From Planctomycetota bacterium (GTDB taxonomy: Bacteria > Planctomycetota > Phycisphaerae > WQYP01), in NCBI GenBank assembly GCA_021851715.1, contig JAJZCR010000009.1:1-64000 (forward strand): 64,000 nucleotides of DNA, read 5' to 3'. A program made the translations under genes and the position numbers. Under the pieces are notes generated by a model. The model ran no database searches. It worked only from the letters and a program-made list of their open reading frames with translations, and was not told where the DNA came from. Shown piece by piece: positions 1-64,000 of this stretch. Position 1 is the stretch's first letter, and every line of letters begins with the position of its first letter.

Positions 1-1139
1 CCCCGCAGGTCGCCTGTTCCGGTGGGATCGCTCTGGAGCGGATTCTCGACGTTCCTGCGCGAAATGGGCTGACGCCTTTGTTTCCTGGCCTAGCTTGGGT
101 GGGACGACATCGCCTTGCGGTCGCCGCTAGCGGACGAAAGCTCCTATTGTGGAAACTTACACACGCCGATGCCAAATTATCAACGAGTTTATTCAAACTC
201 GATCGGCGGGCATTGATAGTGAGGCTGTTCGGGAATAAAAATGCGCTGCGGGTGTTGAGCCTTCTTTCTCCCAAGCCGAATCGGCCCTCGGTCCTTGAGA
301 TAACCTCGCTATCCCTGAGGAACATAAATAAGCAGTCTATATCCTCTTTTCGGCTGCCGCCGCTGGCAGTTCCACCTGAGGAGCACCTTTATCAACCGTT
401 TGTTTCCGCTGTTATTCCGGCTTCCGGGGGCTGGCTCGCCGCGATCCCGCTGCCGGCTGCGATTGGGGAGGGGATAAACATATTGAGGATGCGGACTGGC
501 CGGCTCGTCGGGCCCCGCATTCCGCTTTTTGAGCCATGGAATGCCATCTTTTGTTCCGCCGACGGCCAGTGGTTGGCATGGGTGTGCGGAGGGCATACGC
601 TACGCGTTATTTCCGTCGGGAAAAAAACGCGGGTAACGCGGATAGATCGTCTGATATCCCAGAGCTTGGCCACGGGAGCCTTGTCTCCGCATGGCCGGCG
701 TGCGCTTGTCATGACTTCAGTACGGGGGCCGCCAGGTGGCCCCGTTCGTGCGATATTGGTCCGTACTGCCGACCCTTTACGAGAGAGGGTGATGCACCTT
801 TGGGGCCGCCTTGATCCGGCGGTTGTGCAGTGCCGGCCACATTTTACGCGGAGCGGCGCGCTTGCTGCAATGGCCGCGCTCAAAATCCGTACGCCGAAAT
901 GGCCAGTAGATATCTGGATAATAAGCACAACGGATTTTACGGTCCGATGTTGCATCAGGCTGCGATTTGAATTCCCCCAAGACCTCGTGTTTTCACCAAA
1001 CGGTTCACGACTGGCGGTAGAGGGAAATTACCACGTGTTAATTTTCCGCCTGCCTAAAGCGTGGCCGCCTGCGTGGGAGTCAGGCCGGACGTCTTGGCAG
1101 TGGTCGTGGACGCACCCGCGGACGGTTCGGCTAAGATGA
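1..1139 (+). CDS. Beta-propeller-like protein, C-terminal part (5' end outside window)
   Basis: The frame is open to the left edge (first full codon at position 3), so the gene starts outside the window. The visible ~379 residues show recurring WD40-like phrases such as CSADGQWLAWV (near the middle), SPHGRRALV and FSPNGSRLAVEG (near the C-terminus). Each is followed by a short beta-rich segment, as in blades of WD40 or TolB-like propellers. No catalytic motif or membrane segment is visible in this part. Such repeats usually mediate protein binding; nothing here indicates the partner. The repeats are degenerate, so the fold call is an inference. An alternative is an unrelated repeat-poor hypothetical protein. 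Confidence 0.55.
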   Translation, partial: PQVACSGGIALERILDVPARNGLTPLFPGLAWVGRHRLAVAASGRKLLLWKLTHADAKLSTSLFKLDRRALIVRLFGNKNALRVLSLLSPKPNRPSVLEITSLSLRNINKQSISSFRLPPLAVPPEEHLYQPFVSAVIPASGGWLAAIPLPAAIGEGINILRMRTGRLVGPRIPLFEPWNAIFCSADGQWLAWVCGGHTLRVISVGKKTRVTRIDRLISQSLATGALSPHGRRALVMTSVRGPPGGPVRAILVRTADPLRERVMHLWGRLDPAVVQCRPHFTRSGALAAMAALKIRTPKWPVDIWIISTTDFTVRCCIRLRFEFPQDLVFSPNGSRLAVEGNYHVLIFRLPKAWPPAWESGRTSWQWSWTHPRTVRLR

Positions 1140-1342
1140 TATGTTCGTCCGAAATCAGATTGTGGGTAATTAGGGTGATCGGGGATATTGGGGATTGCAC
1201 CAAGGGAAGCTCGTGAAAGGAGAAAGCGATGTGAAGTAGCTGATGCACGAAGCGGAAACCCTTCATAGCGGGCCCTGCAAGGTTTGCGGCAAGAAATTTT
1301 AGTAGTTGATGCAATGCAGAGCGGGTTTACAATGGGCAAATT

Positions 1343-2770
1343 ATGGTGGCGTTGAATGAAACAACTTCGGAACCCGGGCTGCGGCGGGCGGCGCGAGGCT
1401 GCCGCGTGGCGGCCACGTATCCGCAAGGCACCAGCCAAATGCCGCCGGGTACAACCAATTATTTGTACTACACGAGTTCGTGGCAGTTGATCGAGGTGCG
1501 AACCGGCGGTACAGCGGCGGCCAACGTCACGGTGCAAACGGTCTGGAGTGCGGCTTACATCAACGCGGTGGTATTGCAGGACACCTATTCCGGCGGTGTA
1601 ATCCAACCGAATTCGCGCATTTATTTCCAGCAGGAAGCCAACTGGGATACCACGGCGATTGTAGGTTACAACGGCACCACCGGCACTTGGGGCGTTACGC
1701 AGCGATACGTTTATTCTCCCTATGGCACAATTACCGTATTGAACGCGGACTGGTCTACGCCACCCACGGGCGCGCAGCCGACTGTGGATAATCTTTATCA
1801 AGGCATGACACTTGATCCCGTGACGGGACTCTATTACGCCCGCAACAGAAATTACGACCCATCGCTTGGCCGGTGGATCAACCAAGACCCCGTCGGTTAC
1901 GTCAATGGTGCCAACACGTACCAGTTCGTCGTGAGCAATCCGGTGGCCAAGACCGATCCGCAGGGACGATTTTGGAGTTGGATGTCCAACGTAGGCAACA
2001 CGCTTGCTGGTGCTGCGGAATATGTTGGTTCTGGAATTGGGGCCGTTGCCGAGAACCCCTCGTCGCTTGGTGCCGGCACGCTCCAAGGGCTTGCCAATGT
2101 CGCCAATGGAGTACAGAATACTGTGATTGGCATGGCGAATATTCCGGCGGACGTCGCCAATGGCGTCGGCTATCTCACTGCTGGCGACTCGACAATTATT
2201 CCGGTTATACCCTCCCCTGATTGGAGCAATAATCTCGTTGTACAAAATGATCCCGCCCACGGCATATCGACGTTTCTTGGTGGACAGGCTGCGACAACCT
2301 TGGCAACCCTCGGATTGAGCCAACTGGGGACAGCAGGGGAGGCGGCTAATCTGGTTCATCTGACGGACCCTGTTACAGAGGAGGCAATTGGGCAAAGTGG
2401 CGCGTTGACAGGGAAAGCTGGCATCTATGCCCTAAGTAATCCCACTGATAACTCATGGATAGATTCAATTTTAACGGGCGTACCGAACGCAGAAGGATCG
2501 GTGCCAATTTCCGATGCGGCGGCCTCGACATTTACTCCAATTCCGGCTGCTGGCCCGGTTTCCGGTTGGACCAGCCTCGCTGGCGGGTATTTTTCACCGT
2601 ACGCTTCGCTTGACCTCGCGACTGGCACCGGACAAATGTCCTCATTGTGGAGCCAGGCATCTCCCTATTTGAAGGATATGGGGGCGTCCAGCACCATAAA
2701 TCTCATCCTGCAGGAATTGACAAACATAAACACACAGATTCAAAATCTAACCAGTAAATGTAAGCAATGA
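1343..2770 (+). CDS. Orphan RHS-repeat tip with variable C-terminal domain (candidate toxin)
   Basis: The 475-residue product contains the canonical RHS core near residues 150-209 (LYQGMTLDPVTGLYYARNR, RYDPSLGRW-like WINQDPVG, NTYQFVVSNP, DPQGRF). Upstream there is only ~150 residues of RHS-like sequence rather than the usual 1,000 or more residues of YD repeats, so this is an orphan tip and not a full shell-forming protein. After the core comes a ~265-residue non-repeat region, the position where RHS proteins carry polymorphic toxin domains. It has a hydrophobic Gly/Ala stretch (residues ~215-330). A segment starting LVHLTDPVTEEAIGQSG then recalls HYD1-type ADP-ribosyltransferase toxins, but that match is tentative. 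The ATG at 1343 begins MVALNETTSEP, a peptide almost repeated at 3451. Its stop overlaps the next start (ATGA), as expected for a toxin and immunity pair. Confidence 0.75.
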   Translation: MVALNETTSEPGLRRAARGCRVAATYPQGTSQMPPGTTNYLYYTSSWQLIEVRTGGTAAANVTVQTVWSAAYINAVVLQDTYSGGVIQPNSRIYFQQEANWDTTAIVGYNGTTGTWGVTQRYVYSPYGTITVLNADWSTPPTGAQPTVDNLYQGMTLDPVTGLYYARNRNYDPSLGRWINQDPVGYVNGANTYQFVVSNPVAKTDPQGRFWSWMSNVGNTLAGAAEYVGSGIGAVAENPSSLGAGTLQGLANVANGVQNTVIGMANIPADVANGVGYLTAGDSTIIPVIPSPDWSNNLVVQNDPAHGISTFLGGQAATTLATLGLSQLGTAGEAANLVHLTDPVTEEAIGQSGALTGKAGIYALSNPTDNSWIDSILTGVPNAEGSVPISDAAASTFTPIPAAGPVSGWTSLAGGYFSPYASLDLATGTGQMSSLWSQASPYLKDMGASSTINLILQELTNINTQIQNLTSKCKQ

Positions 2771-3333
2771 GGTGTATTGTAATGTTTTTGAGGAACCCCC
2801 TGCACCTTATATACCTCATGGTGATATTTTGTACGCTGGGCGGATTAACTCTGGCCCATGCCCTCCCTCCCCAGATGGGAAGATTCCTCTCAGCCGCCCT
2901 TGTCTTTTTCGCAGCGGGGTTGGCGTGTGGGACGATTATTCACCTTTTTGTAGCTTTTCGAAAATTTAAGGGGTTGAGGAGGCCGCCCATCTCCGACTCC
3001 AAAGCTTACGCTGAATTCGTGCGGGCCAGGGAAATCCAGAATGCGAAGGGGCCAACTCAAATGATTGAGGCAAATGTCGCTCTTTCGGCACTTGCGTGGG
3101 TCGTGCTATCGGTCGCGTTGCTTTTGACAAAGCAGAACGGGTCGGGCGTGCCGCCAATCGCACGAATAAATGCGCCGCTATATTTCCTTGGTATTGGTCT
3201 ATTGGCCGTCGGTCCGATCATGTGGATGGGAGACATGCTGAAGAGACGATATGTAGCCAAACTCTGTGCTAAGCGGGCACACGAAAGGTTGGAATCCGTC
3301 GATTCCAATGGCGATCAGAGAACCCGCGAGTAG
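2767..3333 (+). CDS. Four-helix membrane protein, candidate immunity protein
   Basis: The 188-residue product has four hydrophobic segments (around residues 12-32, 39-65, 104-122 and 135-156) and a basic C-terminal tail (KRRYVAKLCAKRAHERLE). Its ATG shares the ATGA with the stop of the RHS tip, so the two are probably translationally coupled. No family was recognised. A small membrane protein overlapping the 3' end of an RHS tip is the classic position of an immunity gene; that role is inferred from context only. If so, the toxin would have to act at or be neutralised near the membrane. A candidate terminator follows at 3399-3439, consistent with the pair being a transcription unit. Confidence 0.7.
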   Translation: MRCIVMFLRNPLHLIYLMVIFCTLGGLTLAHALPPQMGRFLSAALVFFAAGLACGTIIHLFVAFRKFKGLRRPPISDSKAYAEFVRAREIQNAKGPTQMIEANVALSALAWVVLSVALLLTKQNGSGVPPIARINAPLYFLGIGLLAVGPIMWMGDMLKRRYVAKLCAKRAHERLESVDSNGDQRTRE

Positions 3334-3398
3334 CGAAATGGTAAACGTGTATCGCGTTGCGGACGCAGCTTTCGTAAATTCGCTTTGCGATCCGCTTT

Positions 3399-3439
3399 GG
3401 ACTGGTTAGAATCCATGCTTGGAAAGAACCAGCCTTTTT
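3399..3439 (+). terminator. Candidate intrinsic terminator after the RHS tip/immunity pair
   Basis: CTGGTT (3402-3407) pairs with AACCAG (3427-3432), with an extra outer GG/CC pair across a bulged A and an inner TCCA/TGGA stem. The hairpin is followed directly by TTTTT (3435-3439). Confidence 0.5.
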
Positions 3440-3450
3440 AGGGCAGCCTT

Positions 3451-4050
3451 ATGGTCGCATCAACTGAAACAATTTCGGAACCAAAGCTGCACGGCAAGCG
3501 CCGCAGCACCTCCATTTCCTCTGCTTCCTCCGCGGTGAAAAAAAGCAGTTCAATGAATTCTGAACCCGGAATCTGGAACACGTTGATTCACAAGGAGGCA
3601 GCGGAGGTAATCGGAGGACCAACGATGATCACGGATCCGCAATTTGGAAATTCCGATGATCTGTTCATTGATCATTATTCATTGGTTATTGAGCGCAGCG
3701 CCACCGATCACAACGGCAACGTGCATCAATACACCTACGACACCGCCGGGCGGGAAATCAGCGATACCGTTACCACGCTGGGGGCTGGTGTCGATGGCTC
3801 GGTCAGGCGCATTGATACCGCGTACAATAGCCAGGGCCTGCCTTACCTTTTAACAAGTTATGCCGACACCGGCGGGACCACAATCGTGAACCAGGTGGAA
3901 AATATCTACAACCCCGGCGCCGCGGCGCACACCCGCCATATCGGCGGGACGGGATTTCGCGGCGATGAAGGCGGGCTGCCTTTGTACCGCTGCACGGCCT
4001 CGCTCAACGGCGGCCAACTCACCGCACAATATACAGAAGCGTATAATTAA
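3451..4050 (+). pseudogene. RHS-repeat fragment, truncated
   Basis: The 199-residue frame begins MVASTETISEP, close to the MVALNETTSEP start at 1343, then runs through a Ser-rich stretch that does not look like RHS. From about residue 75 it is clear RHS/YD sequence (NGNVHQYTYDTAGREIS, YNSQGLPYLLTSYAD, GQLTAQYTEAY). Between VENIYN and GGQLTAQY lies a ~34-residue stretch (DNA ~3911-4008) that breaks the repeat pattern and starts PGAAAHTRHIGG, probably an insertion. The frame stops at 4050 beside an IS630-type fragment. No full RHS protein can be made from it, so it is called a remnant. Confidence 0.7.
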
Positions 4051-4062
4051 AGGGACATATGC

Positions 4063-4245
4063 TCACAGAAAAGGCTGGAGATAGGCGCTGATGGTTTCCG
4101 GCTTGGATTGCATATCGCGGAACACGCGCGTCAGGGTCCGAGCCAATTCGTCCACGGTTAGAAAGGACCGGTTATGAGTTCCATTTTTACGTGTATGTTG
4201 CCATAGCCGTTCAGTGGGATTGAATTGCGGGGAATAGGGCGACAG
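4063..4245 (-). mobile_element. IS630-family transposase remnant (C-terminal part)
   Basis: The translated motif SPQFNPTERLW followed by an HNRSF-type segment is characteristic of the DDE_3 domain end in IS630/Tc1-type transposases. Only ~60 residues remain. IS630 elements target TA dinucleotides, and the RHS fragment next to it ends within GTATAATTA. No terminal inverted repeats could be paired by eye. Confidence 0.7.
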
Positions 4246-4305
4246 GGCGGCCCATTGGAGCATGACCATAGCGTCGTAGACGGCCCTGGGTGCCGGCGTG
4301 GTCAA
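4063..4305 (-). pseudogene. Chimera: PIN-toxin N-terminus fused to IS630-type transposase tail
   Basis: The first ~20 residues (TTPAPRAVYDAMVMLQWAA) resemble the start of PIN-family (VapC-like) toxins, with an early acidic residue in RAVYDAMV. The TTG start overlaps the antitoxin stop. From about residue 21 the sequence switches to the C-terminal DDE region of IS630-family transposases: SPYSPQFNPTERLWQHTRKN, then HNRSFLTVDEL. The full toxin (usually ~130-150 residues) and most of the transposase (usually ~340) are missing. An IS630 insertion followed by deletion, or an in-frame joining, would explain the chimera. Neither activity is expected to survive. Confidence 0.75.
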
Positions 4306-4547
4306 TCCTTTTTCTCCGCCCGGACTTTATCCAGCAGATCGCGTCCCAGATCGAGCCATTGTTTTTCGGTCATACCGCTGCGGGCGAAATCCCGCTGCAC
4401 GGGGGCCAGGAGTTCTTCCAAGGTGGGGCCCTGGACTGCCTGCTGGACGATTTTGGAGGTATAGGTGCGCAGACGCTGGCCGTGGGCCCTGGCGCGGCGG
4501 CGGAGCTTGTCGGCCACTTGATCGGGAATAGAAATTACTACATCCAT
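4302..4547 (-). CDS. Antitoxin-like protein of a VapB/PIN-type module, partner lost
   Basis: The 81-residue protein starts at the ATG at 4547 (MDVVISIPDQVADKLRRRA), which has AAGGAAGG about 8 nt upstream; the longer frame to 4595 has no such site. The N-terminus looks like a ribbon-helix-helix strand plus helix, and the C-terminal half (TLEELLAPVQRDFARSGMTE) resembles toxin-binding tails of antitoxins paired with PIN RNases. Its stop overlaps the TTG start of the chimeric PIN frame, the usual antitoxin-toxin coupling. A good promoter lies upstream (4567-4595). The antitoxin therefore looks expressible while the toxin is reduced to ~20 residues. Confidence 0.75.
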   Translation of the reverse strand: MDVVISIPDQVADKLRRRARAHGQRLRTYTSKIVQQAVQGPTLEELLAPVQRDFARSGMTEKQWLDLGRDLLDKVRAEKKD

Positions 4548-4566
4548 GGGCGTCACCTTCCTTGTG

Positions 4567-4595
4567 ATTATAAAGCGTGCGGCGGCCGTTGGCAA
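4567..4595 (-). promoter_or_regulatory. Promoter of the antitoxin gene
   Basis: On the minus strand, TTGCCA (4595-4590) and TATAAT (4572-4567) are separated by 17 bp. They lie 19 nt upstream of the ATG at 4547, with AAGGAAGG between. The match to the sigma-70 consensus is strong. Confidence 0.65.
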
Positions 4596-4599
4596 CTAC

Positions 4600-5138
4600 A
4601 GCGTCAGCGTGGTGCGTCAGCGAAACCGCCTGTATCCGGTGAACTGCTCTCTGCCATCAATGGCGCAACCGGTGCGGTGATCCAGCGGTTCTGTTGCCGG
4701 CCCCACGCTCTGGGCCATCACCGATAACCTTGGCGCGGTAACGGCGGTGGTGGATAATGCCGCCGGCCACGCTATACTGGACAGCATTGTGTACGACAGC
4801 TTTGGCAATATGACATCTCAGGAGACACGAGACAGGAGTCAGGAGACACTCATTTACGATGCCTGGGATCGATTGGTCAAGGTCACCAATAGCAGCGGCC
4901 AGATCATCGCCCAATACACCTATAATGCCCAAGGCTACGCGGTAACGGTCACGTATCCGCAAGGTGGCACGGGCATTCCTGCCGGTGAGATGAATTGTCC
5001 CGGCGCTGCGGCGCACATGCGGCCTGCGGCCGCAACGGGACGGATACGTATCAGTTTGTGGGAAGTGATCCGGTGGGGAGGGTGGATTCCGGTGGGACAT
5101 GTCCCGCTTTGGTTGCGAGGCGACCGCACCTTGGCTGA
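4600..5138 (+). pseudogene. RHS core fragment broken by frameshifts
   Basis: Three frames carry successive RHS pieces. LSAINGATGAVIQRF (near 4650-4695) is in one frame. GPTLWAITDNLGAVTAVVDN through IVYDSFGNMTSQE and AQYTYNAQGYAVTVTYPQGG (4700-4990) is in another. NGTDTYQFVGSDPVGRVDSG (5034-5093, stop at 5138) is in a third. The last two are parts of the same RHS core region seen intact at 1343, but the part between GEMN and NGTDTYQF is deleted and replaced by about 40 bp that resembles the insertion at 3911. This is a decayed RHS 3' end without a usable C-terminal domain. Confidence 0.75.
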
Positions 5139-5229
5139 GGCGGCGGGGATAAACGGATTTCAAATTTCAGAATGCAGATTGCAGGGAGCGATCAGCGTGT
5201 AACAATCAGCAATCAGTGGCATGATCAAC

Positions 5230-5267
5230 TTGACATTTCAAATAGATATTTTAAAATTATATTTGAA
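5230..5267 (+). promoter_or_regulatory. Promoter with overlapping TetR-type operator dyad
   Basis: TTGACA (5230-5235) and TAAAAT (5252-5257) with a 16-bp spacer form a good promoter. A perfect 8-bp inverted repeat, TTCAAATA (5237-5244) and TATTTGAA (5260-5267), flanks the -10 box. Binding there would block transcription, so this is a likely autoregulatory operator for the TetR gene that starts at 5315 and the pump genes behind it. Confidence 0.65.
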
Positions 5268-5314
5268 CGCGATGGTACAATGTTCCGTTGCGGTGCGTTG
5301 ATGGAATTGCGGTC

Positions 5315-6058
5315 ATGGCCACACGACATCCTCTTGCGTCGGATGAAGGTACCCGCTCCCGGCTGCTGCACGCGGCCGGAGAGGTTTTTGCCGATCATGG
5401 CTTTCGTGCCGCCACGGTGCAGATGATCTGTCAGCGGGCGGGAGCCAATGTCGCGGCAGTCAACTATTACTTTCGGGACAAGGAAAATTTATATCACGAG
5501 GCGCTGCAGTACGGAAAGCATCCGGAAATTTATCATCTGGAGCATTTCAAGCTGGCGCTGCGCGATCAGCCACACCTGGCCCTGGAACTTTTTATCCATG
5601 ATTTTATACGGCGCCTGCTGACTCAGGGAGGCCAGCCCCCATGGTATACCCGGCTGGTGGCCCGGGAAATGGCCGAACCTACGGCCGGGCTGCAGGTGTT
5701 TATCACCAATTGTGTGCGTCCGCGGATGGAAGCGGTAGCGGCCATTGTTCGCGGTATCGCGTCTCCCGCCAAACTGGATGAGGCCCTGGTGCAGCGTGCG
5801 GTCAACAGCATCATCGGACAATGCCTTTTTTATCATCGCTATCGCAATGTTGTGCTCAAGTTGATGAAACGCTCCGAGTTTTGCGAGCACGATATCGAAA
5901 GCATTACGGAAAGTATCGTTCAATTCTCACTGGGCGGGATTCATGCCATTCTGCCCGCCGGTGCGACAACAGCCGCGTCTGGCCGGCATGAGCTAAAAGC
6001 ACGTAACGCAGGGAAGCGATCCGCCCGACCTTTGACCCCGAGAAACAGGAACCCATAG
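5315..6058 (+). CDS. TetR/AcrR-family transcriptional repressor of the efflux operon
   Basis: The 247-residue protein has an N-terminal TetR helix-turn-helix (RSRLLHAAGEVFADHGF, then TVQMICQRAGANVAAVNYYF, about residues 10-52) and a C-terminal ligand and dimer domain like the CecR/YbiH branch (FITNCVRPRMEAV, IGQCLFYHRY). The ATG at 5315 is preferred over the TTG at 5288 because it begins right before the DNA-binding domain. It is first in a same-strand cluster with membrane-fusion, MFS and outer-membrane pump genes, so it probably represses them and itself through the dyad at 5237-5267. The ligand is not evident. The basic tail after residue ~225 is not conserved in the family. Confidence 0.9.
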   Translation: MATRHPLASDEGTRSRLLHAAGEVFADHGFRAATVQMICQRAGANVAAVNYYFRDKENLYHEALQYGKHPEIYHLEHFKLALRDQPHLALELFIHDFIRRLLTQGGQPPWYTRLVAREMAEPTAGLQVFITNCVRPRMEAVAAIVRGIASPAKLDEALVQRAVNSIIGQCLFYHRYRNVVLKLMKRSEFCEHDIESITESIVQFSLGGIHAILPAGATTAASGRHELKARNAGKRSARPLTPRNRNP

Positions 6059-6154
6059 CTTGACCTGACAACATGAGATTACCGTCTGACCCATGCCCCG
6101 CGGCCGCCAGTAAAGCCGGTCAGGTCAAAGGGCGAAGCTCGAATGGAGTTCACC

Positions 6155-7540
6155 ATGGTTCAAAACAATCATACGGAAGAAACCCAGATACAGGCTGCTC
6201 CCGCCGCCAAGGAGTCGCCTGCGCTGCCGGAGGCCAACGCCGGCAATCCATCACGGCGCAAAACCTTTATGCTGATTTTACTGGGTTTGATTGTGCTGGG
6301 GGCGTGTGCGGGCGGTCTGTGGTTATGGCTGACCTGGGATTATGTTTCCACCGACGACGCTTTTGTCGATGCGCACATCATCTATGTAAGCCCGCAGGTG
6401 GCCGCCCATGTGAACAAGGTGCTGGTGCTGGACAACCAGTTTGTTCAAAAAGGCACCCCGCTGGTGCAATTGGATCCGCGCGATTTTCAAGCCGCCCTGG
6501 ATCGAGCCGAGGCGGCCTTGCGGGTCGCCCGCGCCAACCACCGGGCCAGTAAGTTTGGACTGGCTCTGATTCACCGGACTTCCCGTGCGGCAGTCGATCA
6601 GGCCCTGGCCGAGATCAGCATTGCCCGGTCACAAATTGCCCAGGCCCGGGCCGCGCGGGCCGGAGCGGAAAGCAATCTCCTGGAGGCCAAGGCCAATGTG
6701 GCAGCAGCAGCGGCTGCCGTGGCCCACGCCCAAGCCCAGGTTCTGGCGGATTCCGCTACTGCAATTAAATCGCAGCAAGATTACCAGCGGTATTCGAAGT
6801 TACTGAAAAGCGGCGATGTTACTCCGAGTCAACTGGAAACTTATCGTGCCGCGGCGGTCAGTGCCCAGGCTTACGTAGTGGCGGACCGTACCGAGGTGAT
6901 GGCCAAACAAGCCATGGTGGACCAGGCTCGCGCCGCTGTGGCTGCAGCCCGGCAAAGTGTAAGCGCTGCCCAGGCAGCGTTGGCGCGCAGTCTGGCCGGC
7001 CTGGTGTTAGCCAAGGCCCAGTTGTCGTCCGTCAATGTGGTTCCACAACAGGTAGGCAAACAAAGCAGCAATGTGTCGGCCGGCAGCGCCACTATTGCCG
7101 AATTGAAAGCCGCGGTGGAACAGGCCAAATTAAACCTGTCCTACTGCGATATTGATGCCCCGGTCAGTGGTTATGTCACCCGAAAGGTCGTGGAACCCGG
7201 TGATTACGTTACCATCGGGCAGAACCTGCTGGCTATTGTGCGACCGAAGATGTGGGTGATCGCCAATTTTAAGGAAACTGATTTAACCCACATGAAGCCC
7301 GGTGATCCGGCTACGATTTCCATTGATGCCTATCCCAAAGTCAATTTCAAGGGCTACGTGCAAAGTATTCAGGCCGGTACCGGGGCCAAATTCAGCCTGT
7401 TGCCGCCCGAAAATGCCACCGGCAACTATGTGAAAGTAGTGCAACGCGTGCCGGTCAAGATACTTTTCAAGGATCTGCCGGCAAAATTACCCTACCTGGC
7501 AGCGGGCATGTCTGCGGTACCGGAGGTCAAGGTGCGATGA
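6155..7540 (+). CDS. HlyD/EmrA-family membrane fusion protein
   Basis: The 461-residue protein is the periplasmic adaptor linking an inner-membrane MFS pump to an outer-membrane channel. It has a single membrane anchor (residues ~35-60, FMLILLGLIVLGACAGGLWLWL). An EmrA-type segment follows (YVSTDDAFVDAHIIYVSPQVAAHV), then a long Ala-rich coiled-coil hairpin (~100-300), and the lipoyl and beta-barrel region (DAPVSGYVTRKVVEPGDYVTIGQ, then WVIANFKETDL). The ATG at 6155 is chosen because GGAG lies 6 nt upstream; an in-frame ATG at 6143 lacks this. Its stop overlaps the MFS start (ATGA at 7537), so the two are translationally coupled. Confidence 0.93.
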   Translation: MVQNNHTEETQIQAAPAAKESPALPEANAGNPSRRKTFMLILLGLIVLGACAGGLWLWLTWDYVSTDDAFVDAHIIYVSPQVAAHVNKVLVLDNQFVQKGTPLVQLDPRDFQAALDRAEAALRVARANHRASKFGLALIHRTSRAAVDQALAEISIARSQIAQARAARAGAESNLLEAKANVAAAAAAVAHAQAQVLADSATAIKSQQDYQRYSKLLKSGDVTPSQLETYRAAAVSAQAYVVADRTEVMAKQAMVDQARAAVAAARQSVSAAQAALARSLAGLVLAKAQLSSVNVVPQQVGKQSSNVSAGSATIAELKAAVEQAKLNLSYCDIDAPVSGYVTRKVVEPGDYVTIGQNLLAIVRPKMWVIANFKETDLTHMKPGDPATISIDAYPKVNFKGYVQSIQAGTGAKFSLLPPENATGNYVKVVQRVPVKILFKDLPAKLPYLAAGMSAVPEVKVR

Positions 7541-9138
7541 ACGCGGTCGCCGACGCTGGCTTAATCGAACCGGCGGTCCTGAACCGCCCGGCTATGAACC
7601 CGTGGATGGTGATGCCACTGGTAGCCATGGCAGCGTTCATGGAAGTGCTGGATTCCACGATTGTTAATGTGTCGTTGCCGCACATAGCCGGAAGTCTTTC
7701 CACCACCGTGGACCAAAGTACGTGGGTGCTTACCAGTTATCTGGTGGCCAATGCCATTGTACTGCCACTGAACGGTTTTTTTTCCGCCCGGCTCGGCCGC
7801 AAGCCCTACTTCATGCTGTGCCTGGTTATTTTTACCACCAGTTCGCTGCTGTGCGGGCTGGCCCCCGACATTGGAGTGCTTCTGGCCATGCGCGTTTTAC
7901 AGGGGCTGGGCGGCGGTGGATTGCAGCCGGGTGCACAGGCCATCATGGCCGAAACACTGCCACGCAACCGCGTGGGCATGGCGATGGCGATTTACGGCAT
8001 TGTGGTGGTGGTGGCACCGGTGCTGGGGCCTGTGCTGGGCGGTATGATCACGGATAATTTGAGCTGGCGGTGGTGCTTTTTCGTCAACGTGCCGGTGGGC
8101 ATTATCGTGCTGTTTTTAGTGTACATGATTTTGCAGGATTCCCCGCACCATCAAGCCAAAGGATTCCGCGGCGGCATGAAGTTTGATTACATCGGTCTGA
8201 GCCTGCTTTCGCTGGGGCTGGCCAGCCTGCAAGTGATGGTAGATCGCGGAGAAGATGCGGATTGGTTTGCTTCCAAGTTTATCCTGGGGTGCGGCCTGGT
8301 GGCGCTGATCGGGCTGACAGCCGCCCTCATCTGGGAATGGTATACCGCCGAGCCGATTGTGAATTTCCGCCTGCTGAAAAATCGTAATTTTGGCCTCACG
8401 ACGCTGGGCATGCTTATTTTCGGCGCGGTTCTGTATGCCAGTTCCACGCTGCTGCCGCTGCTGACGCAGACACTCATGGGATACACCGCCAGGGAAGCGG
8501 GCATGGTACTGGCTCCCGGCGGCCTGGTCGTCCTGGTACTGATGCCACTGGTGGGGACGTTGATTACCCGCATACCCATCCGCTGGCTGCTGGTATTTGG
8601 GGTGCTGGCCAATGTGGCGGCCCTGGAACTGATGGCCCGGCTTTCGCTGGGTGCGGCGTTTGACAACCTGGTCATTTGCCGCGTGGTTCAGGGGATGGGA
8701 TTGGCCTTCATGTTTGTGCCGATTAACACCGCCGCCTTTGCCAATATGCCCCGCGGACAAATCAGTTCGGCCTCGGGTATAATTAACCTGGCGAGAAACA
8801 TTGGTGGCAGCGTCGGCATTTCGTTATCGGTGGCTTATGTCAAACAGGTATCGCAGATGCAGCAGGTATTTTTGAGTGCTCATGCCACCACTCTCAACGT
8901 GGTCTACAATACGGCTGTTTCCCAACTGCGATCCACAGTGGTGGCGGCCGGGGCCGCCCCGGCCAAGGCCCTTACCATGGCGCAGGCCATTATTTACCGC
9001 GACGTTCTGACCCAGTCGGGGATACTCGCATATATTCATGCGTTTCGCCTCCTGGGCCTGATTTTCCTGCTGCTGTTGCCCCTGATGCTGCTGATAAAAG
9101 ATGTGCATAAGCGACCGCCGCAACCCGTGCTGGAATAA
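7537..9138 (+). CDS. DHA2-family MFS drug transporter (EmrB-like)
   Basis: The 533-residue protein has about 14 hydrophobic segments, as in the DHA2 drug:H+ antiporter family. Family signatures are visible: ATIVNVSLPHI-like DSTIVNVSLPHIAG in helix 1, NGFFSARLGRKPYF (motif A), RVLQGLGGGGLQPGAQAI, and APVLGPVLGGMITDNLSWRW (motif C plus the following loop). It would export a hydrophobic drug or acid across the inner membrane, handing it to the EmrA-type adaptor encoded just before and the TolC-type channel just after. Start ATG overlaps the upstream stop. The substrate cannot be read from sequence. Confidence 0.95.
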   Translation: MNAVADAGLIEPAVLNRPAMNPWMVMPLVAMAAFMEVLDSTIVNVSLPHIAGSLSTTVDQSTWVLTSYLVANAIVLPLNGFFSARLGRKPYFMLCLVIFTTSSLLCGLAPDIGVLLAMRVLQGLGGGGLQPGAQAIMAETLPRNRVGMAMAIYGIVVVVAPVLGPVLGGMITDNLSWRWCFFVNVPVGIIVLFLVYMILQDSPHHQAKGFRGGMKFDYIGLSLLSLGLASLQVMVDRGEDADWFASKFILGCGLVALIGLTAALIWEWYTAEPIVNFRLLKNRNFGLTTLGMLIFGAVLYASSTLLPLLTQTLMGYTAREAGMVLAPGGLVVLVLMPLVGTLITRIPIRWLLVFGVLANVAALELMARLSLGAAFDNLVICRVVQGMGLAFMFVPINTAAFANMPRGQISSASGIINLARNIGGSVGISLSVAYVKQVSQMQQVFLSAHATTLNVVYNTAVSQLRSTVVAAGAAPAKALTMAQAIIYRDVLTQSGILAYIHAFRLLGLIFLLLLPLMLLIKDVHKRPPQPVLE

Positions 9139-9150
9139 GGAGTTCAAACC

Positions 9151-10680
9151 GTGAACATGATCAGAAATTTCCAAATCAAATCAGCGCGACGACTGGCATT
9201 GCTGGGAATGGCAATGGCAGTGTCGCTTTCCGGGTGTGTTAACCAAAAAGAGGAGGTGGCCCATTACCAGAAAATTCTTCACTCCCAGCCGGCAGTGGCG
9301 GCCGTAAAAATACCGGCGGTGCTCGCGCTTTCGCAAGCCATGCGACTGGCCAACAACAATAACGAAGAACTGGCCATCAGCGGCGAAAATTATCTGCAGG
9401 CTTTGATTGCCAAGGACAAAGCCTTCGCCACCTTCATGCCACACGTTGGGATCGGCGTTTCCGATTTCCAGATGCACGGCTTTACCGCGCCGCCCGGCTT
9501 TCCGAGCGTCACCAACTTTTTTCAAACCCACTATGCCAATGTGCCTCTGGCCAGCACCCTTAACGTGAATGTGCTTAAGGACGCGACGGCCATCAGCAGC
9601 GCCAGGCTGGTTTCCGGCCAGCGCAAGGCGGCCATGCTGGATCTGCAATCCAGCCTGCTGCTGGAGGTGGCGCAAACGTATTATCAAGTTCTCAGCGATG
9701 ACCGGTCCGTGACGGTGCTCAAGCAGACATTGAAAGTGCAGCAGGCCAGGGTGACCATGGTCAAGCATGAATTTGAGGCCGGCGTAGCACTGCGGCTCAC
9801 GGTGCTGCAAAGCCAGTCCGATGAGGCCAATACACGTGTGCAGTTGACCAAAGCCCGCAATAACGTGGTACGTGGGCGTGCCACACTGGCGTATTTAATC
9901 GGGGCGGCCAATCTGAACCATGCCCGTTTACTTAATGACTTTAATCCAACAATTCATTTGCCCACACTGGCCCAACTGCAAAAAATCGCTTGGTCCCAGC
10001 GGCAGGATCTCAAGGCGGCGGAAGATAAAGTGGCGGCGCAGGCAAAGAATGTTCAGGCGGCTTATGAGCAATATTTTCCGTCACTGGCCATTAACTTTGA
10101 TACGTTTTTATACAAGGGGCAGTTTCCAACCGATAGCTGGTGGTCCGGACTGTTCAGCGTGAACATGCCGCTGTTTGAAGGAGGCGAAATCTACGCCGAT
10201 TTGCGGGCGGCTTATTCCCAATACCGCCAAGCGATGCTGGCGGCACATCAATTGCGTCGCCGAATCGGCGAGGAAGTAACCATAGCCCGGGCCGACTGGC
10301 TAAGCGGATTGCAACTGGAAAAGAATCTCAAAACCGAAGTGACCGCAGCGGAGGCGGCGTACCATCAGGCAGAACACTCGTTCAAGGCGGGGTTGGCTAC
10401 AAATCTGGATGTCATCACCGCCCAGGATCAGGAACTGGCAGCACACCTGGCCTACCAGCAATCGCGCTTTCAAACGCGCATTAATCTGCTGAATTTGTTC
10501 CGAATATCCGGCCGGCTGACTTATCCCGCCATGGTCGAACTCCAGCAGGTTGAGCAGCACATGCCTCGTCCGGTCAAGAACAGCAAGGAACCTCTGGCGA
10601 TGAAGTTCCAGCCCGTTGCACCACACGCGAAGACCGGCCCCCTGGTCCGCACTGGACCGGGTGTAAAATCGGCCCGATAA
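9151..10680 (+). CDS. TolC-type outer-membrane efflux lipoprotein
   Basis: The 509-residue protein begins at a GTG with AGGAG about 9 nt upstream. The N-terminus is a lipoprotein signal (LALLGMAMAVSLSGC, cysteine at residue ~30). It is followed by two halves of the outer-membrane efflux protein family: long helical hairpins (LDLQSSLLLEVAQTYYQVL, then KHEFEAGVALRLTVLQSQSD, later HSFKAGLATNLDVITAQDQE). It would form the trimeric channel of the tripartite pump with the two preceding products. The C-terminal ~40 residues are Pro/Lys-rich and extend past the usual fold. The spacing of 12 bp from the MFS stop fits one operon with the TetR gene. Confidence 0.93.
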   Translation: MNMIRNFQIKSARRLALLGMAMAVSLSGCVNQKEEVAHYQKILHSQPAVAAVKIPAVLALSQAMRLANNNNEELAISGENYLQALIAKDKAFATFMPHVGIGVSDFQMHGFTAPPGFPSVTNFFQTHYANVPLASTLNVNVLKDATAISSARLVSGQRKAAMLDLQSSLLLEVAQTYYQVLSDDRSVTVLKQTLKVQQARVTMVKHEFEAGVALRLTVLQSQSDEANTRVQLTKARNNVVRGRATLAYLIGAANLNHARLLNDFNPTIHLPTLAQLQKIAWSQRQDLKAAEDKVAAQAKNVQAAYEQYFPSLAINFDTFLYKGQFPTDSWWSGLFSVNMPLFEGGEIYADLRAAYSQYRQAMLAAHQLRRRIGEEVTIARADWLSGLQLEKNLKTEVTAAEAAYHQAEHSFKAGLATNLDVITAQDQELAAHLAYQQSRFQTRINLLNLFRISGRLTYPAMVELQQVEQHMPRPVKNSKEPLAMKFQPVAPHAKTGPLVRTGPGVKSAR

Positions 10681-11094
10681 GCCAGTGGCGTTGGCCGGAG
10701 CAAGTTCGCATTACGATGATACTTTGTGAGTTGGGGGCGGCATTCTTTGGGAATGCCAGGGGAGGGCTGCCGGCATCGGCAGGATATTATTCCCCCGGTT
10801 CACAGTCTGGACCTGGTGGGCCGGGCGTGTCGCGGCAGCGGCAAAAAGTGGGAGCAAAAAATAAAATACAGTTATTCCTGCCAAGTACCGATAACAAATA
10901 TGGGGTGGTAGACAGGTATGATGGTCCGCTTGGCCGCCCTATGCGCTGTTGCCTGTTGTGACAGCGCCGCCTGAGAGCAGTGCAAAGTGTGGGCAAGGGG
11001 AATCGCCGCCGGTGGCAGGGATGTAAATTTTCGAGCCAACAAAACTTTGACGCATTGAATCCGCCCAATGCACCAGGTCTAAGCTGGAGAAATC
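10681..11094 (+). other. Intergenic region with two adjacent hairpins
   Basis: No gene was found in this 414-bp gap; its small frames lack family features and ribosome sites. It contains two hairpins near the end of the efflux operon (annotated separately). Just before the next gene there is a GCATTG/CAATGC dyad (11048-11067). No riboswitch family was recognised. Confidence 0.5.
10739..10782 (+). terminator. Double hairpin after efflux operon, possible terminator
   Basis: GGCATTC (10739-10745) pairs with GAATGCC (10751-10757), and CTGCCG (10767-10772) pairs with CGGCAG (10777-10782), the latter followed by the AT-rich GATATTATT. There is no real T-tract, so termination is only suggested. Confidence 0.35.
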
Positions 11095-11934
11095 ATGATG
11101 CCGGTACTTGGCCAAAAGTCAGCACCCATCGTAAACAGTCATTCCGCAGCGCTGGCACGCCACCCAGAAACCGTGTCGATCAGCATCAAGGTGCCGTTGG
11201 CGACGGGAACCACGGTGCGGCCGGCACCAGCCGCAGCGAACCTTGCCACATGGGCGCATTCGCCCTGGATGGATCGGATACAACGCGGCCAGACCGTGGT
11301 GGAAATCGGCAGCGGAACCGGAAGTACATGCCTGGCCCTGGCCGAGCGGGTGGGACATCGCGGACGGGTTGTGGGCATAGATCCTTCTCCGCGTCACGTT
11401 GAAAAGGCCCGCCAGGCGGCCGGCGAACAAAATCTTGCCAATGTCGAATTCTGCCTTTGTCGCATGGACAGCATTCCATTGCCCGATGCGAGTGCCGACT
11501 GGGTGATCAGCAACCGCCAGATCAACCTGGCCGCCAATAAACTGGCGGTTTTTCGGGAGATCTGCCGTACACTCAAGTCCGGCGGATGCCTGGCGGTGCA
11601 TGATATTGCGCTTAAAAAGCTGCTGCCCGCCGAAGTTACCGAGCTCATGTCGGAACACCTGGAGGGGCTGGCGGGGGCCATGGAAATAAGCACCTACGAC
11701 CACTTTTTAAGACTGGCTGGATTTAGCCAGGTTACGATTACGGACAGCCGTACAGAATTGAAACTTTCCCGCCTCAGCGAGCGGCGTTCCACCCATCCTC
11801 CGCAGATTCAGGGCAATTTATATGGAGGTCCGACCACCGAAATGGCTCTTGGCAGCGAAGCGGGCTTTGCCGCGTTGCGCCAATACAATCTCAATGATTA
11901 CGCCGCGGTGGTGGATGTTTTCGCTACTCGCTGA
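11095..11934 (+). CDS. ArsM-like SAM-dependent methyltransferase
   Basis: The 279-residue protein has class I methyltransferase motifs: VVEIGSGTGSTCLALAERVG (motif I, ~residues 64-83), VVGIDPSPRHVEKAR (motif II), then IPLPDASADWVISN and FREICRTLKSGGCLAVHDI. The order and wording closely follow arsenite methyltransferases (ISNCVINL, FREAFRVLKPGG). However, the cysteine of the ISNC motif is arginine here (SNRQINL), and no N-terminal arsenic-binding cysteines are visible. It may therefore methylate another substrate. GGAG precedes the ATG. It follows the efflux operon by 414 bp and is not clearly part of it. Confidence 0.75.
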   Translation: MMPVLGQKSAPIVNSHSAALARHPETVSISIKVPLATGTTVRPAPAAANLATWAHSPWMDRIQRGQTVVEIGSGTGSTCLALAERVGHRGRVVGIDPSPRHVEKARQAAGEQNLANVEFCLCRMDSIPLPDASADWVISNRQINLAANKLAVFREICRTLKSGGCLAVHDIALKKLLPAEVTELMSEHLEGLAGAMEISTYDHFLRLAGFSQVTITDSRTELKLSRLSERRSTHPPQIQGNLYGGPTTEMALGSEAGFAALRQYNLNDYAAVVDVFATR

Positions 11935-11956
11935 ACCCGCAGCCAACCGCCGGGTA

Positions 11957-12955
11957 TCAGTGCTGTTGCGCGGTGCGCAGCCGCCGGACCATTGCATGAA
12001 AATGAAACAGGCCAGCCGCAGCCGCCACTTGTACGTGTACGTCCGGATCTCCCAGCATTTTGGTCAGCACGGCGACATTTCCCGACATCGGAATGGCTCC
12101 CAGCGCCAAGGCCGCCAAGGCCCGTAACTGCGGCTTGGAACTGCTGCTGTACCGCCTGGTGACTTTTTCTCCCATGACGCTGCCGCGTTGTCCGAGGCCG
12201 CGGGCGGCAATCAGATTCGCCGCCGGATCCGGCTCGCGCAAACCGGCCCGCAGTACGTTGATCGCCAGCGGGTTCATCAGGGTGCGGCAGGTACTCAAGG
12301 CGGCCAGATGATCCTGCTCGTAGCCGCTTAAACTCAGGGCGATCAGACTGCTTAGCGCCCGATGATATCCCAGCCGGGCCAGCGCCGAAGTCACGGCGAT
12401 CTGTACGCCATGACTGGAGTTTTTGGCCTCGGTCAGCAGCAGCGGAATAGCGGAATTATCGCCGAGCCGGCCCAGCACCATGGCGGTATTTGCTGAAACG
12501 CTGGGTTGGGCTGAATGTAAAAGCCGCGGCAATTCATTCATTCCGGAGGAATTGCCGAGCCGGTCCAGGGCATAAATCGCAGCCACCCGCACATTCATGC
12601 TTTTATCGGTGAGCATTTTTTTCATCACGGATTTGAATGCCGCCAGCCGACATCGCCCTACCACCATCGCCGCGGAAAACCGCACCATGGGGGATGGATC
12701 ATGCAAGCCCTTCGTCAGCAAATGCTGCCTGATCGGGCTATCGAGATTCTGCAGACTTTCCATGGACTCCGCCCGAATAATCGCACTGTTGTTGCGCACC
12801 GACTGCTGGATGACGCGAATAGCCCCTGCCAAGGGAACATGCGGAATGTGGGTAACCGCCCAACCGGATTGCCCCCAACCCACCAATGCCACCGCCCATA
12901 CCCCCAGCAGGAGGCCCCGCCGGAGTTTTCCACAGATTTTTTTAATCTTATTCAT
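11957..12955 (-). CDS. Secreted HEAT-repeat protein
   Basis: The 332-residue protein starts with a signal peptide (basic MNKIKKICGKLRRG, hydrophobic LLLGVWAVALVGWG, cleavage near residue 34). The rest is a chain of HEAT/PBS-lyase-type helical repeats, for example GLHDPSPMVRFSAAMVVGRC, LTDKSMNVRVAAIYALDRLG, NTAMVLGRLGDNSAIP and LGDPDVHVQVAAAAGLFHF. Such repeats make a superhelical protein-binding surface; no enzyme motif is present. It lies 15 bp behind lnt on the same strand and is probably co-transcribed, which suggests a periplasmic or envelope role. GGAG lies upstream of its ATG. Confidence 0.85.
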   Translation of the reverse strand: MNKIKKICGKLRRGLLLGVWAVALVGWGQSGWAVTHIPHVPLAGAIRVIQQSVRNNSAIIRAESMESLQNLDSPIRQHLLTKGLHDPSPMVRFSAAMVVGRCRLAAFKSVMKKMLTDKSMNVRVAAIYALDRLGNSSGMNELPRLLHSAQPSVSANTAMVLGRLGDNSAIPLLLTEAKNSSHGVQIAVTSALARLGYHRALSSLIALSLSGYEQDHLAALSTCRTLMNPLAINVLRAGLREPDPAANLIAARGLGQRGSVMGEKVTRRYSSSSKPQLRALAALALGAIPMSGNVAVLTKMLGDPDVHVQVAAAAGLFHFHAMVRRLRTAQQH

Positions 12956-12970
12956 ACCAACTGTACTCCA

Positions 12971-14776
12971 TTATGTTGTTACACCAACCTTGTGGTTTTG
13001 TGGTCTCCGCCGTCGCGCCACCACGACCAGGACCGCGCTGATGATCACCAGCAAAGCCGCCACCACGACCAATAATTTTACACCGGCATCTCCAATCCGG
13101 CTGAATAAACTGATGCGCAAATCCACGGGAAGCCTGGCCACGGCAAAACCGCTGATGAATTCAGTGTGCCCGCGCCGCTGAACCAGTTTTATCACGCGCC
13201 CATCCGGGCCTACAAATCCGCTGTCGCCGCCATTGACGCTGCGGGCAATGGGTACGCGTTCTTCTACCGCCCGGACCGAATCCATTTGCAGATGCTGCTG
13301 AAGCTCCACCCGGCTATAGTACCAGCCGTCATTGCTGATGCTGATTAAAAAGTCCGCTCCCTTGCGGTTGTTGCGTGGGCGCACGAACATGCGCGAGGGC
13401 CTGGGCATGGCATCTTCATAGCAGATTGGCGTGCCGAAACGCCACTTATGCCCGGATGCCGAGAGCATAAAACGCCGCCATCGTTTCCCCGGTGTAAGTG
13501 AATAATCATCGTTGGGGCCGAAGGGCGTCAGGCTCAGCAGAAGATGGTGCAGCCATGGCCAGTAGGCAAACGGCACGTATTCCCCAAACGGCACCAGGTG
13601 ATGTTTGGCATAGGGATGTGCCTGTGGACCGTGGGGTGTGATAAAGATCGCGAGGTTACGGGTCTGAACCGGCCGGCCCGCGGCATCGTAATGAATTCCC
13701 GCCGACCCTACCAAAAAACTCAGGTGATGTTTTTGTGCAAATCCGCGCAGACGGGCGTAAAACTGCTGATCCATCCGCAGCAGGCGGCGGGCTGATGGCG
13801 CTGAAAAATCCGCCGGTGACAGGTTCAGCCATTGTCGATTGAAATAGCCGCCGACCATCGTTTCCGGCCACGCAATGAGACTTGGATGTTGCCTGGCTGC
13901 GGCCTTTGAGAGTTCAAAAAAACGGTTGAATATCTGCTGGTCTGCCGCGATGCTGCCGGAATCTTTTAACGCCTGCGGCACATTGCCTGAAATCACTGCC
14001 ACCCTGGGGCCATGGGTCTGCAGAGGTTGCCCCAAACGAAAACTGCCATAACCCCAGACCGCCGCAAATAGCGCCGCCACCAGAATGGTTTCCACCAGCC
14101 ACCCGCGCCGGCCCATCTTGGACGCACCCCGCCACACCATCCACCCATCCACCAGCCAACCGGCGCTGACGCCGCAGAGAAAGGTAAGCCCGGAAACGCC
14201 AAATAAGTCCGCTGCCTGCAGCAGATGCAGGGACGGAGCCAGGGCGGTTCCGAGCATAAACCAGGAAAAGCCTGAAAAAAGCGTGCTGCGAAGGTATTCC
14301 AGGGCGGTAAAGAAAATCGGAATTAAAACTGCCGCCGGCCAACGCAGCACTGCGCTGTTGAATCTCAAAGACCAGGCAAAAATCGGCCAATACACGCCCA
14401 TATACAGGCTCAAAACAAAATAGCCCCCGAACGTTACGGGAATCAACCAGAAAGAATTGCCTAAAAAATACAGCAACCCCGCCAGGTAATAGACGGCCAG
14501 CCACCGCCAACCCAGCCGACCATCCAAGGCACTTATACCCAGAGGACACAAGGCCAGCAGAGCCAGAGGCCACAAGTAAAAGGGAGGAAAGGCCAGCGTC
14601 AACATGGCCGCGGCCAGGAGAATCAGCAGCAATCGCCACGGCCATGCCAAAGGGGCAACGGCGGTGCTGTGGCTGGTGGAATCGGGATGCGGTAAATCGG
14701 ACTCTGTTTTCAACCTGCTGCCTTTATCCATGGGGTTAAGCACTCGCGTCGCCTGTGTGCCATCCGAAACCCGCAT
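12971..14776 (-). CDS. lnt: Apolipoprotein N-acyltransferase
   Basis: Lnt transfers an acyl chain to the N-terminal cysteine of lipoproteins in the inner membrane. The 601-residue protein has ~7 N-terminal membrane helices (residues ~48-240) and a C-terminal nitrilase-type domain with the expected triad: E305 in IAWPETM, K391 in YAKHHLVPFGEYVP, and C452 in GTPICYEDA. The first ~40 residues are extra; the ATG at residue 16 (MDKGSRLKTE) is an alternative start. The C-terminal ~60 residues hold a last membrane helix and a basic tail. Several lipoproteins in this window (TolC-type, OmpA-type, CusF-like) would be substrates. Confidence 0.95.
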   Translation of the reverse strand: MRVSDGTQATRVLNPMDKGSRLKTESDLPHPDSTSHSTAVAPLAWPWRLLLILLAAAMLTLAFPPFYLWPLALLALCPLGISALDGRLGWRWLAVYYLAGLLYFLGNSFWLIPVTFGGYFVLSLYMGVYWPIFAWSLRFNSAVLRWPAAVLIPIFFTALEYLRSTLFSGFSWFMLGTALAPSLHLLQAADLFGVSGLTFLCGVSAGWLVDGWMVWRGASKMGRRGWLVETILVAALFAAVWGYGSFRLGQPLQTHGPRVAVISGNVPQALKDSGSIAADQQIFNRFFELSKAAARQHPSLIAWPETMVGGYFNRQWLNLSPADFSAPSARRLLRMDQQFYARLRGFAQKHHLSFLVGSAGIHYDAAGRPVQTRNLAIFITPHGPQAHPYAKHHLVPFGEYVPFAYWPWLHHLLLSLTPFGPNDDYSLTPGKRWRRFMLSASGHKWRFGTPICYEDAMPRPSRMFVRPRNNRKGADFLISISNDGWYYSRVELQQHLQMDSVRAVEERVPIARSVNGGDSGFVGPDGRVIKLVQRRGHTEFISGFAVARLPVDLRISLFSRIGDAGVKLLVVVAALLVIISAVLVVVARRRRPQNHKVGVTT

Positions 14777-14950
14777 TATTTACGACGTCCACGCCTCGCC
14801 GGCCCAACGGATCTGGCCTGCACGAAAAATTATTTTAACCGATAGGCCGGCCGTTGCGCTCTTCCACCGGCGAGGTTTTCTCGTTCCATGCCGATTATTG
14901 ACGCATTTTCCAACCATCGCTATGCTCCACATGTTTTTAGGAGTATTATC

Positions 14951-15763
14951 GTGGCTACCAAGTCAAAAATAGCGGCACAGATGTTCACGTTGCGGGATTT
15001 TATCAAGACGCCTGCGGATATCGCCGCCACCTGCGCTAAAGTGCGAAAAATCGGGTTTGAAGCGGTGCAGGCTTCCGCCCTGGGTCCCATTGAGCCGCAG
15101 GAATTCGCGCGCATTTTACAATCCGAGGGTTTAACCTGCTGCGCCACCCACGTCGGGTTTGAACGGCTTAAGGAGAGCCCCGAAAAAGTAGCGGAGGAAC
15201 ACCATTTATGGGGTTGCCAGCATACGGCGGTTCCGTCGATGCCGGGTGAGTTTCGCAGTGCGGAAGGCTTTGCCCAATTCGCCAGGGAACTCAACGCCCT
15301 GGGGAAAATCTATCGCCCGCTCGGATTGACTGTTTCCTATCACAACCACGCCTTTGAACTGACGCGGTATGGCCAGGCCACGGGACTGGAAATTTTGTAT
15401 GAAAACTCCAAACCATCGCTGGTTAAGGCGGAGCTGGATACGTATTGGATTCAATACGGCGGCGGAGATCCGGCGGCCTGGATTACCCGCCTGGGCAAAC
15501 GCCAACCCCTGGTGCATCTGAAAGATATGGGTTTTGTTGATGATAAAATCGTGATGGCGGAGGTGGGCGAAGGCAATTTGAACTGGCCCGCCATACTTAA
15601 ATCGCTGAAACGCGTGCAGGCAGAGTGGTACATTGTTGAACAGGATGTATGCAGTCGGGATCCGTTTGAATCTTTGCGGATCAGCCTGGAGCATTTGAAA
15701 GCCTGGGGAGTAGATGGCTCCGACCAGCCATCCGCCGACACCAGTGCCGAAACAACGGCATAA
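14951..15763 (+). CDS. Sugar phosphate isomerase/epimerase (TIM barrel)
   Basis: The 270-residue protein belongs to the xylose isomerase-like TIM-barrel family (AP endonuclease 2 superfamily). Its start is placed at the GTG at 14951, which has AGGAG 7 nt upstream; the longer frame from 14888 lacks a site. Motifs include IAAQMFTLRDF at the N-terminus, LTVSYHNHAFEL (metal-binding His and Glu), AELDTYWIQYGGGDP (metal-binding Glu/Asp), PLVHLKDMG (His) and WYIVEQDV (Glu). The substrate is not evident. Its stop overlaps the GH10 xylanase start (TAATG), so it may act on a sugar released or handled in hemicellulose use. Confidence 0.88.
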   Translation: MATKSKIAAQMFTLRDFIKTPADIAATCAKVRKIGFEAVQASALGPIEPQEFARILQSEGLTCCATHVGFERLKESPEKVAEEHHLWGCQHTAVPSMPGEFRSAEGFAQFARELNALGKIYRPLGLTVSYHNHAFELTRYGQATGLEILYENSKPSLVKAELDTYWIQYGGGDPAAWITRLGKRQPLVHLKDMGFVDDKIVMAEVGEGNLNWPAILKSLKRVQAEWYIVEQDVCSRDPFESLRISLEHLKAWGVDGSDQPSADTSAETTA

Positions 15764-17565
15764 TGGGAGTGACATTGGTGGCGGCTACCACAAATATCTG
15801 CGGCCGGTGGAAAAGGGCATCTCGCGTGCCATTCTCCGCCATGGTGGCGGTGTTGGTGGTGACCGCGTTTTATTCAATCAGTGCAACCGGTGCTTTGACC
15901 CGGCACGCTAACCTGCTTATCCAACCAGCCATCGGCACAGGCCACATGACGTACAACGGCGGCGGCCATGCTGCCGCCCGACTGCTTCCCCACGGCGGAC
16001 CGGGCGGCACCCGGGCGGTGGAAATTGTGGTAGGCCGGCAGCCGCGGGACCCATGGAACATTCAGTACATGGTAGGCGTGGTGCCGGCGTTGCGCGCCGG
16101 TGACCAGATCAATTTAAGCTTTCGGTTTCGCAGCGCTGCGCCCGGTAAAACAGTCCGTCTGTCGGCCGTACTCCAGTACATGCGATCACCCTGGACTGGA
16201 ATTTTCAGTGTCAGTGCCGCCACCGGCTTCACGTGGAAAACTGTTCGCCAAACCGTGACTATCCGGAAGTCCATTCCGCCATCCAATATCGGGCTCACGT
16301 TTAACCTCGGCGGTCAGCGGCAAAAACTGCTGCTGGCCAATATTCAACTCACCTTTCAAGACCACCGCCATCTGAATCTGGATTTTCGCGGCCCGTGGTT
16401 AAAGCCGGCGTTGGCCCGAATAGCCAAATACCGTATGGCTCCGCTAACGGTGCAAGTTGTTAATGGCCAAGGTCGCGCACTGGCCCACGCCAGAGTGCAT
16501 CTGGAAATGCTGCGGCACGCATTTCAATTTGGGACGGCGGTATCCTCCGCGATGATTAACAGCCCCACCGCCAATGGCCGCAAATACCGCCATACGCTCC
16601 TGAAATACTTCAATCATGCGGAAGTGGAAAATGGGCTTAAGTGGGGACCATGGCATGATAAACGCCGCCGGGCAAAAACGCTCCGCGCGGTACGGTGGCT
16701 GGCGGATCACCACCTTAAAATCCGCGGGCATAATCTGATCTGGCCGAGTTGGCGCTGGATGCCGGCCTTCGCTGTCAAACTCAAGACCCACCCACGGCAA
16801 CTGCGCCGAGCGGTGGAACAGCATATTTTCTCCGAGGCCCGGGCCTTGCGCGGGAAGGTGGATTGCTGGGATGTCATCAACGAACCGCTGGACAACCTGA
16901 GCCTGCAGCATCTTTTCGGCCGGTCCATCCTCACAGACTGCTACAAGACCGCCCATCGGGCCGATCCACACGCGGTGTTATACGTCAATGAATATGAAAT
17001 TGCGGGGGCCGGCGGCCTGCATATCAACAAGCAAAACCGTTACGCCCGGCTTATCCATTATCTGCTAGCCCACGGCGCACCGCTGGGTGGTATTGGGTTT
17101 GAATGTCATTTTGGAAGCCTCCTTACGCCGCCACGAAGGCTCATCCGTGTGCTCAACCGCTTCGCGAAGTTTGGCAAGCCGCTGACGGTAACGGAACTCA
17201 CCATTGATGTTCATAATCCTCAACTTCAGGCTCACTACATGCACGCTTTTTTGATTGCCGCCTTCAGCGTACCCGCCGTCGTCGGCATCAACCAATGGGG
17301 GTTCTGGGCCGGCCACGATTGGCGACCCAACACGGCGCTCTGGAATCGCCGGTGGCGGTTGCGCCCGGTCGGCCGCGCCTATATTCACCTGGTGGACCAC
17401 ACTTGGTGGACCAACCACACCGGCCAAACCAATGCCAAGGGGGTCTACCACACGCGAGGATTTCTGGGTGATTATCGCCTGCGCGTCACGGCCGCGGGAA
17501 AAACGATCCATATTCACACCCGGCTGGAGCAAGGCGGCCGCACGGTGCGTGTGATCATCCCTTGA
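15763..17565 (+). CDS. Secreted GH10 endo-1,4-beta-xylanase
   Basis: The 600-residue protein has a signal-like hydrophobic segment (~residues 26-45), an N-terminal beta-rich region of ~180 residues compatible with a carbohydrate-binding module, and a GH10 TIM barrel from ~residue 220. The catalytic residues are visible: acid/base E374 in DVINEPLDN and nucleophile E478 in TVTELTIDV. GH10 landmarks FGTAVSSAMIN, ENGLKWG and RGHNLIWPSW are also present. It would cut xylan or related beta-glucans outside the cell. It overlaps the preceding sugar isomerase by one base (TAATG). A xylulokinase occurs at 33.2 kb, consistent with xylose use. Confidence 0.93.
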   Translation: MGVTLVAATTNICGRWKRASRVPFSAMVAVLVVTAFYSISATGALTRHANLLIQPAIGTGHMTYNGGGHAAARLLPHGGPGGTRAVEIVVGRQPRDPWNIQYMVGVVPALRAGDQINLSFRFRSAAPGKTVRLSAVLQYMRSPWTGIFSVSAATGFTWKTVRQTVTIRKSIPPSNIGLTFNLGGQRQKLLLANIQLTFQDHRHLNLDFRGPWLKPALARIAKYRMAPLTVQVVNGQGRALAHARVHLEMLRHAFQFGTAVSSAMINSPTANGRKYRHTLLKYFNHAEVENGLKWGPWHDKRRRAKTLRAVRWLADHHLKIRGHNLIWPSWRWMPAFAVKLKTHPRQLRRAVEQHIFSEARALRGKVDCWDVINEPLDNLSLQHLFGRSILTDCYKTAHRADPHAVLYVNEYEIAGAGGLHINKQNRYARLIHYLLAHGAPLGGIGFECHFGSLLTPPRRLIRVLNRFAKFGKPLTVTELTIDVHNPQLQAHYMHAFLIAAFSVPAVVGINQWGFWAGHDWRPNTALWNRRWRLRPVGRAYIHLVDHTWWTNHTGQTNAKGVYHTRGFLGDYRLRVTAAGKTIHIHTRLEQGGRTVRVIIP

Positions 17566-17613
17566 TCGGCCGGTCTCTGCCCGGGCCCATGATGGCTGCA
17601 ACTGATCCAAGAA

Positions 17614-18810
17614 CTACGGCGATTCCCGCTGCGATGTCGCTTGGGAACCGCCGGTTGCCCCCGCACACTCCTCCAGTATGTCCAACAAGCTGCGGGCAGC
17701 GGCACGCCAGGTGAAACCCGCCGCCTGTGCAAGACCGCGCCGCCCGAGTTGGCGACGGTATTCAGCATCAGCAGCCAGACTGGTCACGGCCCGACTAATA
17801 GACTCCGGGTCATCATGTGCAAAGAAAAGCACGGCCTTTCCAGCGACCTCACGCAGGGATGTCATATCGCTGCACGCCACCGGACAACCGCAGGCCATCG
17901 CCTCCAATACGGAAAGGCCAAAGCCTTCAAAACTTGAACCGCAACACGTCAGTACCGCCTCGCGATAAAGCTGTGCCAACTCCGCATCGCTCGGTGATTC
18001 GGCAAAAACCAGGTGATCCAGGACTCCGGCCGCCTGGGCCTGGCGGTATATCGGCGTGGTCGGCCAGGAATTATGGCCAGCCAGCAGCAGCTTCAGGGTT
18101 GGATCCTGCCGCCATACGTCGGCCATGGCGTGAAAAATCCGGGGATAATTGCGTCTGGGTATGTCCGAACCAACCAGCAGAACATATCGATTGGGTACCG
18201 GTATTTTGCGTCGAATCTGGCGTGCGAGTTCCGGGCTGGATTCGGGATGGAAAATCGGGTTAATACCGTTGAAGATCACATGCACATCACCGGGCTGGAT
18301 GCCATACACATTCATGGTGTCGTTTCGCGTCTGGGTGGAAACGGCCACAACATGCTGGGCACGGCGTAAAGACCAGCGATTGTTACGGCGAGCGGTGCGC
18401 CCCTGGGCACTGTGGCGAACGCTTAAGTCCAGTTCGCAGGCCAAATCGTGAATGGTCATCACCGCAGGCGCCGTGCATGATCGCGGCAACGCCGGGGTGA
18501 AACTATGAAAAACATCAAACTTCACCACCCCCAGCACCCTGGGCGAAAGCGGAGGCAGACTGCCGGCCGGGGCCAACAGGGTTCCGGGTGAAATACCCGA
18601 CGAAACCACCTTGACCGGAAAATGTTCGCCCATATTGTCGGGAAGCGATTTATCCAGCTCTGCCCGACGAGCGGTCTGGGTATCCAGCACCAGAATAAAG
18701 TAATGTGGAGTATCCAGGGCCGCCCATTGCGCAACGAGATTGCGGGCATGCTGTGCTGCGCCGGAAGGCTGCCTTCCCACCAAAGGTCTGGCATCAAGTG
18801 CAATGATCAC
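17614..18810 (-). CDS. GT4-family glycosyltransferase
   Basis: The 398-residue GT-B fold protein starts at a GTG preceded by GGAGAGG. The N-terminal domain starts IIALDARPLVGRQPSGAAQH, a typical GT4 opening that binds the acceptor. The C-terminal nucleotide-sugar domain has VLLVGSDIPRRNYPRIFHA and the E-x7-E signature region SSFEGFGLSVLEAMACGCPV with REVAG behind it. It transfers a sugar from an activated donor, perhaps to a polysaccharide or glycolipid; the specificity is unknown. It lies 21 bp downstream of clpP on the same strand. The last ~20 residues are low complexity. Confidence 0.9.
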   Translation of the reverse strand: MIIALDARPLVGRQPSGAAQHARNLVAQWAALDTPHYFILVLDTQTARRAELDKSLPDNMGEHFPVKVVSSGISPGTLLAPAGSLPPLSPRVLGVVKFDVFHSFTPALPRSCTAPAVMTIHDLACELDLSVRHSAQGRTARRNNRWSLRRAQHVVAVSTQTRNDTMNVYGIQPGDVHVIFNGINPIFHPESSPELARQIRRKIPVPNRYVLLVGSDIPRRNYPRIFHAMADVWRQDPTLKLLLAGHNSWPTTPIYRQAQAAGVLDHLVFAESPSDAELAQLYREAVLTCCGSSFEGFGLSVLEAMACGCPVACSDMTSLREVAGKAVLFFAHDDPESISRAVTSLAADAEYRRQLGRRGLAQAAGFTWRAAARSLLDILEECAGATGGSQATSQRESP

Positions 18811-18831
18811 AAACCTCTCCTCGCCGGAGGC

Positions 18832-19542
18832 TTAGGTGGATGGCTGTGCCTGCTGGCGGGCAATGATGTCTTTTTTAGCCTTGTCCGTTTCCTCAAGCAC
18901 TTCATCCACCAGGCCGTACGCCTTGGCAGCGTGGGCATCGAAGTATTTGTCGCGTTCCTGATCCTCGGCGATTTTCTCGCGAGGCTGGCCGGTTAATTTG
19001 GCCAGGAGATCCGTCAGCGTGGCTTTCGTTTTCAGTATTTCTTCCGCCTGAATTGCAATATCCGAGGTCTGGCCATACAGGCCGCCAAACGGCTGATGCA
19101 CCATCACCTTGGCATGGGGCAGGGCGTAACGTTTGTTCTTGGTGCCGGCCGCGAGCACGACCGCACCGCCGCTCATGGCCTGGCCAATACAAAACGTCGC
19201 GACATCACAGGACAGAAATTTCATTGTGTCATAAATCGCCAACGTGTCATCCACAGAGCCACCCGGCGAATTGATGTACAAATTGATGTCTTGATCTTTT
19301 CGCGTGGATTGCAGATAAAGCAATCTCATGATCACATTGGAACTGGATATGTGGTTGATTTCGCCTACCAGAAACACCACCCGGTTTTCCAGCAGCATTT
19401 CATCCACCGTCATCTGCCGCCAGCGTTGATAATCCGCAGCGATCCGGGGTTGCACCCCGGAGGCCAGTTGCTGCGATACTTCCGCCGGAGTGGCCAGCGG
19501 AATTGGGGAGATCATTGTTCCACGTGAGTCGAATAAGGCCAT
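18832..19542 (-). CDS. clpP: ATP-dependent Clp protease proteolytic subunit
   Basis: ClpP is the serine peptidase of ClpXP/ClpAP. With the ATG at 19542 (AGGA ~7 nt upstream) the protein has 236 residues, about 35 more at the N-terminus than usual; an upstream ATG at 19602 would add 20 more. The triad is recognisable as S124 (GQAMSGGAVVLAAG), H149 (KVMVHQPFGG) and D198 (ERDKYFDAHAAKAYGLVDEV). The Ser motif differs from the usual GQAASMGA. NSPGGSV, the oxyanion-loop motif, is intact. No clpX is adjacent, so this may be a second, specialised ClpP copy. Confidence 0.93.
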   Translation of the reverse strand: MALFDSRGTMISPIPLATPAEVSQQLASGVQPRIAADYQRWRQMTVDEMLLENRVVFLVGEINHISSSNVIMRLLYLQSTRKDQDINLYINSPGGSVDDTLAIYDTMKFLSCDVATFCIGQAMSGGAVVLAAGTKNKRYALPHAKVMVHQPFGGLYGQTSDIAIQAEEILKTKATLTDLLAKLTGQPREKIAEDQERDKYFDAHAAKAYGLVDEVLEETDKAKKDIIARQQAQPST

Positions 19543-19733
19543 AATGGTTTCCTGTACTGCGGACACTTCACCTGCCGCACTATCATAAGCCGTCTGTGTC
19601 ATATCGGCCAGTGGGCCAAAGTTTTGAGCCGGAAAAAGCAGCCCCGAGTTTTGCCTCAGGCACTCCGCGGTGCCACCAAGCGCTGTTTTACCCGCGTCTG
19701 GCGGTGTAGAGGCCGGGCCGCACCTGCCGGAAG

Positions 19734-20555
19734 TTAGCTTTGCACCTGATCTTTCAGACCCGCGGATAGATCCGCGATGAAATTACCCACTGCCCTGGGA
19801 ACATCCGGCCCGGGGCGAGACAGTTCTTCCCGGATGCGCCGAATGATTGCGCTGCCCACGATAATGCCATCCGCCGCCTTGCGCAGGCTCCGTACCTGCA
19901 GGGCGGTGGAAATGCCAAAACCCACGCAAATCGGCTTGTCCGTGAGCTTTTTAAGCTCATGCAGATTTTCCATCATATTCGGCGGGAGGGCATTTCTTTC
20001 TCCGGTGATGCCACTTACCGATACATAATAAACAAATCCGTCACAAAGCTCGCCAATGGATTTTCGCCGCTGCGCAGACGTGGTGGGAGCCACCAGCAGA
20101 CTGGTACCCAAACCGCATTTCTGGATGACTGCAACGGCTGCGGGGGCTTCTTCCATTGGCAGGTCCGGCAGCACCAAACCGTTGATGCCGGAATCCAGGC
20201 AGGCGGCGGCGAAGTCCTGGCAGCCGCGCTTAAAGATAATGCTGTAGCTGGCCATAGCTAAAATGGGCACAGTAACACCAGCAGTTCGAGCCCGTTTTGC
20301 CATTGCCAAGGCCCGATCGACGGTGGTTCCGGCCTCCAGTGCCAGGCGGTAACTGTCTTGAATTGTAGGTCCGTCCGCAATAGGGTCTGAAAATGGAATG
20401 CCCAATTCAATGCAGCCGCTTCCGGCAGTCTGCATCGCCAGCAAAAGTTCTGGACCGACATCAAGGTTCGGATATCCGGCGGTAACAAACGGGCAAAGCA
20501 GTGCCTGACCCAGTTGACGGGAACGAATAAAGGAATTGTTGATTACGCTATTCAT
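19734..20555 (-). CDS. trpA: Tryptophan synthase alpha chain
   Basis: TrpA cleaves indole-3-glycerol phosphate to indole and glyceraldehyde-3-phosphate. The start is placed at the ATG at 20555, giving 273 residues, the usual length; the longer frame to 20636 adds 27 residues unlike the family. Catalytic E50 (CIELGIPFSDP) and D61 (DPIADGPTIQ) are present, as are YYVSVSGITG and the phosphate-binding GFGISTALQV and GSAII segments. TATAAT ends 7 nt before the ATG with no Shine-Dalgarno sequence, so the transcript may be leaderless. No trpB is in the window, so the trp genes are at least partly scattered. Confidence 0.95.
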   Translation of the reverse strand: MNSVINNSFIRSRQLGQALLCPFVTAGYPNLDVGPELLLAMQTAGSGCIELGIPFSDPIADGPTIQDSYRLALEAGTTVDRALAMAKRARTAGVTVPILAMASYSIIFKRGCQDFAAACLDSGINGLVLPDLPMEEAPAAVAVIQKCGLGTSLLVAPTTSAQRRKSIGELCDGFVYYVSVSGITGERNALPPNMMENLHELKKLTDKPICVGFGISTALQVRSLRKAADGIIVGSAIIRRIREELSRPGPDVPRAVGNFIADLSAGLKDQVQS

Positions 20556-20562
20556 CGGGGGG

Positions 20563-20568
20563 ATTATA
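20563..20568 (-). promoter_or_regulatory. -10 box placing the trpA start at the transcript 5' end
   Basis: Minus-strand TATAAT (20568-20563) is followed by 7 nt and then the trpA ATG. Transcription would start at or next to the A of ATG. Confidence 0.5.
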
Positions 20569-20673
20569 CTGGCTTGGCCGGAAATGGAGAATAAGTCCCT
20601 CGGACACCAGGACTGATTCGGCATTTTTCGCTGCACCAGCAGACCGATGGCCTGCCATTACCCGCACAGACAC

Positions 20674-21579
20674 CTATGCGGGAAGCAATTCGGAAATACG
20701 GATAAAGTCGGCGGGTGGCAGTTCGGCGGGGCGGGAATTGGGGTTGATACCCGCGGCTTGGAGCGAGGTGATAAGGTTCGGGAAATTTTCCGGGTGCAGG
20801 CCATGGCGGATGGCATTGGCGAGAGTTTGCCGGCGATGGGCAAATAATGCAGCCAGCAATCGCTGCAACAGCACCACGTCGGGAATGGCGTTAAATTGGC
20901 TTGGTTGCGGAACGATGCGTACCAGGGCGGATTTCACCTTGGGTGCCGGCCAGAAGCAGTGGCGGTCAATGGGGCGGAGAATTTCGACCGTGGCCAGGAG
21001 TTGGATCAAGATTCCCAGTGCGCCGTAGTCACTGGTGTCGGGGCCGGCGGCCATGCGTTTGGCAACCTCCCACTGCACGGTAAAAGCCAGGCAATCCAAT
21101 TGTAATGGACGGGAGACGGAGTTGCGGCTTTGAAGCCACATGTTCACCAGCAACTCGGCAATGAGCGGGCTGGCGGCGTTGTAGGGCAGGTTGGAAACTA
21201 ATTTGAGACGGGAGAGATTGTGAGTACGGCGCAGCTCATCCAGGGTGGCGAGGATCTGAGGGTTCAGGCAATGCTTTCCGGCCAGAGCGTCGGCATGAAG
21301 CCAGCGCACGTTGGCAAGGGCATGCCAATAGAAAGCGGCGGCTTGCAGCAGAGGCCCATCGATATCGACGGCCAGCACGTAACCGGCCTGGCGGGCAAGC
21401 GTGGCGGTGAGATTGCCCACACCGGGCCCAACTTCCAGCACCAGATCGTCGCGTGTCAGGTGGGCGGCGGCGGCGATGGTTTCGAGCATGTTGTCGTCGA
21501 GCATAAAATGCTGGCCGAAACGGTGGCGCGGCGACGATTGAGCTGCTTGGAGGATTTCCTGGATATGCTGTTTGTGCAT
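20674..21579 (-). CDS. rsmA: 16S rRNA (adenine1518-N6/adenine1519-N6)-dimethyltransferase
   Basis: RsmA (KsgA) dimethylates two adjacent adenines in helix 45 of 16S rRNA during small-subunit assembly. The 301-residue protein opens with HRFGQHFMLDDNMLETI, followed by SAM-binding EVGPGVGNLTATLAR, the acidic VLAVDIDGPLL, and the catalytic NLPYNAASPL motif. A KRMAAGPDTSDYGALGILIQ segment and a C-terminal helical domain complete the family pattern. An unusual feature is a few inserted residues around the HWHALANVRWLHADALAGKHCLNPQ region. Confidence 0.95.
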   Translation of the reverse strand: MHKQHIQEILQAAQSSPRHRFGQHFMLDDNMLETIAAAAHLTRDDLVLEVGPGVGNLTATLARQAGYVLAVDIDGPLLQAAAFYWHALANVRWLHADALAGKHCLNPQILATLDELRRTHNLSRLKLVSNLPYNAASPLIAELLVNMWLQSRNSVSRPLQLDCLAFTVQWEVAKRMAAGPDTSDYGALGILIQLLATVEILRPIDRHCFWPAPKVKSALVRIVPQPSQFNAIPDVVLLQRLLAALFAHRRQTLANAIRHGLHPENFPNLITSLQAAGINPNSRPAELPPADFIRISELLPA

Positions 21580-21621
21580 CAGCCTGCCTGACCAAAAAGA
21601 CTTGAAAGCGGCATGGGATAT

Positions 21622-22533
21622 CTAATCGGATCGAAGCTTTATCAAAATTTCGGCGGGGTGCCTGCGGCGGATGCCACCTTTGATGCTGGTATGCGGCCCC
21701 AACACTCGAATCTGGGTGATGGTGACACGCCGATACCGAAATGAAATAGTCAGGGGAAATGGCTTTCCGGCCAGGATGTCCTGGATGGAAGCGATAACCT
21801 GTGGCCCGGCGGTGCGGGCATAGCCAGCACCGGCATACATGGCGATCATGCGTTGGATGGAAGGCGCGATGCGAGGCAAGACGCCGGAAAGATGACTGGT
21901 AATTAAAGACGGTGGCAGGGGAGCCAGGCCCAGATGCAATGACTCAATGAGAATATGGCCCATGGGTGGCTGGTTTGCACCATGTGGGAGTGTGGTCACG
22001 CTGACGGTGGCGCTGGCTACGGAATTGCCGATGGCGGTATGCACGACGGCGGCGAGGGTGATCTTGCCATTCTGCAGGCGCACAAACGGAGCTTGAAATC
22101 TGCGGAATCCGGTCCGGGCCTGGGCGGCAGTGCGGGCGCTGTCAGAAGTTGGGCCATAAGCTATTGCCAGCAGGCTGTTGATCTGAGGGGCGGTAATACG
22201 CCAGGTGATGTGTGAGATGGTCGGGTCCTGGGCGGAATTATGCAAGTTCAGCAGAGCGGCCTGAGCTTGCCCCGCCTGGTGCTGAGTCAGTTGGGAGTTG
22301 GGGTTCATGGGCCGATACCATGAAGGTGTGGCGAGCATCAAAAGCCAGGTGGCGACCCAAATGATCAGGAATATGACGAGCAAGGTGAGCAGCCAGCCGG
22401 TGAAGGTGCGGGGCAATAAGCCTCGCCTGCGCGGGGAGGCAAAGTGGTTGGTGCCGGCTTGGGTAAAGGCGGCCAAGTTTGAAGATGAATCGGTGTTTTT
22501 CAGTGGAGTCCCCTTGATATTTTGCTCACGCAA
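21622..22533 (-). CDS. Membrane-anchored protein of unknown function
   Basis: No family was recognised. The 303-residue protein has a ~45-residue cytoplasmic-looking N-terminus, one strong membrane helix (residues ~46-68, LLTLLVIFLIIWVATWLLML) and a ~230-residue extracytoplasmic part. That part alternates strands and helices (WRITAPQINSLLAIAYG, GKITLAAVVHTAIGNSVASATVSV, LTISFRYRRVTITQIRVLGP), somewhat like lipid-binding SMP or YceB-like folds; this is a guess. It lies 16 bp from the DUF192 gene on the same strand and probably shares its transcript. Confidence 0.75.
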   Translation of the reverse strand: MREQNIKGTPLKNTDSSSNLAAFTQAGTNHFASPRRRGLLPRTFTGWLLTLLVIFLIIWVATWLLMLATPSWYRPMNPNSQLTQHQAGQAQAALLNLHNSAQDPTISHITWRITAPQINSLLAIAYGPTSDSARTAAQARTGFRRFQAPFVRLQNGKITLAAVVHTAIGNSVASATVSVTTLPHGANQPPMGHILIESLHLGLAPLPPSLITSHLSGVLPRIAPSIQRMIAMYAGAGYARTAGPQVIASIQDILAGKPFPLTISFRYRRVTITQIRVLGPHTSIKGGIRRRHPAEILIKLRSD

Positions 22534-22549
22534 CGGCGGGTTGGATGGT

Positions 22550-23134
22550 TCACGGGTGCCGTGGAGCGGCTTTTAAGAATCCGGATGGAAAACCCAGCTT
22601 TTGGCCGGTCTTCAGGCCCAACTTCCGGTAGAGGCCGGCACCGATTTCAATAGCGTACAAAATTGGATGGTGACTGGGGTAAAGATGATGGGCGTTCCCA
22701 TTGGGGGCCATGGTGTAATGTTGCCGAATCACGCCGTTGGCGCTCACGTAGATCAGGTCCAGCGGTATGTACGTATTTTTCATCCAGAAGATGGGTCGAC
22801 AATTGCGGTGAAACACGAAAATCATGCCGCGATTGGCGGGTAACGTGTGAATAAACATCAGTCCCCGTTTTTGCGCACGTGTGGTGCGGGCGACGGAAAG
22901 AATAAAAACCTTGCGGGCCATTTTTACATGGATGGTGGGCAACTTCAGCCAGCCCCGGGAGGAGACGTCCTGGTGTGTGGGATCGCTATAACGATTGGCT
23001 GAAGCCAGGGTGGTGACATGGGCGGTGGCGATGGAGGAGGTCAGGCACATGACTAAAAACAGACCTGTGACATACGGCGTGGTGCCGGTGACGAAGGTAA
23101 AAGTAGAGCGTGTCCAATAAAGATGATGGCACAT
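22550..23134 (-). CDS. Secreted DUF192 protein
   Basis: The start is placed at the ATG at 23134 because AGGAG lies ~9 nt upstream; the frame extends to 23188. The 194-residue product has a signal-type hydrophobic stretch (residues ~18-35). The C-terminal two thirds match the DUF192 pattern: FIHTLPANRGMIFVFHRNCR, then FWMKNTYIPLDLIYVSANG, then the IEIGAGLYRKLGLKTGQKL end. DUF192 proteins are small beta-barrel proteins with no established enzyme role. It is likely co-transcribed with the downstream membrane protein at 21622. Confidence 0.88.
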   Translation of the reverse strand: MCHHLYWTRSTFTFVTGTTPYVTGLFLVMCLTSSIATAHVTTLASANRYSDPTHQDVSSRGWLKLPTIHVKMARKVFILSVARTTRAQKRGLMFIHTLPANRGMIFVFHRNCRPIFWMKNTYIPLDLIYVSANGVIRQHYTMAPNGNAHHLYPSHHPILYAIEIGAGLYRKLGLKTGQKLGFPSGFLKAAPRHP

Positions 23135-23244
23135 ATTCCTGTAACTCCTGCAGGTAGTGCGAGTGGCGGTTGATCCGGCCGCTGCCAAATTCAGTGCATT
23201 ATTTTAGCGTGCTTATTCGGTTCGGTCCAAGGGGCGAGGAGATT

Positions 23245-23712
23245 TTAAGTGACGGAACCTACGCGGCTGCCATCGGTGCCCAGAGGTTTGCCGCAATGGC
23301 GACAAAAGCGGTCCGGTAGTTCGCAGGGCCAACCACAATTGGCACAGCGCAGGGGATTGACGACTGTGCTTTCAGCGCCACCTTCGACCATGCGTGCCAG
23401 GCGGCGAACCTGGGCCAGCAGCAAATACCACAATCCGAGTACCAGGGTGATACTGGAAATAATGAGCAGGCCATAACCGAGAATGGCACTAAAAATTCCA
23501 TGGGTTCCGCCGCTGCTTAATGGGTGAATGATGGCGACGGCATAAACAAACCAGCCCGGGATGGCGGAAAGCACAGCCAGGAGGAGCATCCAGTATCCAA
23601 TGTGGCGGAACCGGCGGCGCTTGCGAATGACGGACTCAGGCAAGCCTTCATCATGGGGATGCACCGGGGGCGGAATGAGATCAGGTTTGGGTTTCATGGG
23701 CTGGTCCGCCAA
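23245..23712 (-). CDS. Membrane protein with C-terminal zinc ribbon
   Basis: The 155-residue protein has two hydrophobic helices (residues ~35-58 and ~72-95) and a C-terminal zinc ribbon, CANCGWPCELPDRFCRHCGKPLG. Its N-terminus is Pro-rich (MKPKPDLIPPPVHPHDEG). No enzyme motif is present. Membrane proteins with such ribbons recur in this window (29082, 47933, 50468) and are common in planctomycetes. A possible minus-strand -10 (TATAAT at 23786-23781) lies about 70 bp upstream. Confidence 0.8.
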   Translation of the reverse strand: MADQPMKPKPDLIPPPVHPHDEGLPESVIRKRRRFRHIGYWMLLLAVLSAIPGWFVYAVAIIHPLSSGGTHGIFSAILGYGLLIISSITLVLGLWYLLLAQVRRLARMVEGGAESTVVNPLRCANCGWPCELPDRFCRHCGKPLGTDGSRVGSVT

Positions 23713-23792
23713 TTAAAGCCTTATCGGAGAGGGCGGCATCCTATTAAAGCCGCCCATTGATGCCGCTGGTCCCGGCCAAAATTATAGCCGGT

Positions 23793-25364
23793 CTATTCCC
23801 ATTCAATAGTTCCCGGCGGCTTGCTGGTAATATCGAAAACCACACGGCTGATGCCGCGCACTTCGTTGACAATCCGGTTGCTGACGCGGGCCAGTACGTC
23901 GTAGGGAATGCGGCTCCAGTCGGCGGTCATGAAATCGGTGGAATCCACGCTGCGCAAGGCCACGACAGGGTTGTAGCTGCGGCCATCGCCCATCACGGCC
24001 ACACTGGAAACGGGCAAGATCACGGCAAAGGCCTGGGCGGTGGCGCGATACAAGCCTGCGGCAATGAGTTCTTCGAGAAAAATTTCATCGGCGTGGCGGA
24101 GGAGGTCCAGCTTTTGGCGGGTCATCTCGCCGATACAGCGGACCGCCAGGCCGGGGCCGGGAAAGGGATGGCGCCAAACCATGGATTCCGGCAAGCCGAG
24201 GACCTCGCCGAGCCTGCGCACTTCATCCTTGAAAAGCTCGCGCAAGGGTTCGACCAGATCGAAGCCCAACTCGGCGGGCAAGCCGCCCACATTGTGATGC
24301 AGCTTGATATTGGCGGCTTTGCGGGCGTACCCCTGGCCACTTTCGATGACATCCGGGTAGAGCGTGCCCTGGGCCAGGAAGGCCGCGTCGGGGATGCCCT
24401 GGGCGGCGCGTTTGAACACATCGATAAACGCTTTGCCGATAATGGTTCGTTTGCGCTGCGGTTCCGTTACGCCGCTGAGAGCGGTAAGGAATTCTTCCGT
24501 GGCATCGACGGTGCGCAGGTCGATATGAAAATGATCGCGGAAGGTGCTTTCGACATTTTGCCGTTCCTTGTTGCGCAGCAGGCCGTTATCCACAAAGATG
24601 CAGACCAGTTTTTCTCCGACGGCGCGATGCAGCAGGGCCGCGGTTACCGCGGAATCCACCCCGCCGGAAAGGCCGCAAATGACGCGGGCACTGCCCACCT
24701 GGCGGCGAACTTTTTCCACGGTGCTTTCGAGAAAGTTGCCCATGCGCCAAGTTCCGGCCGCTTTGCAGACGCGATACAAGAAATTTTCAAAAATTTTTCC
24801 GCCGTGGGGCGTATGGGTTACTTCGGGGTGAAACTGTACGCCGAAAAACGGTCGCGAGTGGTGGCGCATAGCGGCCATGGGACATGCGGGCGTGGAAGCG
24901 AGCGAGACAAAATCCGGTCCCAGCACCTGTACCTGATCCGCGTGGCTCATCCAGACGCCGGTTTCCTGCGGCACGCCGGCGAAGAGATCATCCGCAGCCG
25001 CTTGGCCGGATTGCACGGTCAGACGTGCCGAACCGTATTCGCCGGACTTTCCGGGTTTGACCCTCCCGCCGAGAATTTCGGCGGCGATCTGCATGCCGTA
25101 GCAAATTCCCAAGATCGGCAGGTTTAAATCAAAGATACCGGGGTGGCATTTGGGAGCGTCCTGCTCATAGACGCTGGCGGGCCCACCCGACAAAATCAGC
25201 CCGATGGGGTGGAGTTGTCGCAACTGTTCGGGAGAAATATCCGGGGCCACCAGGATGCCGTGGACTCCTGCTTCGCGCACGCGGCGGGCGATAAGCTGGG
25301 CATACTGAGATCCAAAATCCAGGATGGGCAGAGTTTCTTGAGCAGATGAGTTATTGATGTTCAT
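23793..25364 (-). CDS. guaA: GMP synthase (glutamine-hydrolysing)
   Basis: GuaA converts XMP to GMP using glutamine and ATP. The 523-residue protein has the class I amidotransferase domain first, with nucleophile C88 in LGICYGMQ and the His/Glu pair in [12 protein letters not shown]. An ATP-pyrophosphatase domain follows with the PP-loop [10 protein letters not shown], and then the dimerisation domain ([42 protein letters not shown] end). Length and ending match the family exactly. TAGAAT ends 6 nt before the ATG and no Shine-Dalgarno sequence is seen, so the mRNA may be leaderless. Confidence 0.97.
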
Positions 25365-25370
25365 GCGAAG

Positions 25371-25376
25371 ATTCTA
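25371..25376 (-). promoter_or_regulatory. -10 box directly before guaA
   Basis: Minus-strand TAGAAT (25376-25371) is separated by 6 nt from the guaA ATG at 25364. A transcript from it would begin at the start codon. Confidence 0.4.
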
Positions 25377-25616
25377 CCGGGAGAAGAGAAAACGTAAAAC
25401 CCGCCGGGCAGGAGGGGTCCGGTGGGCAATGTTGAAAGACTAAAAGAGTACGGAAACGCAAGGCTGGTGATGACGGACGAAAAAGACGCTACCGGCGCAG
25501 GTACGATTTGTCCGTGTGTCGATTCGCCGTTGCCAAGATTTGTTAACTGGTGAGGGTTTGGCGAAAGCCCTGACAGTGATTAAACTGAATTCACGGGCGG
25601 GTAAAGGAACCCGGCG

Positions 25617-26765
25617 ATGGGGGTGCGCATCGAAATGGATGTGATGTGGAGATTACAACTGGGGGTTCGCTTGGGTGCGACAAAACCGAGTAACAATGTG
25701 TGGAGGGGGTGGAAATCTCCGCGTGCAGGGGCATTGGGGCTGGCGGCATTGGCGGTGGTGGCCATTGTTGGATCGGTGGGGCGGGGCTGCCGGGCGGCCG
25801 GAGTCAACAAGGACACGCTGATTTTCGGTCACCGGAGTACGTTGCGCCATGCCATTACACCGCAGGTTTTGCGAGCCGTTAACAAGGGGCTGCATTGGCT
25901 GGCCAAACGGCAGAATGCCAATGGATCATTTGGATCGATGAATTCGGTGGCGGTATCGGCGCTGGGCGGATTGGCGTTTATCGCCGGGGGTAATTTGCCC
26001 GGGCAGGGGCGTTATGGGAGAAATTGTCAGAAGGCCATTAGCTATGTACTTTCGCAATGCCAGTCGACGGGTTTGATCGCCGCTGCCAACGATGGTGCGC
26101 CGATGTACGGGCAAGGATTTGCGACGCTGTTTTTGGCGGAGGTGTATGGGGAATCACATGAGCGGTCGTTGCGGCGAAAACTTCAGCGTGCGGTGCGGCT
26201 GATCGTGGAAACGCAAAATGAGCAGGGCGGGTGGCGCTATCAACCGATGCCGATGCCGGCGGATATCTCGGTGACCATATGCCAGGTCATGGCGCTGCGT
26301 GCGGCGCGGCAGGCGGGTATTGCGGTGCCGCATCGGACGATCACGAAGGCGATTTCGTTTGTGCGGCAACTACAAAACGCGGATGGCGGCTTCAGTTATA
26401 TGCTGGGTTCGCCAGGGTCCATGATGCCGCGATCGGCGGCGGGTGTGGCGCTGCTTTTCTATGCAGGCGTGTACCGGGGCAAGGCCGTGGCGGCGGGGGT
26501 GCATTATCTTCTGCAGGTTCGGCCGGGAACACCGGCCAATAACCAGTATAATTTTTTCTATGGGAACTATTATGGCACACAGGCGATGTTTTTGGCGGGG
26601 GGCAAATGGTGGAGCGCCTGGTGGCCGGCCATGTCCAAAACTCTGCTGGACCGGCAAGATGTCGATGGCAGTTGGCATGGGAATGCGGGGTTCAGCTATG
26701 GCACGGCGATGGCTTTGATTATCCTACAGATTCCTGATCGGCTGCTGCCGATTTTGCAAAAGTGA
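25617..26765 (+). CDS. Exported prenyltransferase/squalene-oxidase repeat protein
   Basis: The 382-residue protein has an N-terminal membrane or signal segment (residues ~38-58). It then carries repeated alpha/alpha-toroid units with the QxxxGSW-like phrases of terpene cyclases and prenyltransferase beta subunits: LAKRQNANGSFGS, VETQNEQGGWRYQP, RQLQNADGGFSYM and LLDRQDVDGSWHG. The DxDD motif of squalene-hopene cyclases is not visible, so cyclase activity is doubtful. Such secreted repeat proteins are frequent in planctomycetes with unknown roles. AAAGGAA precedes the ATG. Its stop overlaps the next start by 4 nt, linking it to the NPCBM protein. Confidence 0.85.
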   Translation: MGVRIEMDVMWRLQLGVRLGATKPSNNVWRGWKSPRAGALGLAALAVVAIVGSVGRGCRAAGVNKDTLIFGHRSTLRHAITPQVLRAVNKGLHWLAKRQNANGSFGSMNSVAVSALGGLAFIAGGNLPGQGRYGRNCQKAISYVLSQCQSTGLIAAANDGAPMYGQGFATLFLAEVYGESHERSLRRKLQRAVRLIVETQNEQGGWRYQPMPMPADISVTICQVMALRAARQAGIAVPHRTITKAISFVRQLQNADGGFSYMLGSPGSMMPRSAAGVALLFYAGVYRGKAVAAGVHYLLQVRPGTPANNQYNFFYGNYYGTQAMFLAGGKWWSAWWPAMSKTLLDRQDVDGSWHGNAGFSYGTAMALIILQIPDRLLPILQK

Positions 26766-28018
26766 GCACTGGTATGGCACAATTCGGGCTGAGTTTGCAT
26801 GTACGGCGGCTGGGCAACTGGACTGGCGTGGGTGCGGCATTCATGATTATGCTGTCGGCATTGCCGGGCCGGGCAGCGGGTGGGCCAACGCAACTGCGCT
26901 GGAATATCACCACTGCGGAAGTGGCCGCGGGCCGGCACGAGTTTGTCCGGATGAACAAGGTTCAGATCAGGCAGTGGAGTTGTCCGGGAAAGATGGTGGT
27001 GCGGGAGCCGGCGCTGGGAAGTCGCAAACTTTCCAGCGCGGATATTCTCGCCGTGCAACTGAGAAGGGCGATGGTGGTACCGGCGGTATCCGCGTGGCAA
27101 CTGGTGCTGCGTGACCGTGATGTTCTGCCCGGCTATCCGATTGGCACGCGACATGAGAATATTATTTTCCATGCGGCGGGTTTGGGCATTGTGCATATTC
27201 CGCTAAGCGCGGTGGCGGGTTTGCGGCGTTCAGCGGATGTGGCGATACCCGATTCGGCGGCGGATCACGACCGTTTGTATTTTAACAACAATTCCCATCT
27301 GGCCGGGGCGGTAGTAAAAATTGGCCGCAACCATATAGCGTTCCAAAGCAACCTGGGGAATACGACCATTCCATTGAGCCGGGTTAACCACGTTATCCTG
27401 GGCGGCGTTGCGACTTCGCCGACCTGGCCGGTACCGGTGGCCCGCATCGTATTTCTCAATGGGGCATCCCTGCGGACGCCAAAATTCGACTGGTCGGACG
27501 GGAAATTGTCGCTGGTGGATCCAGCCGGCAAAACCATTTTTGTGCCGATCCGCGAAGTGGCGCGGATCGGGATTGTGGGTGGACGCGCGGTGTGGTTGAC
27601 CGATCTAACGCCGACGGGAATTCACCAGGTGTCGTGGATCGGTGACAACCGCCCGGTCCGCAACAACCGGTGTGTGACGGGACGACGGCTGCGGATGAAT
27701 GGAAAGGTTTTTGCACACGGGCTGGGTGTGCATGTCAATTGCAGTGCGACCTACAAGATCGGCGGCGCGTACAAGTACTTCATGGTGCGGCCGGCAATGG
27801 ATGATTCGGCAGGTCTCTACGGACGTGCTAACGTATTTATCCTGGCGGATGGCAAGGCGGTTTATTCCGGAAAACATTTGCAGACAGGGATGAGAGCCGC
27901 GGTGGTGCGTGTGCCTGTGGTGGGTGTGCAGACGCTGACCTTGACGGCGGTGGATGCGGGCCGTTATGGCGTGCGTGGCCGGGTGGACTGGCTGGATGCG
28001 GTGCTGATTCGGAAATAA
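26762..28018 (+). CDS. Exported NPCBM/NEW2-domain protein
   Basis: The 418-residue protein starts at a GTG overlapping the upstream stop (GTGA). It has a signal-like segment (VGAAFMIMLSALPGRAAGG, ~residues 20-40) and a beta-rich middle. It ends with an NPCBM-type carbohydrate-binding module: RRLRMNGKVFAHGLGVHVNC, then YKYFMVRPAMDD, then VDWLDAVLIR at the very end. NPCBM modules usually sit on glycosidases or bind galacto-sugars, but no catalytic domain is evident here. Coupling to the repeat protein upstream suggests the two act together at the cell surface. Confidence 0.85.
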   Translation: MSTGMAQFGLSLHVRRLGNWTGVGAAFMIMLSALPGRAAGGPTQLRWNITTAEVAAGRHEFVRMNKVQIRQWSCPGKMVVREPALGSRKLSSADILAVQLRRAMVVPAVSAWQLVLRDRDVLPGYPIGTRHENIIFHAAGLGIVHIPLSAVAGLRRSADVAIPDSAADHDRLYFNNNSHLAGAVVKIGRNHIAFQSNLGNTTIPLSRVNHVILGGVATSPTWPVPVARIVFLNGASLRTPKFDWSDGKLSLVDPAGKTIFVPIREVARIGIVGGRAVWLTDLTPTGIHQVSWIGDNRPVRNNRCVTGRRLRMNGKVFAHGLGVHVNCSATYKIGGAYKYFMVRPAMDDSAGLYGRANVFILADGKAVYSGKHLQTGMRAAVVRVPVVGVQTLTLTAVDAGRYGVRGRVDWLDAVLIRK

Positions 28019-28043
28019 TGTCGTTGAGCAAAGAGTACCTGCC

Positions 28044-29063
28044 GTGTCGAGCCAACCCCCAGATTCTATTGCGCAGCCTTGTGATGGCGGTGTTCAGTCG
28101 CCGGCCGGAGAGGTGACCGCAGCGACGTTGCACGGCCCGAAGCCGGTGGATATTTCGTCGCTGCTGCTGTTGACGCTGTTGACATCGTTTACGGCGATTG
28201 CGGTGCAATACGCGGTGAAATCTTTTCCTCCGATACTGGGGGGCGTGTTACGCTTCGGCATCGCGGCCCTGGTGATTTTAATTTTTCTGATGTGGAAGAA
28301 AGACCTGCGGCGGATTGCCCGGCGGGATTATAAATTTCTGGCGCTGCTGGGGATGTTTTGTGTGCCGATCAATCAAATTGCATTTTTTCAGGGGGTGGCG
28401 TGGGCCAACGCATCCCATGCGGCCATGATGTATGCCAATACCCCGGTGATTGTTACCATCATGGCGTGCCTGAGGCGCATTGAGCGGTGGAGTGCGGCGG
28501 TGATTGCGGGCGCGGTTTTGGCGACTGCGGGGGTGTTGACCATTCTGATACAATCAGGCCTGCACTTAAGCGGTACGTATTTCCGGGGAGACCTGATGCT
28601 GCTGCTGGCGACGGTGACGTGGTCGGGCTATCTGGTATATTCCCGTCCGTTCAATCAGCGTTATGGCAGCTTGAACTGCCAGTTGTGGGTTTTTGTGTTT
28701 GGTACCTTGATGTCGATTCCCATGGCCATGCCCGATGCGCTGACGCTGCACTGGAATACCATTGCGCCGACGGCCTGGGCGGGTTTGCTGTATATCAGCG
28801 TAGGCATAGCGGTCGTCGGTTTTTTTCTTTTCAACTGGTCCATCACCCGCCAGCCCCCGTCGCGTGTGGCTACGTTCAGCAATGCGGCATATCCGCTGAC
28901 GCTGATCTGGGAGGCGATTTTGACGCATTCTTTGCCGACGGTATGGTTTCTGCTAGGGTCGGCCCTGCTGCTGACGGGTATGATATTCACGCTGTATCGG
29001 CCGCATCATGTGGTGGAGATTCCAGAAGAATCGGCACCTGTGGGCGATCCGGCGGACCTATAG
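28044..29063 (+). CDS. EamA/DMT-family transporter
   Basis: The 339-residue protein starts at a GTG. After a ~35-residue polar N-terminus it has ten hydrophobic segments arranged as two EamA repeats. The first repeat includes FPPILGGVLRFGIAALVILI and INQIAFFQGVAWANASHAAM; the second includes MLLLATVTWSGYLVYSRPFN and VATFSNAAYPLTLIWEAIL. Family members export amino acids or metabolites by proton-driven transport; the substrate is unknown. It lies 26 bp from the NPCBM gene and 19 bp before the next gene, so these may form one operon. Confidence 0.93.
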   Translation: MSSQPPDSIAQPCDGGVQSPAGEVTAATLHGPKPVDISSLLLLTLLTSFTAIAVQYAVKSFPPILGGVLRFGIAALVILIFLMWKKDLRRIARRDYKFLALLGMFCVPINQIAFFQGVAWANASHAAMMYANTPVIVTIMACLRRIERWSAAVIAGAVLATAGVLTILIQSGLHLSGTYFRGDLMLLLATVTWSGYLVYSRPFNQRYGSLNCQLWVFVFGTLMSIPMAMPDALTLHWNTIAPTAWAGLLYISVGIAVVGFFLFNWSITRQPPSRVATFSNAAYPLTLIWEAILTHSLPTVWFLLGSALLLTGMIFTLYRPHHVVEIPEESAPVGDPADL

Positions 29064-29081
29064 GCTCAGGAGTTGGCCGCG

Positions 29082-29873
29082 ATGACCGTGAATGAAGATA
29101 AATTTTGCGTGCAGTGTACCTGCGGGCAGACATTATTTATCCAGGCCGGTGACATCGGTCATGGTGTGGCGTGTCCATCGTGTCAGCGGAACCTGTTGCC
29201 GATATGGGCGAATGCGGTTGATAACGGGGCGGAGATAAAGCCGGTTTCAGTCGAGCCGGCTACGACCAAGATATGTCCATTTTGCGCAGAGAAAATTTTG
29301 GCAGACGCACGCAAGTGCCGGTTCTGCAACGAGTTTCTGGATCGGGCGAATCCTGGGCCGGTCGGCAGGGTGGCGGCAGAGGCCCCTGCTTTGCGAGCGG
29401 ATGAGTCGACGGCGGTGTATAGCCTGTGCATCTCCCAATGGGACAACCTGTGGAAATACCTGACATGCGGCCTGATTTTGATTCCGGCGGCGGGGTCATT
29501 TTTGCTGCCGGATTTGCGGGCTTACGCGGCCATTATTCTGGCCTCGGTGGCCATGGCTGTCGGATTGGCAGTGTTATGGATATTTTTTTCCACGCGATCC
29601 AGCCGCTGTATTATCAGTTCAGGACGCATAGAAACACAGACGGGCATTCTGGGCAAACAAATTGAATGGGTCTCCATGGCCAGCGTGACGGATATTCGGC
29701 TCAAGCAGAGTTTGGGGCATCGGCTGATGGGCATCGGGACTATCATCATCAGTTCCAGCGATCAGGTGACGCCTGTGCTGGAGTTGTACCAGATACCCAA
29801 GGCCCGCGAAGTTTTCGCGTATCTGCAAACCCGGATATCCCACTTTGCGGGTCAACATGTAAGCCGGCATTAA
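29082..29873 (+). CDS. Zinc-ribbon protein with bacterial PH-like (bPH2) membrane domain
   Basis: The ATG at 29082 has AGGAG 9 nt upstream, giving 263 residues. The N-terminus has a ribbon (CVQCTCGQTLF, then GVACPSCQRNLL) and a second one at ~65-85 (CPFCAEKILADARKCRFCNEF). Two membrane helices follow (~130-150, ~155-175), then a bPH2-type region (RCIISSGRIETQTGILGKQ, then GIGTIIISSSDQVTPVLELYQIP), as in YdbS/YdbT proteins. The role is unknown; bPH2 proteins are associated with membrane stress in some bacteria. It is the last plus-strand gene before the convergent TPR gene. Confidence 0.85.
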   Translation: MTVNEDKFCVQCTCGQTLFIQAGDIGHGVACPSCQRNLLPIWANAVDNGAEIKPVSVEPATTKICPFCAEKILADARKCRFCNEFLDRANPGPVGRVAAEAPALRADESTAVYSLCISQWDNLWKYLTCGLILIPAAGSFLLPDLRAYAAIILASVAMAVGLAVLWIFFSTRSSRCIISSGRIETQTGILGKQIEWVSMASVTDIRLKQSLGHRLMGIGTIIISSSDQVTPVLELYQIPKAREVFAYLQTRISHFAGQHVSRH

Positions 29874-29939
29874 ACGCGTGCTGAAGAGCAGGGCCGCCGG
29901 GCGCAAGGACACCAGCCCGGCAAAGGACGGATGTGAACA

Positions 29940-31889
29940 TTACAGTTGCTGTGAATCGTGACTGTGGGATAAGTCACGGAGAGCTTTGGCGCGATGAATC
30001 CGGCGCAGGATACGGTTGCGGACCATTTTGTCATGGGCTGATGAATGGGCCGCGGATGGCAGCCGGTTCAGAGCCTTTTGCCAATAGGACATGGCCGCAG
30101 CGCTGTGGTTGAGCTGGTAAAGGGCGTCGGCATAATGTTCCAGCCCAACCGAATTTTGGCCGCCCGGCAAAGCGATGGCGCGGGCGAACTGGTCCAGTGC
30201 CCGGTGATAGCGGTGCTGCTGATACAACACCCATCCAAGGCTGTCACGAAATGCCGACTGGCCGGGAAAATTTTTTAAGGCCAGGGTAATCATTTTTTGG
30301 GCGGTGCGCAGATGCAGGCGTTTTCCCGCCCAATAGTAGCCCAGATCGTTATTGGCTGTGCCATTGGCGGGCATGAGGGTGAGGATTCGCTGATAGGTTC
30401 GCACCATGGCGGCATCATCGCCGATGGAGATTTGCAGGTCCGCCAGAAAGCTGAGCCGAGATGTTGTCGCCCCGTGGTCGCGCATAAAAGACTTCATGAC
30501 GATCAGAGCACCGGGGCGAAGGGCGGGTTTTGTGCTGCTGGCCAGGAAAGTGGCCCAAGCTTCCGTGGCCAGCTCGGATCGCGGGTGGCGCAGGGCCGTT
30601 GTTTTCAACACGCGGCTTGCCTGCATCATTTGTCCGGCTGCTTCCAGTATCTGTGAGTAAAAGATTTGCCAACGCGGCGATTGCGGATGGTGGTCGGCAA
30701 AGCGTGCGGCGGTGTGGACGGCCATATTTTTGTTGCCGGCGGCGAGATAACACGCGCATAAGTCCTGAACGGCGTCGAGCGATTGCCGGGAGTCGTGGAG
30801 CATGGCGGCGGCAATGACGATGGCGGCCTTTGCCGGTTGGTGCAGGAGAGATTCCACTCCAATGAGGGCCTGCCGGAATTCAGCATTGTCCGGATTGGCC
30901 CGCACCTTGGCCAGAAAAATCTTTTCGGTTTGGTGGACATGGCCATGGCGGGCGTAACGCGAAGCGAGAAAAACCGTAGTCAGGGTAGCGGTGGGAAACC
31001 GTTGGATAAACAGATGGCGATAATGTGCGGCAAGCGGCCAGTTGTCCAGGTCCTCGGCCAGGTCAATGAGCAGCCTGTACGGGTGGGTCTGGCCGGGAAA
31101 CTTGTTAATGATTCGTTCAAGCTGCCGCAACTGATGTTGCAGTTGCCCGCGCTGTGCATATAGCGAAGCGACCTGGATGGCGGTTTTGTAATCTTGTGGA
31201 TATTGGTGCTGGAAGACCAAGGCCAAATGCAGGGCATGCAGTAAACGGTCCTGCCGGGCGTAAGTACGCACCAGCAGTCGACCGGCGGGCGCTTGGAAAC
31301 GCTGTTGATGAACATACAGCGTCGCGTGAGCCGTGGCGGCGGCAAAGTGATCTTCCTGAAGCAGAGTCTGCACCAGAGAGCGGCGGGCCGGCCAGAAGGC
31401 GGGGTCTTGCTGTGCTGACAGACGATAAAAACCAGCCGCAACCGACGTTTGGCGCACCCGTTGGGCGGCCATTCCCAGCAGTTCATATTGCCAGGCAGCA
31501 TAAGCGATGGAATGAACGCCGTCGGAAGTGGTGTGCTCAGGAGTAAGTTTGTGCAGGATGACGGGGTTACGATCGGGTCCGATGAGGGTGGTGATGAGCT
31601 TGTGGAGTTGTGCGGACGGAACTTTGCCGGTGGCGGCGGCCAGCACCAGATCATGTAAGGCCACGGCCGGCTGATGTTGGAGTCTGGCTAAACGGATCAT
31701 GCGGTTCAGGGCGGCGATAGCAGTAATGGACCCGGTGCGGCGCTGGGAGGTTCCCGGCCTGGTTGCCGCAAGTTGCTGCTGGGCTGAGCTGCCCTGGCTG
31801 CATAAGGCGGACACGACCGCTATAGCCAAGGCAGCATACAAGCATAGTCGTCGGGCTTGCAGAGAAATCAAACATCGAGGTTGCATCAT
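29940..31889 (-). CDS. Exported TPR-repeat protein
   Basis: The start is placed at tandem ATG codons at 31889/31886 after AAGG; the frame extends to a TTG at 31913. The ~649-residue protein has a signal segment (LCLYAALAIAVVSALCSQGSSA). It consists mainly of tetratricopeptide-type repeats, clearest in the C-terminal third (PANGTANNDLGYYWAGKRLH, SAFRDSLGWVLYQQHRYHRA, VGLEHYADALYQLNHSAAA). No enzyme domain is visible. It would serve as a periplasmic or outer-membrane scaffold. The His-rich composition (many H residues) is unusual. Confidence 0.85.
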   Translation of the reverse strand: MMQPRCLISLQARRLCLYAALAIAVVSALCSQGSSAQQQLAATRPGTSQRRTGSITAIAALNRMIRLARLQHQPAVALHDLVLAAATGKVPSAQLHKLITTLIGPDRNPVILHKLTPEHTTSDGVHSIAYAAWQYELLGMAAQRVRQTSVAAGFYRLSAQQDPAFWPARRSLVQTLLQEDHFAAATAHATLYVHQQRFQAPAGRLLVRTYARQDRLLHALHLALVFQHQYPQDYKTAIQVASLYAQRGQLQHQLRQLERIINKFPGQTHPYRLLIDLAEDLDNWPLAAHYRHLFIQRFPTATLTTVFLASRYARHGHVHQTEKIFLAKVRANPDNAEFRQALIGVESLLHQPAKAAIVIAAAMLHDSRQSLDAVQDLCACYLAAGNKNMAVHTAARFADHHPQSPRWQIFYSQILEAAGQMMQASRVLKTTALRHPRSELATEAWATFLASSTKPALRPGALIVMKSFMRDHGATTSRLSFLADLQISIGDDAAMVRTYQRILTLMPANGTANNDLGYYWAGKRLHLRTAQKMITLALKNFPGQSAFRDSLGWVLYQQHRYHRALDQFARAIALPGGQNSVGLEHYADALYQLNHSAAAMSYWQKALNRLPSAAHSSAHDKMVRNRILRRIHRAKALRDLSHSHDSQQL

Positions 31890-32159
31890 TTCTGGTACCT
31901 TGCTGGGCAACAAGATATTTTATCCTGCTACTTAAAGAGCGGCCACCGGCCGAATTGCCGTTGTGTTGCAAGCGATGGTCGGATGCCGGGCACAAACACA
32001 GCCCAGGCATACAAAAATAATCCGGCGATGGAGGCTTGCCATCAGCGCCGCGATCTGCATGATAACGTCATCCATTGCCGATGACACCGGCGGGTGTTGG
32101 CAATGCGAACCGGCAGCGGCTGAAATGCTGCGGGATGGATGTTAAGTTAGGAGTATAGC

Positions 32160-33029
32160 ATGACGCATCTGGCTTTATGGCAGGCGATTTTGCTGGGGAT
32201 CCTGCAGGGGGTATCGGAACTGTTCCCGGTCAGCAGCCTGGGGCAGATTATTGTTGCCAAGGCTCTGTTGCACTGGCATTTCAATGCCCATAACAAGCAT
32301 TTTTTGTCGTTTGTGGTGGCACTGCATTTAGCCACAGCGCTGGCACTGGTCGTTTATTTCTGGAAACAGTGGAAAATTGTGCTTGTGGCATACTGGGGCA
32401 GCGTTAAACGCCGCCGTTTTGTTTATGATGAAGCGAGCAAGTTTGCGTGGCTATTGGTGGCGGGCACACTGGTGGTGGGGGCGGTGGGTCTTGCGTTTAA
32501 GAAAAAGTTTACCTTGTTTTTTGATGATTCCCGTTATTACTGGATGGTGGCGCTATTTTTGATTATCAACGGCGGGGTGATGTTTTTGGGAGATTACATG
32601 AAAAAGCTGGCGGTGCGCAAGGCCGCACAAGGGCAACAGAAGCGGGCGGAAGATTTGACCTTTCCGGCGGCGACGCTGGTGGGGGCGTCACAGACCTTCG
32701 CACTTTTTCCGGGCATCTCGCGCAGTGGGGTGGCTATTGTGGGAGGCATTCTGGCGGGACTCAGTTATGAAGAGGCGTGCCGATTTGCGTTTATGCTGGC
32801 CACGCCGGTGATTGGGGCGGCTGGGCTGCTCAAGCTGCCGGCTCTTTTTAAGCCGGAGGCCCGGGCGATTCTCGGCATTACGATTCCGGCGGCGTTGGCA
32901 GCGGGAATAACGGCATATCTGAGCATTAAGTTTTTGATGATATATTTTGAAACCCGTCGGCTCACACCATTTGCAATTTACTGTGTGGTGATCGGAGCCA
33001 TCGCCATGGCGCTGCTGCTCAAACATTAA
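32160..33029 (+). CDS. uppP: UppP/BacA-family protein with substituted active-site residues
   Basis: UppP dephosphorylates undecaprenyl diphosphate to recycle the cell-wall carrier lipid. The 289-residue protein has ~8 membrane helices and both family signatures: GILQGVSELFPVSSLGQI (residues ~13-30) and FPGISRSGVAIVGG (~183-196). Compared with E. coli BacA, E20, S187 and R188 are kept. The His of SSTGH is Gln (Q29), the Glu of VEG is Gln (Q16), and the Thr of SRSGxT is Ala (A192). Activity is therefore uncertain. AGGAG precedes the ATG. The family call is firm and the function is not. Confidence 0.85.
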   Translation: MTHLALWQAILLGILQGVSELFPVSSLGQIIVAKALLHWHFNAHNKHFLSFVVALHLATALALVVYFWKQWKIVLVAYWGSVKRRRFVYDEASKFAWLLVAGTLVVGAVGLAFKKKFTLFFDDSRYYWMVALFLIINGGVMFLGDYMKKLAVRKAAQGQQKRAEDLTFPAATLVGASQTFALFPGISRSGVAIVGGILAGLSYEEACRFAFMLATPVIGAAGLLKLPALFKPEARAILGITIPAALAAGITAYLSIKFLMIYFETRRLTPFAIYCVVIGAIAMALLLKH

Positions 33030-33186
33030 GCCGCGGTGGGCGAAACCAGATCGGGCATACAAATAGAGGCAAAAACAGTGGCTGTTTATCACCTGGATCT
33101 TTATATTTTGACAGCGGCCGGAATCAGCTTACGCTGCAGGCAATCAGGGTATCAGTAAAAACGGCTTTCATACGGGAGTATTACGG

Positions 33187-34724
33187 ATGGCATTACTGGG
33201 TTTGGATATCGGCACATCGGCCACCAAGGCGCTGGTGCTTACGCCACAGGGCAAGGTGGTGGCGACGGCGGAATCAACACACGTGCTGAAAACGCCACGT
33301 CCCGGCTGGAGCGAACAGCATCCGGAAGACTGGTGGCGGGCGGTGGTCTTGGCTACCGGCCATGTCCTGAAAAAAGCCGGAATCCATGGATCGGAAATTA
33401 CCGCGATAGGATTGTCCGGACAGATGCATGGCAGCGTTTTTTGGGGGATGGTCCCAAGCCATTGCGCCCGGCTTTACTTTGGAATGACCAACGCACGGCT
33501 AAAGAGTGCCGGGAAATTGAAACGCTCGCCGGCGGGCGCGAAAGCCTGATCAACATGGTGGGCAATCCGGCGCTGACCGGCTTTACGGCACCGAAGATTC
33601 TATGGCTGCGTGCCAACGAGCCGGCGCGATATGAAAAATGCCGGCACATATTGCTGCCCAAGGATTACATCCGATACCGTTTAACGGGGGAATATGCCGG
33701 AGAGGTGTCGGATGCGTCCGGAACGTTATTGTTTGATGTGAAGAACAGGCGGTGGAGCAAGGATCTCATTGATCGCCTGGGGATTGATTCTTCCTGGTTG
33801 CCACGGATCAGCGAATCGCAGGAAATTACCGGTCATCTTTCGGCGGCGGCGGCGGAATTCATACCGCTGCGCAAGGGCACCCCGGTGGTGGGTGGGGCCG
33901 GGGACCAGGCCGCCGGTGCGGTGGGTACGGGCGTGGTGTCGGCGGGGCTGTTATCCGCCAGCATGGGCACCAGCGGAGTGATTTTTGCCGCATCGGGTTC
34001 GCCACAGACGGACCCGCGGGGCCGAGTTCATACCATGTGCCATGCTGTTCCGGAAACCTGGTGTGTTTTTGGATGCATGCTGAGTGCGGGCGGATCGCTG
34101 CAATGGTTAAGAAATATGCTTTTGTCGCATGAAATGGAGCAGTTGCTCCGGCGAAAGAAAGATCCCGGCGTGCTGTATGAACGGCTGATTGAACAGGCGC
34201 AGCAGGCTCCGGCCGGGGCGGAGCATCTGTTCTTTCTGCCCTACCTGACCGGCGAGCGATGTCCTCATCCGGATCCGAATGCACGCGGAACATTTATTGG
34301 TTTAACGCCGCGTCATCAGCAATCGCATCTGATTCGCAGTGTGCTGGAAGGTATTACATTCGGCATGCGCGAACAAGTGGCCATTATGAGATCCATGGGA
34401 CTCAACGTGGATCAGGTACGTGCCAGCGGCGGCGGTGCACGCAGCCCGTTCTGGCGGCAACTGCAGGCGGATATGTACGAGGCTCCAGTGGTTACCATCA
34501 ACGTGAGCGAGGGTGCCGCATTGGGTGCGGCCATTTTAGCGGGTGTTGGCACCGGGGTCTGGAAGACCGTGGCCCAAGCCACTACGGCCATTATTAAAAT
34601 CCAGCATCGCAGTTCGCCGCACAAAATCCGCGCGGCACAGTACGCGAAGCTCTATCGCACGTATGCGGCGTTATATCCAGCCCTGCAGAACGTGTTTCCA
34701 ATGCTGGCGGGCGACGCCTGTTAA
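33187..34724 (+). pseudogene. xylB: Xylulokinase split by one -1 frameshift
   Basis: XylB phosphorylates D-xylulose in the xylose pathway. The first frame (33187-33549) begins MALLGLDIGTSATKALVLT, the FGGY phosphate-binding start, and reaches GLSGQMHGSVF. The rest of the protein continues in another frame from LGDGPKPLRPALLWNDQRT to the end, with GGAGDQAAGAVGTG, SMGTSGV and RASGGGARSPFW. Joining them at the T6/G5 run (33437-33447) gives ~512 residues, the normal length. One missing T explains the break. Sequencing error, a real lesion or slippage on the T-run are all possible. GGGAG precedes the ATG. Confidence 0.88.
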
Positions 34725-34772
34725 GGGTGGGTAGCGCACGTGCGTTTTTCTGGCCATAAGCCGCAGGGGCGT

Positions 34773-34778
34773 TATAAT
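34773..34778 (+). promoter_or_regulatory. -10 box directly before the PD-(D/E)XK gene
   Basis: TATAAT (34773-34778) is followed by exactly 6 nt and the ATG at 34785. No Shine-Dalgarno sequence can fit, so the transcript would be leaderless. Confidence 0.5.
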
Positions 34779-34784
34779 GACGCC

Positions 34785-35699
34785 ATGCCGGTAACAACGC
34801 CAAACTATCTTGCTCTTGCGAGCTACCAAAACTGCATGCAGAGGCTGCAAGGGGCATGGAAAGCCTTTGCGACTATCCGGCAGGATCGTCTGCGCCACGG
34901 CGAAGTCGCGGAAAAAGTTGCAGAGGGCATCGTGGAGGATCTGCTTACCGGGGTGCTGGATTGGACCAAGGGAGATATTACGTATCAGATTGATTATGCG
35001 GATATCGTCTTGAGCCGCAATCTGCAAAAATATCTGGTCATTGAGGTGAAAAAGCCCGGCACTTTACGCCTTGGAAGGCAATCTCTGGCGGTGGCGCTGG
35101 CACAGGCGCTGCGCTATGCCCACGCCCAGCACATCGGACAGGTGGCGGTCAGCGACGGCTACGTTTTCTATGCGGCGGATGTCCTGCCCGGCGGATTGCA
35201 GCATCGAGTGGTGGTGAACCTGGCCGATCCGCAACCGCCTGCGGCGTTGTGGTGGGTGAGCGTGCATGGCGTTTACCGCCCGATGGAGGACTCTCGGCCC
35301 GCGGAATCGCTGTTTGCTGAGGAGCCGTATCCGGCCACAATCCAGAACCAACCAGATCAGGGACCGTCTGTTTTGCTGCACCGAACCTACCGGCTTCCGG
35401 CATGCTGTTTTGCATGGGTGGGCGATGCCAACAAGCCCAGTACGTGGAAATTACCGTATCTGAAGGAAAACGGCACCATCGATGACAAACGTCTGCCCAA
35501 GGCGATACAATCTTTGTTGACCAATTACCGTGGGGCCAAGGTGCGAATTCCGGAATCCGGCGTTGGCGAGGTATTGTTGCGCCTGGCGCAGGCCGCCAAA
35601 AGGGCAAATCTGCTGCCGCCCGAATCGGTCCATCCGGCACCGGTGTACCAGCAATTGATACTGTGGCTGGAACAAAACGGGCGCAGCAGCGAGATCTGA
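34785..35699 (+). CDS. PD-(D/E)XK nuclease-like protein (HsdR N-terminal domain type)
   Basis: The 304-residue protein has a PD-(D/E)XK core, D73 in DYADIVLSRN and E87/K89 in YLVIEVKKPG, with an upstream acidic helix (VAEKVAEGIVEDLL). This resembles the N-terminal nuclease domain of type I restriction subunits (HSDR_N). No helicase part, methyltransferase or specificity gene is nearby. The C-terminal half (from ~residue 160) is not recognised. The start at the ATG at 34785 is chosen because the family-like sequence begins there and a -10 box lies 6 nt before it; the frame itself extends to 34740. It may act in DNA repair or defence, unproven. Confidence 0.72.
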   Translation: MPVTTPNYLALASYQNCMQRLQGAWKAFATIRQDRLRHGEVAEKVAEGIVEDLLTGVLDWTKGDITYQIDYADIVLSRNLQKYLVIEVKKPGTLRLGRQSLAVALAQALRYAHAQHIGQVAVSDGYVFYAADVLPGGLQHRVVVNLADPQPPAALWWVSVHGVYRPMEDSRPAESLFAEEPYPATIQNQPDQGPSVLLHRTYRLPACCFAWVGDANKPSTWKLPYLKENGTIDDKRLPKAIQSLLTNYRGAKVRIPESGVGEVLLRLAQAAKRANLLPPESVHPAPVYQQLILWLEQNGRSSEI

Positions 35700-35745
35700 T
35701 CGCGATGCAGAGAGGCTGATTTTGTCGTTCGCGTGGCCCTGCGGA

Positions 35746-35751
35746 TATAAT
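35746..35751 (+). promoter_or_regulatory. -10 box of the HAD phosphatase gene
   Basis: TATAAT (35746-35751) lies 18 nt before the ATG at 35770, with AAGAGG (35757-35762) between as a ribosome site. The leader would be about 12 nt. Confidence 0.4.
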
Positions 35752-35769
35752 AAATCAAGAGGCTTCGCG

Positions 35770-36429
35770 ATGACGCATGATTACCGCTTAATTGTATTCG
35801 ATATGGATGGCACACTTACGCACGATGCGATGGATTTTGAAGCATTGCGGGTGGCATTGGGTTTGGCCGAGCGGCGGCCGATATTAGAGTGGATCGCCGG
35901 CCTGCCGGAATCGGAGCGTGATTACGCCACCAAAATTCTTGAACAACATGAACGGCGGGCGGCGGAACTGTGTCACGTGCGCGTCGGCGTGGTGGATATG
36001 CTGGGGGAGCTTGCCAGCCGCGGAGTGTACACAGCCTTGCTGACCCGGAACAGCCGGTCAAGCGTGCGGAGTATTATCGGCCGGCACCGGCTGTCATTTG
36101 AAGTGCTGGTGTCACGGGATGAGCCACCGTTTAAGCCGCATCCGGGAAGTTTACAGCGCATTTTGCACCACTACGGCGTTAGCCCGCGTGAAACATTGAT
36201 GGTTGGCGATAATATTTTTGACCTGCAGGTTGCGCAGGCGGTGCAAGTGGCAAGCGTGCTGCTGGTTGATGGGGCGCTGCCGCGTCCATCCTTTGCGAGT
36301 CGGGCGGACTTTTGCATCCGGGATATTGCCGATATTTTGAAGTTACTCGACGAGCCGGAAAGGTTTCGCAACGAATGCAACATTTGGGCGGATGATGGTC
36401 ATGGGCAGAATTGTGTTGAGAAAGGATAA
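35770..36429 (+). CDS. HAD-superfamily phosphatase
   Basis: The 219-residue protein shows all HAD motifs: IVFDMDGTLTHD (motif I, nucleophile Asp near residue 10), LLTRNSRSS (motif II, Thr), KPHPGSLQRIL (motif III, Lys) and MVGDNIFDLQVA (motif IV). The cap is a small helical domain (residues ~20-80), as in phosphoglycolate phosphatase-like members. It would hydrolyse a small phosphorylated metabolite; the substrate is unknown. The start at 35770 is supported by AAGAGG upstream and by motif I at the expected distance. Its 3' end abuts the next gene. Confidence 0.92.
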   Translation: MTHDYRLIVFDMDGTLTHDAMDFEALRVALGLAERRPILEWIAGLPESERDYATKILEQHERRAAELCHVRVGVVDMLGELASRGVYTALLTRNSRSSVRSIIGRHRLSFEVLVSRDEPPFKPHPGSLQRILHHYGVSPRETLMVGDNIFDLQVAQAVQVASVLLVDGALPRPSFASRADFCIRDIADILKLLDEPERFRNECNIWADDGHGQNCVEKG

Positions 36430-36433
36430 GCCA

Positions 36434-37285
36434 TTGCGGAATACGAAATGGAAATGGCGACGGATTATTCCTTTGCTGCTCTGGATGACGAGTGTGATGG
36501 GCGGGGTAGCATGTGGCGCTGATAAAACGCGGGTGACGGTGGCGCAAACGCACAAGCCGGTGCCGCCGTCGCCGGCGGTGTCCGCGTCGCTGAATATGCT
36601 GCAGGCCCGAGGCAAAACTCTGCATAATTTCAGTGCCGACCTGAAGGTTACGGTGCATCATCTGCGTACGGATGAAAAGGACATGAATATCGGGCATCTC
36701 TGGTACTTGCGCAAAGGCGGCACTACAGAGTTCGATATTCGCTTTAACATTCTGGTGGTGGATGGAGCCATTGCCCGCCATCATGCGGACCACGATATTA
36801 TTTTTGATGGCCGCTGGCTGATTGATCGTAACGGCGCGGCGAAAATATACCGCAAAATTCAACTGGTGGGGGCGGGTAAAAAATTCAATCCGCTGCGGCT
36901 TGGCCAAGGCCCGATTCCCATTCCCATAGGTCAAAGCCCCGCCATGGTGCTGCGGGAATTTCATGTGAGCGTCGTGCCGAACCAGGCCCATGCAGCAGGA
37001 GAGGCCGCGAAGTCCCGGTTCATTCATCTGCGGCTGGTGCCGCGGGATAAACGGGCGTTTGCGTTTGTTCAACTGGACTTTTGGATCAATCCGGTTCTGG
37101 CGTTACCAGTAAAAATCGAGCGTATTGATCCAGATGGCACACCCACGGTGGCGGTGCTTTCAAAGATTAAGATCAACCATTCGATGCGGCACAATTTTCA
37201 TGTGGCGGCCCCAGCGAGCGGCAGCGGATGGACGGTGGATATTGAGCCTTTGAAGGCATCTACCAGCGGAAGCGGTGCCCAATAA
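36434..37285 (+). CDS. LolA-like exported protein
   Basis: The TTG at 36434 has AAAGGA 7 nt upstream and yields 283 residues; an ATG at 36392 would overlap the HAD gene. The N-terminus is a signal sequence (KWKWRRIIPLLLWMTSVMGGVAC), with a weak lipobox before the cysteine. The rest has the alternating strands of the LolA/outer-membrane lipoprotein-sorting fold: LHNFSADLKVTVHHLRTDEK, GHLWYLRKGGTTEFDIRF, DHDIIFDGRWLIDRNGAAKI and QLDFWINPVLALPVKIERI. Proteins of this type bind lipids or lipoproteins in the periplasm. The match is by pattern, so specificity is open. Confidence 0.7.
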   Translation: MRNTKWKWRRIIPLLLWMTSVMGGVACGADKTRVTVAQTHKPVPPSPAVSASLNMLQARGKTLHNFSADLKVTVHHLRTDEKDMNIGHLWYLRKGGTTEFDIRFNILVVDGAIARHHADHDIIFDGRWLIDRNGAAKIYRKIQLVGAGKKFNPLRLGQGPIPIPIGQSPAMVLREFHVSVVPNQAHAAGEAAKSRFIHLRLVPRDKRAFAFVQLDFWINPVLALPVKIERIDPDGTPTVAVLSKIKINHSMRHNFHVAAPASGSGWTVDIEPLKASTSGSGAQ

Positions 37286-37310
37286 TTCCGGAAGCGTTTG
37301 GACAAACGCC

Positions 37311-38246
37311 TTACTGGCCGGCGGCGGGCGGAACAGTTTCACCACCCGTCATCGCCGGTGTGGAGGCGGCCGGTGCCAGTTTCGTGGGATTCTGCGAGCC
37401 TGCAGGCTGATCCGCGGCGGGCACATAGGGGTTGTATTTGAGTTTGACGGGCAGGATAAAAATATCCACTCGCCGGTTCAATTGACTGCCGCGATGATGG
37501 GGGGCGTTGGGGGCGATGGGATGGGTCTTACCCCAACCCGCCACCTGCATCCGGCGGTCCAGTACACCGTCATGGCGCAGGACGTACATGACGGAAATGG
37601 CGCGATTGGTGGACAAATACCAGTTGGTGGGGTTCATAACGCTGGCGCGATTGCGGCGAATCGGTACGTTATCGGTGTTTCCGACGATACGAATTTCATT
37701 GTCGGAAATAGAATTCATGTCCAGGATGGAAGCGAACTTCTTGAGCGCGGACCGGGCTGCCGGCCGCACCACGGTGGATCCCAGATCGAAAAGCAAATCG
37801 CTCTTGAAGCGAATCAGACCCAGCTTGGAATTGTATTCCAGCAAGTTGGGATATTCGGCTGCCAGACGGGCCAAAGCATCGTTAACAGCTTCCGGTAGTC
37901 GGGGAGAACTGCCGGCCAAAGCCAGCAGCTTGTTATACCGGTCCTGCAAGCGAGCCAACCGGGCCTTAAGAGCATTGACTTCCTTGAGCAGGGCTGCCGC
38001 GCCACCGCCCTGGGCACTCAGCAGACGGTCCTTTTCAGCAATCTGGGCCTTCAGGTCGGCGATCTCACCGCGCAGCGTGCTGAGCTGCTGATCCGCCGCT
38101 GCCAACTGCGATCGCATTTGGTTAAATGCTGTTTCCAATTGTTTGTATTGTTCCTGCGACACGCATCCGGTGGTGCCGACTAAGGTGGTCAACAGGCCGG
38201 CCATAAGGGCCACGCGAAGAACCCGGGGAATTACCAGACGAGCCAT
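37311..38246 (-). CDS. OmpA/MotB-type peptidoglycan-associated lipoprotein
   Basis: The start at 38246 (GGAGA upstream) gives 311 residues. The lipobox LVGTTGC is followed by a coiled coil (residues ~30-105, EQYKQLETAFNQMRSQL, LRGEIADLKAQIAEKDRLL). The OmpA-like domain begins near residue 150: FKSDLLFDLGSTVVRPAARSAL, then IVGNTDNVPI, then YLSTNRAISVMYVL and AGWGKTHPIAPNAPHHRGSQLNRRVDI. The asparagine in GNTDN replaces the more common GHTD. It would tether the outer membrane to peptidoglycan. The tail is Pro/Ala-rich. Confidence 0.92.
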   Translation of the reverse strand: MARLVIPRVLRVALMAGLLTTLVGTTGCVSQEQYKQLETAFNQMRSQLAAADQQLSTLRGEIADLKAQIAEKDRLLSAQGGGAAALLKEVNALKARLARLQDRYNKLLALAGSSPRLPEAVNDALARLAAEYPNLLEYNSKLGLIRFKSDLLFDLGSTVVRPAARSALKKFASILDMNSISDNEIRIVGNTDNVPIRRNRASVMNPTNWYLSTNRAISVMYVLRHDGVLDRRMQVAGWGKTHPIAPNAPHHRGSQLNRRVDIFILPVKLKYNPYVPAADQPAGSQNPTKLAPAASTPAMTGGETVPPAAGQ

Positions 38247-38367
38247 GAGAGAATCTCCATTTTCAAAATTAAAATGCCATCCCTGGCTTTGAGCATGTGC
38301 CGGGATCATGTTTCAGGAAAAAAACTGCTTGGACCCCCAAGCCACCGGTTGATTTCGTGGCCGGTGA

Positions 38368-39285
38368 TTACCGCGAAGCCGCTCTTCCGGCGAAAAATCC
38401 AACAAAACCAAACAGCAGGGCAACCAAGACCAGCAAGCCGGCGAAGAGAAGCAAGTTTGAAGCGAGGGTGTGCAGCCAGCCTGGTTCAAAGCCCTGTACA
38501 CCGGCGGCACTGACAATAATGGTCAAAGCCATCGCTAAAATTGCCGCCAAGGCAAAGCCACCGAAGATCCCCGCGGTCGGATCCGGAGCTTCCACCACCG
38601 GCGAGTAGCTGCTTACCATAGGCCCGGCAGGTTCAGCGGCAACCGCCACAGCGCCGGCACTGGTCTGTGCGGCATGATCAAACACGCCTGACGAAGCAGA
38701 CCCGATTCCAGTTTGACCGGCTTTGGAACCTTCGCCGGGGTAGATTTCATCGAGCAGTTCCGCTCCGAGACTGGTGTTGTCACTTTCGCGGGTCAAATCC
38801 AACAGTCCCGAGCCGCTGCCCACAGAATCCAGACCGGATGGGGAAATTGCATCATAAACCGGTGAGGTAATCTGGGTTTGAGCACTGGCATCGATGGGCT
38901 TGACTTCGCGTTCATCAAACACCTTCATGGGCCCGGTGGCTGGGGAAACTTTAATGGGAGGCGGTTTCATTCCCGCACCGGTTCCCGCGGCGACAGGGGT
39001 TTTGGTGCCGCCTGATAATGGGGCCTTGGTTCCAGCAGATGAATCTCCCGCCAAGGCGATACCGCTGTCGCCGGCGGCAGAAGCCAGGTTTAACACTCCA
39101 GACCCGGCACCGGTTCCACCAGACATGTCACGCAAGAGCAGGTCCACTTGATCGACCTTGTACATAACCTTGGCACCGTCGCGAAACTCCCGGAGCTTAC
39201 CCTGGTCGACAAGCTCTTTGAGCTTATCCGCTGCCACGTTGAGTTTGGCGGTTGTTTCGTCGAGACTATAAAACATTTTAGCCAT
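38368..39285 (-). CDS. HTH-domain protein with Ala/Gly-rich linker and C-terminal membrane helices
   Basis: The ATG at 39285 has AGGAG upstream and gives 305 residues. The first ~55 residues form a MerR/excisionase-like helix-turn-helix (MFYSLDETTAKLNVAADKLK, LREFRDGAKVMYKVDQVDLLL). A ~180-residue low-complexity linker rich in Gly, Ala, Ser and Thr follows. Two membrane helices lie near the end (~240-265 and ~275-300, LLLFAGLLVLVALLFGFVGF). This architecture, DNA-binding-like head on a membrane protein, recurs in planctomycetes with no known function. The head may bind protein rather than DNA. Confidence 0.8.
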   Translation of the reverse strand: MAKMFYSLDETTAKLNVAADKLKELVDQGKLREFRDGAKVMYKVDQVDLLLRDMSGGTGAGSGVLNLASAAGDSGIALAGDSSAGTKAPLSGGTKTPVAAGTGAGMKPPPIKVSPATGPMKVFDEREVKPIDASAQTQITSPVYDAISPSGLDSVGSGSGLLDLTRESDNTSLGAELLDEIYPGEGSKAGQTGIGSASSGVFDHAAQTSAGAVAVAAEPAGPMVSSYSPVVEAPDPTAGIFGGFALAAILAMALTIIVSAAGVQGFEPGWLHTLASNLLLFAGLLVLVALLFGFVGFFAGRAASR

Positions 39286-39382
39286 AGGCAACTCCTAAAT
39301 TGCATGGAGCCTGTATACAATAAACTCTACCGGGCCGCCGGCGAATTTGCAAGTTAAACCGCTTCCCGCCGAGCGTCTATGC

Positions 39383-39874
39383 TCACGGCCGTGGCACGCC
39401 ATGGTGCGTGGCGGATTTATTGCCCGCGGGATTCCCCGGTGGAAGTTTTTGCACACGGTGGGGCGGTATCATCATTTCTACCATGGCTTTTACCTGAGCC
39501 GGTGTCGGCGAGGTGTTATTGTAATCACGCAGCCGCATGTCATAGCGATAATCGCGGGCGGCAACGAGCCGTAATCGCGATGCACTTTCGAGAAAGCGGT
39601 AAACGCAAAACACCCGCCGGCGAGGATTCACCAATGCCAGCCCCCAGGATTTAACTCCCAGGCGAAGCGGCAGAATATAATTACCATGATGCAATACCAA
39701 TGGAGCCTGAAAAGCGGCCCTTAAAGCGCTGCCCGAGAACACATTGGTCTGATAGCCTTTCGGCCAGGCCAGTACCACGGCATTTAGCAGCAGGGCAATG
39801 CCGATCAACCAGAGCGCGGCATGGGATCGTGGCGGACGGGAGGAACCGTTTGCTGTTACAGAACTATTCATCAA
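39383..39874 (-). CDS. Small membrane-anchored hypothetical protein
   Basis: No family was recognised. The 163-residue product has one membrane helix (residues ~20-37, ALWLIGIALLLNAVVLAW) and a ~120-residue extracytoplasmic part with a probable beta-rich centre (LVLHHGNYILPLRLGVKSWGL, RVFCVYRFLESASRLRLVAA). The tail is basic and Pro/Gly-rich. The length and single helix fit a real small protein of unknown role. It sits between the HTH membrane gene and the ferritin-like gene on the same strand. Confidence 0.6.
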   Translation of the reverse strand: MMNSSVTANGSSRPPRSHAALWLIGIALLLNAVVLAWPKGYQTNVFSGSALRAAFQAPLVLHHGNYILPLRLGVKSWGLALVNPRRRVFCVYRFLESASRLRLVAARDYRYDMRLRDYNNTSPTPAQVKAMVEMMIPPHRVQKLPPGNPAGNKSATHHGVPRP

Positions 39875-39970
39875 CGACTATGGTAAGCGTAAAGTGGGTG
39901 AAAGGGCAAGTGTTTGCAGGCCCGGTGTCAAGCCAAAGTTAAAATGTCCGCTTGGGGAGGCCCTGGCGGC

Positions 39971-40516
39971 CTATTTGTGGTGGTCGGCAGCGGGGCGCAG
40001 AAACTGCAGAGGGCAGGGTTCGTTGATTTGTCGCCCGATATCCTGGCCCATGCGGCGCAAAAGGCTCACGCGTTGCAGGCTCTCATCTGCGAAGGCGGAA
40101 AATATTTCCTTAATTTCCAACCGACCAGCTTGCGCGGCATAGCGTGCGTAAAACCCGGCGATGCGTTTTTCGCTGGCGATGAGCAGCTTCAAGGCTTCGT
40201 CGAAATGAGCCTGATCACGGGCGTCAAGAATGCGCGGGCCGACACATACCATGTTTTTTTCATGGCTGTCGAGGAAAAAACAGGCGGACGAAAATAACTT
40301 TTCCTGCAGCGACTGGAGTTGAGTTCGGCGGGTGTTTTCGCGGGCAGCCATCTCCTGCAAGCCGGCGCGCAGCCGTGGATCGGCGGCCTTTTCCGCCAGA
40401 ACCATGTAGCGGTATGCGGCAACGGATTGTCCAAACGCCGCAATGGCCAGGGCCTTGTCGTCGCCGAGGCGGGATAAATCGGGTTGATCGAATCGTCTGA
40501 CCATGTCATTTATCAT
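39971..40516 (-). CDS. Ferritin-like helical protein
   Basis: The ATG at 40516 begins MINDMVRRFDQPDLSRLGDD and gives 181 residues; the frame runs on to 40867 but the extra part is Pro/Arg-rich and unlike a protein. The sequence is nearly all helix: ALAIAAFGQSVAAYRYMVLA, DPRLRAGLQEMAARENTRRT, KLLIASEKRIAGFYARYAAQ and EIKEIFSAFADESLQRVSLL. The spacing of Glu residues resembles ferritin-like four-helix bundles such as rubrerythrin, but the second ExxH pair is ESLQ, so a complete di-iron site is doubtful. The role is unknown. Confidence 0.6.
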   Translation of the reverse strand: MINDMVRRFDQPDLSRLGDDKALAIAAFGQSVAAYRYMVLAEKAADPRLRAGLQEMAARENTRRTQLQSLQEKLFSSACFFLDSHEKNMVCVGPRILDARDQAHFDEALKLLIASEKRIAGFYARYAAQAGRLEIKEIFSAFADESLQRVSLLRRMGQDIGRQINEPCPLQFLRPAADHHK

Positions 40517-40986
40517 AGCCGCGGCCGGCGGGTAAAAAAAGAGTCCCGCGGCGCTCAAAACCAGCCAATGCGCCCTCCGGGATCTGTGGGCCAAATCAGG
40601 CCGGGGTGGATTCAACACCGGTCGTCGGGGTCTGCGGGTCCGGGAACCCTGATGGGGTGGTACGCAGGCTGTGAATCCCGTAGCCGGGCACGGGCCTGAT
40701 GGAAGAAGTGAAGGTGTTGGCCTTTCGGCGCAGGGCATGTTGACGCTCCCCCACCACCGGCGAATGTAAGCAGGGGATGGATATCTCTTATGATGGGCAA
40801 TGGGTGCCACACCTTGGTGGTCGAACCCGCAGGCCTTCACGGTTGCAGCCAGAACTCCGCAAGCCATGCCTTGGCATGGCCCGACCGGGGAGGGTATATT
40901 TGACTGGGTTCAGCCCCCGTCTGGGGCTGGTTGGACGGAAGGCTGTGAACGGTCAAGAACTGTCGGACCTGCAGGAGTCGCGAGCC
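40517..40986 (+). other. Divergent intergenic region with a promoter and hairpins
   Basis: No gene was found in this 470-bp gap; reading frames through it are extensions of the flanking genes. It holds the palindromic promoter at 40863-40900 and a CAGCCCC/GGGGCTG hairpin (40911-40929), which would form the leader of the gene at 40987. Confidence 0.5.
40863..40900 (+). promoter_or_regulatory. Promoter with palindrome across the -35 box
   Basis: TTGGCA (40871-40876) and TATATT (40895-40900), 18-bp spacer, form a plausible promoter for the gene at 40987. The perfect palindrome GCCATGCC-TT-GGCATGGC (40863-40880) covers the -35 box and could be an operator. Confidence 0.4.
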
Positions 40987-42240
40987 ATGAATATATTGCC
41001 ATTTTCGCGTGCCGGCCGTTTGATAATCGCTGATTTTGTCAGGTACGGGAGCGTCGCCATTTTGGCCTCTTCCGGCTGGGCGACGGCTCGGGCGGCATCA
41101 CCACCAGTTGTGCCGCGACCGGGAGCGAACGCGGCTTTATATTACTATCAAGCCCTTGAGATGCTGCCACGGATACCCGTGCGTACCATCAACGGATCTA
41201 TTCCCCGCATAAGCGACTATCCGCTTGACAATACCACACTTCGCCAACTTCAAGCCGCCAAATGGTCCCTGCGGCTGCTGCGCCTCGGCAGCCGTGTGCC
41301 CGTATGCAACTGGGGGGATAAACCTATTTACGGCCAATTTACTTTCGTACCACCTTTGTTCGTTTTAGGCCAAGCACGCGGGCTTGGTGAGATTGCCTTG
41401 CTCCAGGCGCGGCGGGATTGGGGCCAAAAGCGTTGGAAAAGAGCCAACAGACTGGTGGCGGTGGCCTTTGGCCTGGCCCACGATGTCGGCCAGGGGCACA
41501 TGCTGCTGGGCATATTCACAGAGGGAGTCATGAACGATATTTACATTGGCACGCTGGCTAAAAATATTGCCTTGCTGCCAAAGGCGGAATTGCGGGCGCT
41601 CCAACCGTTGCTTGATAACTTGCCACCGCTCACGCCCATGGCGGCGGCTCTGTGGCCAGGTGGACCCGAGCCTCTACGTGTTGTCATGCGGCAACTTCTC
41701 AAGAGTCATCGCGAAACGTCCATCTGGCAGTGGGTAGCGACAACGGGCAAGCCGGGAAAATATGTGCAAGGCCGATGGCGCTTTGCGCCTGTACCGCCGG
41801 TTCCTGCGCACTTTGCCACGCAAGTTCGGGCCGCCATTTCCGCCATGCAGCGGCACGATAAGGAATTGGCGGTGGCGATGGCCACCCCTTATCCACGGGG
41901 CCTCTTGGCCGTGAAAAAGGCGTGCCGCCACATCAAAATTCAGGATAGTGCCAGTGGTAATCCGGTGTTACGTGTGCTGGCAATACCATGGTGGGAGCCA
42001 TCCTATTATGCAGCCCAATGCGGTACAGAGGCCCATCGCATGGAACTGCGAGCCGCCATTGCGTACTTGCTTGGCGGCAGGGCGGCGTTTGATAAAATCC
42101 GCGATCCTTTCGGGCCTGGGCCGCTGATACTGGAAAAACACGCGAACCAACTGGTAATTCGTTCCCACCTGAATGTATCGCCTCTGGTCGCGTCGGCGAC
42201 AGCAAAAATGGAGGCCTCGCTGACCGTGCCGCTGCATTGA
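40987..42240 (+). CDS. Secreted protein of unknown family, paralogue 1
   Basis: The ATG at 40987 has AGGAG ~9 nt upstream, giving 417 residues; the frame extends to 40777 but without family support. A signal peptide (GSVAILASSGWATARAAS) precedes a mature domain that opens NAALYYYQALEMLP. It ends with RAAIAYLLGGRAAFDKIRDP, then FGPGPLILEKHANQLVIRS. The same opening and ending occur in the next gene, so the two are tandem duplicates. No known family or catalytic motif was recognised. The protein is mainly helical with W/Y-rich stretches. Confidence 0.8.
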   Translation: MNILPFSRAGRLIIADFVRYGSVAILASSGWATARAASPPVVPRPGANAALYYYQALEMLPRIPVRTINGSIPRISDYPLDNTTLRQLQAAKWSLRLLRLGSRVPVCNWGDKPIYGQFTFVPPLFVLGQARGLGEIALLQARRDWGQKRWKRANRLVAVAFGLAHDVGQGHMLLGIFTEGVMNDIYIGTLAKNIALLPKAELRALQPLLDNLPPLTPMAAALWPGGPEPLRVVMRQLLKSHRETSIWQWVATTGKPGKYVQGRWRFAPVPPVPAHFATQVRAAISAMQRHDKELAVAMATPYPRGLLAVKKACRHIKIQDSASGNPVLRVLAIPWWEPSYYAAQCGTEAHRMELRAAIAYLLGGRAAFDKIRDPFGPGPLILEKHANQLVIRSHLNVSPLVASATAKMEASLTVPLH

Positions 42241-42365
42241 GACTGGGGAAGTGATAACAGCGGCCACGGCCAGTCGTCGGCCTTCGTCCGCCACCTTTTA
42301 GGCCCCGTGGGTGAATGGGTGCGTGTGCTGTGCGAAGGGCATGGGAAAATAAAGGATACATCCGC

Positions 42366-43598
42366 ATGAAAAGCTGTGTGACTTATCTACTGGGCGTAGT
42401 GCTTGTATTCAAGGGTGCCGCACTGGGTGCTAACGCTTCGCTGCCAGCCCAAGCGTCGCTCTCTGAGAATGCCGCATTGTATTATTATCAGGCCTTTGCA
42501 GCGAATTCTGGAGCTGCAGACATAGAGACCCGCTCCGCTTACGAGCCGACGTATGCGATATGGAATCTCCCGATTAATAAGCAGATTATCCGGGATCTCC
42601 AGGCCAGCCAGCAGGCATTTGTGCTGCTGCACTTCGCGGGCAAAATGCCCTATTGCCAATGGGGAGATGCGGCAGCCGATCGCCGTTGGGGTACGGCAAC
42701 GCCGACTACGGCGGAACAGCGGTCCCGGGAGCTTATGGACGTGGCCGTGCTGGAAGTGCGGCTGGAGTGGCGCAAAAGACACTGGAACAAAGCGTCGCAA
42801 ATAATCAACGACATGCTAATTCTTGCCCATCGTATCGGTCAGGAAAAAGAAATTGTCGGCCCATTGGTCTCTTGGAGCATGGACAACATTATTTTTGAGG
42901 CAATTGCCGCCCACATTGGAGCTTTGCCGGACGCCGGTCTACGCCCCCTGCAAATGGTCTTGGGCAAAATGCCGCGGTTTGAAAATCCGGCTGCGGCATT
43001 GCGGGGCAGTTCACAGATGGCCCATTCATTTATGCGGCAAGCCCTCCGCGAAAAGAACCAAACCATGATCCACCAAATATGGCAACAAACGTGGAAAGCT
43101 CAATTCTACAAAGATCCCGCTTGGCAAACCAAAGTTCCGCCCGCTGCGCCCATGCCCGTTGGGTTTCCTGCCGAACTGCGGGCTGCTATTCCAGTGTTGG
43201 AAAGGCGAGACAGGTCTATCGCCGTAGCGTGTGGAGAACCTTACCCGCAGGTCATCAACAGCCTGAAAGCTCTCAACCAACGGGCTGTGAGGTGGCAAAC
43301 GCGGGGAAGCTTCATGCTGCGGGAGTATGCACAGTCCAAGCCCGGATGGATCTGGATTATACATGCCCAAGCCGTGGTCGGTCGGGCGAACTGCCGGGCC
43401 GCGATTGCATATCGGCTTGGCGGCAGATCGGCATTTGATAAAATCCGCGATCCCTTCGGCCCTGGGCCGCTGATTCTGGAAAAGCAAGCCAATCAACTGG
43501 TGATTCGTTCACGCCTCGACATTGCCGCGCTGGTCACTGCAAAAGAGTCCCGACAGATCACATCAATGAGGGTGCCGCTTGCGCCCCGCCCGCGATAA
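42366..43598 (+). CDS. Secreted protein of unknown family, paralogue 2
   Basis: The ATG at 42366 gives 410 residues, starting with a signal peptide (VTYLLGVVLVFKGAALGANA). It aligns with the preceding protein over its full length: NAALYYYQAFAANSG at the mature N-terminus, MPYCQWGDAAADRRWG against VPVCNWGDKPIYGQFT in the middle, and RAAIAYRLGGRSAFDKIRDP plus FGPGPLILEKQANQLVIRS near the end. The central parts are much less alike, so the duplication is old. Upstream there is no copy of the palindrome found before paralogue 1. The function is unknown. Confidence 0.8.
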   Translation: MKSCVTYLLGVVLVFKGAALGANASLPAQASLSENAALYYYQAFAANSGAADIETRSAYEPTYAIWNLPINKQIIRDLQASQQAFVLLHFAGKMPYCQWGDAAADRRWGTATPTTAEQRSRELMDVAVLEVRLEWRKRHWNKASQIINDMLILAHRIGQEKEIVGPLVSWSMDNIIFEAIAAHIGALPDAGLRPLQMVLGKMPRFENPAAALRGSSQMAHSFMRQALREKNQTMIHQIWQQTWKAQFYKDPAWQTKVPPAAPMPVGFPAELRAAIPVLERRDRSIAVACGEPYPQVINSLKALNQRAVRWQTRGSFMLREYAQSKPGWIWIIHAQAVVGRANCRAAIAYRLGGRSAFDKIRDPFGPGPLILEKQANQLVIRSRLDIAALVTAKESRQITSMRVPLAPRPR

Positions 43599-43864
43599 CC
43601 GGCTCACAGACGTGGTTTGCCCAGTGCAGCTTTTCACATATTACTGGCGTTACGAAGCAGGCCGTTGTGGGTATGTTGGCAATTGCGGCTGCGTGGCAAC
43701 TTGGTAAACACCTTGCAAGCGGCTCCGATGAAAGATCTCTCCGTGAAGCGACTTACGAAATCGTAACCGTTTATGGTGTTTGGGCTTGCCAAGCGCACCA
43801 ATGAGCCTATCCCCGGAGCAGTCGTGGTGTTGTTGGGCCAAGGACATCTGCGTATCGACGGAGG
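43599..43864 (+). other. Intergenic gap before the helicase gene
   Basis: No gene, repeat or clear promoter was recognised in this 266-bp stretch. Confidence 0.4.
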
Positions 43865-45727
43865 GTGAGGACATTGGCGATCTCAGCCCCCCTTAAATTC
43901 GGGGATCATAAATTGTGGGGCACCGGCCACGAGGTAAAGTTGCACCCGCCGCATAAAAAGTCGGGTGCAATTTTGCAGCGATACGGTACCATAGCGTTGG
44001 TGTCGCCAAGACTAGGAGTCCTGATGCTTGCCGCTGAAGATCCTTTAATTGTCCAGGGAGACTTAACTGTGCTGGTGGAAGTGTACAGCCCGCGCTACGC
44101 GGCGGCACGAGATGCGTTGGCGCGGTTTGCGGAACTGGTCAAATCACCGGAGCATATTCACACTTACCGGATCACGCCGCTGTCCGTGTGGAATGCGTGT
44201 GCCGCAGGCTGCACGCCGGAGTGGATCATTGAATCGCTGGAGGTTTATGCCAAATATCGGCTGCCGGATCATGTGCGGGTGCAGGTCCAGGATCTGGCTG
44301 GTCGCTACGGAAAGTTACGCCTCATTCGCCATGAGTCGGATATGCTTTTGTCCGTCGCCGATGCCATCCTTGCGGAGGAAATATCGCGGCAGGACCAGGT
44401 AAAACCGCATCTGTCCCGGCGTCTTTCGCCCACCACTTTTGTTGTGCCATTATCCGCCCGCGGGCAGATCAAACAAGCCCTGGTCAAGATTGGTTATCCG
44501 GCGGAAGACCTGGCGGGTTATGTCGGCGGAGAAAAACTGGCGATCGGCTTGCGAACACCGGAAAGTCTGGGCGGGAAGCCCTTTGGATTGAGGCATTATC
44601 AGCGTGATGCCGCTGAGGTTTTTTATGCCGGTGGCAGCGACCGCGGTGGATCCGGAGTGATTGTGTTACCCTGCGGTGCCGGCAAGACCATCGTGGGCAT
44701 GGCGACAATGGCTCAATTGCAATGTTCCACGATGATTTTGACCTCCAGTGTGACGGCGGTGCGACAATGGATATCGGAGTTGCTCGACAAAACCACCCTC
44801 ATGCCGGATCAAATTGGGGAATATACGGGCCAAAATAAGGAAATTCGTCCGGTAACAGTGGTAACCTACCAGGTGCTTACACATCGGAAAAGTAAAACCG
44901 GTGAATTTCCACATATGGGCGTTTTCGACGGCCGCAACTGGGGGCTGATCATTTACGATGAAGTTCATTTACTGCCCGCACCCATTTTTCAGATTACCGC
45001 GGATTTACAGGCCCGCAGACGTCTGGGCCTTACGGCCACTCTGGTGCGGGAAGATGGTCGGGAAGACGAGGTATTTGCTTTGATCGGCCCGAAAAAGGCG
45101 GATGTGCCCTGGAAGGACCTGGAGCACCAAGGTTGGATTGCCACAGCCATATGCACCGAGGTTCGCTTGGAAATGCCGGAATCGGTACGGATGACGTACG
45201 CCCTGACGGACCACCGCAACAAGTTTCGGGTAGCGGCGGAAAATCCGGATAAATTCGCCCTGGTGCTGGAGATTCTCAAACGTCATTCCGGCGAGCCGGC
45301 GCTGGTGATAGGCACGTATGTGGAGCAGATTGAAGCTCTGGCGAAGTTGATTGGTGCACCGGTACTTACGGGGGCGACGCCGCAACGACGGCGTGATCAG
45401 GCCTACGCGGATTTTAAGGCCGGTAAGGTGGGGGTGCTGGCGGTTTCCAAGGTGGCTAATTTCGCATTGGATTTGCCCGAGGCGGCGGTGGCGATTCAAA
45501 TATCGGGAACTTTTGGCTCCCGGCAGGAGGAAGCGCAGCGCTTGGGGCGTATTTTACGGCCTAAATCTGGAGCCAATCAGGCGCATTTTTATTCGCTGGT
45601 CTCCCAGGATACTCTGGAGCAGGACTTTGCCATGAAGCGACAGTTATTTTTATGTGAACAGGGCTATGAGTACCGAATTGTGCATGCGGCGGAATGGGCG
45701 GATCGGGAAACAATGTCCGCTGCTTGA
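43865..45727 (+). CDS. XPB/Ssl2-type DNA helicase
   Basis: The 620-residue SF2 helicase resembles the XPB subunit of TFIIH and its bacterial homologues. An N-terminal XPB-type accessory domain lies at ~55-155 (PLIVQGDLTVLV, ITPLSVWNACAAGCTPEWII). The motor follows: GLRHYQRDAAEVF, Walker A LPCGAGKTIVG (~268-278), DEVH (365-368), the RED motif (395-397 in LVREDGRED), and motif VI QEEAQRLGRILRPK. It would unwind or translocate DNA, perhaps in nucleotide excision repair. The start is either the GTG at 43865 or the TTG at 43874, the latter with GGAGG better placed. Confidence 0.93.
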   Translation: MRTLAISAPLKFGDHKLWGTGHEVKLHPPHKKSGAILQRYGTIALVSPRLGVLMLAAEDPLIVQGDLTVLVEVYSPRYAAARDALARFAELVKSPEHIHTYRITPLSVWNACAAGCTPEWIIESLEVYAKYRLPDHVRVQVQDLAGRYGKLRLIRHESDMLLSVADAILAEEISRQDQVKPHLSRRLSPTTFVVPLSARGQIKQALVKIGYPAEDLAGYVGGEKLAIGLRTPESLGGKPFGLRHYQRDAAEVFYAGGSDRGGSGVIVLPCGAGKTIVGMATMAQLQCSTMILTSSVTAVRQWISELLDKTTLMPDQIGEYTGQNKEIRPVTVVTYQVLTHRKSKTGEFPHMGVFDGRNWGLIIYDEVHLLPAPIFQITADLQARRRLGLTATLVREDGREDEVFALIGPKKADVPWKDLEHQGWIATAICTEVRLEMPESVRMTYALTDHRNKFRVAAENPDKFALVLEILKRHSGEPALVIGTYVEQIEALAKLIGAPVLTGATPQRRRDQAYADFKAGKVGVLAVSKVANFALDLPEAAVAIQISGTFGSRQEEAQRLGRILRPKSGANQAHFYSLVSQDTLEQDFAMKRQLFLCEQGYEYRIVHAAEWADRETMSAA

Positions 45728-45750
45728 GGCTATGATGAGGGATTGGCGAC

Positions 45751-47862
45751 ATGGTGTGGTTTAGGACTGGTGAGCACAATTTTGGCAGGCAGGCCATAGG
45801 CTCGACCTGTGGCGGCATGCCGGTACACAAAATGTTTGTTTTGCTGGGGAAGATGATGCCAGCGTGGCAACAGACCCCCCCTGGCACGCGTGAGACCTTG
45901 CTCGAACGTCTGACGTATCCGGCCAGCGTGATTCCACGCGGTACGGTACCGGGGGTCGACGCGCTCGTAGCCGGCAAGTGGCTGGATGCCGACTGGAAGA
46001 AATCGGAAATTCGGCGAGGCAAGGCCTGTGGGCCGGTCTGGGAGATTTTGAGGGTCATGGAGAGATCTGATAGCTTTTCGGGCGACGCGGACCTTAGCCT
46101 CCTGTTAGCCGGAATCTTTACCTTCGAGCAGCGCGACCAACTGGCTATAAAGGGGATGAACAATCAGTTGCATCAACGTGTTGAGTTGAGCGTGCGCTCC
46201 CGTGGCTGGGTGGGTGGTTTTCTCGCTGCGCCGGACAAAGCCACCTGGATGAAACAAATGCATCTTCAAGGCCCGTTACATTCTCCCCTGGAAGAGCAGG
46301 CTGTTTTTGGCATGGTGCAGAAACTGGTTAAAACCTGCTTGGAACAGGGTCATCCACTCCAGGTGGAGCAAGCGGCCAACAGCACGGATTTTGGCGGACG
46401 CGAGACGTTTTATGGGTTGCTGGGACTGGCGGTGGAGCATCTGTTGCTGATTCCGTTTCTGGACCCCGAAACCCGGGACTTGCTGGTGATGATTGAACCA
46501 ACAGCGCACCGGTCGTTGCGACGCCCGCCGGTCGTGCGGCCCGTGCCGGTGGGGGCCATGGCGGAGACCTTCCGTTGGCCATGGATTGTGGAAGATCTCG
46601 TGGTGGTGTTGACCCAGGCCGCCTTCAAACCGCTGCGGATGAAAACAGATGGAGGTCTTTATACCCAAGATATCGCCGATGTGGCATCCGCCATCATGCC
46701 GTTGCCGGAATGGTTGGTAAATGCAGAGTCGCACCGCGCCGATAGCCTGGCGTATATGCCCTCCAGCCTTTCGCGCGCGGACTTTGCCGTGGGGCTGGCC
46801 TTGGGCTCGCAATTCATGGGCCATGACCGCGATGGCTCATGGCGGGAGCTTAAGCCAACGGTCGAGGGCCAGACATTCCTGAGCCTCTCCCCGCACCAGC
46901 GGGTGCGGCAACTCTCCGATGCGATGATTGCCAGCCAGACCAAAGAGCCTTTCGCTCCAGCCCGTCCGTTCAGGAATCCTTTTGGTGGATTGCAACTGCC
47001 AAAGGCACAAAAATCGCGGTTGAGCGACTTGCGACCGCTTGTCGCCCAAGCGGTGGCTCAATATCCGGCCGAAAGCTACATCCCCACGGAGCAGTTCCTC
47101 TGGTACCACGCGGCGAAAGATAATCCGTACATTGCCGAAGCTGGGAATAAGAGCACGTGGAATACGCTATGTTATAATTTTGGCGAGATTGGCACGCCGG
47201 CATCGCAACCGGAACGGTGGGAATACCTATGGATTTCTGGCTTGGCTGTAGCCCTATTCCATCATGTTGCTGGAATGGGCGGGGTGACATTTGGACACGA
47301 CCGCGACGCCAAGGCGCCGGTTTATTTTCAGGTTAATGCGATTGGGCGTTACCTGCTGGGGTTGACCGAGGGGTTGGTCTATGACCAGGCGCAGACCGTT
47401 CCGGAAAAGCCGTTGCTGGTGCAGCCGAATTTCGAGGTAGTATTTGTGTCCGCATCGCCGGCGGCGCACGTGTTATGCGGACAGTTTTGTGAGCGCAACG
47501 GAAAGGGGGCGGTGGGTAACCTGCTGAAAATAACGAAAAAGTCGATTGTCCGCGCCGCCAGCGCCGGCTGGACGGTCGAACGCGTGGTGGAAACCCTCGC
47601 CAATGCCTCCAGCAAGCCATTGCCCGCCAACGTCCTGCATGAAATTCGTGGATGGTTTGGCGGAGTACGCCGGGTACAGGCGCATCATTGTGTGTTGGTT
47701 ACGTGTCCGGATGTGGCCACGGCCGACCGTGTGGTCTCACTTTATGGGCACACAGAACCGCGACCGAGAATTTTATCCGGTCATCTGGTGGAACTTTCCG
47801 GACTGTTAAGTATCGCTGAAATCACCAATAAGCTGCACAAGGCTGGAATTTTTGTCTCGTAA
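45751..47862 (+). CDS. XPB partner protein with Helicase_C_3 (XPB-type) domain
   Basis: The 703-residue protein has no helicase motor motifs. Its C-terminal part (from ~residue 548) reads PLLVQPNFEVVFVSASP, then LLKITKKSIVRAASAGWTVE, then RVVETLANASSKPLPANVL. This is the same domain pattern as the N-terminus of the helicase encoded 23 bp upstream (PLIVQGDLTVLV, ITPLSVWNACAAGCTPEW). The pattern is that of the XPB/Ssl2 accessory domain (PF13625). A comparable protein lies beside XPB in mycobacteria (Rv0862c next to Rv0861c, from memory). The rest is helical and unassigned. It is likely a dedicated partner of the helicase. Confidence 0.8.
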   Translation: MVWFRTGEHNFGRQAIGSTCGGMPVHKMFVLLGKMMPAWQQTPPGTRETLLERLTYPASVIPRGTVPGVDALVAGKWLDADWKKSEIRRGKACGPVWEILRVMERSDSFSGDADLSLLLAGIFTFEQRDQLAIKGMNNQLHQRVELSVRSRGWVGGFLAAPDKATWMKQMHLQGPLHSPLEEQAVFGMVQKLVKTCLEQGHPLQVEQAANSTDFGGRETFYGLLGLAVEHLLLIPFLDPETRDLLVMIEPTAHRSLRRPPVVRPVPVGAMAETFRWPWIVEDLVVVLTQAAFKPLRMKTDGGLYTQDIADVASAIMPLPEWLVNAESHRADSLAYMPSSLSRADFAVGLALGSQFMGHDRDGSWRELKPTVEGQTFLSLSPHQRVRQLSDAMIASQTKEPFAPARPFRNPFGGLQLPKAQKSRLSDLRPLVAQAVAQYPAESYIPTEQFLWYHAAKDNPYIAEAGNKSTWNTLCYNFGEIGTPASQPERWEYLWISGLAVALFHHVAGMGGVTFGHDRDAKAPVYFQVNAIGRYLLGLTEGLVYDQAQTVPEKPLLVQPNFEVVFVSASPAAHVLCGQFCERNGKGAVGNLLKITKKSIVRAASAGWTVERVVETLANASSKPLPANVLHEIRGWFGGVRRVQAHHCVLVTCPDVATADRVVSLYGHTEPRPRILSGHLVELSGLLSIAEITNKLHKAGIFVS

Positions 47863-47932
47863 CAGGTGCATCAGGCCGGAGCTGATCCGCACCGTCATGG
47901 GCGGAAATTTTTCCGTGGCCGAATATCGGCTT

Positions 47933-49957
47933 TTACGCCGCAGCCGATGGCACTGTGCCAGTTGTCCGATAGGCTTTTTGCTGGCGGATCGCCGCTATGG
48001 CGTCGGCATAAAGGGCACCCTGCTGTTGTTTGATGAGGGTTCGCACATCGTAGGCACCCAGAGAGTAGTTAGCTCCAATGGTGTTAAACAGTCGCAGCTC
48101 AGATGGCGTCAGTGGACCGTTGGATAGGGCAGCCCGAATGAGGGATCCCAGCCACAGCCGCACTTCTTCACCGGATGCCGGCTCGCGTGTCTGCAACTGG
48201 CCGCTTTGGGCCGCTTCCAGCAAGCGCTGCAGTTGTTCCTGGGGGACATTTTGACGCCGGGCAACTTGAGCCAGCATTTCCCGCTCATCGGGGTCCAGCG
48301 CACCGCCACTGGTGGTGGTCTTAACCGCCCAGGCAACCAGCCCGGCAATTTGCGGCGGAGGACGCTGCGGTAGATTGGCTGTTACCATGGCCTGGTCCCG
48401 CATAAAAGGATCCGTCAGGTCGGCCATGGAGGGGATCTTGTCCAATTGCGCAAGGAGCACCTGTGCCGGGTCGCTGGACATGGGTAAAATATCCGTGAGT
48501 ACCCAACCGTTGGAACCGTCATTAAGTACAGCGCCGCAAAAGGAGCATGTGCTGGAGGTATCATCGGATTCCGGTGCACCGCAACTTGGACAATGCGCTG
48601 CGGAAATGGTGGAGGCGATGGAGGTTTGGACTCCACTGGCCCGCTGCAACACAAATAAATAAAGAGCCACATTGCCTTGCATCATGCGCAGAATCTTGCC
48701 GCCCCCGGCATCCTCATAGAGCCGGGCGGAAGCGTGGACCTCCACCAGCATGCGGTCCAAGGGTGGCCCGGGAATCACCCCCAGTGCTTCCACCGCGCCC
48801 ACCGCGCAGTCGCCCCAAAACGTGCGATTGCGGTTCGGTTCCAGCGGGGGGTGCAGCAATTTTTCGTAGGCGTTGCAGAATTCGGGGCTGGCGTTTTTTC
48901 GCAGCGGATCCACCTTTCCAAGGCGATCGGCCAGAGTTTTGCGCCAAAACATGACGGAGGCGCGATCTTCAATATCTGGAAGGTTAAAATTAGGATCGGT
49001 TTGCTGAAGCTGGTTCACACCGGGGAGATTTCGCGGGTATTCCGGCTGCCATTGGGATTCCTGGGCGATATCCACCAGTACCCAGTCATATTGGCCGCTG
49101 CGTAGAATGGCCTTGCAATTGAGGCAGCGTGCTTCGGCGTTGAGTTCAATGGGCGCACCGCAGTTGGGGCAGAGGCCTTCAATGAGTCCGTCCTTGTTCA
49201 TGGTTTTCGTGCCCCGCCGGCGCAAAAAGGTCCAATACTCTGCAAAAGTGGTGTTGCTGAAGCCGCCGGAAATCACCGAGCCATCCGTGAGCGAAACGTG
49301 CTGATCCAAGGCGTTGGCATCAATGCGAACCGTGGCGGAATCAAACACGTTGTCACTGGTCAGATGCATCAAGGCGATGTGATCCAGATTCACGCGTTCC
49401 ATGCGATCGCGGTAACCTTCAGCCTTCTGCTGCGCAAATTGAATCTGAAAGCGTTCATGTACGCCGTCAGAAATGAACGCCCGGACGGTGGCCACGTTTT
49501 GGGTGCTCCAGGCATCCTGAATTTTAAGAAACGCGGTACCGACACGTTTGTAGAACAGATCTGGAGAAAATGCCGGATCGCGCTGCTTCAGGGCATTGAG
49601 CGCGGCTATCTCCGCATTGCCGTCAATGGCTTCGAGCCCATTTTGTGTGCGCTGGGTTCGCACGTAACCGGCCACACTGCGATGGGTGAAATAGTAAAAG
49701 ATACCACAGCAGATCAGCAGGGGAATACCGATTTCAGGCTCTTGTACCACCAGGTAAACCAGCAGGTACATCAAGGCCCCGCCACCGCCGCCGCCTCCCC
49801 CTCCACCTCCACCACCTCCTCCACTGAAACCCTCACCGCCGCCGGCCCGGCCAAACGCGGGATGCGCGGCCGCCAAAGCGCTAAGCACGGCAAGCACGGG
49901 GCCGCCCGCCAGGGCTAGACGTGTCCAGAATCTGCTTAGTTCAGGAAGCTTAGGCAT
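47933..49957 (-). CDS. TIM44-like, double zinc-ribbon, TerB-like membrane protein
   Basis: The 674-residue protein has a signal or anchor (residues ~12-36), a run of ~15 Gly (46-60) and a membrane helix (62-90). A TIM44-like domain follows (~130-250, FYKRVGTAFLKIQDAWSTQN, VRAFISDGVHERFQIQFAQQ). There are two zinc ribbons, at 263-281 (CPNCGAPIELNAEARCLNC) and 456-474 (CPSCG, CSFCG). The C-terminal part (~530-665) resembles TerB-type helical bundles (GGALDPDEREMLAQVARRQN, GPLTPSELRLFNTIG). Its function is unknown. TATAAT ends 6 nt before the ATG, suggesting a leaderless mRNA. Confidence 0.8.
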   Translation of the reverse strand: MPKLPELSRFWTRLALAGGPVLAVLSALAAAHPAFGRAGGGEGFSGGGGGGGGGGGGGGGALMYLLVYLVVQEPEIGIPLLICCGIFYYFTHRSVAGYVRTQRTQNGLEAIDGNAEIAALNALKQRDPAFSPDLFYKRVGTAFLKIQDAWSTQNVATVRAFISDGVHERFQIQFAQQKAEGYRDRMERVNLDHIALMHLTSDNVFDSATVRIDANALDQHVSLTDGSVISGGFSNTTFAEYWTFLRRRGTKTMNKDGLIEGLCPNCGAPIELNAEARCLNCKAILRSGQYDWVLVDIAQESQWQPEYPRNLPGVNQLQQTDPNFNLPDIEDRASVMFWRKTLADRLGKVDPLRKNASPEFCNAYEKLLHPPLEPNRNRTFWGDCAVGAVEALGVIPGPPLDRMLVEVHASARLYEDAGGGKILRMMQGNVALYLFVLQRASGVQTSIASTISAAHCPSCGAPESDDTSSTCSFCGAVLNDGSNGWVLTDILPMSSDPAQVLLAQLDKIPSMADLTDPFMRDQAMVTANLPQRPPPQIAGLVAWAVKTTTSGGALDPDEREMLAQVARRQNVPQEQLQRLLEAAQSGQLQTREPASGEEVRLWLGSLIRAALSNGPLTPSELRLFNTIGANYSLGAYDVRTLIKQQQGALYADAIAAIRQQKAYRTTGTVPSAAA

Positions 49958-49963
49958 GTTGAA

Positions 49964-49969
49964 ATTATA
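49964..49969 (-). promoter_or_regulatory. -10 box directly before the TIM44-like gene
   Basis: Minus-strand TATAAT (49969-49964) is followed by 6 nt and the ATG at 49957. A -35-like TTTTCA (49992-49987) lies 17 bp upstream, inside the CTGGT/ACCAG dyad at 49981-49996. Confidence 0.55.
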
Positions 49970-50007
49970 ATCGGTGAAAGCTGGTCTGAAAACCAGTCTG
50001 GCCGCCG

Positions 50008-50424
50008 TTACGGTCCGTTGGTGGAAAGGTTGAAGTTAATGACCGTCGTGGGAGGCAATTTTTTCATGTCTGTAATCAACATGCGGTCCTGTGTCCAGTT
50101 GACTTTATAAGTGAACGCAATTTTATCGCCCACGGCCAGATCTGCGACAGAAACGGTTTTGGCCAGTTGGCAGGGCATGGTCATGGCCTCCATGGGCGTG
50201 ACCTTGCCGTTGATACCTATCCAATTGGGAACCGCCTGCATCTTAATCATTATGCTGGGTGGTCCCTGCATGGGGACGGGCAAGGATCTGATAATTCCCT
50301 TGAGGTGGTAAACATAAGTGAAGCCCTGCTTGATGGAACTGCTGGAGTTTTTGGATTTGCAGCCGGCGATTGGCAGGCACAGCGAGCAGATTAGTACAGT
50401 GATGAACAGCAGATGGCGGGGCAT
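50008..50424 (-). CDS. CusF-like copper-binding lipoprotein
   Basis: The ATG at 50424 with GGAGAA upstream gives 138 residues; the longer frame overlaps the protease gene and is rejected. The lipobox CLPIAGC is followed by a small OB-like domain similar to CusF: YHLKGIIRSL, then PMEAMTMPCQLA, then DLAVGDKIAFTYKVNW. The metal-binding MTM is kept. The CusF histidine (ITIHH) and tryptophan next to MTM appear replaced (IMIKM, MEAMTM). It may bind Cu(I) differently or not at all. It lies 43 bp after a site-2 protease gene on the same strand. Confidence 0.78.
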   Translation of the reverse strand: MPRHLLFITVLICSLCLPIAGCKSKNSSSSIKQGFTYVYHLKGIIRSLPVPMQGPPSIMIKMQAVPNWIGINGKVTPMEAMTMPCQLAKTVSVADLAVGDKIAFTYKVNWTQDRMLITDMKKLPPTTVINFNLSTNGP

Positions 50425-50467
50425 GGCGTTCTCCCAGCTTTGTGGTGCAGGCCCGGTGGCTGATATT

Positions 50468-51478
50468 TCAGCGGTCAGTTTGGCCGCCGGGGGGGGCGAC
50501 GGCGACGGTTTGTACACTGCGGACATAATCCACTCCGAGCCATGCGGCGATGGCGTTGGGGGTGCGGCACTTCGGGCAGGTAATGGATGCGGCCAGATAG
50601 TTTTGGCCGCAGTGGGGGCAAACCCCGTGGTCGGCGAAGAGATCAAATTTCTGCCCGCATTTGCCGCATTGGAAAAATTCCCCGACCGGCGGCTCCAAGT
50701 TGCAGGATGGGCAATGAGCATGGGTGTGGGTGCCAATGGGAACGTCGGAAGGGTGAATTTTGCCATGGTGTTCCATTCGCAGCCGCGCTCCGAGTTGAAA
50801 TCCCTGCCAGGCGTTCATGATTAAGAATACGTCCATTGCCAGAAGGTAAAGCGTTGCGTATTGGTAAAGGCCGAGGCTGCGTGTGAAAAAGGCCATCCAA
50901 GTCAGGATTATAATCGCCGCCATTCCAAGCCCCGCCGCAACTTGCAGTGCCAGCCCGTCGCCAACGACAAACCACAGCAAAGACCACAGGATTTTTCCGC
51001 CATCGAGCGGATAAATCGGCAAGATATTAAACACCAGCAGAATAAGATTGATCACGTACATCTGATGGATGAATACCGCGATATTGGCGGAAACTGGAAG
51101 CAGGCCGGTGACTGTAGCGTGTTGCAACAGGAGCAAAATGGGCCATAAAACCACATTGACCAGCGGTCCGGCCACCACGGTCCAAAGCATGGCTGGAGCC
51201 TTCCACGGCGGTTGGCCGAAGGCAATACCGCCAAAGGGCCAGAGGATGATGGTATTGGCGGTGCCGCCGACGGAGCGGCAGGCCAATTGATGACCGAATT
51301 CATGGGTCAGCACTATGGCAAAGAGGCCCAAAATAACAAAGAGGTTCCATATTGGGCTGGTGAACTGGCCCCAGGGAGATTGGTAATCGATGTAAACGAT
51401 AATCAGCCAGCTCCAATGCACGAACACGTCGATGCCGAACAGGCGAAATATCCGCAGGGCTCCATTGCGAAGAAACAT
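50468..51478 (-). CDS. Site-2 protease family (M50) membrane metalloprotease with zinc ribbons
   Basis: The 336-residue protein has ~6 membrane helices. Metal ligands are visible: H59-E60-x2-H63 in LTHEFGHQ, and an Asp in NILPIYPLDGGK. The C-terminal third (from ~240) is cytoplasmic and carries ribbon-type pairs: CPSCNLEPPVGEFFQCGKCG, CPHCGQNY and CPKCRTPNA. It would cleave membrane proteins within the bilayer, often in stress signalling. No anti-sigma factor or PDZ domain is seen, so the substrate is unknown. It is upstream of the CusF-like lipoprotein gene on the same strand. Confidence 0.92.
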   Translation of the reverse strand: MFLRNGALRIFRLFGIDVFVHWSWLIIVYIDYQSPWGQFTSPIWNLFVILGLFAIVLTHEFGHQLACRSVGGTANTIILWPFGGIAFGQPPWKAPAMLWTVVAGPLVNVVLWPILLLLQHATVTGLLPVSANIAVFIHQMYVINLILLVFNILPIYPLDGGKILWSLLWFVVGDGLALQVAAGLGMAAIIILTWMAFFTRSLGLYQYATLYLLAMDVFLIMNAWQGFQLGARLRMEHHGKIHPSDVPIGTHTHAHCPSCNLEPPVGEFFQCGKCGQKFDLFADHGVCPHCGQNYLAASITCPKCRTPNAIAAWLGVDYVRSVQTVAVAPPGGQTDR

Positions 51479-51616
51479 GAATTTAGGCCTCCAAAGGCAT
51501 CACCCGTGACGATGCGCTGCATTCTATATGGATTGTAGGGAATCTTAAGCTTAAATAAAAGCGTGGCTTTTTGGGTTGGCCGTTTTGGCATTTTGGCTCG
51601 GCCGGGCGCGCTAGAA

Positions 51617-51638
51617 AAATGTACCTGACACCTTTTTT
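51617..51638. repeat. Candidate dispersed motif between S2P and galM genes
   Basis: AAATGTACCTGACACC (51617-51632) is followed by six T. Its reverse complement, GGTGTCAGGTACATTT, resembles a short dispersed sequence that I associate with REP-type transposon debris in many genomes. It occurs once in this window, so this rests on memory only. Confidence 0.3.
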
Positions 51639-51662
51639 GGAGGCGTGAGCGAGCAGCGGCAT

Positions 51663-52718
51663 TTATTTCTGTTGCAAGCCTTCCTCACCGGATAAAAACC
51701 GATACACTGCGGTCTCATGATAGGGGCGCTCCGGAAAAACGAGAATGGAGGGGAAATGGCTGTGATGGACAGCATCGGCGAAGTGCTGAGTTTCAAGGCA
51801 AAAGCCGTAATGTTTCAGGTAAGGCCCGCCGATGCCACGAACGGTGCCATCAAGAAAATTGCCGGTATAAAACTGAATTCCCGGTTGGGTGGTGCGCACT
51901 TCCATCACTCTTCCGGTTTGGGGTTCTTTCACCCGGGCAGCCAGACGCAAATGGTGCGGCTGGGGACGCACCACAAAATTGTGGTCATATCCAGGGGCTA
52001 CCTGCGCGATGCGGGATCCGATGGTGGCGGGTTTGGTAAAGTCCACGGGTGTGCCCTGGACGCGCAAAATTTCACCCGTAGGCAGCAGTGTCGTGTCGGA
52101 AGGGGTGTAAAAATCGGCGGCGATAAAGACTTCATGGCCGAGGACATCGCCTTGGCCGGCTCCGCGCAGGTTAAAATAGGCATGGTTGGTCATGTTGATG
52201 GGGGTGGTTTTATCCGTCGTGGCGTGAAACTCAATGATCAGGTCTCTCTCCACGAGCCGGTAAATAACCCTGGCCTGTACGTTACCGGGAAAGCCCTCCT
52301 CCATGTCCGGGCTGAAGTAGGAAAATGTTACACCGCAGCCGTGCTGGTTGTCGCAGATTTCCGCGTTCCACAGGCGTGACCCAAATCCCTGCGGTCCGCC
52401 ATGGATGGTGTTCGGGCCGTCGTTGGCGGTAAGTTTATACGCGATATCATCGAGATAAAATCTGCCGCCGGCGATGCGGTTAGCGACTCTTCCGACCGTG
52501 GTCCCCAAATGCGGATGTTTAGCGAGGTAGCCGGCGAGAGTGGGAAATCCCAACACCACATCGGCCATTTTTCCGGAGTGATCGGGCGTGTGGAGTTCGG
52601 TTAGCGTTGCGCCATAGGAGGTTACTTTGGCGATTAAACCGGATGGACTGGTCAGTGTAAAAAGATCAGCGCTGCGGCCGTCCGCCATTTTTCCGAAAGT
52701 TGTGCATGTGGTTTTCAT
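51663..52718 (-). CDS. galM: Aldose 1-epimerase (mutarotase)
   Basis: GalM interconverts alpha and beta anomers of sugars such as galactose. The ATG at 52718 gives 351 residues, the family length. Substrate and catalytic motifs are present: RVANRIAGGRFYLDD near the N-terminus, NMTNHAYFNLRG (catalytic His), PGYDHNFVV and CLETQHFADAVHHSHFPSI (catalytic Glu). The ending PYHETAVYRF is also typical. No Shine-Dalgarno sequence is obvious. It is divergently arranged to the GT87-like gene at 52875. Confidence 0.95.
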   Translation of the reverse strand: MKTTCTTFGKMADGRSADLFTLTSPSGLIAKVTSYGATLTELHTPDHSGKMADVVLGFPTLAGYLAKHPHLGTTVGRVANRIAGGRFYLDDIAYKLTANDGPNTIHGGPQGFGSRLWNAEICDNQHGCGVTFSYFSPDMEEGFPGNVQARVIYRLVERDLIIEFHATTDKTTPINMTNHAYFNLRGAGQGDVLGHEVFIAADFYTPSDTTLLPTGEILRVQGTPVDFTKPATIGSRIAQVAPGYDHNFVVRPQPHHLRLAARVKEPQTGRVMEVRTTQPGIQFYTGNFLDGTVRGIGGPYLKHYGFCLETQHFADAVHHSHFPSILVFPERPYHETAVYRFLSGEEGLQQK

Positions 52719-52874
52719 GGCAGGAGTTGTATCGCATAATTGCCCGCATGGCAATCCTCGCGTATCTTGGTTGCAGCGACAGAGGATCGCTGCGGCACTC
52801 CCGCTCCGCGCAGGGCATCAGATTTTGCCTTGGGGTGGCAGCCTGTCGTAAGGCTGCCCGGGCTGGAGAATATT

Positions 52875-54263
52875 TTGTCTGACAAAGTTTTGCATCGCCA
52901 ATCACCGGATCGTCTGCCCGTGGAAGTGGGTCGCGTTATCACAGGCGTCGTCTGGTCGATCATGGGCATCCTGACGGTGATTACCGCTTTTCAGATGCGG
53001 GACCGGGTGATTCGCAACAGCCATCAGCACCCACGGGTGGATGTCAACGATTTCGACCGCTGGATGCACATGTTTCCGGGGTTTCTGTTGCACCATGCCA
53101 ATTTCGTCAACGATCTTTGGCCCATGCCGCCATCGACTTTGTATCTGCTTTCGCCACTGGCATTGTTTTCGCCGGCCAATGCTCAATTTATTTGGATTTG
53201 CTGCAAGCCTTTTATGGTTGCGGCGATTTTTTACATGGTCCTGGCGATGGTTCGCCGTGCAGGAGTGAGGCTGCCGGCTACGGCCATCGCCCTCCTGGCG
53301 GCGATCTGGTTTTGGCCAATCATCGGCGACATGCAGGAAGGGCAGATGAATTTGTTCATGCTGACGCCAATGGTGGCGGGGCTTTTCTATGCGCAACTGG
53401 AAAAGCCCGGAACCGACTGGCTGGCCGGCTTGTTAATCGGGCTGGCGGTGTGCATCAAAGTCACGCCGATCATATTTTTTGTTTATATGCTGTGGCGGCG
53501 GCGATGGCGTGTGGCCGCGGCTATCGTGATAGGGACACTGTTCTGGATTTTTCCGGTCGGTGCGCTGATCTTCGGCTGGCATCAAAATTTAATCTGGTGG
53601 ACCCAGTGGACCCACATCATGATTACCCCTTACGTGCTCAAGGGCGCGGTGAGTGTGTACAGCGGCGAATCCATTCCCAGTTTTTTATACCGGCTGTTGA
53701 CCCATGTGCCGGCATTTATTACATCGAGGCATGGCGGCCAGGAATTATGGTACGTCAACGTGGTGAATTTGCGGCCTGGCATGGCGCGGCTGGTGGTGCG
53801 CGTGGTGCTGGTGGCCATTGGCCTGACCGGGCTGCTGTGGATGTACCGCCGTTTACCCACCCTGCAATGCCGTCGCTACATCATGGAAATCGGTGCCGTG
53901 GCGGCGTTTATGCTCTGGGCTGAGGAGTGGTGCTGGGTTCCTCATTATGTCACGCTGGTGTTGACCATTGCCGCTGCCGGTATGATCGCGGTGGATAGCC
54001 AGACCCCGCGGCGCGCCGCCGGGCGGGCGTGGCTGGCACTGTGGATCGCAGCAATCTTGATGTTTTTTACCTCGGATGCGGTAAAGATTTTCGGCCGTCA
54101 TGCCGGTAATTGGGGCCGTACCTTGGACCCAAGTCTTTTCGCCGGTATTGGCCTTGTGCTGGTAATTTTATTTTCCGGTTATTCCAGGTCTATTGCCTGC
54201 GGGAGCGCCATCACGGGCGAGGAGGCCGGTGCCGGTGGAAATGATCCGCCGTCAGCGCGGTAG
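52875..54263 (+). CDS. GT87-like polyprenyl-sugar-dependent membrane glycosyltransferase (DUF2029)
   Basis: The start is taken as the TTG at 52875, with GGAGAA about 4 nt upstream; the frame extends to 52740. The 462-residue protein has ~9-10 membrane helices (for example GVVWSIMGILTVITAF, LLAAIWFWPIIGDMQEGQMN, AGLLIGLAVCIKVTPIIFFV). The GQxN-type phrase in the third helix region and KVTPIIF match DUF2029/GT87 mannosyltransferases. A conserved Asp in DVNDFDRWMHMF follows the first helix, as in GT-C enzymes. The acceptor and sugar are unknown. Confidence 0.85.
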   Translation: MSDKVLHRQSPDRLPVEVGRVITGVVWSIMGILTVITAFQMRDRVIRNSHQHPRVDVNDFDRWMHMFPGFLLHHANFVNDLWPMPPSTLYLLSPLALFSPANAQFIWICCKPFMVAAIFYMVLAMVRRAGVRLPATAIALLAAIWFWPIIGDMQEGQMNLFMLTPMVAGLFYAQLEKPGTDWLAGLLIGLAVCIKVTPIIFFVYMLWRRRWRVAAAIVIGTLFWIFPVGALIFGWHQNLIWWTQWTHIMITPYVLKGAVSVYSGESIPSFLYRLLTHVPAFITSRHGGQELWYVNVVNLRPGMARLVVRVVLVAIGLTGLLWMYRRLPTLQCRRYIMEIGAVAAFMLWAEEWCWVPHYVTLVLTIAAAGMIAVDSQTPRRAAGRAWLALWIAAILMFFTSDAVKIFGRHAGNWGRTLDPSLFAGIGLVLVILFSGYSRSIACGSAITGEEAGAGGNDPPSAR

Positions 54264-55085
54264 CGGAAGATTCTTGAAATCAAACGGAACTCGGAACATT
54301 TTTTCATGGATGCGCAGCGTCAATTGCAGGGATGCTTTCGCGTTTAAGGGCTGTGCCAGGGGGATGCCCACCACCATCCCGTGCGGTATGTTCATGACAA
54401 TATCCGACGGGGCCGGCGTTGATTTTGGGGTGGAGGCAGCCATGATCACCACCGCGCGGAGAATATCGGGTCGTCCCAAGACATGCAGCCGCAGCAATTT
54501 TTCCGGCCTGCCGTTGGGCCGCAGCCGCTGTGGTTCCACCCGGATGCGAATGTGTGTGCCCGGCAGATCCGCGGCCGGCACCTCATGACCCAGCAGACTT
54601 TTCACCCCGGCAATGGTAAAGGTTTTGCGGGTGCCGGCGGCGATTACTACAAAAGAGCCTTTCAGACTGGCAATGCGCAGCACATGGTTGACCGGGGGCA
54701 AAAAGTTAAGTGCCACAGGAAATCCCAGATCCCCGGCGGCCTGCATGGCATAACGCATCTGGTGTGGAATCTCCACGGCCTTGGCAAATTGGCGCGGAAT
54801 GAGTTTGAGTGCCACGCCGTTGCTGAGCATGGCGGAGCGAATATGCAGCGATAAACAGCGATGCGGGTGGCGGATGGCCTGGGAAATAACCTGCAGCTGC
54901 ACCTGCAGCAGTTGTCGCCGAGCCAAATAGGGTCCGATGGTGCGCCTATTTCCACCCCAAAAAACAGACTTGGTCTGGGTAATACAGATGGGCACAACGC
55001 TGACGGTGGGGGCGGGCTTTTTTGCCGCCGGGAGGCCCAGGCACGCTATGATCAACAGGACAGCAGCCGTCGATTTGCGTTTCAT
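54252..55085 (-). CDS. Secreted protein of unknown function
   Basis: The 277-residue protein starts MKRKSTAAVLLIIACLGLPAA, a signal peptide with possible cleavage near residue 21, and has AGGAG upstream. No family was recognised. The mature part has many basic residues and two halves with strand-rich patterns (SAMLSNGVALKLIPRQFAKAV, GTHIRIRVEPQRLRPNGRPE, LQLTLRIHEKMFRVPFDFKN). It overlaps the 3' end of the GT87-like gene by 12 nt in a convergent arrangement, and lies 24 bp after the RNase Z-like gene. Confidence 0.75.
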   Translation of the reverse strand: MKRKSTAAVLLIIACLGLPAAKKPAPTVSVVPICITQTKSVFWGGNRRTIGPYLARRQLLQVQLQVISQAIRHPHRCLSLHIRSAMLSNGVALKLIPRQFAKAVEIPHQMRYAMQAAGDLGFPVALNFLPPVNHVLRIASLKGSFVVIAAGTRKTFTIAGVKSLLGHEVPAADLPGTHIRIRVEPQRLRPNGRPEKLLRLHVLGRPDILRAVVIMAASTPKSTPAPSDIVMNIPHGMVVGIPLAQPLNAKASLQLTLRIHEKMFRVPFDFKNLPLPR

Positions 55086-55109
55086 GACAATCTCCTGCCA
55101 CGGCGGATA

Positions 55110-56159
55110 TCAGCCATCGGTTTCGTCGATGATGGGAGGTTCAGTCGGTACAAATGCGGCGGCCTTGCCGGCGCGTACGTGCAAATGCTGGGCATGATCC
55201 ATCAGGAATTCCACCCGCGGTTGAACGCTGGCTTTGCTCAACGCGTGTTTGAGCGCACCGGCAGCCCGGCGCAACCCGGTACGACGCGATACATGGGCGA
55301 TCAGCACCAGGTCGTTGTGCAATTGCGGTAAAACTTCCAGCAGGTCATCCAGATGCAGATGCCGGCCGATGGCGGCCCGACGTTTGTGGCCGGGGTCAAA
55401 GAATGTACACTCTGTGATGAGCACCTGGGCATCATGCACGCCGTTTTGCAGGAGAGTTTCTCCCAGGGCGGTATCTCCGGTATACGCCACCAGCGGAACG
55501 TCAACGGTGTACGTAATTTTTTCGCCACGGTCTTTCATCTCGCGTAGAATATGGCCCGGCAGCCGCTGTTCAAGCAGGTCGGGGCGAAGCTTTTCCCGCC
55601 GGTCCACCAAGGTATAGCCGAGGGATGGAACCGTGTGGCAGGTGGCAAAAGCCCGCGCGATCAACCCTTTACGTATTTCAAATTCGTCGCCGACTTCCAT
55701 CGGCACGATGCGATGCGGAGCTACTTTGCCTTCCAGTGCCGCCCAGGCGTGCACAATGCCGGCAACCCCATCGGCGATTTTCGCGGGGCAAAGAATGGTG
55801 CCGGGGCTCATTCCCTGAAAGATTCGTTGCGAAAGGTAATAGGCAATACCCGCACTGTGGTCAATGTGGCCATGGGTGAGCAGGCAAAAATCGCTGACCA
55901 GCAGCGGCCGTGGGCACTTGCCGATATCAAAAACCACATTTAATTCCGGGATTTGTACGGCGCTTTCCTCGCCGGCCACGCTATAGCCGACAATATGAAA
56001 CCGCGGTGTTTCGACGATTGCCATGGACGGCAGCAGGGGTACCTGCCGGGGCGATTCGGTGGCCGTGCGATGATCCGCGGGCGGAATCGGTTCAATGATG
56101 GGGTTGCCGGATTTAGGTTCAGGATTGGTCATTTTGGCATCCATCATTTCATGATTCAT
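55110..56159 (-). CDS. Metallo-beta-lactamase-fold hydrolase, RNase Z-like
   Basis: The 349-residue protein has the MBL-fold motifs of the ElaC/RNase Z branch: LLTHGHIDHSAGI (HxHxDH, ~residues 93-100), PLVAYTGDTALGETLL (Asp), ITECTFFD and VLIAHVSRR (late His). RNase Z enzymes cut tRNA 3' trailers; other members are phosphodiesterases. The N-terminal ~50 residues are Pro/Glu-rich and the C-terminal ~40 residues are not conserved. The exact role is unclear. No clear Shine-Dalgarno sequence is seen. Confidence 0.85.
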   Translation of the reverse strand: MNHEMMDAKMTNPEPKSGNPIIEPIPPADHRTATESPRQVPLLPSMAIVETPRFHIVGYSVAGEESAVQIPELNVVFDIGKCPRPLLVSDFCLLTHGHIDHSAGIAYYLSQRIFQGMSPGTILCPAKIADGVAGIVHAWAALEGKVAPHRIVPMEVGDEFEIRKGLIARAFATCHTVPSLGYTLVDRREKLRPDLLEQRLPGHILREMKDRGEKITYTVDVPLVAYTGDTALGETLLQNGVHDAQVLITECTFFDPGHKRRAAIGRHLHLDDLLEVLPQLHNDLVLIAHVSRRTGLRRAAGALKHALSKASVQPRVEFLMDHAQHLHVRAGKAAAFVPTEPPIIDETDG

Positions 56160-56366
56160 TGAGTCTACGCCAGAATCTCATCATAAATTAACCGATAGCC
56201 GCAGGCGCAGCAATTATCCCGAGGCGCCGCGCTGTTGGTGGCCGTGGAAAAAGTGGTCGATAGAATATAAATACCGATGGCGACTTGCCAAACAAGAAAT
56301 TCCCTAGTAAGCTTATGGGAATAGTAGGTGAACGGAAAATAATGTTCCAGTGATGAAAGAGATTCG

Positions 56367-57272
56367 ATGACGCACCGACTGACCCACTTAAAAGAACTTG
56401 AGGCGGAAAGTATTTTCATTTTCCGCGAAGTGGTGGCGGAATTTCAAAATCCGGTCATGCTTTTTTCCAGCGGCAAGGATTCGTGCCTGATGCTGCGTTT
56501 GGCCCAAAAGGCCTTTTATCCGGGGCGGGTGCCGTTTCCGTTATTGCATATCGATACCACCTGGGATTTCAAGGAAGTTTATGAATTTCGCGACCGCATT
56601 GCCCGCGAAAATAATCTGCAAATCATCGTGCATACCAATCAGGAAGCCATTCGCAATGGCATTAACCCCTTTGATTCCGGCAGCGTCAAATACACCCACA
56701 ATATGAATCTCCAGGGGCTGCTGCAGGCGTTAAAAAAGTACCAGTTTGACGCGGCCTTCGGCGGAGCCAGACGCGAAGAAGAGAAGTCGCGGGCCAAGGA
56801 GCGCATTTTTTCCTTCCGGGATAAATTTTATCAGTGGGATCCCAAAAATCAGCGCCCGGAGATGTGGAACCTGTACAACGCCCGCATCAACAAGGGCGAG
56901 AGTATTCGTGTGTTTCCACTTTCCAACTGGACGGAACTGGATATCTGGCAGTATCTGTATCTGGAAAACGTGCCTCTGGTGCCGCTCTATTTTGCCCAGC
57001 CCAGGCCCGTGGTCAAACGCGACGGCTTATGGATTAATGTCAACGACAATCGCTATCCGCTGCAGTCCGGTGAAACACCGGAAACGAAAACCGTGCGGTT
57101 CCGCACCCTGGGCTGTTATCCGCTGACGGGGGCTATTGAATCCACCGCCGACACGCTGCCCAAGATCATTGAAGAGATGCTGCTGTTTAAGAATTCCGAA
57201 CGCGCGGGCCGCGCTATTGATCATGATGAACAAGGCTCCATGGAACAAAAAAAACGGGAAGGATATTTCTGA
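56367..57272 (+). CDS. cysD: Sulfate adenylyltransferase subunit 2
   Basis: CysD, with CysN, forms APS from sulfate and ATP. The 301-residue protein has the PP-loop [20 protein letters not shown] (~residues 30-50), [35 protein letters not shown], and the ending [20 protein letters not shown]. Length and ending match the family. It is followed 57 bp later by cysNC, completing the enzyme. AAAGAGA lies before the ATG. The genes indicate assimilatory sulfate activation. Confidence 0.96.
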
Positions 57273-57329
57273 CAGCGCGGCGTTTTGGAATTATGCACGC
57301 CGGGCCAAGTTTGTAATGGGAACACCAAC

Positions 57330-59264
57330 ATGACCTGCTTAACCACCACTGCACGGGAAGATATTCACGCCTACCTCGCGCGCCATCAGGCAAAGGAATT
57401 GCTGCGGTTTTTAACCTGTGGCAGCGTGGATGACGGAAAAAGTACGCTGATCGGGCGGCTGCTGCACGACACCAAAATGATTTACGAGGATCAACTGGCG
57501 GCCATCCGCAAGGACAGCGTCAAGCACGGCACCACCGGCGGCCAGATTGACCTGGCGCTGCTGACCGACGGCCTCAAAGCCGAGCGGGAACAGGGCATTA
57601 CCATTGATGTGGCCTATCGCTATTTTTCCACGGACAAGCGCAAGTTCATCATTGCCGACACTCCCGGCCACGAACAGTACACGCGCAACATGGCCACCGG
57701 TGCATCCACGTGCCAACTGGCGATTATCCTGGTGGATGCCCGGCACGGGGTATTGCCGCAGACGCGCCGGCACAGTTTTATCTGTTCGCTGCTGGGCATT
57801 GCCCACTTGGTGGTGGCCATCAACAAAATGGACATGGTGGAATTTTCCGAGGAGCGTTTTAACAAAATCAAAGCGGAATATGCGGAATTCGCCGGCAAGC
57901 TGGAAATTCGCGATGTTCACTTCATTCCCATTTCCGCGCTGCATGGCGATAACGTGGTGGAACGCAGCATCCGGATGCCGTGGTACAAGGGCGGAGCCCT
58001 GCTGAACCACCTGGAAACTGTGCATATCGCCGCGGATCGCAACCTGACCGATCTGCGCTTTCCGGTACAACTGGTGTTGCGGCCCAACCTGGATTTTCGT
58101 GGATTCAGCGGCGGCATTGCCTCGGGGGTCATGCGCCGCGGCGATTCGGTCATGGTTTTGCCCGCAGGCCGCCGAAGCCGGATCAAATCGATTGTGGCGC
58201 GCGACGGCGATCTGGAAGAAGCCCAATGCCCCATGGCGGTCAGCGTGACTCTGGAGGATGAAATTGACATAAGCCGCGGGGATATGCTGGTGCATCCGGA
58301 AAACCAGCCGCATTTTGGCCATGACTTCACGGCGCATGTAGTATGGCTGAGCGAAAAGCCGCTGGATTTGACCAGCAGTTATCTTATTAAACAAACCGCG
58401 CGTACCGTACCTGGTGACATAAATATTCTGGCAGGTATAGACATCAACACACTTGACGAAAAGCCCCTGGAAACCCTGCATCTCAATGAAGTGGGGCGAT
58501 GTTCGATTTCGATAACACAGCCTATTGCCTTTGATTCCTACCGCCGCAATCGGGCGACCGGTGCATTTATCATTATTGACCGCCAGAGCAGCAACACGGT
58601 GGGAGCCGGTATGATTATTGAACCCGATGATTCCCGCGGCCGGGCGGATCCGTGGTCGCCACCGCCCAGCATGCCCGCGGATCGCCCCCACAGCCATATT
58701 GCGTTGCACCAGCGTGAAAGTCGGCTGGGCCAAACCCCGGTAACCATTCTGCTGACCGGTTTGACCGGCTCCGGAAAAGCTACCATCGCCTACGCCCTGG
58801 AGGAAAAACTTTTTGAGCGCGGGCACCTGGTAACGGTGCTGCATGGCCAGGAATTACGCCGCGGGATCACCAGCGATCTGGGCTTTACCGCCGACGACCG
58901 GTCGGAAAACCTCCGTCGTACCGCGGAAATGGCGCGTATCATCAACGAATCCGGCCTGATCTGCGTGTGTGCCCTGGTCGCCCCGCATGCAGCGGTACGG
59001 GAAAAGGTGCGGCGACTGATAGGGCCGGAGCGCTTTCTGGAAATCTATCTGTCCGCGCCGCTGGAGGTGTGCCGGGCACGCGATACCAGCGGCATTTATC
59101 GCCTTGCGGACCGCGGCCAGGTGAAAGGTGTGGCGGGCATCAGCACCCAATACGAACCACCCACTGCACCCGATCTGGAATTACCAACCCACGTTCTGAC
59201 GGTTGATCAAAGTGTGGATCGGATTGTGGAACTTCTGCGCGAGCGGCAATTTTTGAAGGCATAA
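57330..59264 (+). CDS. cysNC: CysN-CysC fusion: ATP sulfurylase GTPase subunit with degenerate APS kinase-like domain
   Basis: The 644-residue protein (ATG at 57330) has a CysN GTPase at 1-440: [10 protein letters not shown] (30-39), [17 protein letters not shown] (110-126), NKMD (165-168). It drives APS synthesis with CysD. A CysC domain follows (~470-640). In it, the P-loop is GLTGSGKA (477-484), with Ala where Ser/Thr binds Mg. The DGDN-type motif is HGQE (505-508), while [23 protein letters not shown] and [13 protein letters not shown] are kept. The kinase half may be inactive, favouring direct APS use. A perfect hairpin follows the stop. Confidence 0.93.
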
Positions 59265-59297
59265 AAACCGGGCGGGAAGTTTTTGATCCGGTTACAA

Positions 59298-59325
59298 GCG
59301 GGTTCCAGGATGTCCTGGAACCCGC
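59298..59325 (+). terminator. Perfect 13-bp hairpin after cysNC
   Basis: GCGGGTTCCAGGA (59298-59310) and its exact complement (59313-59325) are separated by 2 nt. There is no T-tract, so it may be a Rho-type end, an mRNA-stabilising hairpin or a bidirectional terminator. Confidence 0.5.
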
Positions 59326-59378
59326 AGCGGTGGCGGCGCAACCTTATCGATGGCGCGCTCGGCCATCGGGCCTGCCGG

Positions 59379-59407
59379 CAGACATCACATGGCAGTGGCG
59401 GTATAAT
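59379..59407 (+). promoter_or_regulatory. Promoter of ilvD
   Basis: TATAAT (59402-59407) lies 67 bp before the ilvD start, with CAGACA (59379-59384) 17 bp upstream as a weak -35 box. Confidence 0.4.
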
Positions 59408-59473
59408 CATGGGCGGCGTTTTTACGGTTTGCGTTGTCGCATGATGCGTGTGGCTCGGTAAAAGGGTGTAAAC

Positions 59474-61207
59474 TTGGCGATCAGTGATACTATCAAACGA
59501 GGAGATATTCGGGCCCCGCACCGGAGCTTGTTGCGGGCCACGGGAGTCATTCGCGATGAATCTGATTGGGATAAGCCCTTTATTGCAATAGCCAACAGTT
59601 TTGTGCAGATCATTCCAGGTCATGCCCATTTGGATGTGGTTGGACGAAAAGTGCGTCAGGCGGTGCGCGATGCCGGTGGAGTTCCCTTTGAATTCAATAC
59701 GATCGGGGTGGATGACGGCATCGCCATGGGCCACGGAGGCATGAAATACTCGCTGCCCAGTCGCGAGTTGATTGCCGATTGCGTTGAAACCATGCTGCGA
59801 GCCCATTGTTTTGACGGCATGGTCTGTATTCCCAACTGCGACAAAATTGTGCCCGGCATGATGATGGCGACGGCTCGCGTCAACATTCCCACGGTGTTTG
59901 TTTCCGGGGGTCCCATGAAGGCGGGCGTGCAGCCTTCCACGGGGCGGGTGATCGATCTGATCAGCGTGTTTGAGGGTGTGGGGCAACTGTCTGCGGGCAA
60001 GGTAAGCTCCAAGGAACTGCAAGAACTTGAAATGCATGCCTGTCCAACCTGCGGTTCCTGTTCGGGTATGTTTACCGCCAACAGCATGAACTGTCTTTGC
60101 GAGGCTTTGGGCCTGGCGTTACCGGGCAACGGGTCGCTGCTGGCCACCGATCCGCGACGTGATGAATTATTCCGGGAAGCGGGCAAGGCTGTGGTGGAAT
60201 TGGTGCGGCGGAATATACGTCCGCGGGATATTTTAACGCGTCATGCTTTCGAAAATGCTTTTGCCCTGGACATGGCCATGGGCGGATCCACCAATACGGT
60301 ATTGCACACCCTGGCCGTGGCGCAAGAGGCGGGTATGCCGTTTGCGTTGGATTCTCTCAACGAAATCGCGGCCCGGGTACCGCATGTATGTAAAGTAGCG
60401 CCGGCCGGCGTTCACCACATGGAAGATGTGGATCGGGCGGGGGGCATCAGTGCCATTCTCAAAACTATTGGTGGTAAACCGGGCACGCTGCATACGGATT
60501 GCATCACTGTAACCGGCCGGAGCCTGGGAGAGAATATCGCCTCCGCCAGAGTGCTGGATGCGGATGTGATCCGGCCGTTGGAAAAGGCCCATTCCCAGCA
60601 GGGCGGGCTGGCCATTTTGTTTGGCAACCTCGCACCGAACGGATCGGTGGTGAAAGCGGGTGGTGTGGCCGCAAGCATGTTGAAATTTTCCGGTCCGGCG
60701 GTAATTTTTGAATCGGAAGAATCGGCGTCAGCGGGAATTCTGTCGGGCAAGGTGAAATCCGGGGATGTGGTGATTATCCGTTATGAAGGTCCGCAAGGCG
60801 GCCCCGGCATGCAGGAAATGCTGGCTCCCACCGCCAACATCATGGGCCGCGGCCTGGGTGAATCGGTGGCGCTGGTGACCGATGGGCGATTTTCGGGTGG
60901 CACGCGTGGTGCGTGCATCGGCCACGTTTCGCCCGAGGCTTCCGCCGGAGGACCAATCGCGTTGGTGCACAGCGGGGATATAATCGACATTGATATTCCC
61001 AATCGCAAGCTGGATATTCGTATTTCCGCAGAAGAACTCGCGGCACGAAAGGCGAAGTGGCAACGGCCGGCTGCGAAAATTCAGCATGGCTATCTGGGCC
61101 GCTATGCCAGCATGGTAACCAGTGCCGATACCGGCGCAATTTTGAAAAATCCATGGGCGGCGACCAGGACATCCGAAGCCGCGGATGCCCGAACGGCCCA
61201 ACATTGA
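59474..61207 (+). CDS. ilvD: Dihydroxy-acid dehydratase
   Basis: IlvD dehydrates 2,3-dihydroxy acids in the valine, leucine and isoleucine pathways. The 577-residue protein starts at a TTG ([20 protein letters not shown]). Iron-sulfur and Mg ligands are visible: [45 protein letters not shown] and [15 protein letters not shown]. The ending with [20 protein letters not shown] is typical. A 5' leader of ~60 nt is predicted; no attenuator was seen. It is not adjacent to other ilv genes here. Confidence 0.97.
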
Positions 61208-61277
61208 TACCGGCGGGAGTTGTCTGCCAACGATGACGGTGATGACGGACTGGTGCGGAAATGATGGAGTATTCGTA

Positions 61278-61862
61278 ATGATACGCTTCATGGCGGTGGT
61301 AATCGGCGCAGCGATGCTCAATGCCGTGCTGGGGGGGTGCAGCTTGGTTGACCATCCCGCCGGTAAGTCCGTTGCTGCCGCAAAAGTTGCGACGACATCC
61401 AAACATGGTCAGGCGCGCAGATCCACAGGTTTGGTGGTGGTTCCTGGCACTGGTATGGGTATTGGTGCCACGTGGGGAACTCTGCCGGTGCCGGCTTGCG
61501 CCACCCACCGGCCATGGCCGATTATGCACGCGGTTTACTGTGCTGCGCCAGTGCGGCATAATCCCGTGTACATGCATGATTTAGACGCCAACTCGAAGTT
61601 TGATGATCGACCGGCGTCGTGGAATGCAATAACGATCAATGTGCTTAATATACCATGGTTTTACGTGAACCTGGCCATCACGCCGGGGCTGATGGTCGTG
61701 CATCCACCTCTCCAAGTATGCAAATCACCACTTCGAGTGCCGCAGAAGGCCTACAATGGTATGCTGCCGTGTGGCGGCCATGTAATGCCGAAAATGGTGA
61801 TGGGCCGTACTTACTGGCGCTATCCGCGTGTGCGGCCCTTGACATCGGTGCCGACGCACTGA
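61278..61862 (+). CDS. Small lipoprotein of unknown function
   Basis: The ATG at 61278 has GGAG 9 nt upstream and gives 194 residues. A lipoprotein signal, FMAVVIGAAMLNAVLGGC, ends in a good lipobox. The mature part is Pro, Trp and His-rich with scattered cysteines (TWGTLPVPACATHRPWPIMH, VLNIPWFYVNLAITPGLMVV). No family was recognised. It lies between ilvD and the P-loop kinase, 15 bp before the latter, perhaps on one transcript. It could be a planctomycete-specific envelope protein. Confidence 0.65.
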   Translation: MIRFMAVVIGAAMLNAVLGGCSLVDHPAGKSVAAAKVATTSKHGQARRSTGLVVVPGTGMGIGATWGTLPVPACATHRPWPIMHAVYCAAPVRHNPVYMHDLDANSKFDDRPASWNAITINVLNIPWFYVNLAITPGLMVVHPPLQVCKSPLRVPQKAYNGMLPCGGHVMPKMVMGRTYWRYPRVRPLTSVPTH

Positions 61863-61877
61863 CTTTTGGAGTGACGG

Positions 61878-62699
61878 ATGTCACAAGACGCGATTGATCC
61901 CTATCCCTGGTTCCTGCATAAAGAAATTCCGTTGGTGATCAATCACCTGCCCGGCACCATGCATATTACGTCCAAAGAATGGACTGATTCATGGCGTCCA
62001 TTTTTGGGGCGGCTTGTGGATTTACGCAAATCTCCGGAGCAGCGGCTGGTCGTGGGTATTGTGGGACCGCCCGGATCGGGTAAATCTTTTCTGGCGGAGC
62101 AAATCGCCTGGTTGGCGTCGCGTGGATGCATTCCGGGGGCCATGGCGATAGCGCTGCCGATGGATGGCTTTCACCACAACCGGGAATATCTTGAACACCA
62201 TCACCAGCGGCTGTCATCCGGAGATTCCATTACCTTGCAGGAATGTAAAGGTTCGCCCTTCACGTATGATGTGGCGAGCCTGCGGCAACACCTGCAACAG
62301 CTTCGCGAGGTGCCGCCCATCATGACCTGGCCCGGATATGACCGGCAGGTTCATGACGTGGTGCCGGAAGAGCATCGAATTCCGGCGGGGGTCAACCTGG
62401 TGCTGGTGGAGGGCAACTATTTATTCCTGGACCGGGCGCCTTTCAAGGGAATTGGGGAATTTTTTGACCTCAAAATTTATGTGGAAGCTCCGGCGCCGTC
62501 GATCATGGGCAATCTGATGGAGCGGCACATTCTGGGTGGACGATCCATGGAGTCCGCCAAGGACTGGGTGAAGCGGGTGGATCTGCCCAATGCGCGGCTG
62601 GTGGAAGCCACCCGGTCGGTGGTGGACGTGGTGGTGCAGCGGGACCAGCAGGATCGCATGTCCGCGGTGATCTGGAAGAATCAGGCAGTTGGGGCATAA
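61878..62699 (+). CDS. P-loop nucleoside/sugar kinase (uridine kinase/FrcK-like)
   Basis: The 273-residue protein has Walker A GIVGPPGSGKSFLAEQIAWL (~residues 60-79). It then has LPMDGFHHNREYLE, the phosphoribulokinase/uridine kinase-type acceptor loop, WPGYDRQVHDVV, and VLVEGNYLFLD as the Walker B region. RHILGGRSMESAKDWV is like the lid of the YggC/FrcK family. It phosphorylates a nucleoside, pantothenate-like or sugar substrate; which one is unclear. GGAG precedes the ATG. The dapF gene follows with no obvious separate promoter. Confidence 0.85.
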   Translation: MSQDAIDPYPWFLHKEIPLVINHLPGTMHITSKEWTDSWRPFLGRLVDLRKSPEQRLVVGIVGPPGSGKSFLAEQIAWLASRGCIPGAMAIALPMDGFHHNREYLEHHHQRLSSGDSITLQECKGSPFTYDVASLRQHLQQLREVPPIMTWPGYDRQVHDVVPEEHRIPAGVNLVLVEGNYLFLDRAPFKGIGEFFDLKIYVEAPAPSIMGNLMERHILGGRSMESAKDWVKRVDLPNARLVEATRSVVDVVVQRDQQDRMSAVIWKNQAVGA

Positions 62700-62778
62700 T
62701 ATTAAGCCGCACGTGCGGTTGGTGGTGGTGCGGCCAACCGGGCGGACCCCGTTGGAAAGAATTGTACTGGAGTTGGCA

Positions 62779-63687
62779 ATGCGTTTTACGAAGATGCACG
62801 GAATCGGCAATGATTACGTCTACGTGGACGTATTCGAAAACGAAGTGCCGGAGCCGGAAAAGCTGGCTGTGAAAATTTCGGACCGCCATTTTGGTGTTGG
62901 CGGTGATGGCTTGATTCTCATCGGACCTCCCACGCCGGAAGGACTTTTGCAAAATGCTCATGTACGCATGCGCATGTTTAATGCCGACGGCAGTGAATCT
63001 GAAATGTGCGGCAACGGGGTGCGTTGCCTGGCGAAATATGCCTACGACCATCATATTTCACGGGCCAATCCGATGAAAGTGGAAACCGGGCGGGGCGTGC
63101 TGACGCTGGACCTGTGGATTCAATACAATCGGGTCAACCAGGTGACGGTGAACATGGGCCAGCCCATCCTTAAACCCAGTGAGATTCCGGTTTTAATCAA
63201 GGGCTTGGAGCGACTGGTGGGGCATCCGGCGGAGGCCGCCCTGGGACTGAGCCGTATGCCTCCCGGATCGGATTGGATCAAAACCGCCGGATTGGAAGAC
63301 GCCATGACCTGCGTATCGCTGGGTAATCCGCACGTGGTGATGTATTGTAAACATGCTGCACGCGTACCGCTGGAACAGGTTGGTCCGTTGATCGAAAAAC
63401 ACGCCATTTTTCCGCGCCGCGTGAATGTGCATTTTGTGCAGGTGCATAATACCGGCGAGGTTACGATGCGCACCTGGGAACGCGGCAGCGGCATTACACT
63501 GGCATGCGGTACGGGTGCCGGGGCGGTCTGCGTGGCGGGCGTACTTACGGGCAAGACCAATCGCATTGTCCTGGCTAATTTGCCGGGTGGACGGCTGGCA
63601 CTCAAGTGGAATGAAGTCGACGGGTGTGTGTACCTCACCGGACCGGCGGTGGAAGTGTTCAGCGGAGACTGGCCGGATCCGGTATAA
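62779..63687 (+). CDS. dapF: Diaminopimelate epimerase
   Basis: DapF converts LL- to meso-diaminopimelate for peptidoglycan and lysine. The ATG at 62779 with GGAG upstream gives 302 residues, starting MRFTKMHGIGNDYVYVD as in the family; the frame extends to 62689. Catalytic cysteines are C77 (SESEMCGNGVRC) and C243 (GITLACGTGAGAV). GVGGDGLILI and RTWERGSG are also present. It supports a meso-DAP-type peptidoglycan in this organism. It is followed 16 bp later by the YkgJ-type gene. Confidence 0.97.
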   Translation: MRFTKMHGIGNDYVYVDVFENEVPEPEKLAVKISDRHFGVGGDGLILIGPPTPEGLLQNAHVRMRMFNADGSESEMCGNGVRCLAKYAYDHHISRANPMKVETGRGVLTLDLWIQYNRVNQVTVNMGQPILKPSEIPVLIKGLERLVGHPAEAALGLSRMPPGSDWIKTAGLEDAMTCVSLGNPHVVMYCKHAARVPLEQVGPLIEKHAIFPRRVNVHFVQVHNTGEVTMRTWERGSGITLACGTGAGAVCVAGVLTGKTNRIVLANLPGGRLALKWNEVDGCVYLTGPAVEVFSGDWPDPV

Positions 63688-63703
63688 GGGAACATGGTGC
63701 CAG

Positions 63704-64000
63704 GTGGATTTGCAACCGGCTTTTCAAAATGAATTTTGCTCGGCCATGGCTGACCTGTATTGCAGGGTGGATGCGGATGTGGCCGGTCGGCAGGGCGTTT
63801 GCAAGGCCAGTGGCCGTTGCTGCCGGTTTGAAGAATATGGCCACCGTTTGTACGTTACGCACGCAGAATTGATTTACTTTTACGCTACGTACCTGCAGCC
63901 CGGGATTAATCCGGCGAACAATGACCACGAGGCTGATACCGCTGCCTTGCCACGCACAGCGGGTTTTCCATTGCCGTTATATAAGGGCGATGGGGAATTT
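63704..64000 (+). CDS. YkgJ-type cysteine-cluster protein, N-terminal part (runs off window)
   Basis: A GTG at 63704 opens a frame of 99 codons that continues past the right edge. It reads MDLQPAFQNEFCSAMADLYC, then CKASGRCCRFEEYGHRLYVT, then HAELIYFYATY. The CxxxGxCC cluster is the mark of YkgJ/UPF0153 proteins, which probably bind zinc or an iron-sulfur cluster. The missing 3' end should hold further cysteines. It follows dapF by 16 bp, so it is probably in the same operon. The function of the family is unknown. Confidence 0.75.
   Translation, partial: MDLQPAFQNEFCSAMADLYCRVDADVAGRQGVCKASGRCCRFEEYGHRLYVTHAELIYFYATYLQPGINPANNDHEADTAALPRTAGFPLPLYKGDGEF

Follow-up and report, generated by a model that had tools for sequence, protein, structure and literature searches.

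An XPB helicase and its p52-like neighbour in a planctomycete resemble the XPB-p52 pair of TFIIH

The window analysed here, a stretch of 64,000 nucleotides from a bacterium of the Planctomycetota (contig JAJZCR010000009.1), contains two consecutive genes on the same strand, separated by 23 bp, whose features are collected in Table 1. The first encodes an XPB helicase in which the whole XPB feature set is present, namely Walker A, the DEVH box, the RED motif, motif VI and an N-terminal PF13625 domain. Its score against the full-length equivalog model NF045503 (repair_heli_XPB) is 838.8 bits, above the cut-off of 610, and ERCC3_RAD25_C matches it at 6e-46; the Walker A residues G271, G273, K274 and T275 are invariant across 28 XPBs, and a profile search finds one set of XPB matches per genome. 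Since the XPB model begins only at residue 60, and the corresponding ORFs of relatives in the genus are 578-599 aa long, the true start of the gene may lie further in.

Table 1. Features of the XPB gene and of its partner gene in the window
Feature	Residues	Position	Strand	Basis or remark
XPB/ERCC3/RAD25-type SF2 helicase	620 aa	43865..45727	+	ORF with GTG start; NF045503, TIGR00603, PF16203, PF04851
XPB N-terminal domain (Helicase_C_3, PF13625)	61-187	44045..44425	+	Motor's half of the duplicated domain
Walker A GAGKT	271-275	44675..44689	+	Sequence
DEVH box	365-368	44957..44968	+	XPB alignment
RED motif	395-397	45047..45055	+	XPB-specific DNA-opening motif
Helicase motif VI QEEAQR	554-559	45524..45541	+	XPB alignment
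p52/Tfb2-like partner, without motor	703 aa	45751..47862	+	ATG start; profiles and structure models
Predicted winged-helix unit	~188-250	46312..46500	+	AlphaFold2 models, mapped via alignment
Predicted winged-helix unit	~273-370	46567..46860	+	AlphaFold2 models, mapped via alignment
Predicted winged-helix unit adjoining the clutch	~419-532	47005..47346	+	AlphaFold2 models, mapped via alignment
Clutch (p52 MD2-like) domain of the partner	554-640	47410..47670	+	Homologous to the XPB N-terminal domain
C-terminal beta-alpha-beta-beta-alpha unit	646-700	47686..47850	+	Secondary structure of both models

A domain search finds neither a helicase motif nor a nuclease domain in the second protein, which we call the partner. 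It does find PF13625 at residues 569-662, scoring 35.2 bits (cut-off 34.2), and within the genus the gene has a dN/dS of 0.24-0.27. The near-invariant residues of its clutch are E562, G606, L616, P625, N627 and W635. The initial annotation had left the first ~540 residues of the partner unassigned, which holds for the sequence libraries but not for structure prediction, where the first half of the protein is modelled as winged helices. By its position, the small unit at the C-terminus may be equivalent to the p8-binding CTD of p52. In 5 of 30 diverse partners, some of them actinobacterial, a WYL domain is found at the C-terminus.

That the helicase and its motorless neighbour share the XPB N-terminal domain, as the initial annotation had claimed, is borne out by our analysis. 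Direct BLASTP comparison aligns 116 aa of the two proteins at 27% identity (E 7e-7), and a profile of the partner family matches the N-terminal domain of every XPB listed, the window XPB among them at E 3e-22, the matches always falling in the C-terminal segment of the profile (~490-710 of the model). These matches together indicate real homology between the N-terminal domain of XPB and the C-terminus of the partner, and the shared domain aligns in predicted structure as well as by profile. The genome as a whole has just two copies of PF13625, one in XPB and one in the partner. The same relation is known from human TFIIH, where p52 binds XPB through this domain: its clutch is a homologue of XPB's N-terminal domain, and the two make up a pseudo-symmetric dimer (PMC6422496). 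The position equivalent to T119 of human XPB is a threonine in 30 of 50 partners.

The pairing extends well beyond the window. In 45 of 61 Planctomycetota loci the partner lies directly downstream of XPB in the same direction, with a 4-bp overlap in 19 of them, and among 80 XPB loci from many phyla, Asgard archaea included, it is found nearby in 42. In further genomes it is encoded away from XPB in 23 of 33. At least two copies of PF13625 are present in 130 of the 142 Planctomycetota genomes that have the domain, and within this phylum the domain is nearly confined to genomes with XPB, which speaks against a partner found mainly in genomes that lack XPB. Genomes with XPB only would contradict the pairing, but most genomes with a single PF13625 match do hold the partner when searched with the family profile. 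By that profile the partner is absent from three genomes (G040, G049 and G141), of which only G040, a point against our reading, is complete. Co-occurrence with XPB and the alignment of the shared domain thus give good support to the dedicated two-part module outside eukaryotes that the initial annotation had proposed; the repair role proposed with it is supported only by gene neighbourhood, namely by UvrA in relatives.

Could the partner instead bind DNA to regulate the operon or the SOS response, without entering a complex with XPB? Its predicted winged helices and the WYL domains of some family members would suit such a role. However, a regulator would need neither a domain homologous to the N-terminus of XPB nor four-base coupling of its translation to that of a target gene upstream, and alignment of the region upstream of XPB within the genus reveals no conserved operator-like element. 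We therefore regard this reading as very unlikely. A scan for promoters and terminators gave counts equal to those in shuffled sequence. Less probable still is a helicase pair for phage defence. PADLOC weakly matches the XPB motor to PbeA and DinG, and the module has a patchy distribution and passes from lineage to lineage, but the PADLOC matches are restricted to the generic core of the helicase, none falls in the partner, and in the relatives examined no defence genes adjoin the pair, the recurrent neighbours being UvrA and housekeeping genes; we thus give this reading very little credence. The module has no match on viral contigs.

What the initial annotation missed is that the partner resembles p52 (Tfb2, GTF2H4) of TFIIH. 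When the AlphaFold model of the window partner is compared with known structures by Foldseek, the top 23 matches are p52/Tfb2 chains, the best at E 1.4e-8 over 618 columns. For an independent family member (AlphaFold pLDDT 89.8, pTM 0.81) the top 20 matches are again p52/Tfb2, the best at E 1.3e-11; XPB N-terminal domains follow at 3e-5, and no unrelated protein does better than 0.02. Against p52 the TM-scores of the partner stay low, not exceeding 0.46 by target, much as for a flexible protein of several domains. The order of parts appears to agree as well: as in p52, the predicted winged helices of the partner are followed by a clutch homologous to the XPB N-terminal domain and then by a small alpha/beta unit, the putative counterpart of the CTD, and the partner, too, accompanies an XPB that has an N-terminal domain, p52/Tfb2 being its best structural match in the PDB. 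The two differ in length, the partner family measuring 650-750 aa and p52 ~460. At the level of sequence the Pfam Tfb2 model weakly matches 8 of 30 diverse partners (best 9.5e-6) and 7 of 50 from Planctomycetota (best 6e-4). The window partner itself has no match to Pfam Tfb2 (PF03849) or TIGR00625 at E <= 1, which is below the curated cut-off, and for this reason we name it p52-like rather than file it as a member of Tfb2.

It could be argued that the likeness goes no further than the clutch, so that a duplicated XPB N-terminal domain was fused to an unrelated bacterial array of winged helices that works as p52 does, the remainder being convergence. A profile of the winged helices only, searched against the PDB, does not find p52, its sole match being eS19 (E 0.3), itself of winged-helix fold; the N-terminal half of p52 alone (6tru) gives a Foldseek match of only E 0.13; and the Tfb2 matches in partners sit mostly within the clutch. 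However, the p52 chains match at about 1e-11, far better than the XPB chains at 3e-5, and over more than 500 columns, which implies that the winged helices contribute to the match. Moreover, Tfb2 matches are found in partners but in none of 28 XPBs, and in one Asgard partner the alignment with Tfb2 covers positions 242-356 of the latter, a stretch that extends upstream of the clutch. We consider convergence rather unlikely. To us the partner appears to be a remote p52/Tfb2 of prokaryotes, a likeness that for the winged-helix half comes from predicted structure only. Tfb5/p8 was not found in nine genomes, in a search whose control was silent too.

Several known systems bear comparison with this pair. 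The actinobacterial partner of XPB is the 'helicase-associated domain' protein of the Rv0862c type, which adjoins Rv0861c/ercc3. Searched with our Planctomycetota profile, the Streptomyces partner is matched along its entire length (E 1.6e-36, model 4-673), although in actinobacteria the gene lies upstream of XPB and in some the protein carries the WYL domain; in a literature search no publication described it as p52-like. In archaea, the 'TFIIH-like' family fam18955 adjoins a replication factor C gene and was read as RAD25-like (PMC9258230), rather than as a p52-like partner of XPB. Our Thorarchaeota partners adjoin a replication factor C gene as well and are, like fam18955, distant homologues of the RAD25 (XPB) N-terminal domain, and from this neighbourhood we infer that they are the same family. 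Archaeal XPB also has a dedicated genomic partner in Bax1, a nuclease that binds the thumb and HD2 (PMC13024598), whereas the window partner shows no nuclease domain and has a copy of the XPB N-terminal domain instead. Apart from homologues of XPB and XPD, no TFIIH subunits, such as p34, p44, p62 or those of CAK, have been reported in bacteria (PMC3353954), and no TFIIH-like assembly is known outside eukaryotes according to published work (PMC3353954, PMC13024598).

In which pathway might the pair act? The recurrent direct neighbour of XPB in relatives is the DNA-damage sensor UvrA: at 22 loci, which represent more than a dozen Planctomycetota families, the gene immediately before XPB codes for a double, fused UvrA (full copies are ~1,900-2,000 aa long), and this points to nucleotide excision repair. 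UvrA does not adjoin XPB in the source genome or its genus, nor at any of the 80 loci of the collection-wide scan. Alternatively, the pair may serve transcription rather than repair, opening promoters or displacing stalled RNA polymerase. Within TFIIH it is XPB that opens promoters, and the rifampicin hypersusceptibility of M. tuberculosis ercc3 mutants (PMC10534295) could reflect transcription. The recurrent neighbour, however, is UvrA, and no RNA polymerase or sigma-factor gene is a conserved direct neighbour of XPB, so we judge a role in transcription unlikely. A sigma-factor gene does recur several genes downstream of XPB.

We propose that the products of the two genes are probably what XPB and p52 are in TFIIH, a pair of which this would be the prokaryotic counterpart; both the complex and its function are our inference. 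The homologous domains of XPB and the partner would join in a pseudo-symmetric 'clutch' like that of human TFIIH, and through it the partner would dock XPB, both activating and limiting its ATPase, much as p52/p8 activates and speed-limits XPB (PMC7708078); the winged helices of the partner may hold DNA or another protein. With less confidence, we suggest that UvrA hands over lesions at which the pair then opens DNA, which would give nucleotide excision repair in bacteria an additional opening step, driven by XPB. Eukaryotic p52 belongs to TFIIH, whereas the Planctomycetota partner is linked to UvrA. Beyond this we offer, tentatively and with real doubt, the idea that the XPB-p52 pair predates eukaryotes as a bacterial and archaeal (including Asgard) 'proto-TFIIH' around which TFIIH was later built, and that Planctomycetota possess a hybrid excision repair with double UvrA, XPB and the p52-like protein in one operon.

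The role of XPB in bacteria and archaea has long been unclear. A widespread p52-like partner offers it a plausible complex and regulator, and the UvrA operon of Planctomycetota offers the bacterial protein a plausible pathway. Since the neighbour of XPB resembles the very subunit of human TFIIH that anchors and regulates this motor, a core piece of TFIIH may exist in bacteria as a module of two parts. The p52-like partner makes the origin of TFIIH testable and, as a system of two proteins, would allow the XPB clutch to be studied without the other TFIIH subunits.

Our analysis bears out the observation in the initial annotation that the N-terminal domain (NTD) of the XPB helicase is repeated at the C-terminus of the motorless partner encoded next to it, the two segments aligning directly at 27% over 116 aa (E = 7e-7). 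The helicase is assigned by the NCBI XPB model, whose cut-off is 610 bits, and copies of PF13625 (Helicase_C_3), the Pfam model of the shared domain, number exactly two in the whole genome, one in XPB and one in the partner. A profile of Planctomycetota partners matches the NTD of every XPB listed through its C-terminal segment (E = 3e-22 for the window XPB). Searched against the PDB, this profile of the partner family picks up human XPB NTDs (E = 1e-10), with Tfb2/p52 of TFIIH as the next match (E = 4e-4), the latter falling in the clutch.

Features of the XPB-partner module, its surroundings and the fused UvrA of relatives (L, locus from a relative)
Feature	Position	Strand	Remarks
Pair of neighbouring paralogous ORFs	window 40777-43598	+	near-identical C-terminal segments (DKIRDPFGPGPLILEK...); no Pfam match
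XPB helicase	window 43865-45727	+	838.8 bits with NCBI XPB model
PF13625 in XPB	residues 61-187		
Partner, 703 aa, without motor	window 45751-47862	+	ORF begins 23 bp past XPB
PF13625 in partner	residues 569-662		score just over cut-off
Tim44-like zinc-ribbon protein and M50-type peptidase with zinc ribbon	window 47933-51478	-	convergent with module
Fused double UvrA upstream of XPB	L084:283-7748		also in about 21 others, e.g., L091, L095, L097, L111, L112

In TFIIH, p52 uses its clutch to recruit XPB: this domain is a homologue of the XPB NTD, and the two pair as a pseudo-symmetric dimer (PMC6422496). p52 comprises an NTD, MD1, MD2 (the clutch) and a p8-binding CTD, and the ATPase of XPB is both activated and limited by p52/p8 (PMC7708078). 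The predicted structure of the window partner has a pLDDT of 70.5, residues 1-180 being poor, while that of a family-central partner, L089 (pLDDT 89.8, pTM 0.81), is built of roughly four winged-helix units together with a clutch and a beta-alpha-beta-beta-alpha tail. When these models are searched against the PDB with Foldseek, p52/Tfb2 chains make up the top 23 matches of the window partner (best E = 1.4e-8) and the top 20 of L089 (best E = 1.3e-11), followed for L089 by XPB NTDs at 3e-5 and by unrelated proteins at 0.02 or worse. The sequence control agrees: among 30 diverse partners Pfam Tfb2 matches eight, the best at 9.5e-6, and among 50 from Planctomycetota it matches seven, but none of 28 XPBs is matched, despite their far higher PF13625 scores. 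TM-scores of the partner models to p52 are low, however, the p52 N-terminal half alone reaches only E = 0.13, a sequence profile of the partner winged-helix part found no p52, and the window partner lies under the Tfb2 cut-off. We therefore call the protein, with fair confidence, a p52-like partner of XPB, and withhold Tfb2 membership.

At least two PF13625 copies occur in 130 of the 142 Planctomycetota genomes (among 294) that carry the domain; XPB exceeds its cut-off in 132 of the 294. The phylum of these genomes is inferred from named loci, among them L203 and L166, that match the partner family over its full length. The family profile detected a partner in 9 of the 12 single-copy genomes, three as fragments on contigs lacking XPB, and none in G040, G049 and G141, of which G040 alone is complete; this genome, of the same class, has XPB (L071) and no detectable partner. 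Among 61 fetched loci the partner lies immediately downstream of XPB in the same direction in 45, with a 4-bp overlap in 19 and a spacing of at most 50 bp in 31. Scanning a wider collection with an XPB alignment gave 80 loci, spread over archaea as well as many bacterial phyla, of which 42 have the partner family inside the locus (Actinobacteria, Firmicutes, Chloroflexota, Thorarchaeota and one Methanosarcinaceae MAG included); a second PF13625 protein lies elsewhere in 23 of 33 further genomes, and XPB stands alone in about 10, several of them Fibrobacter. Some loci have two partner paralogues per XPB, in tandem or flanking it (L129, L131, L141 and L147 of Chloroflexota; L119:5884-7836 and 9506-11248). 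WYL domains are common in regulators, and one ends the partner in 5 of 30 diverse cases (e.g., L201:2709-5291).

In the window organism's family the module is confined to its own genus, beside whose copies the Tim44-like gene is retained throughout, and the window XPB clusters with a mixed set including Myxococcota; this distribution makes horizontal transfer of the pair likely. Among members of the genus, XPB has a dN/dS of 0.08-0.12 and the partner one of 0.24-0.27, indicating that both genes are maintained and that the partner evolves faster. Human XPB T119 is mutated in trichothiodystrophy; of 28 XPBs, 21 have threonine at this position, as do 30 of 50 partners. Residue E562 of the clutch strand is glutamate in 47 of 50 partners and would be a good candidate for the interface.

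According to the bacterial XPB literature, bacteria have no further known TFIIH subunits (PMC3353954), and a TFIIH-like assembly is described as missing from archaea (PMC13024598). A 'TFIIH-like' family of archaea, encoded beside RFC genes, was interpreted as RAD25-like (PMC9258230). Since the Thorarchaeota partners (L139:8123-11141, L155:10164-13162) have a replication factor C gene as their divergent neighbour, as in the published fam18955 neighbourhood, that family is probably the Asgard branch of the partner family. Our literature search, of incomplete coverage, found no bacterial partner named p52-like and no UvrA-XPB-partner operon; priority is uncertain.

Of the Planctomycetota loci, 22, representing more than a dozen families, carry a same-strand UvrA of two fused copies (about 1,900-2,000 aa when full) immediately upstream of XPB; in several the two genes overlap by 4 bp. 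The window genome has an ordinary UvrA of 952 aa away from the module, and no UvrA neighbour turned up in the 80 collection loci, so that the link is guilt by association in relatives. Separately, an ORF of about 1,040 aa begins a few bases past XPB in L130 (7665-10808), with similar-sized ones in L137 and L140 (Hydrogenedentota); that of L130, the one scanned, is an AddB-like PD-(D/E)XK nuclease.

How might such a module work? Most likely, by homology with the solved complex, the partner would dock clutch to clutch on the XPB NTD. It would also position the two RecA domains of XPB, activate its ATPase and cap it, and hold DNA or UvrA with its winged helices; XPB would then open DNA close to a lesion, a step suggested by the UvrA operon. 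On this analysis, we give a role of the module in repair roughly an even chance.
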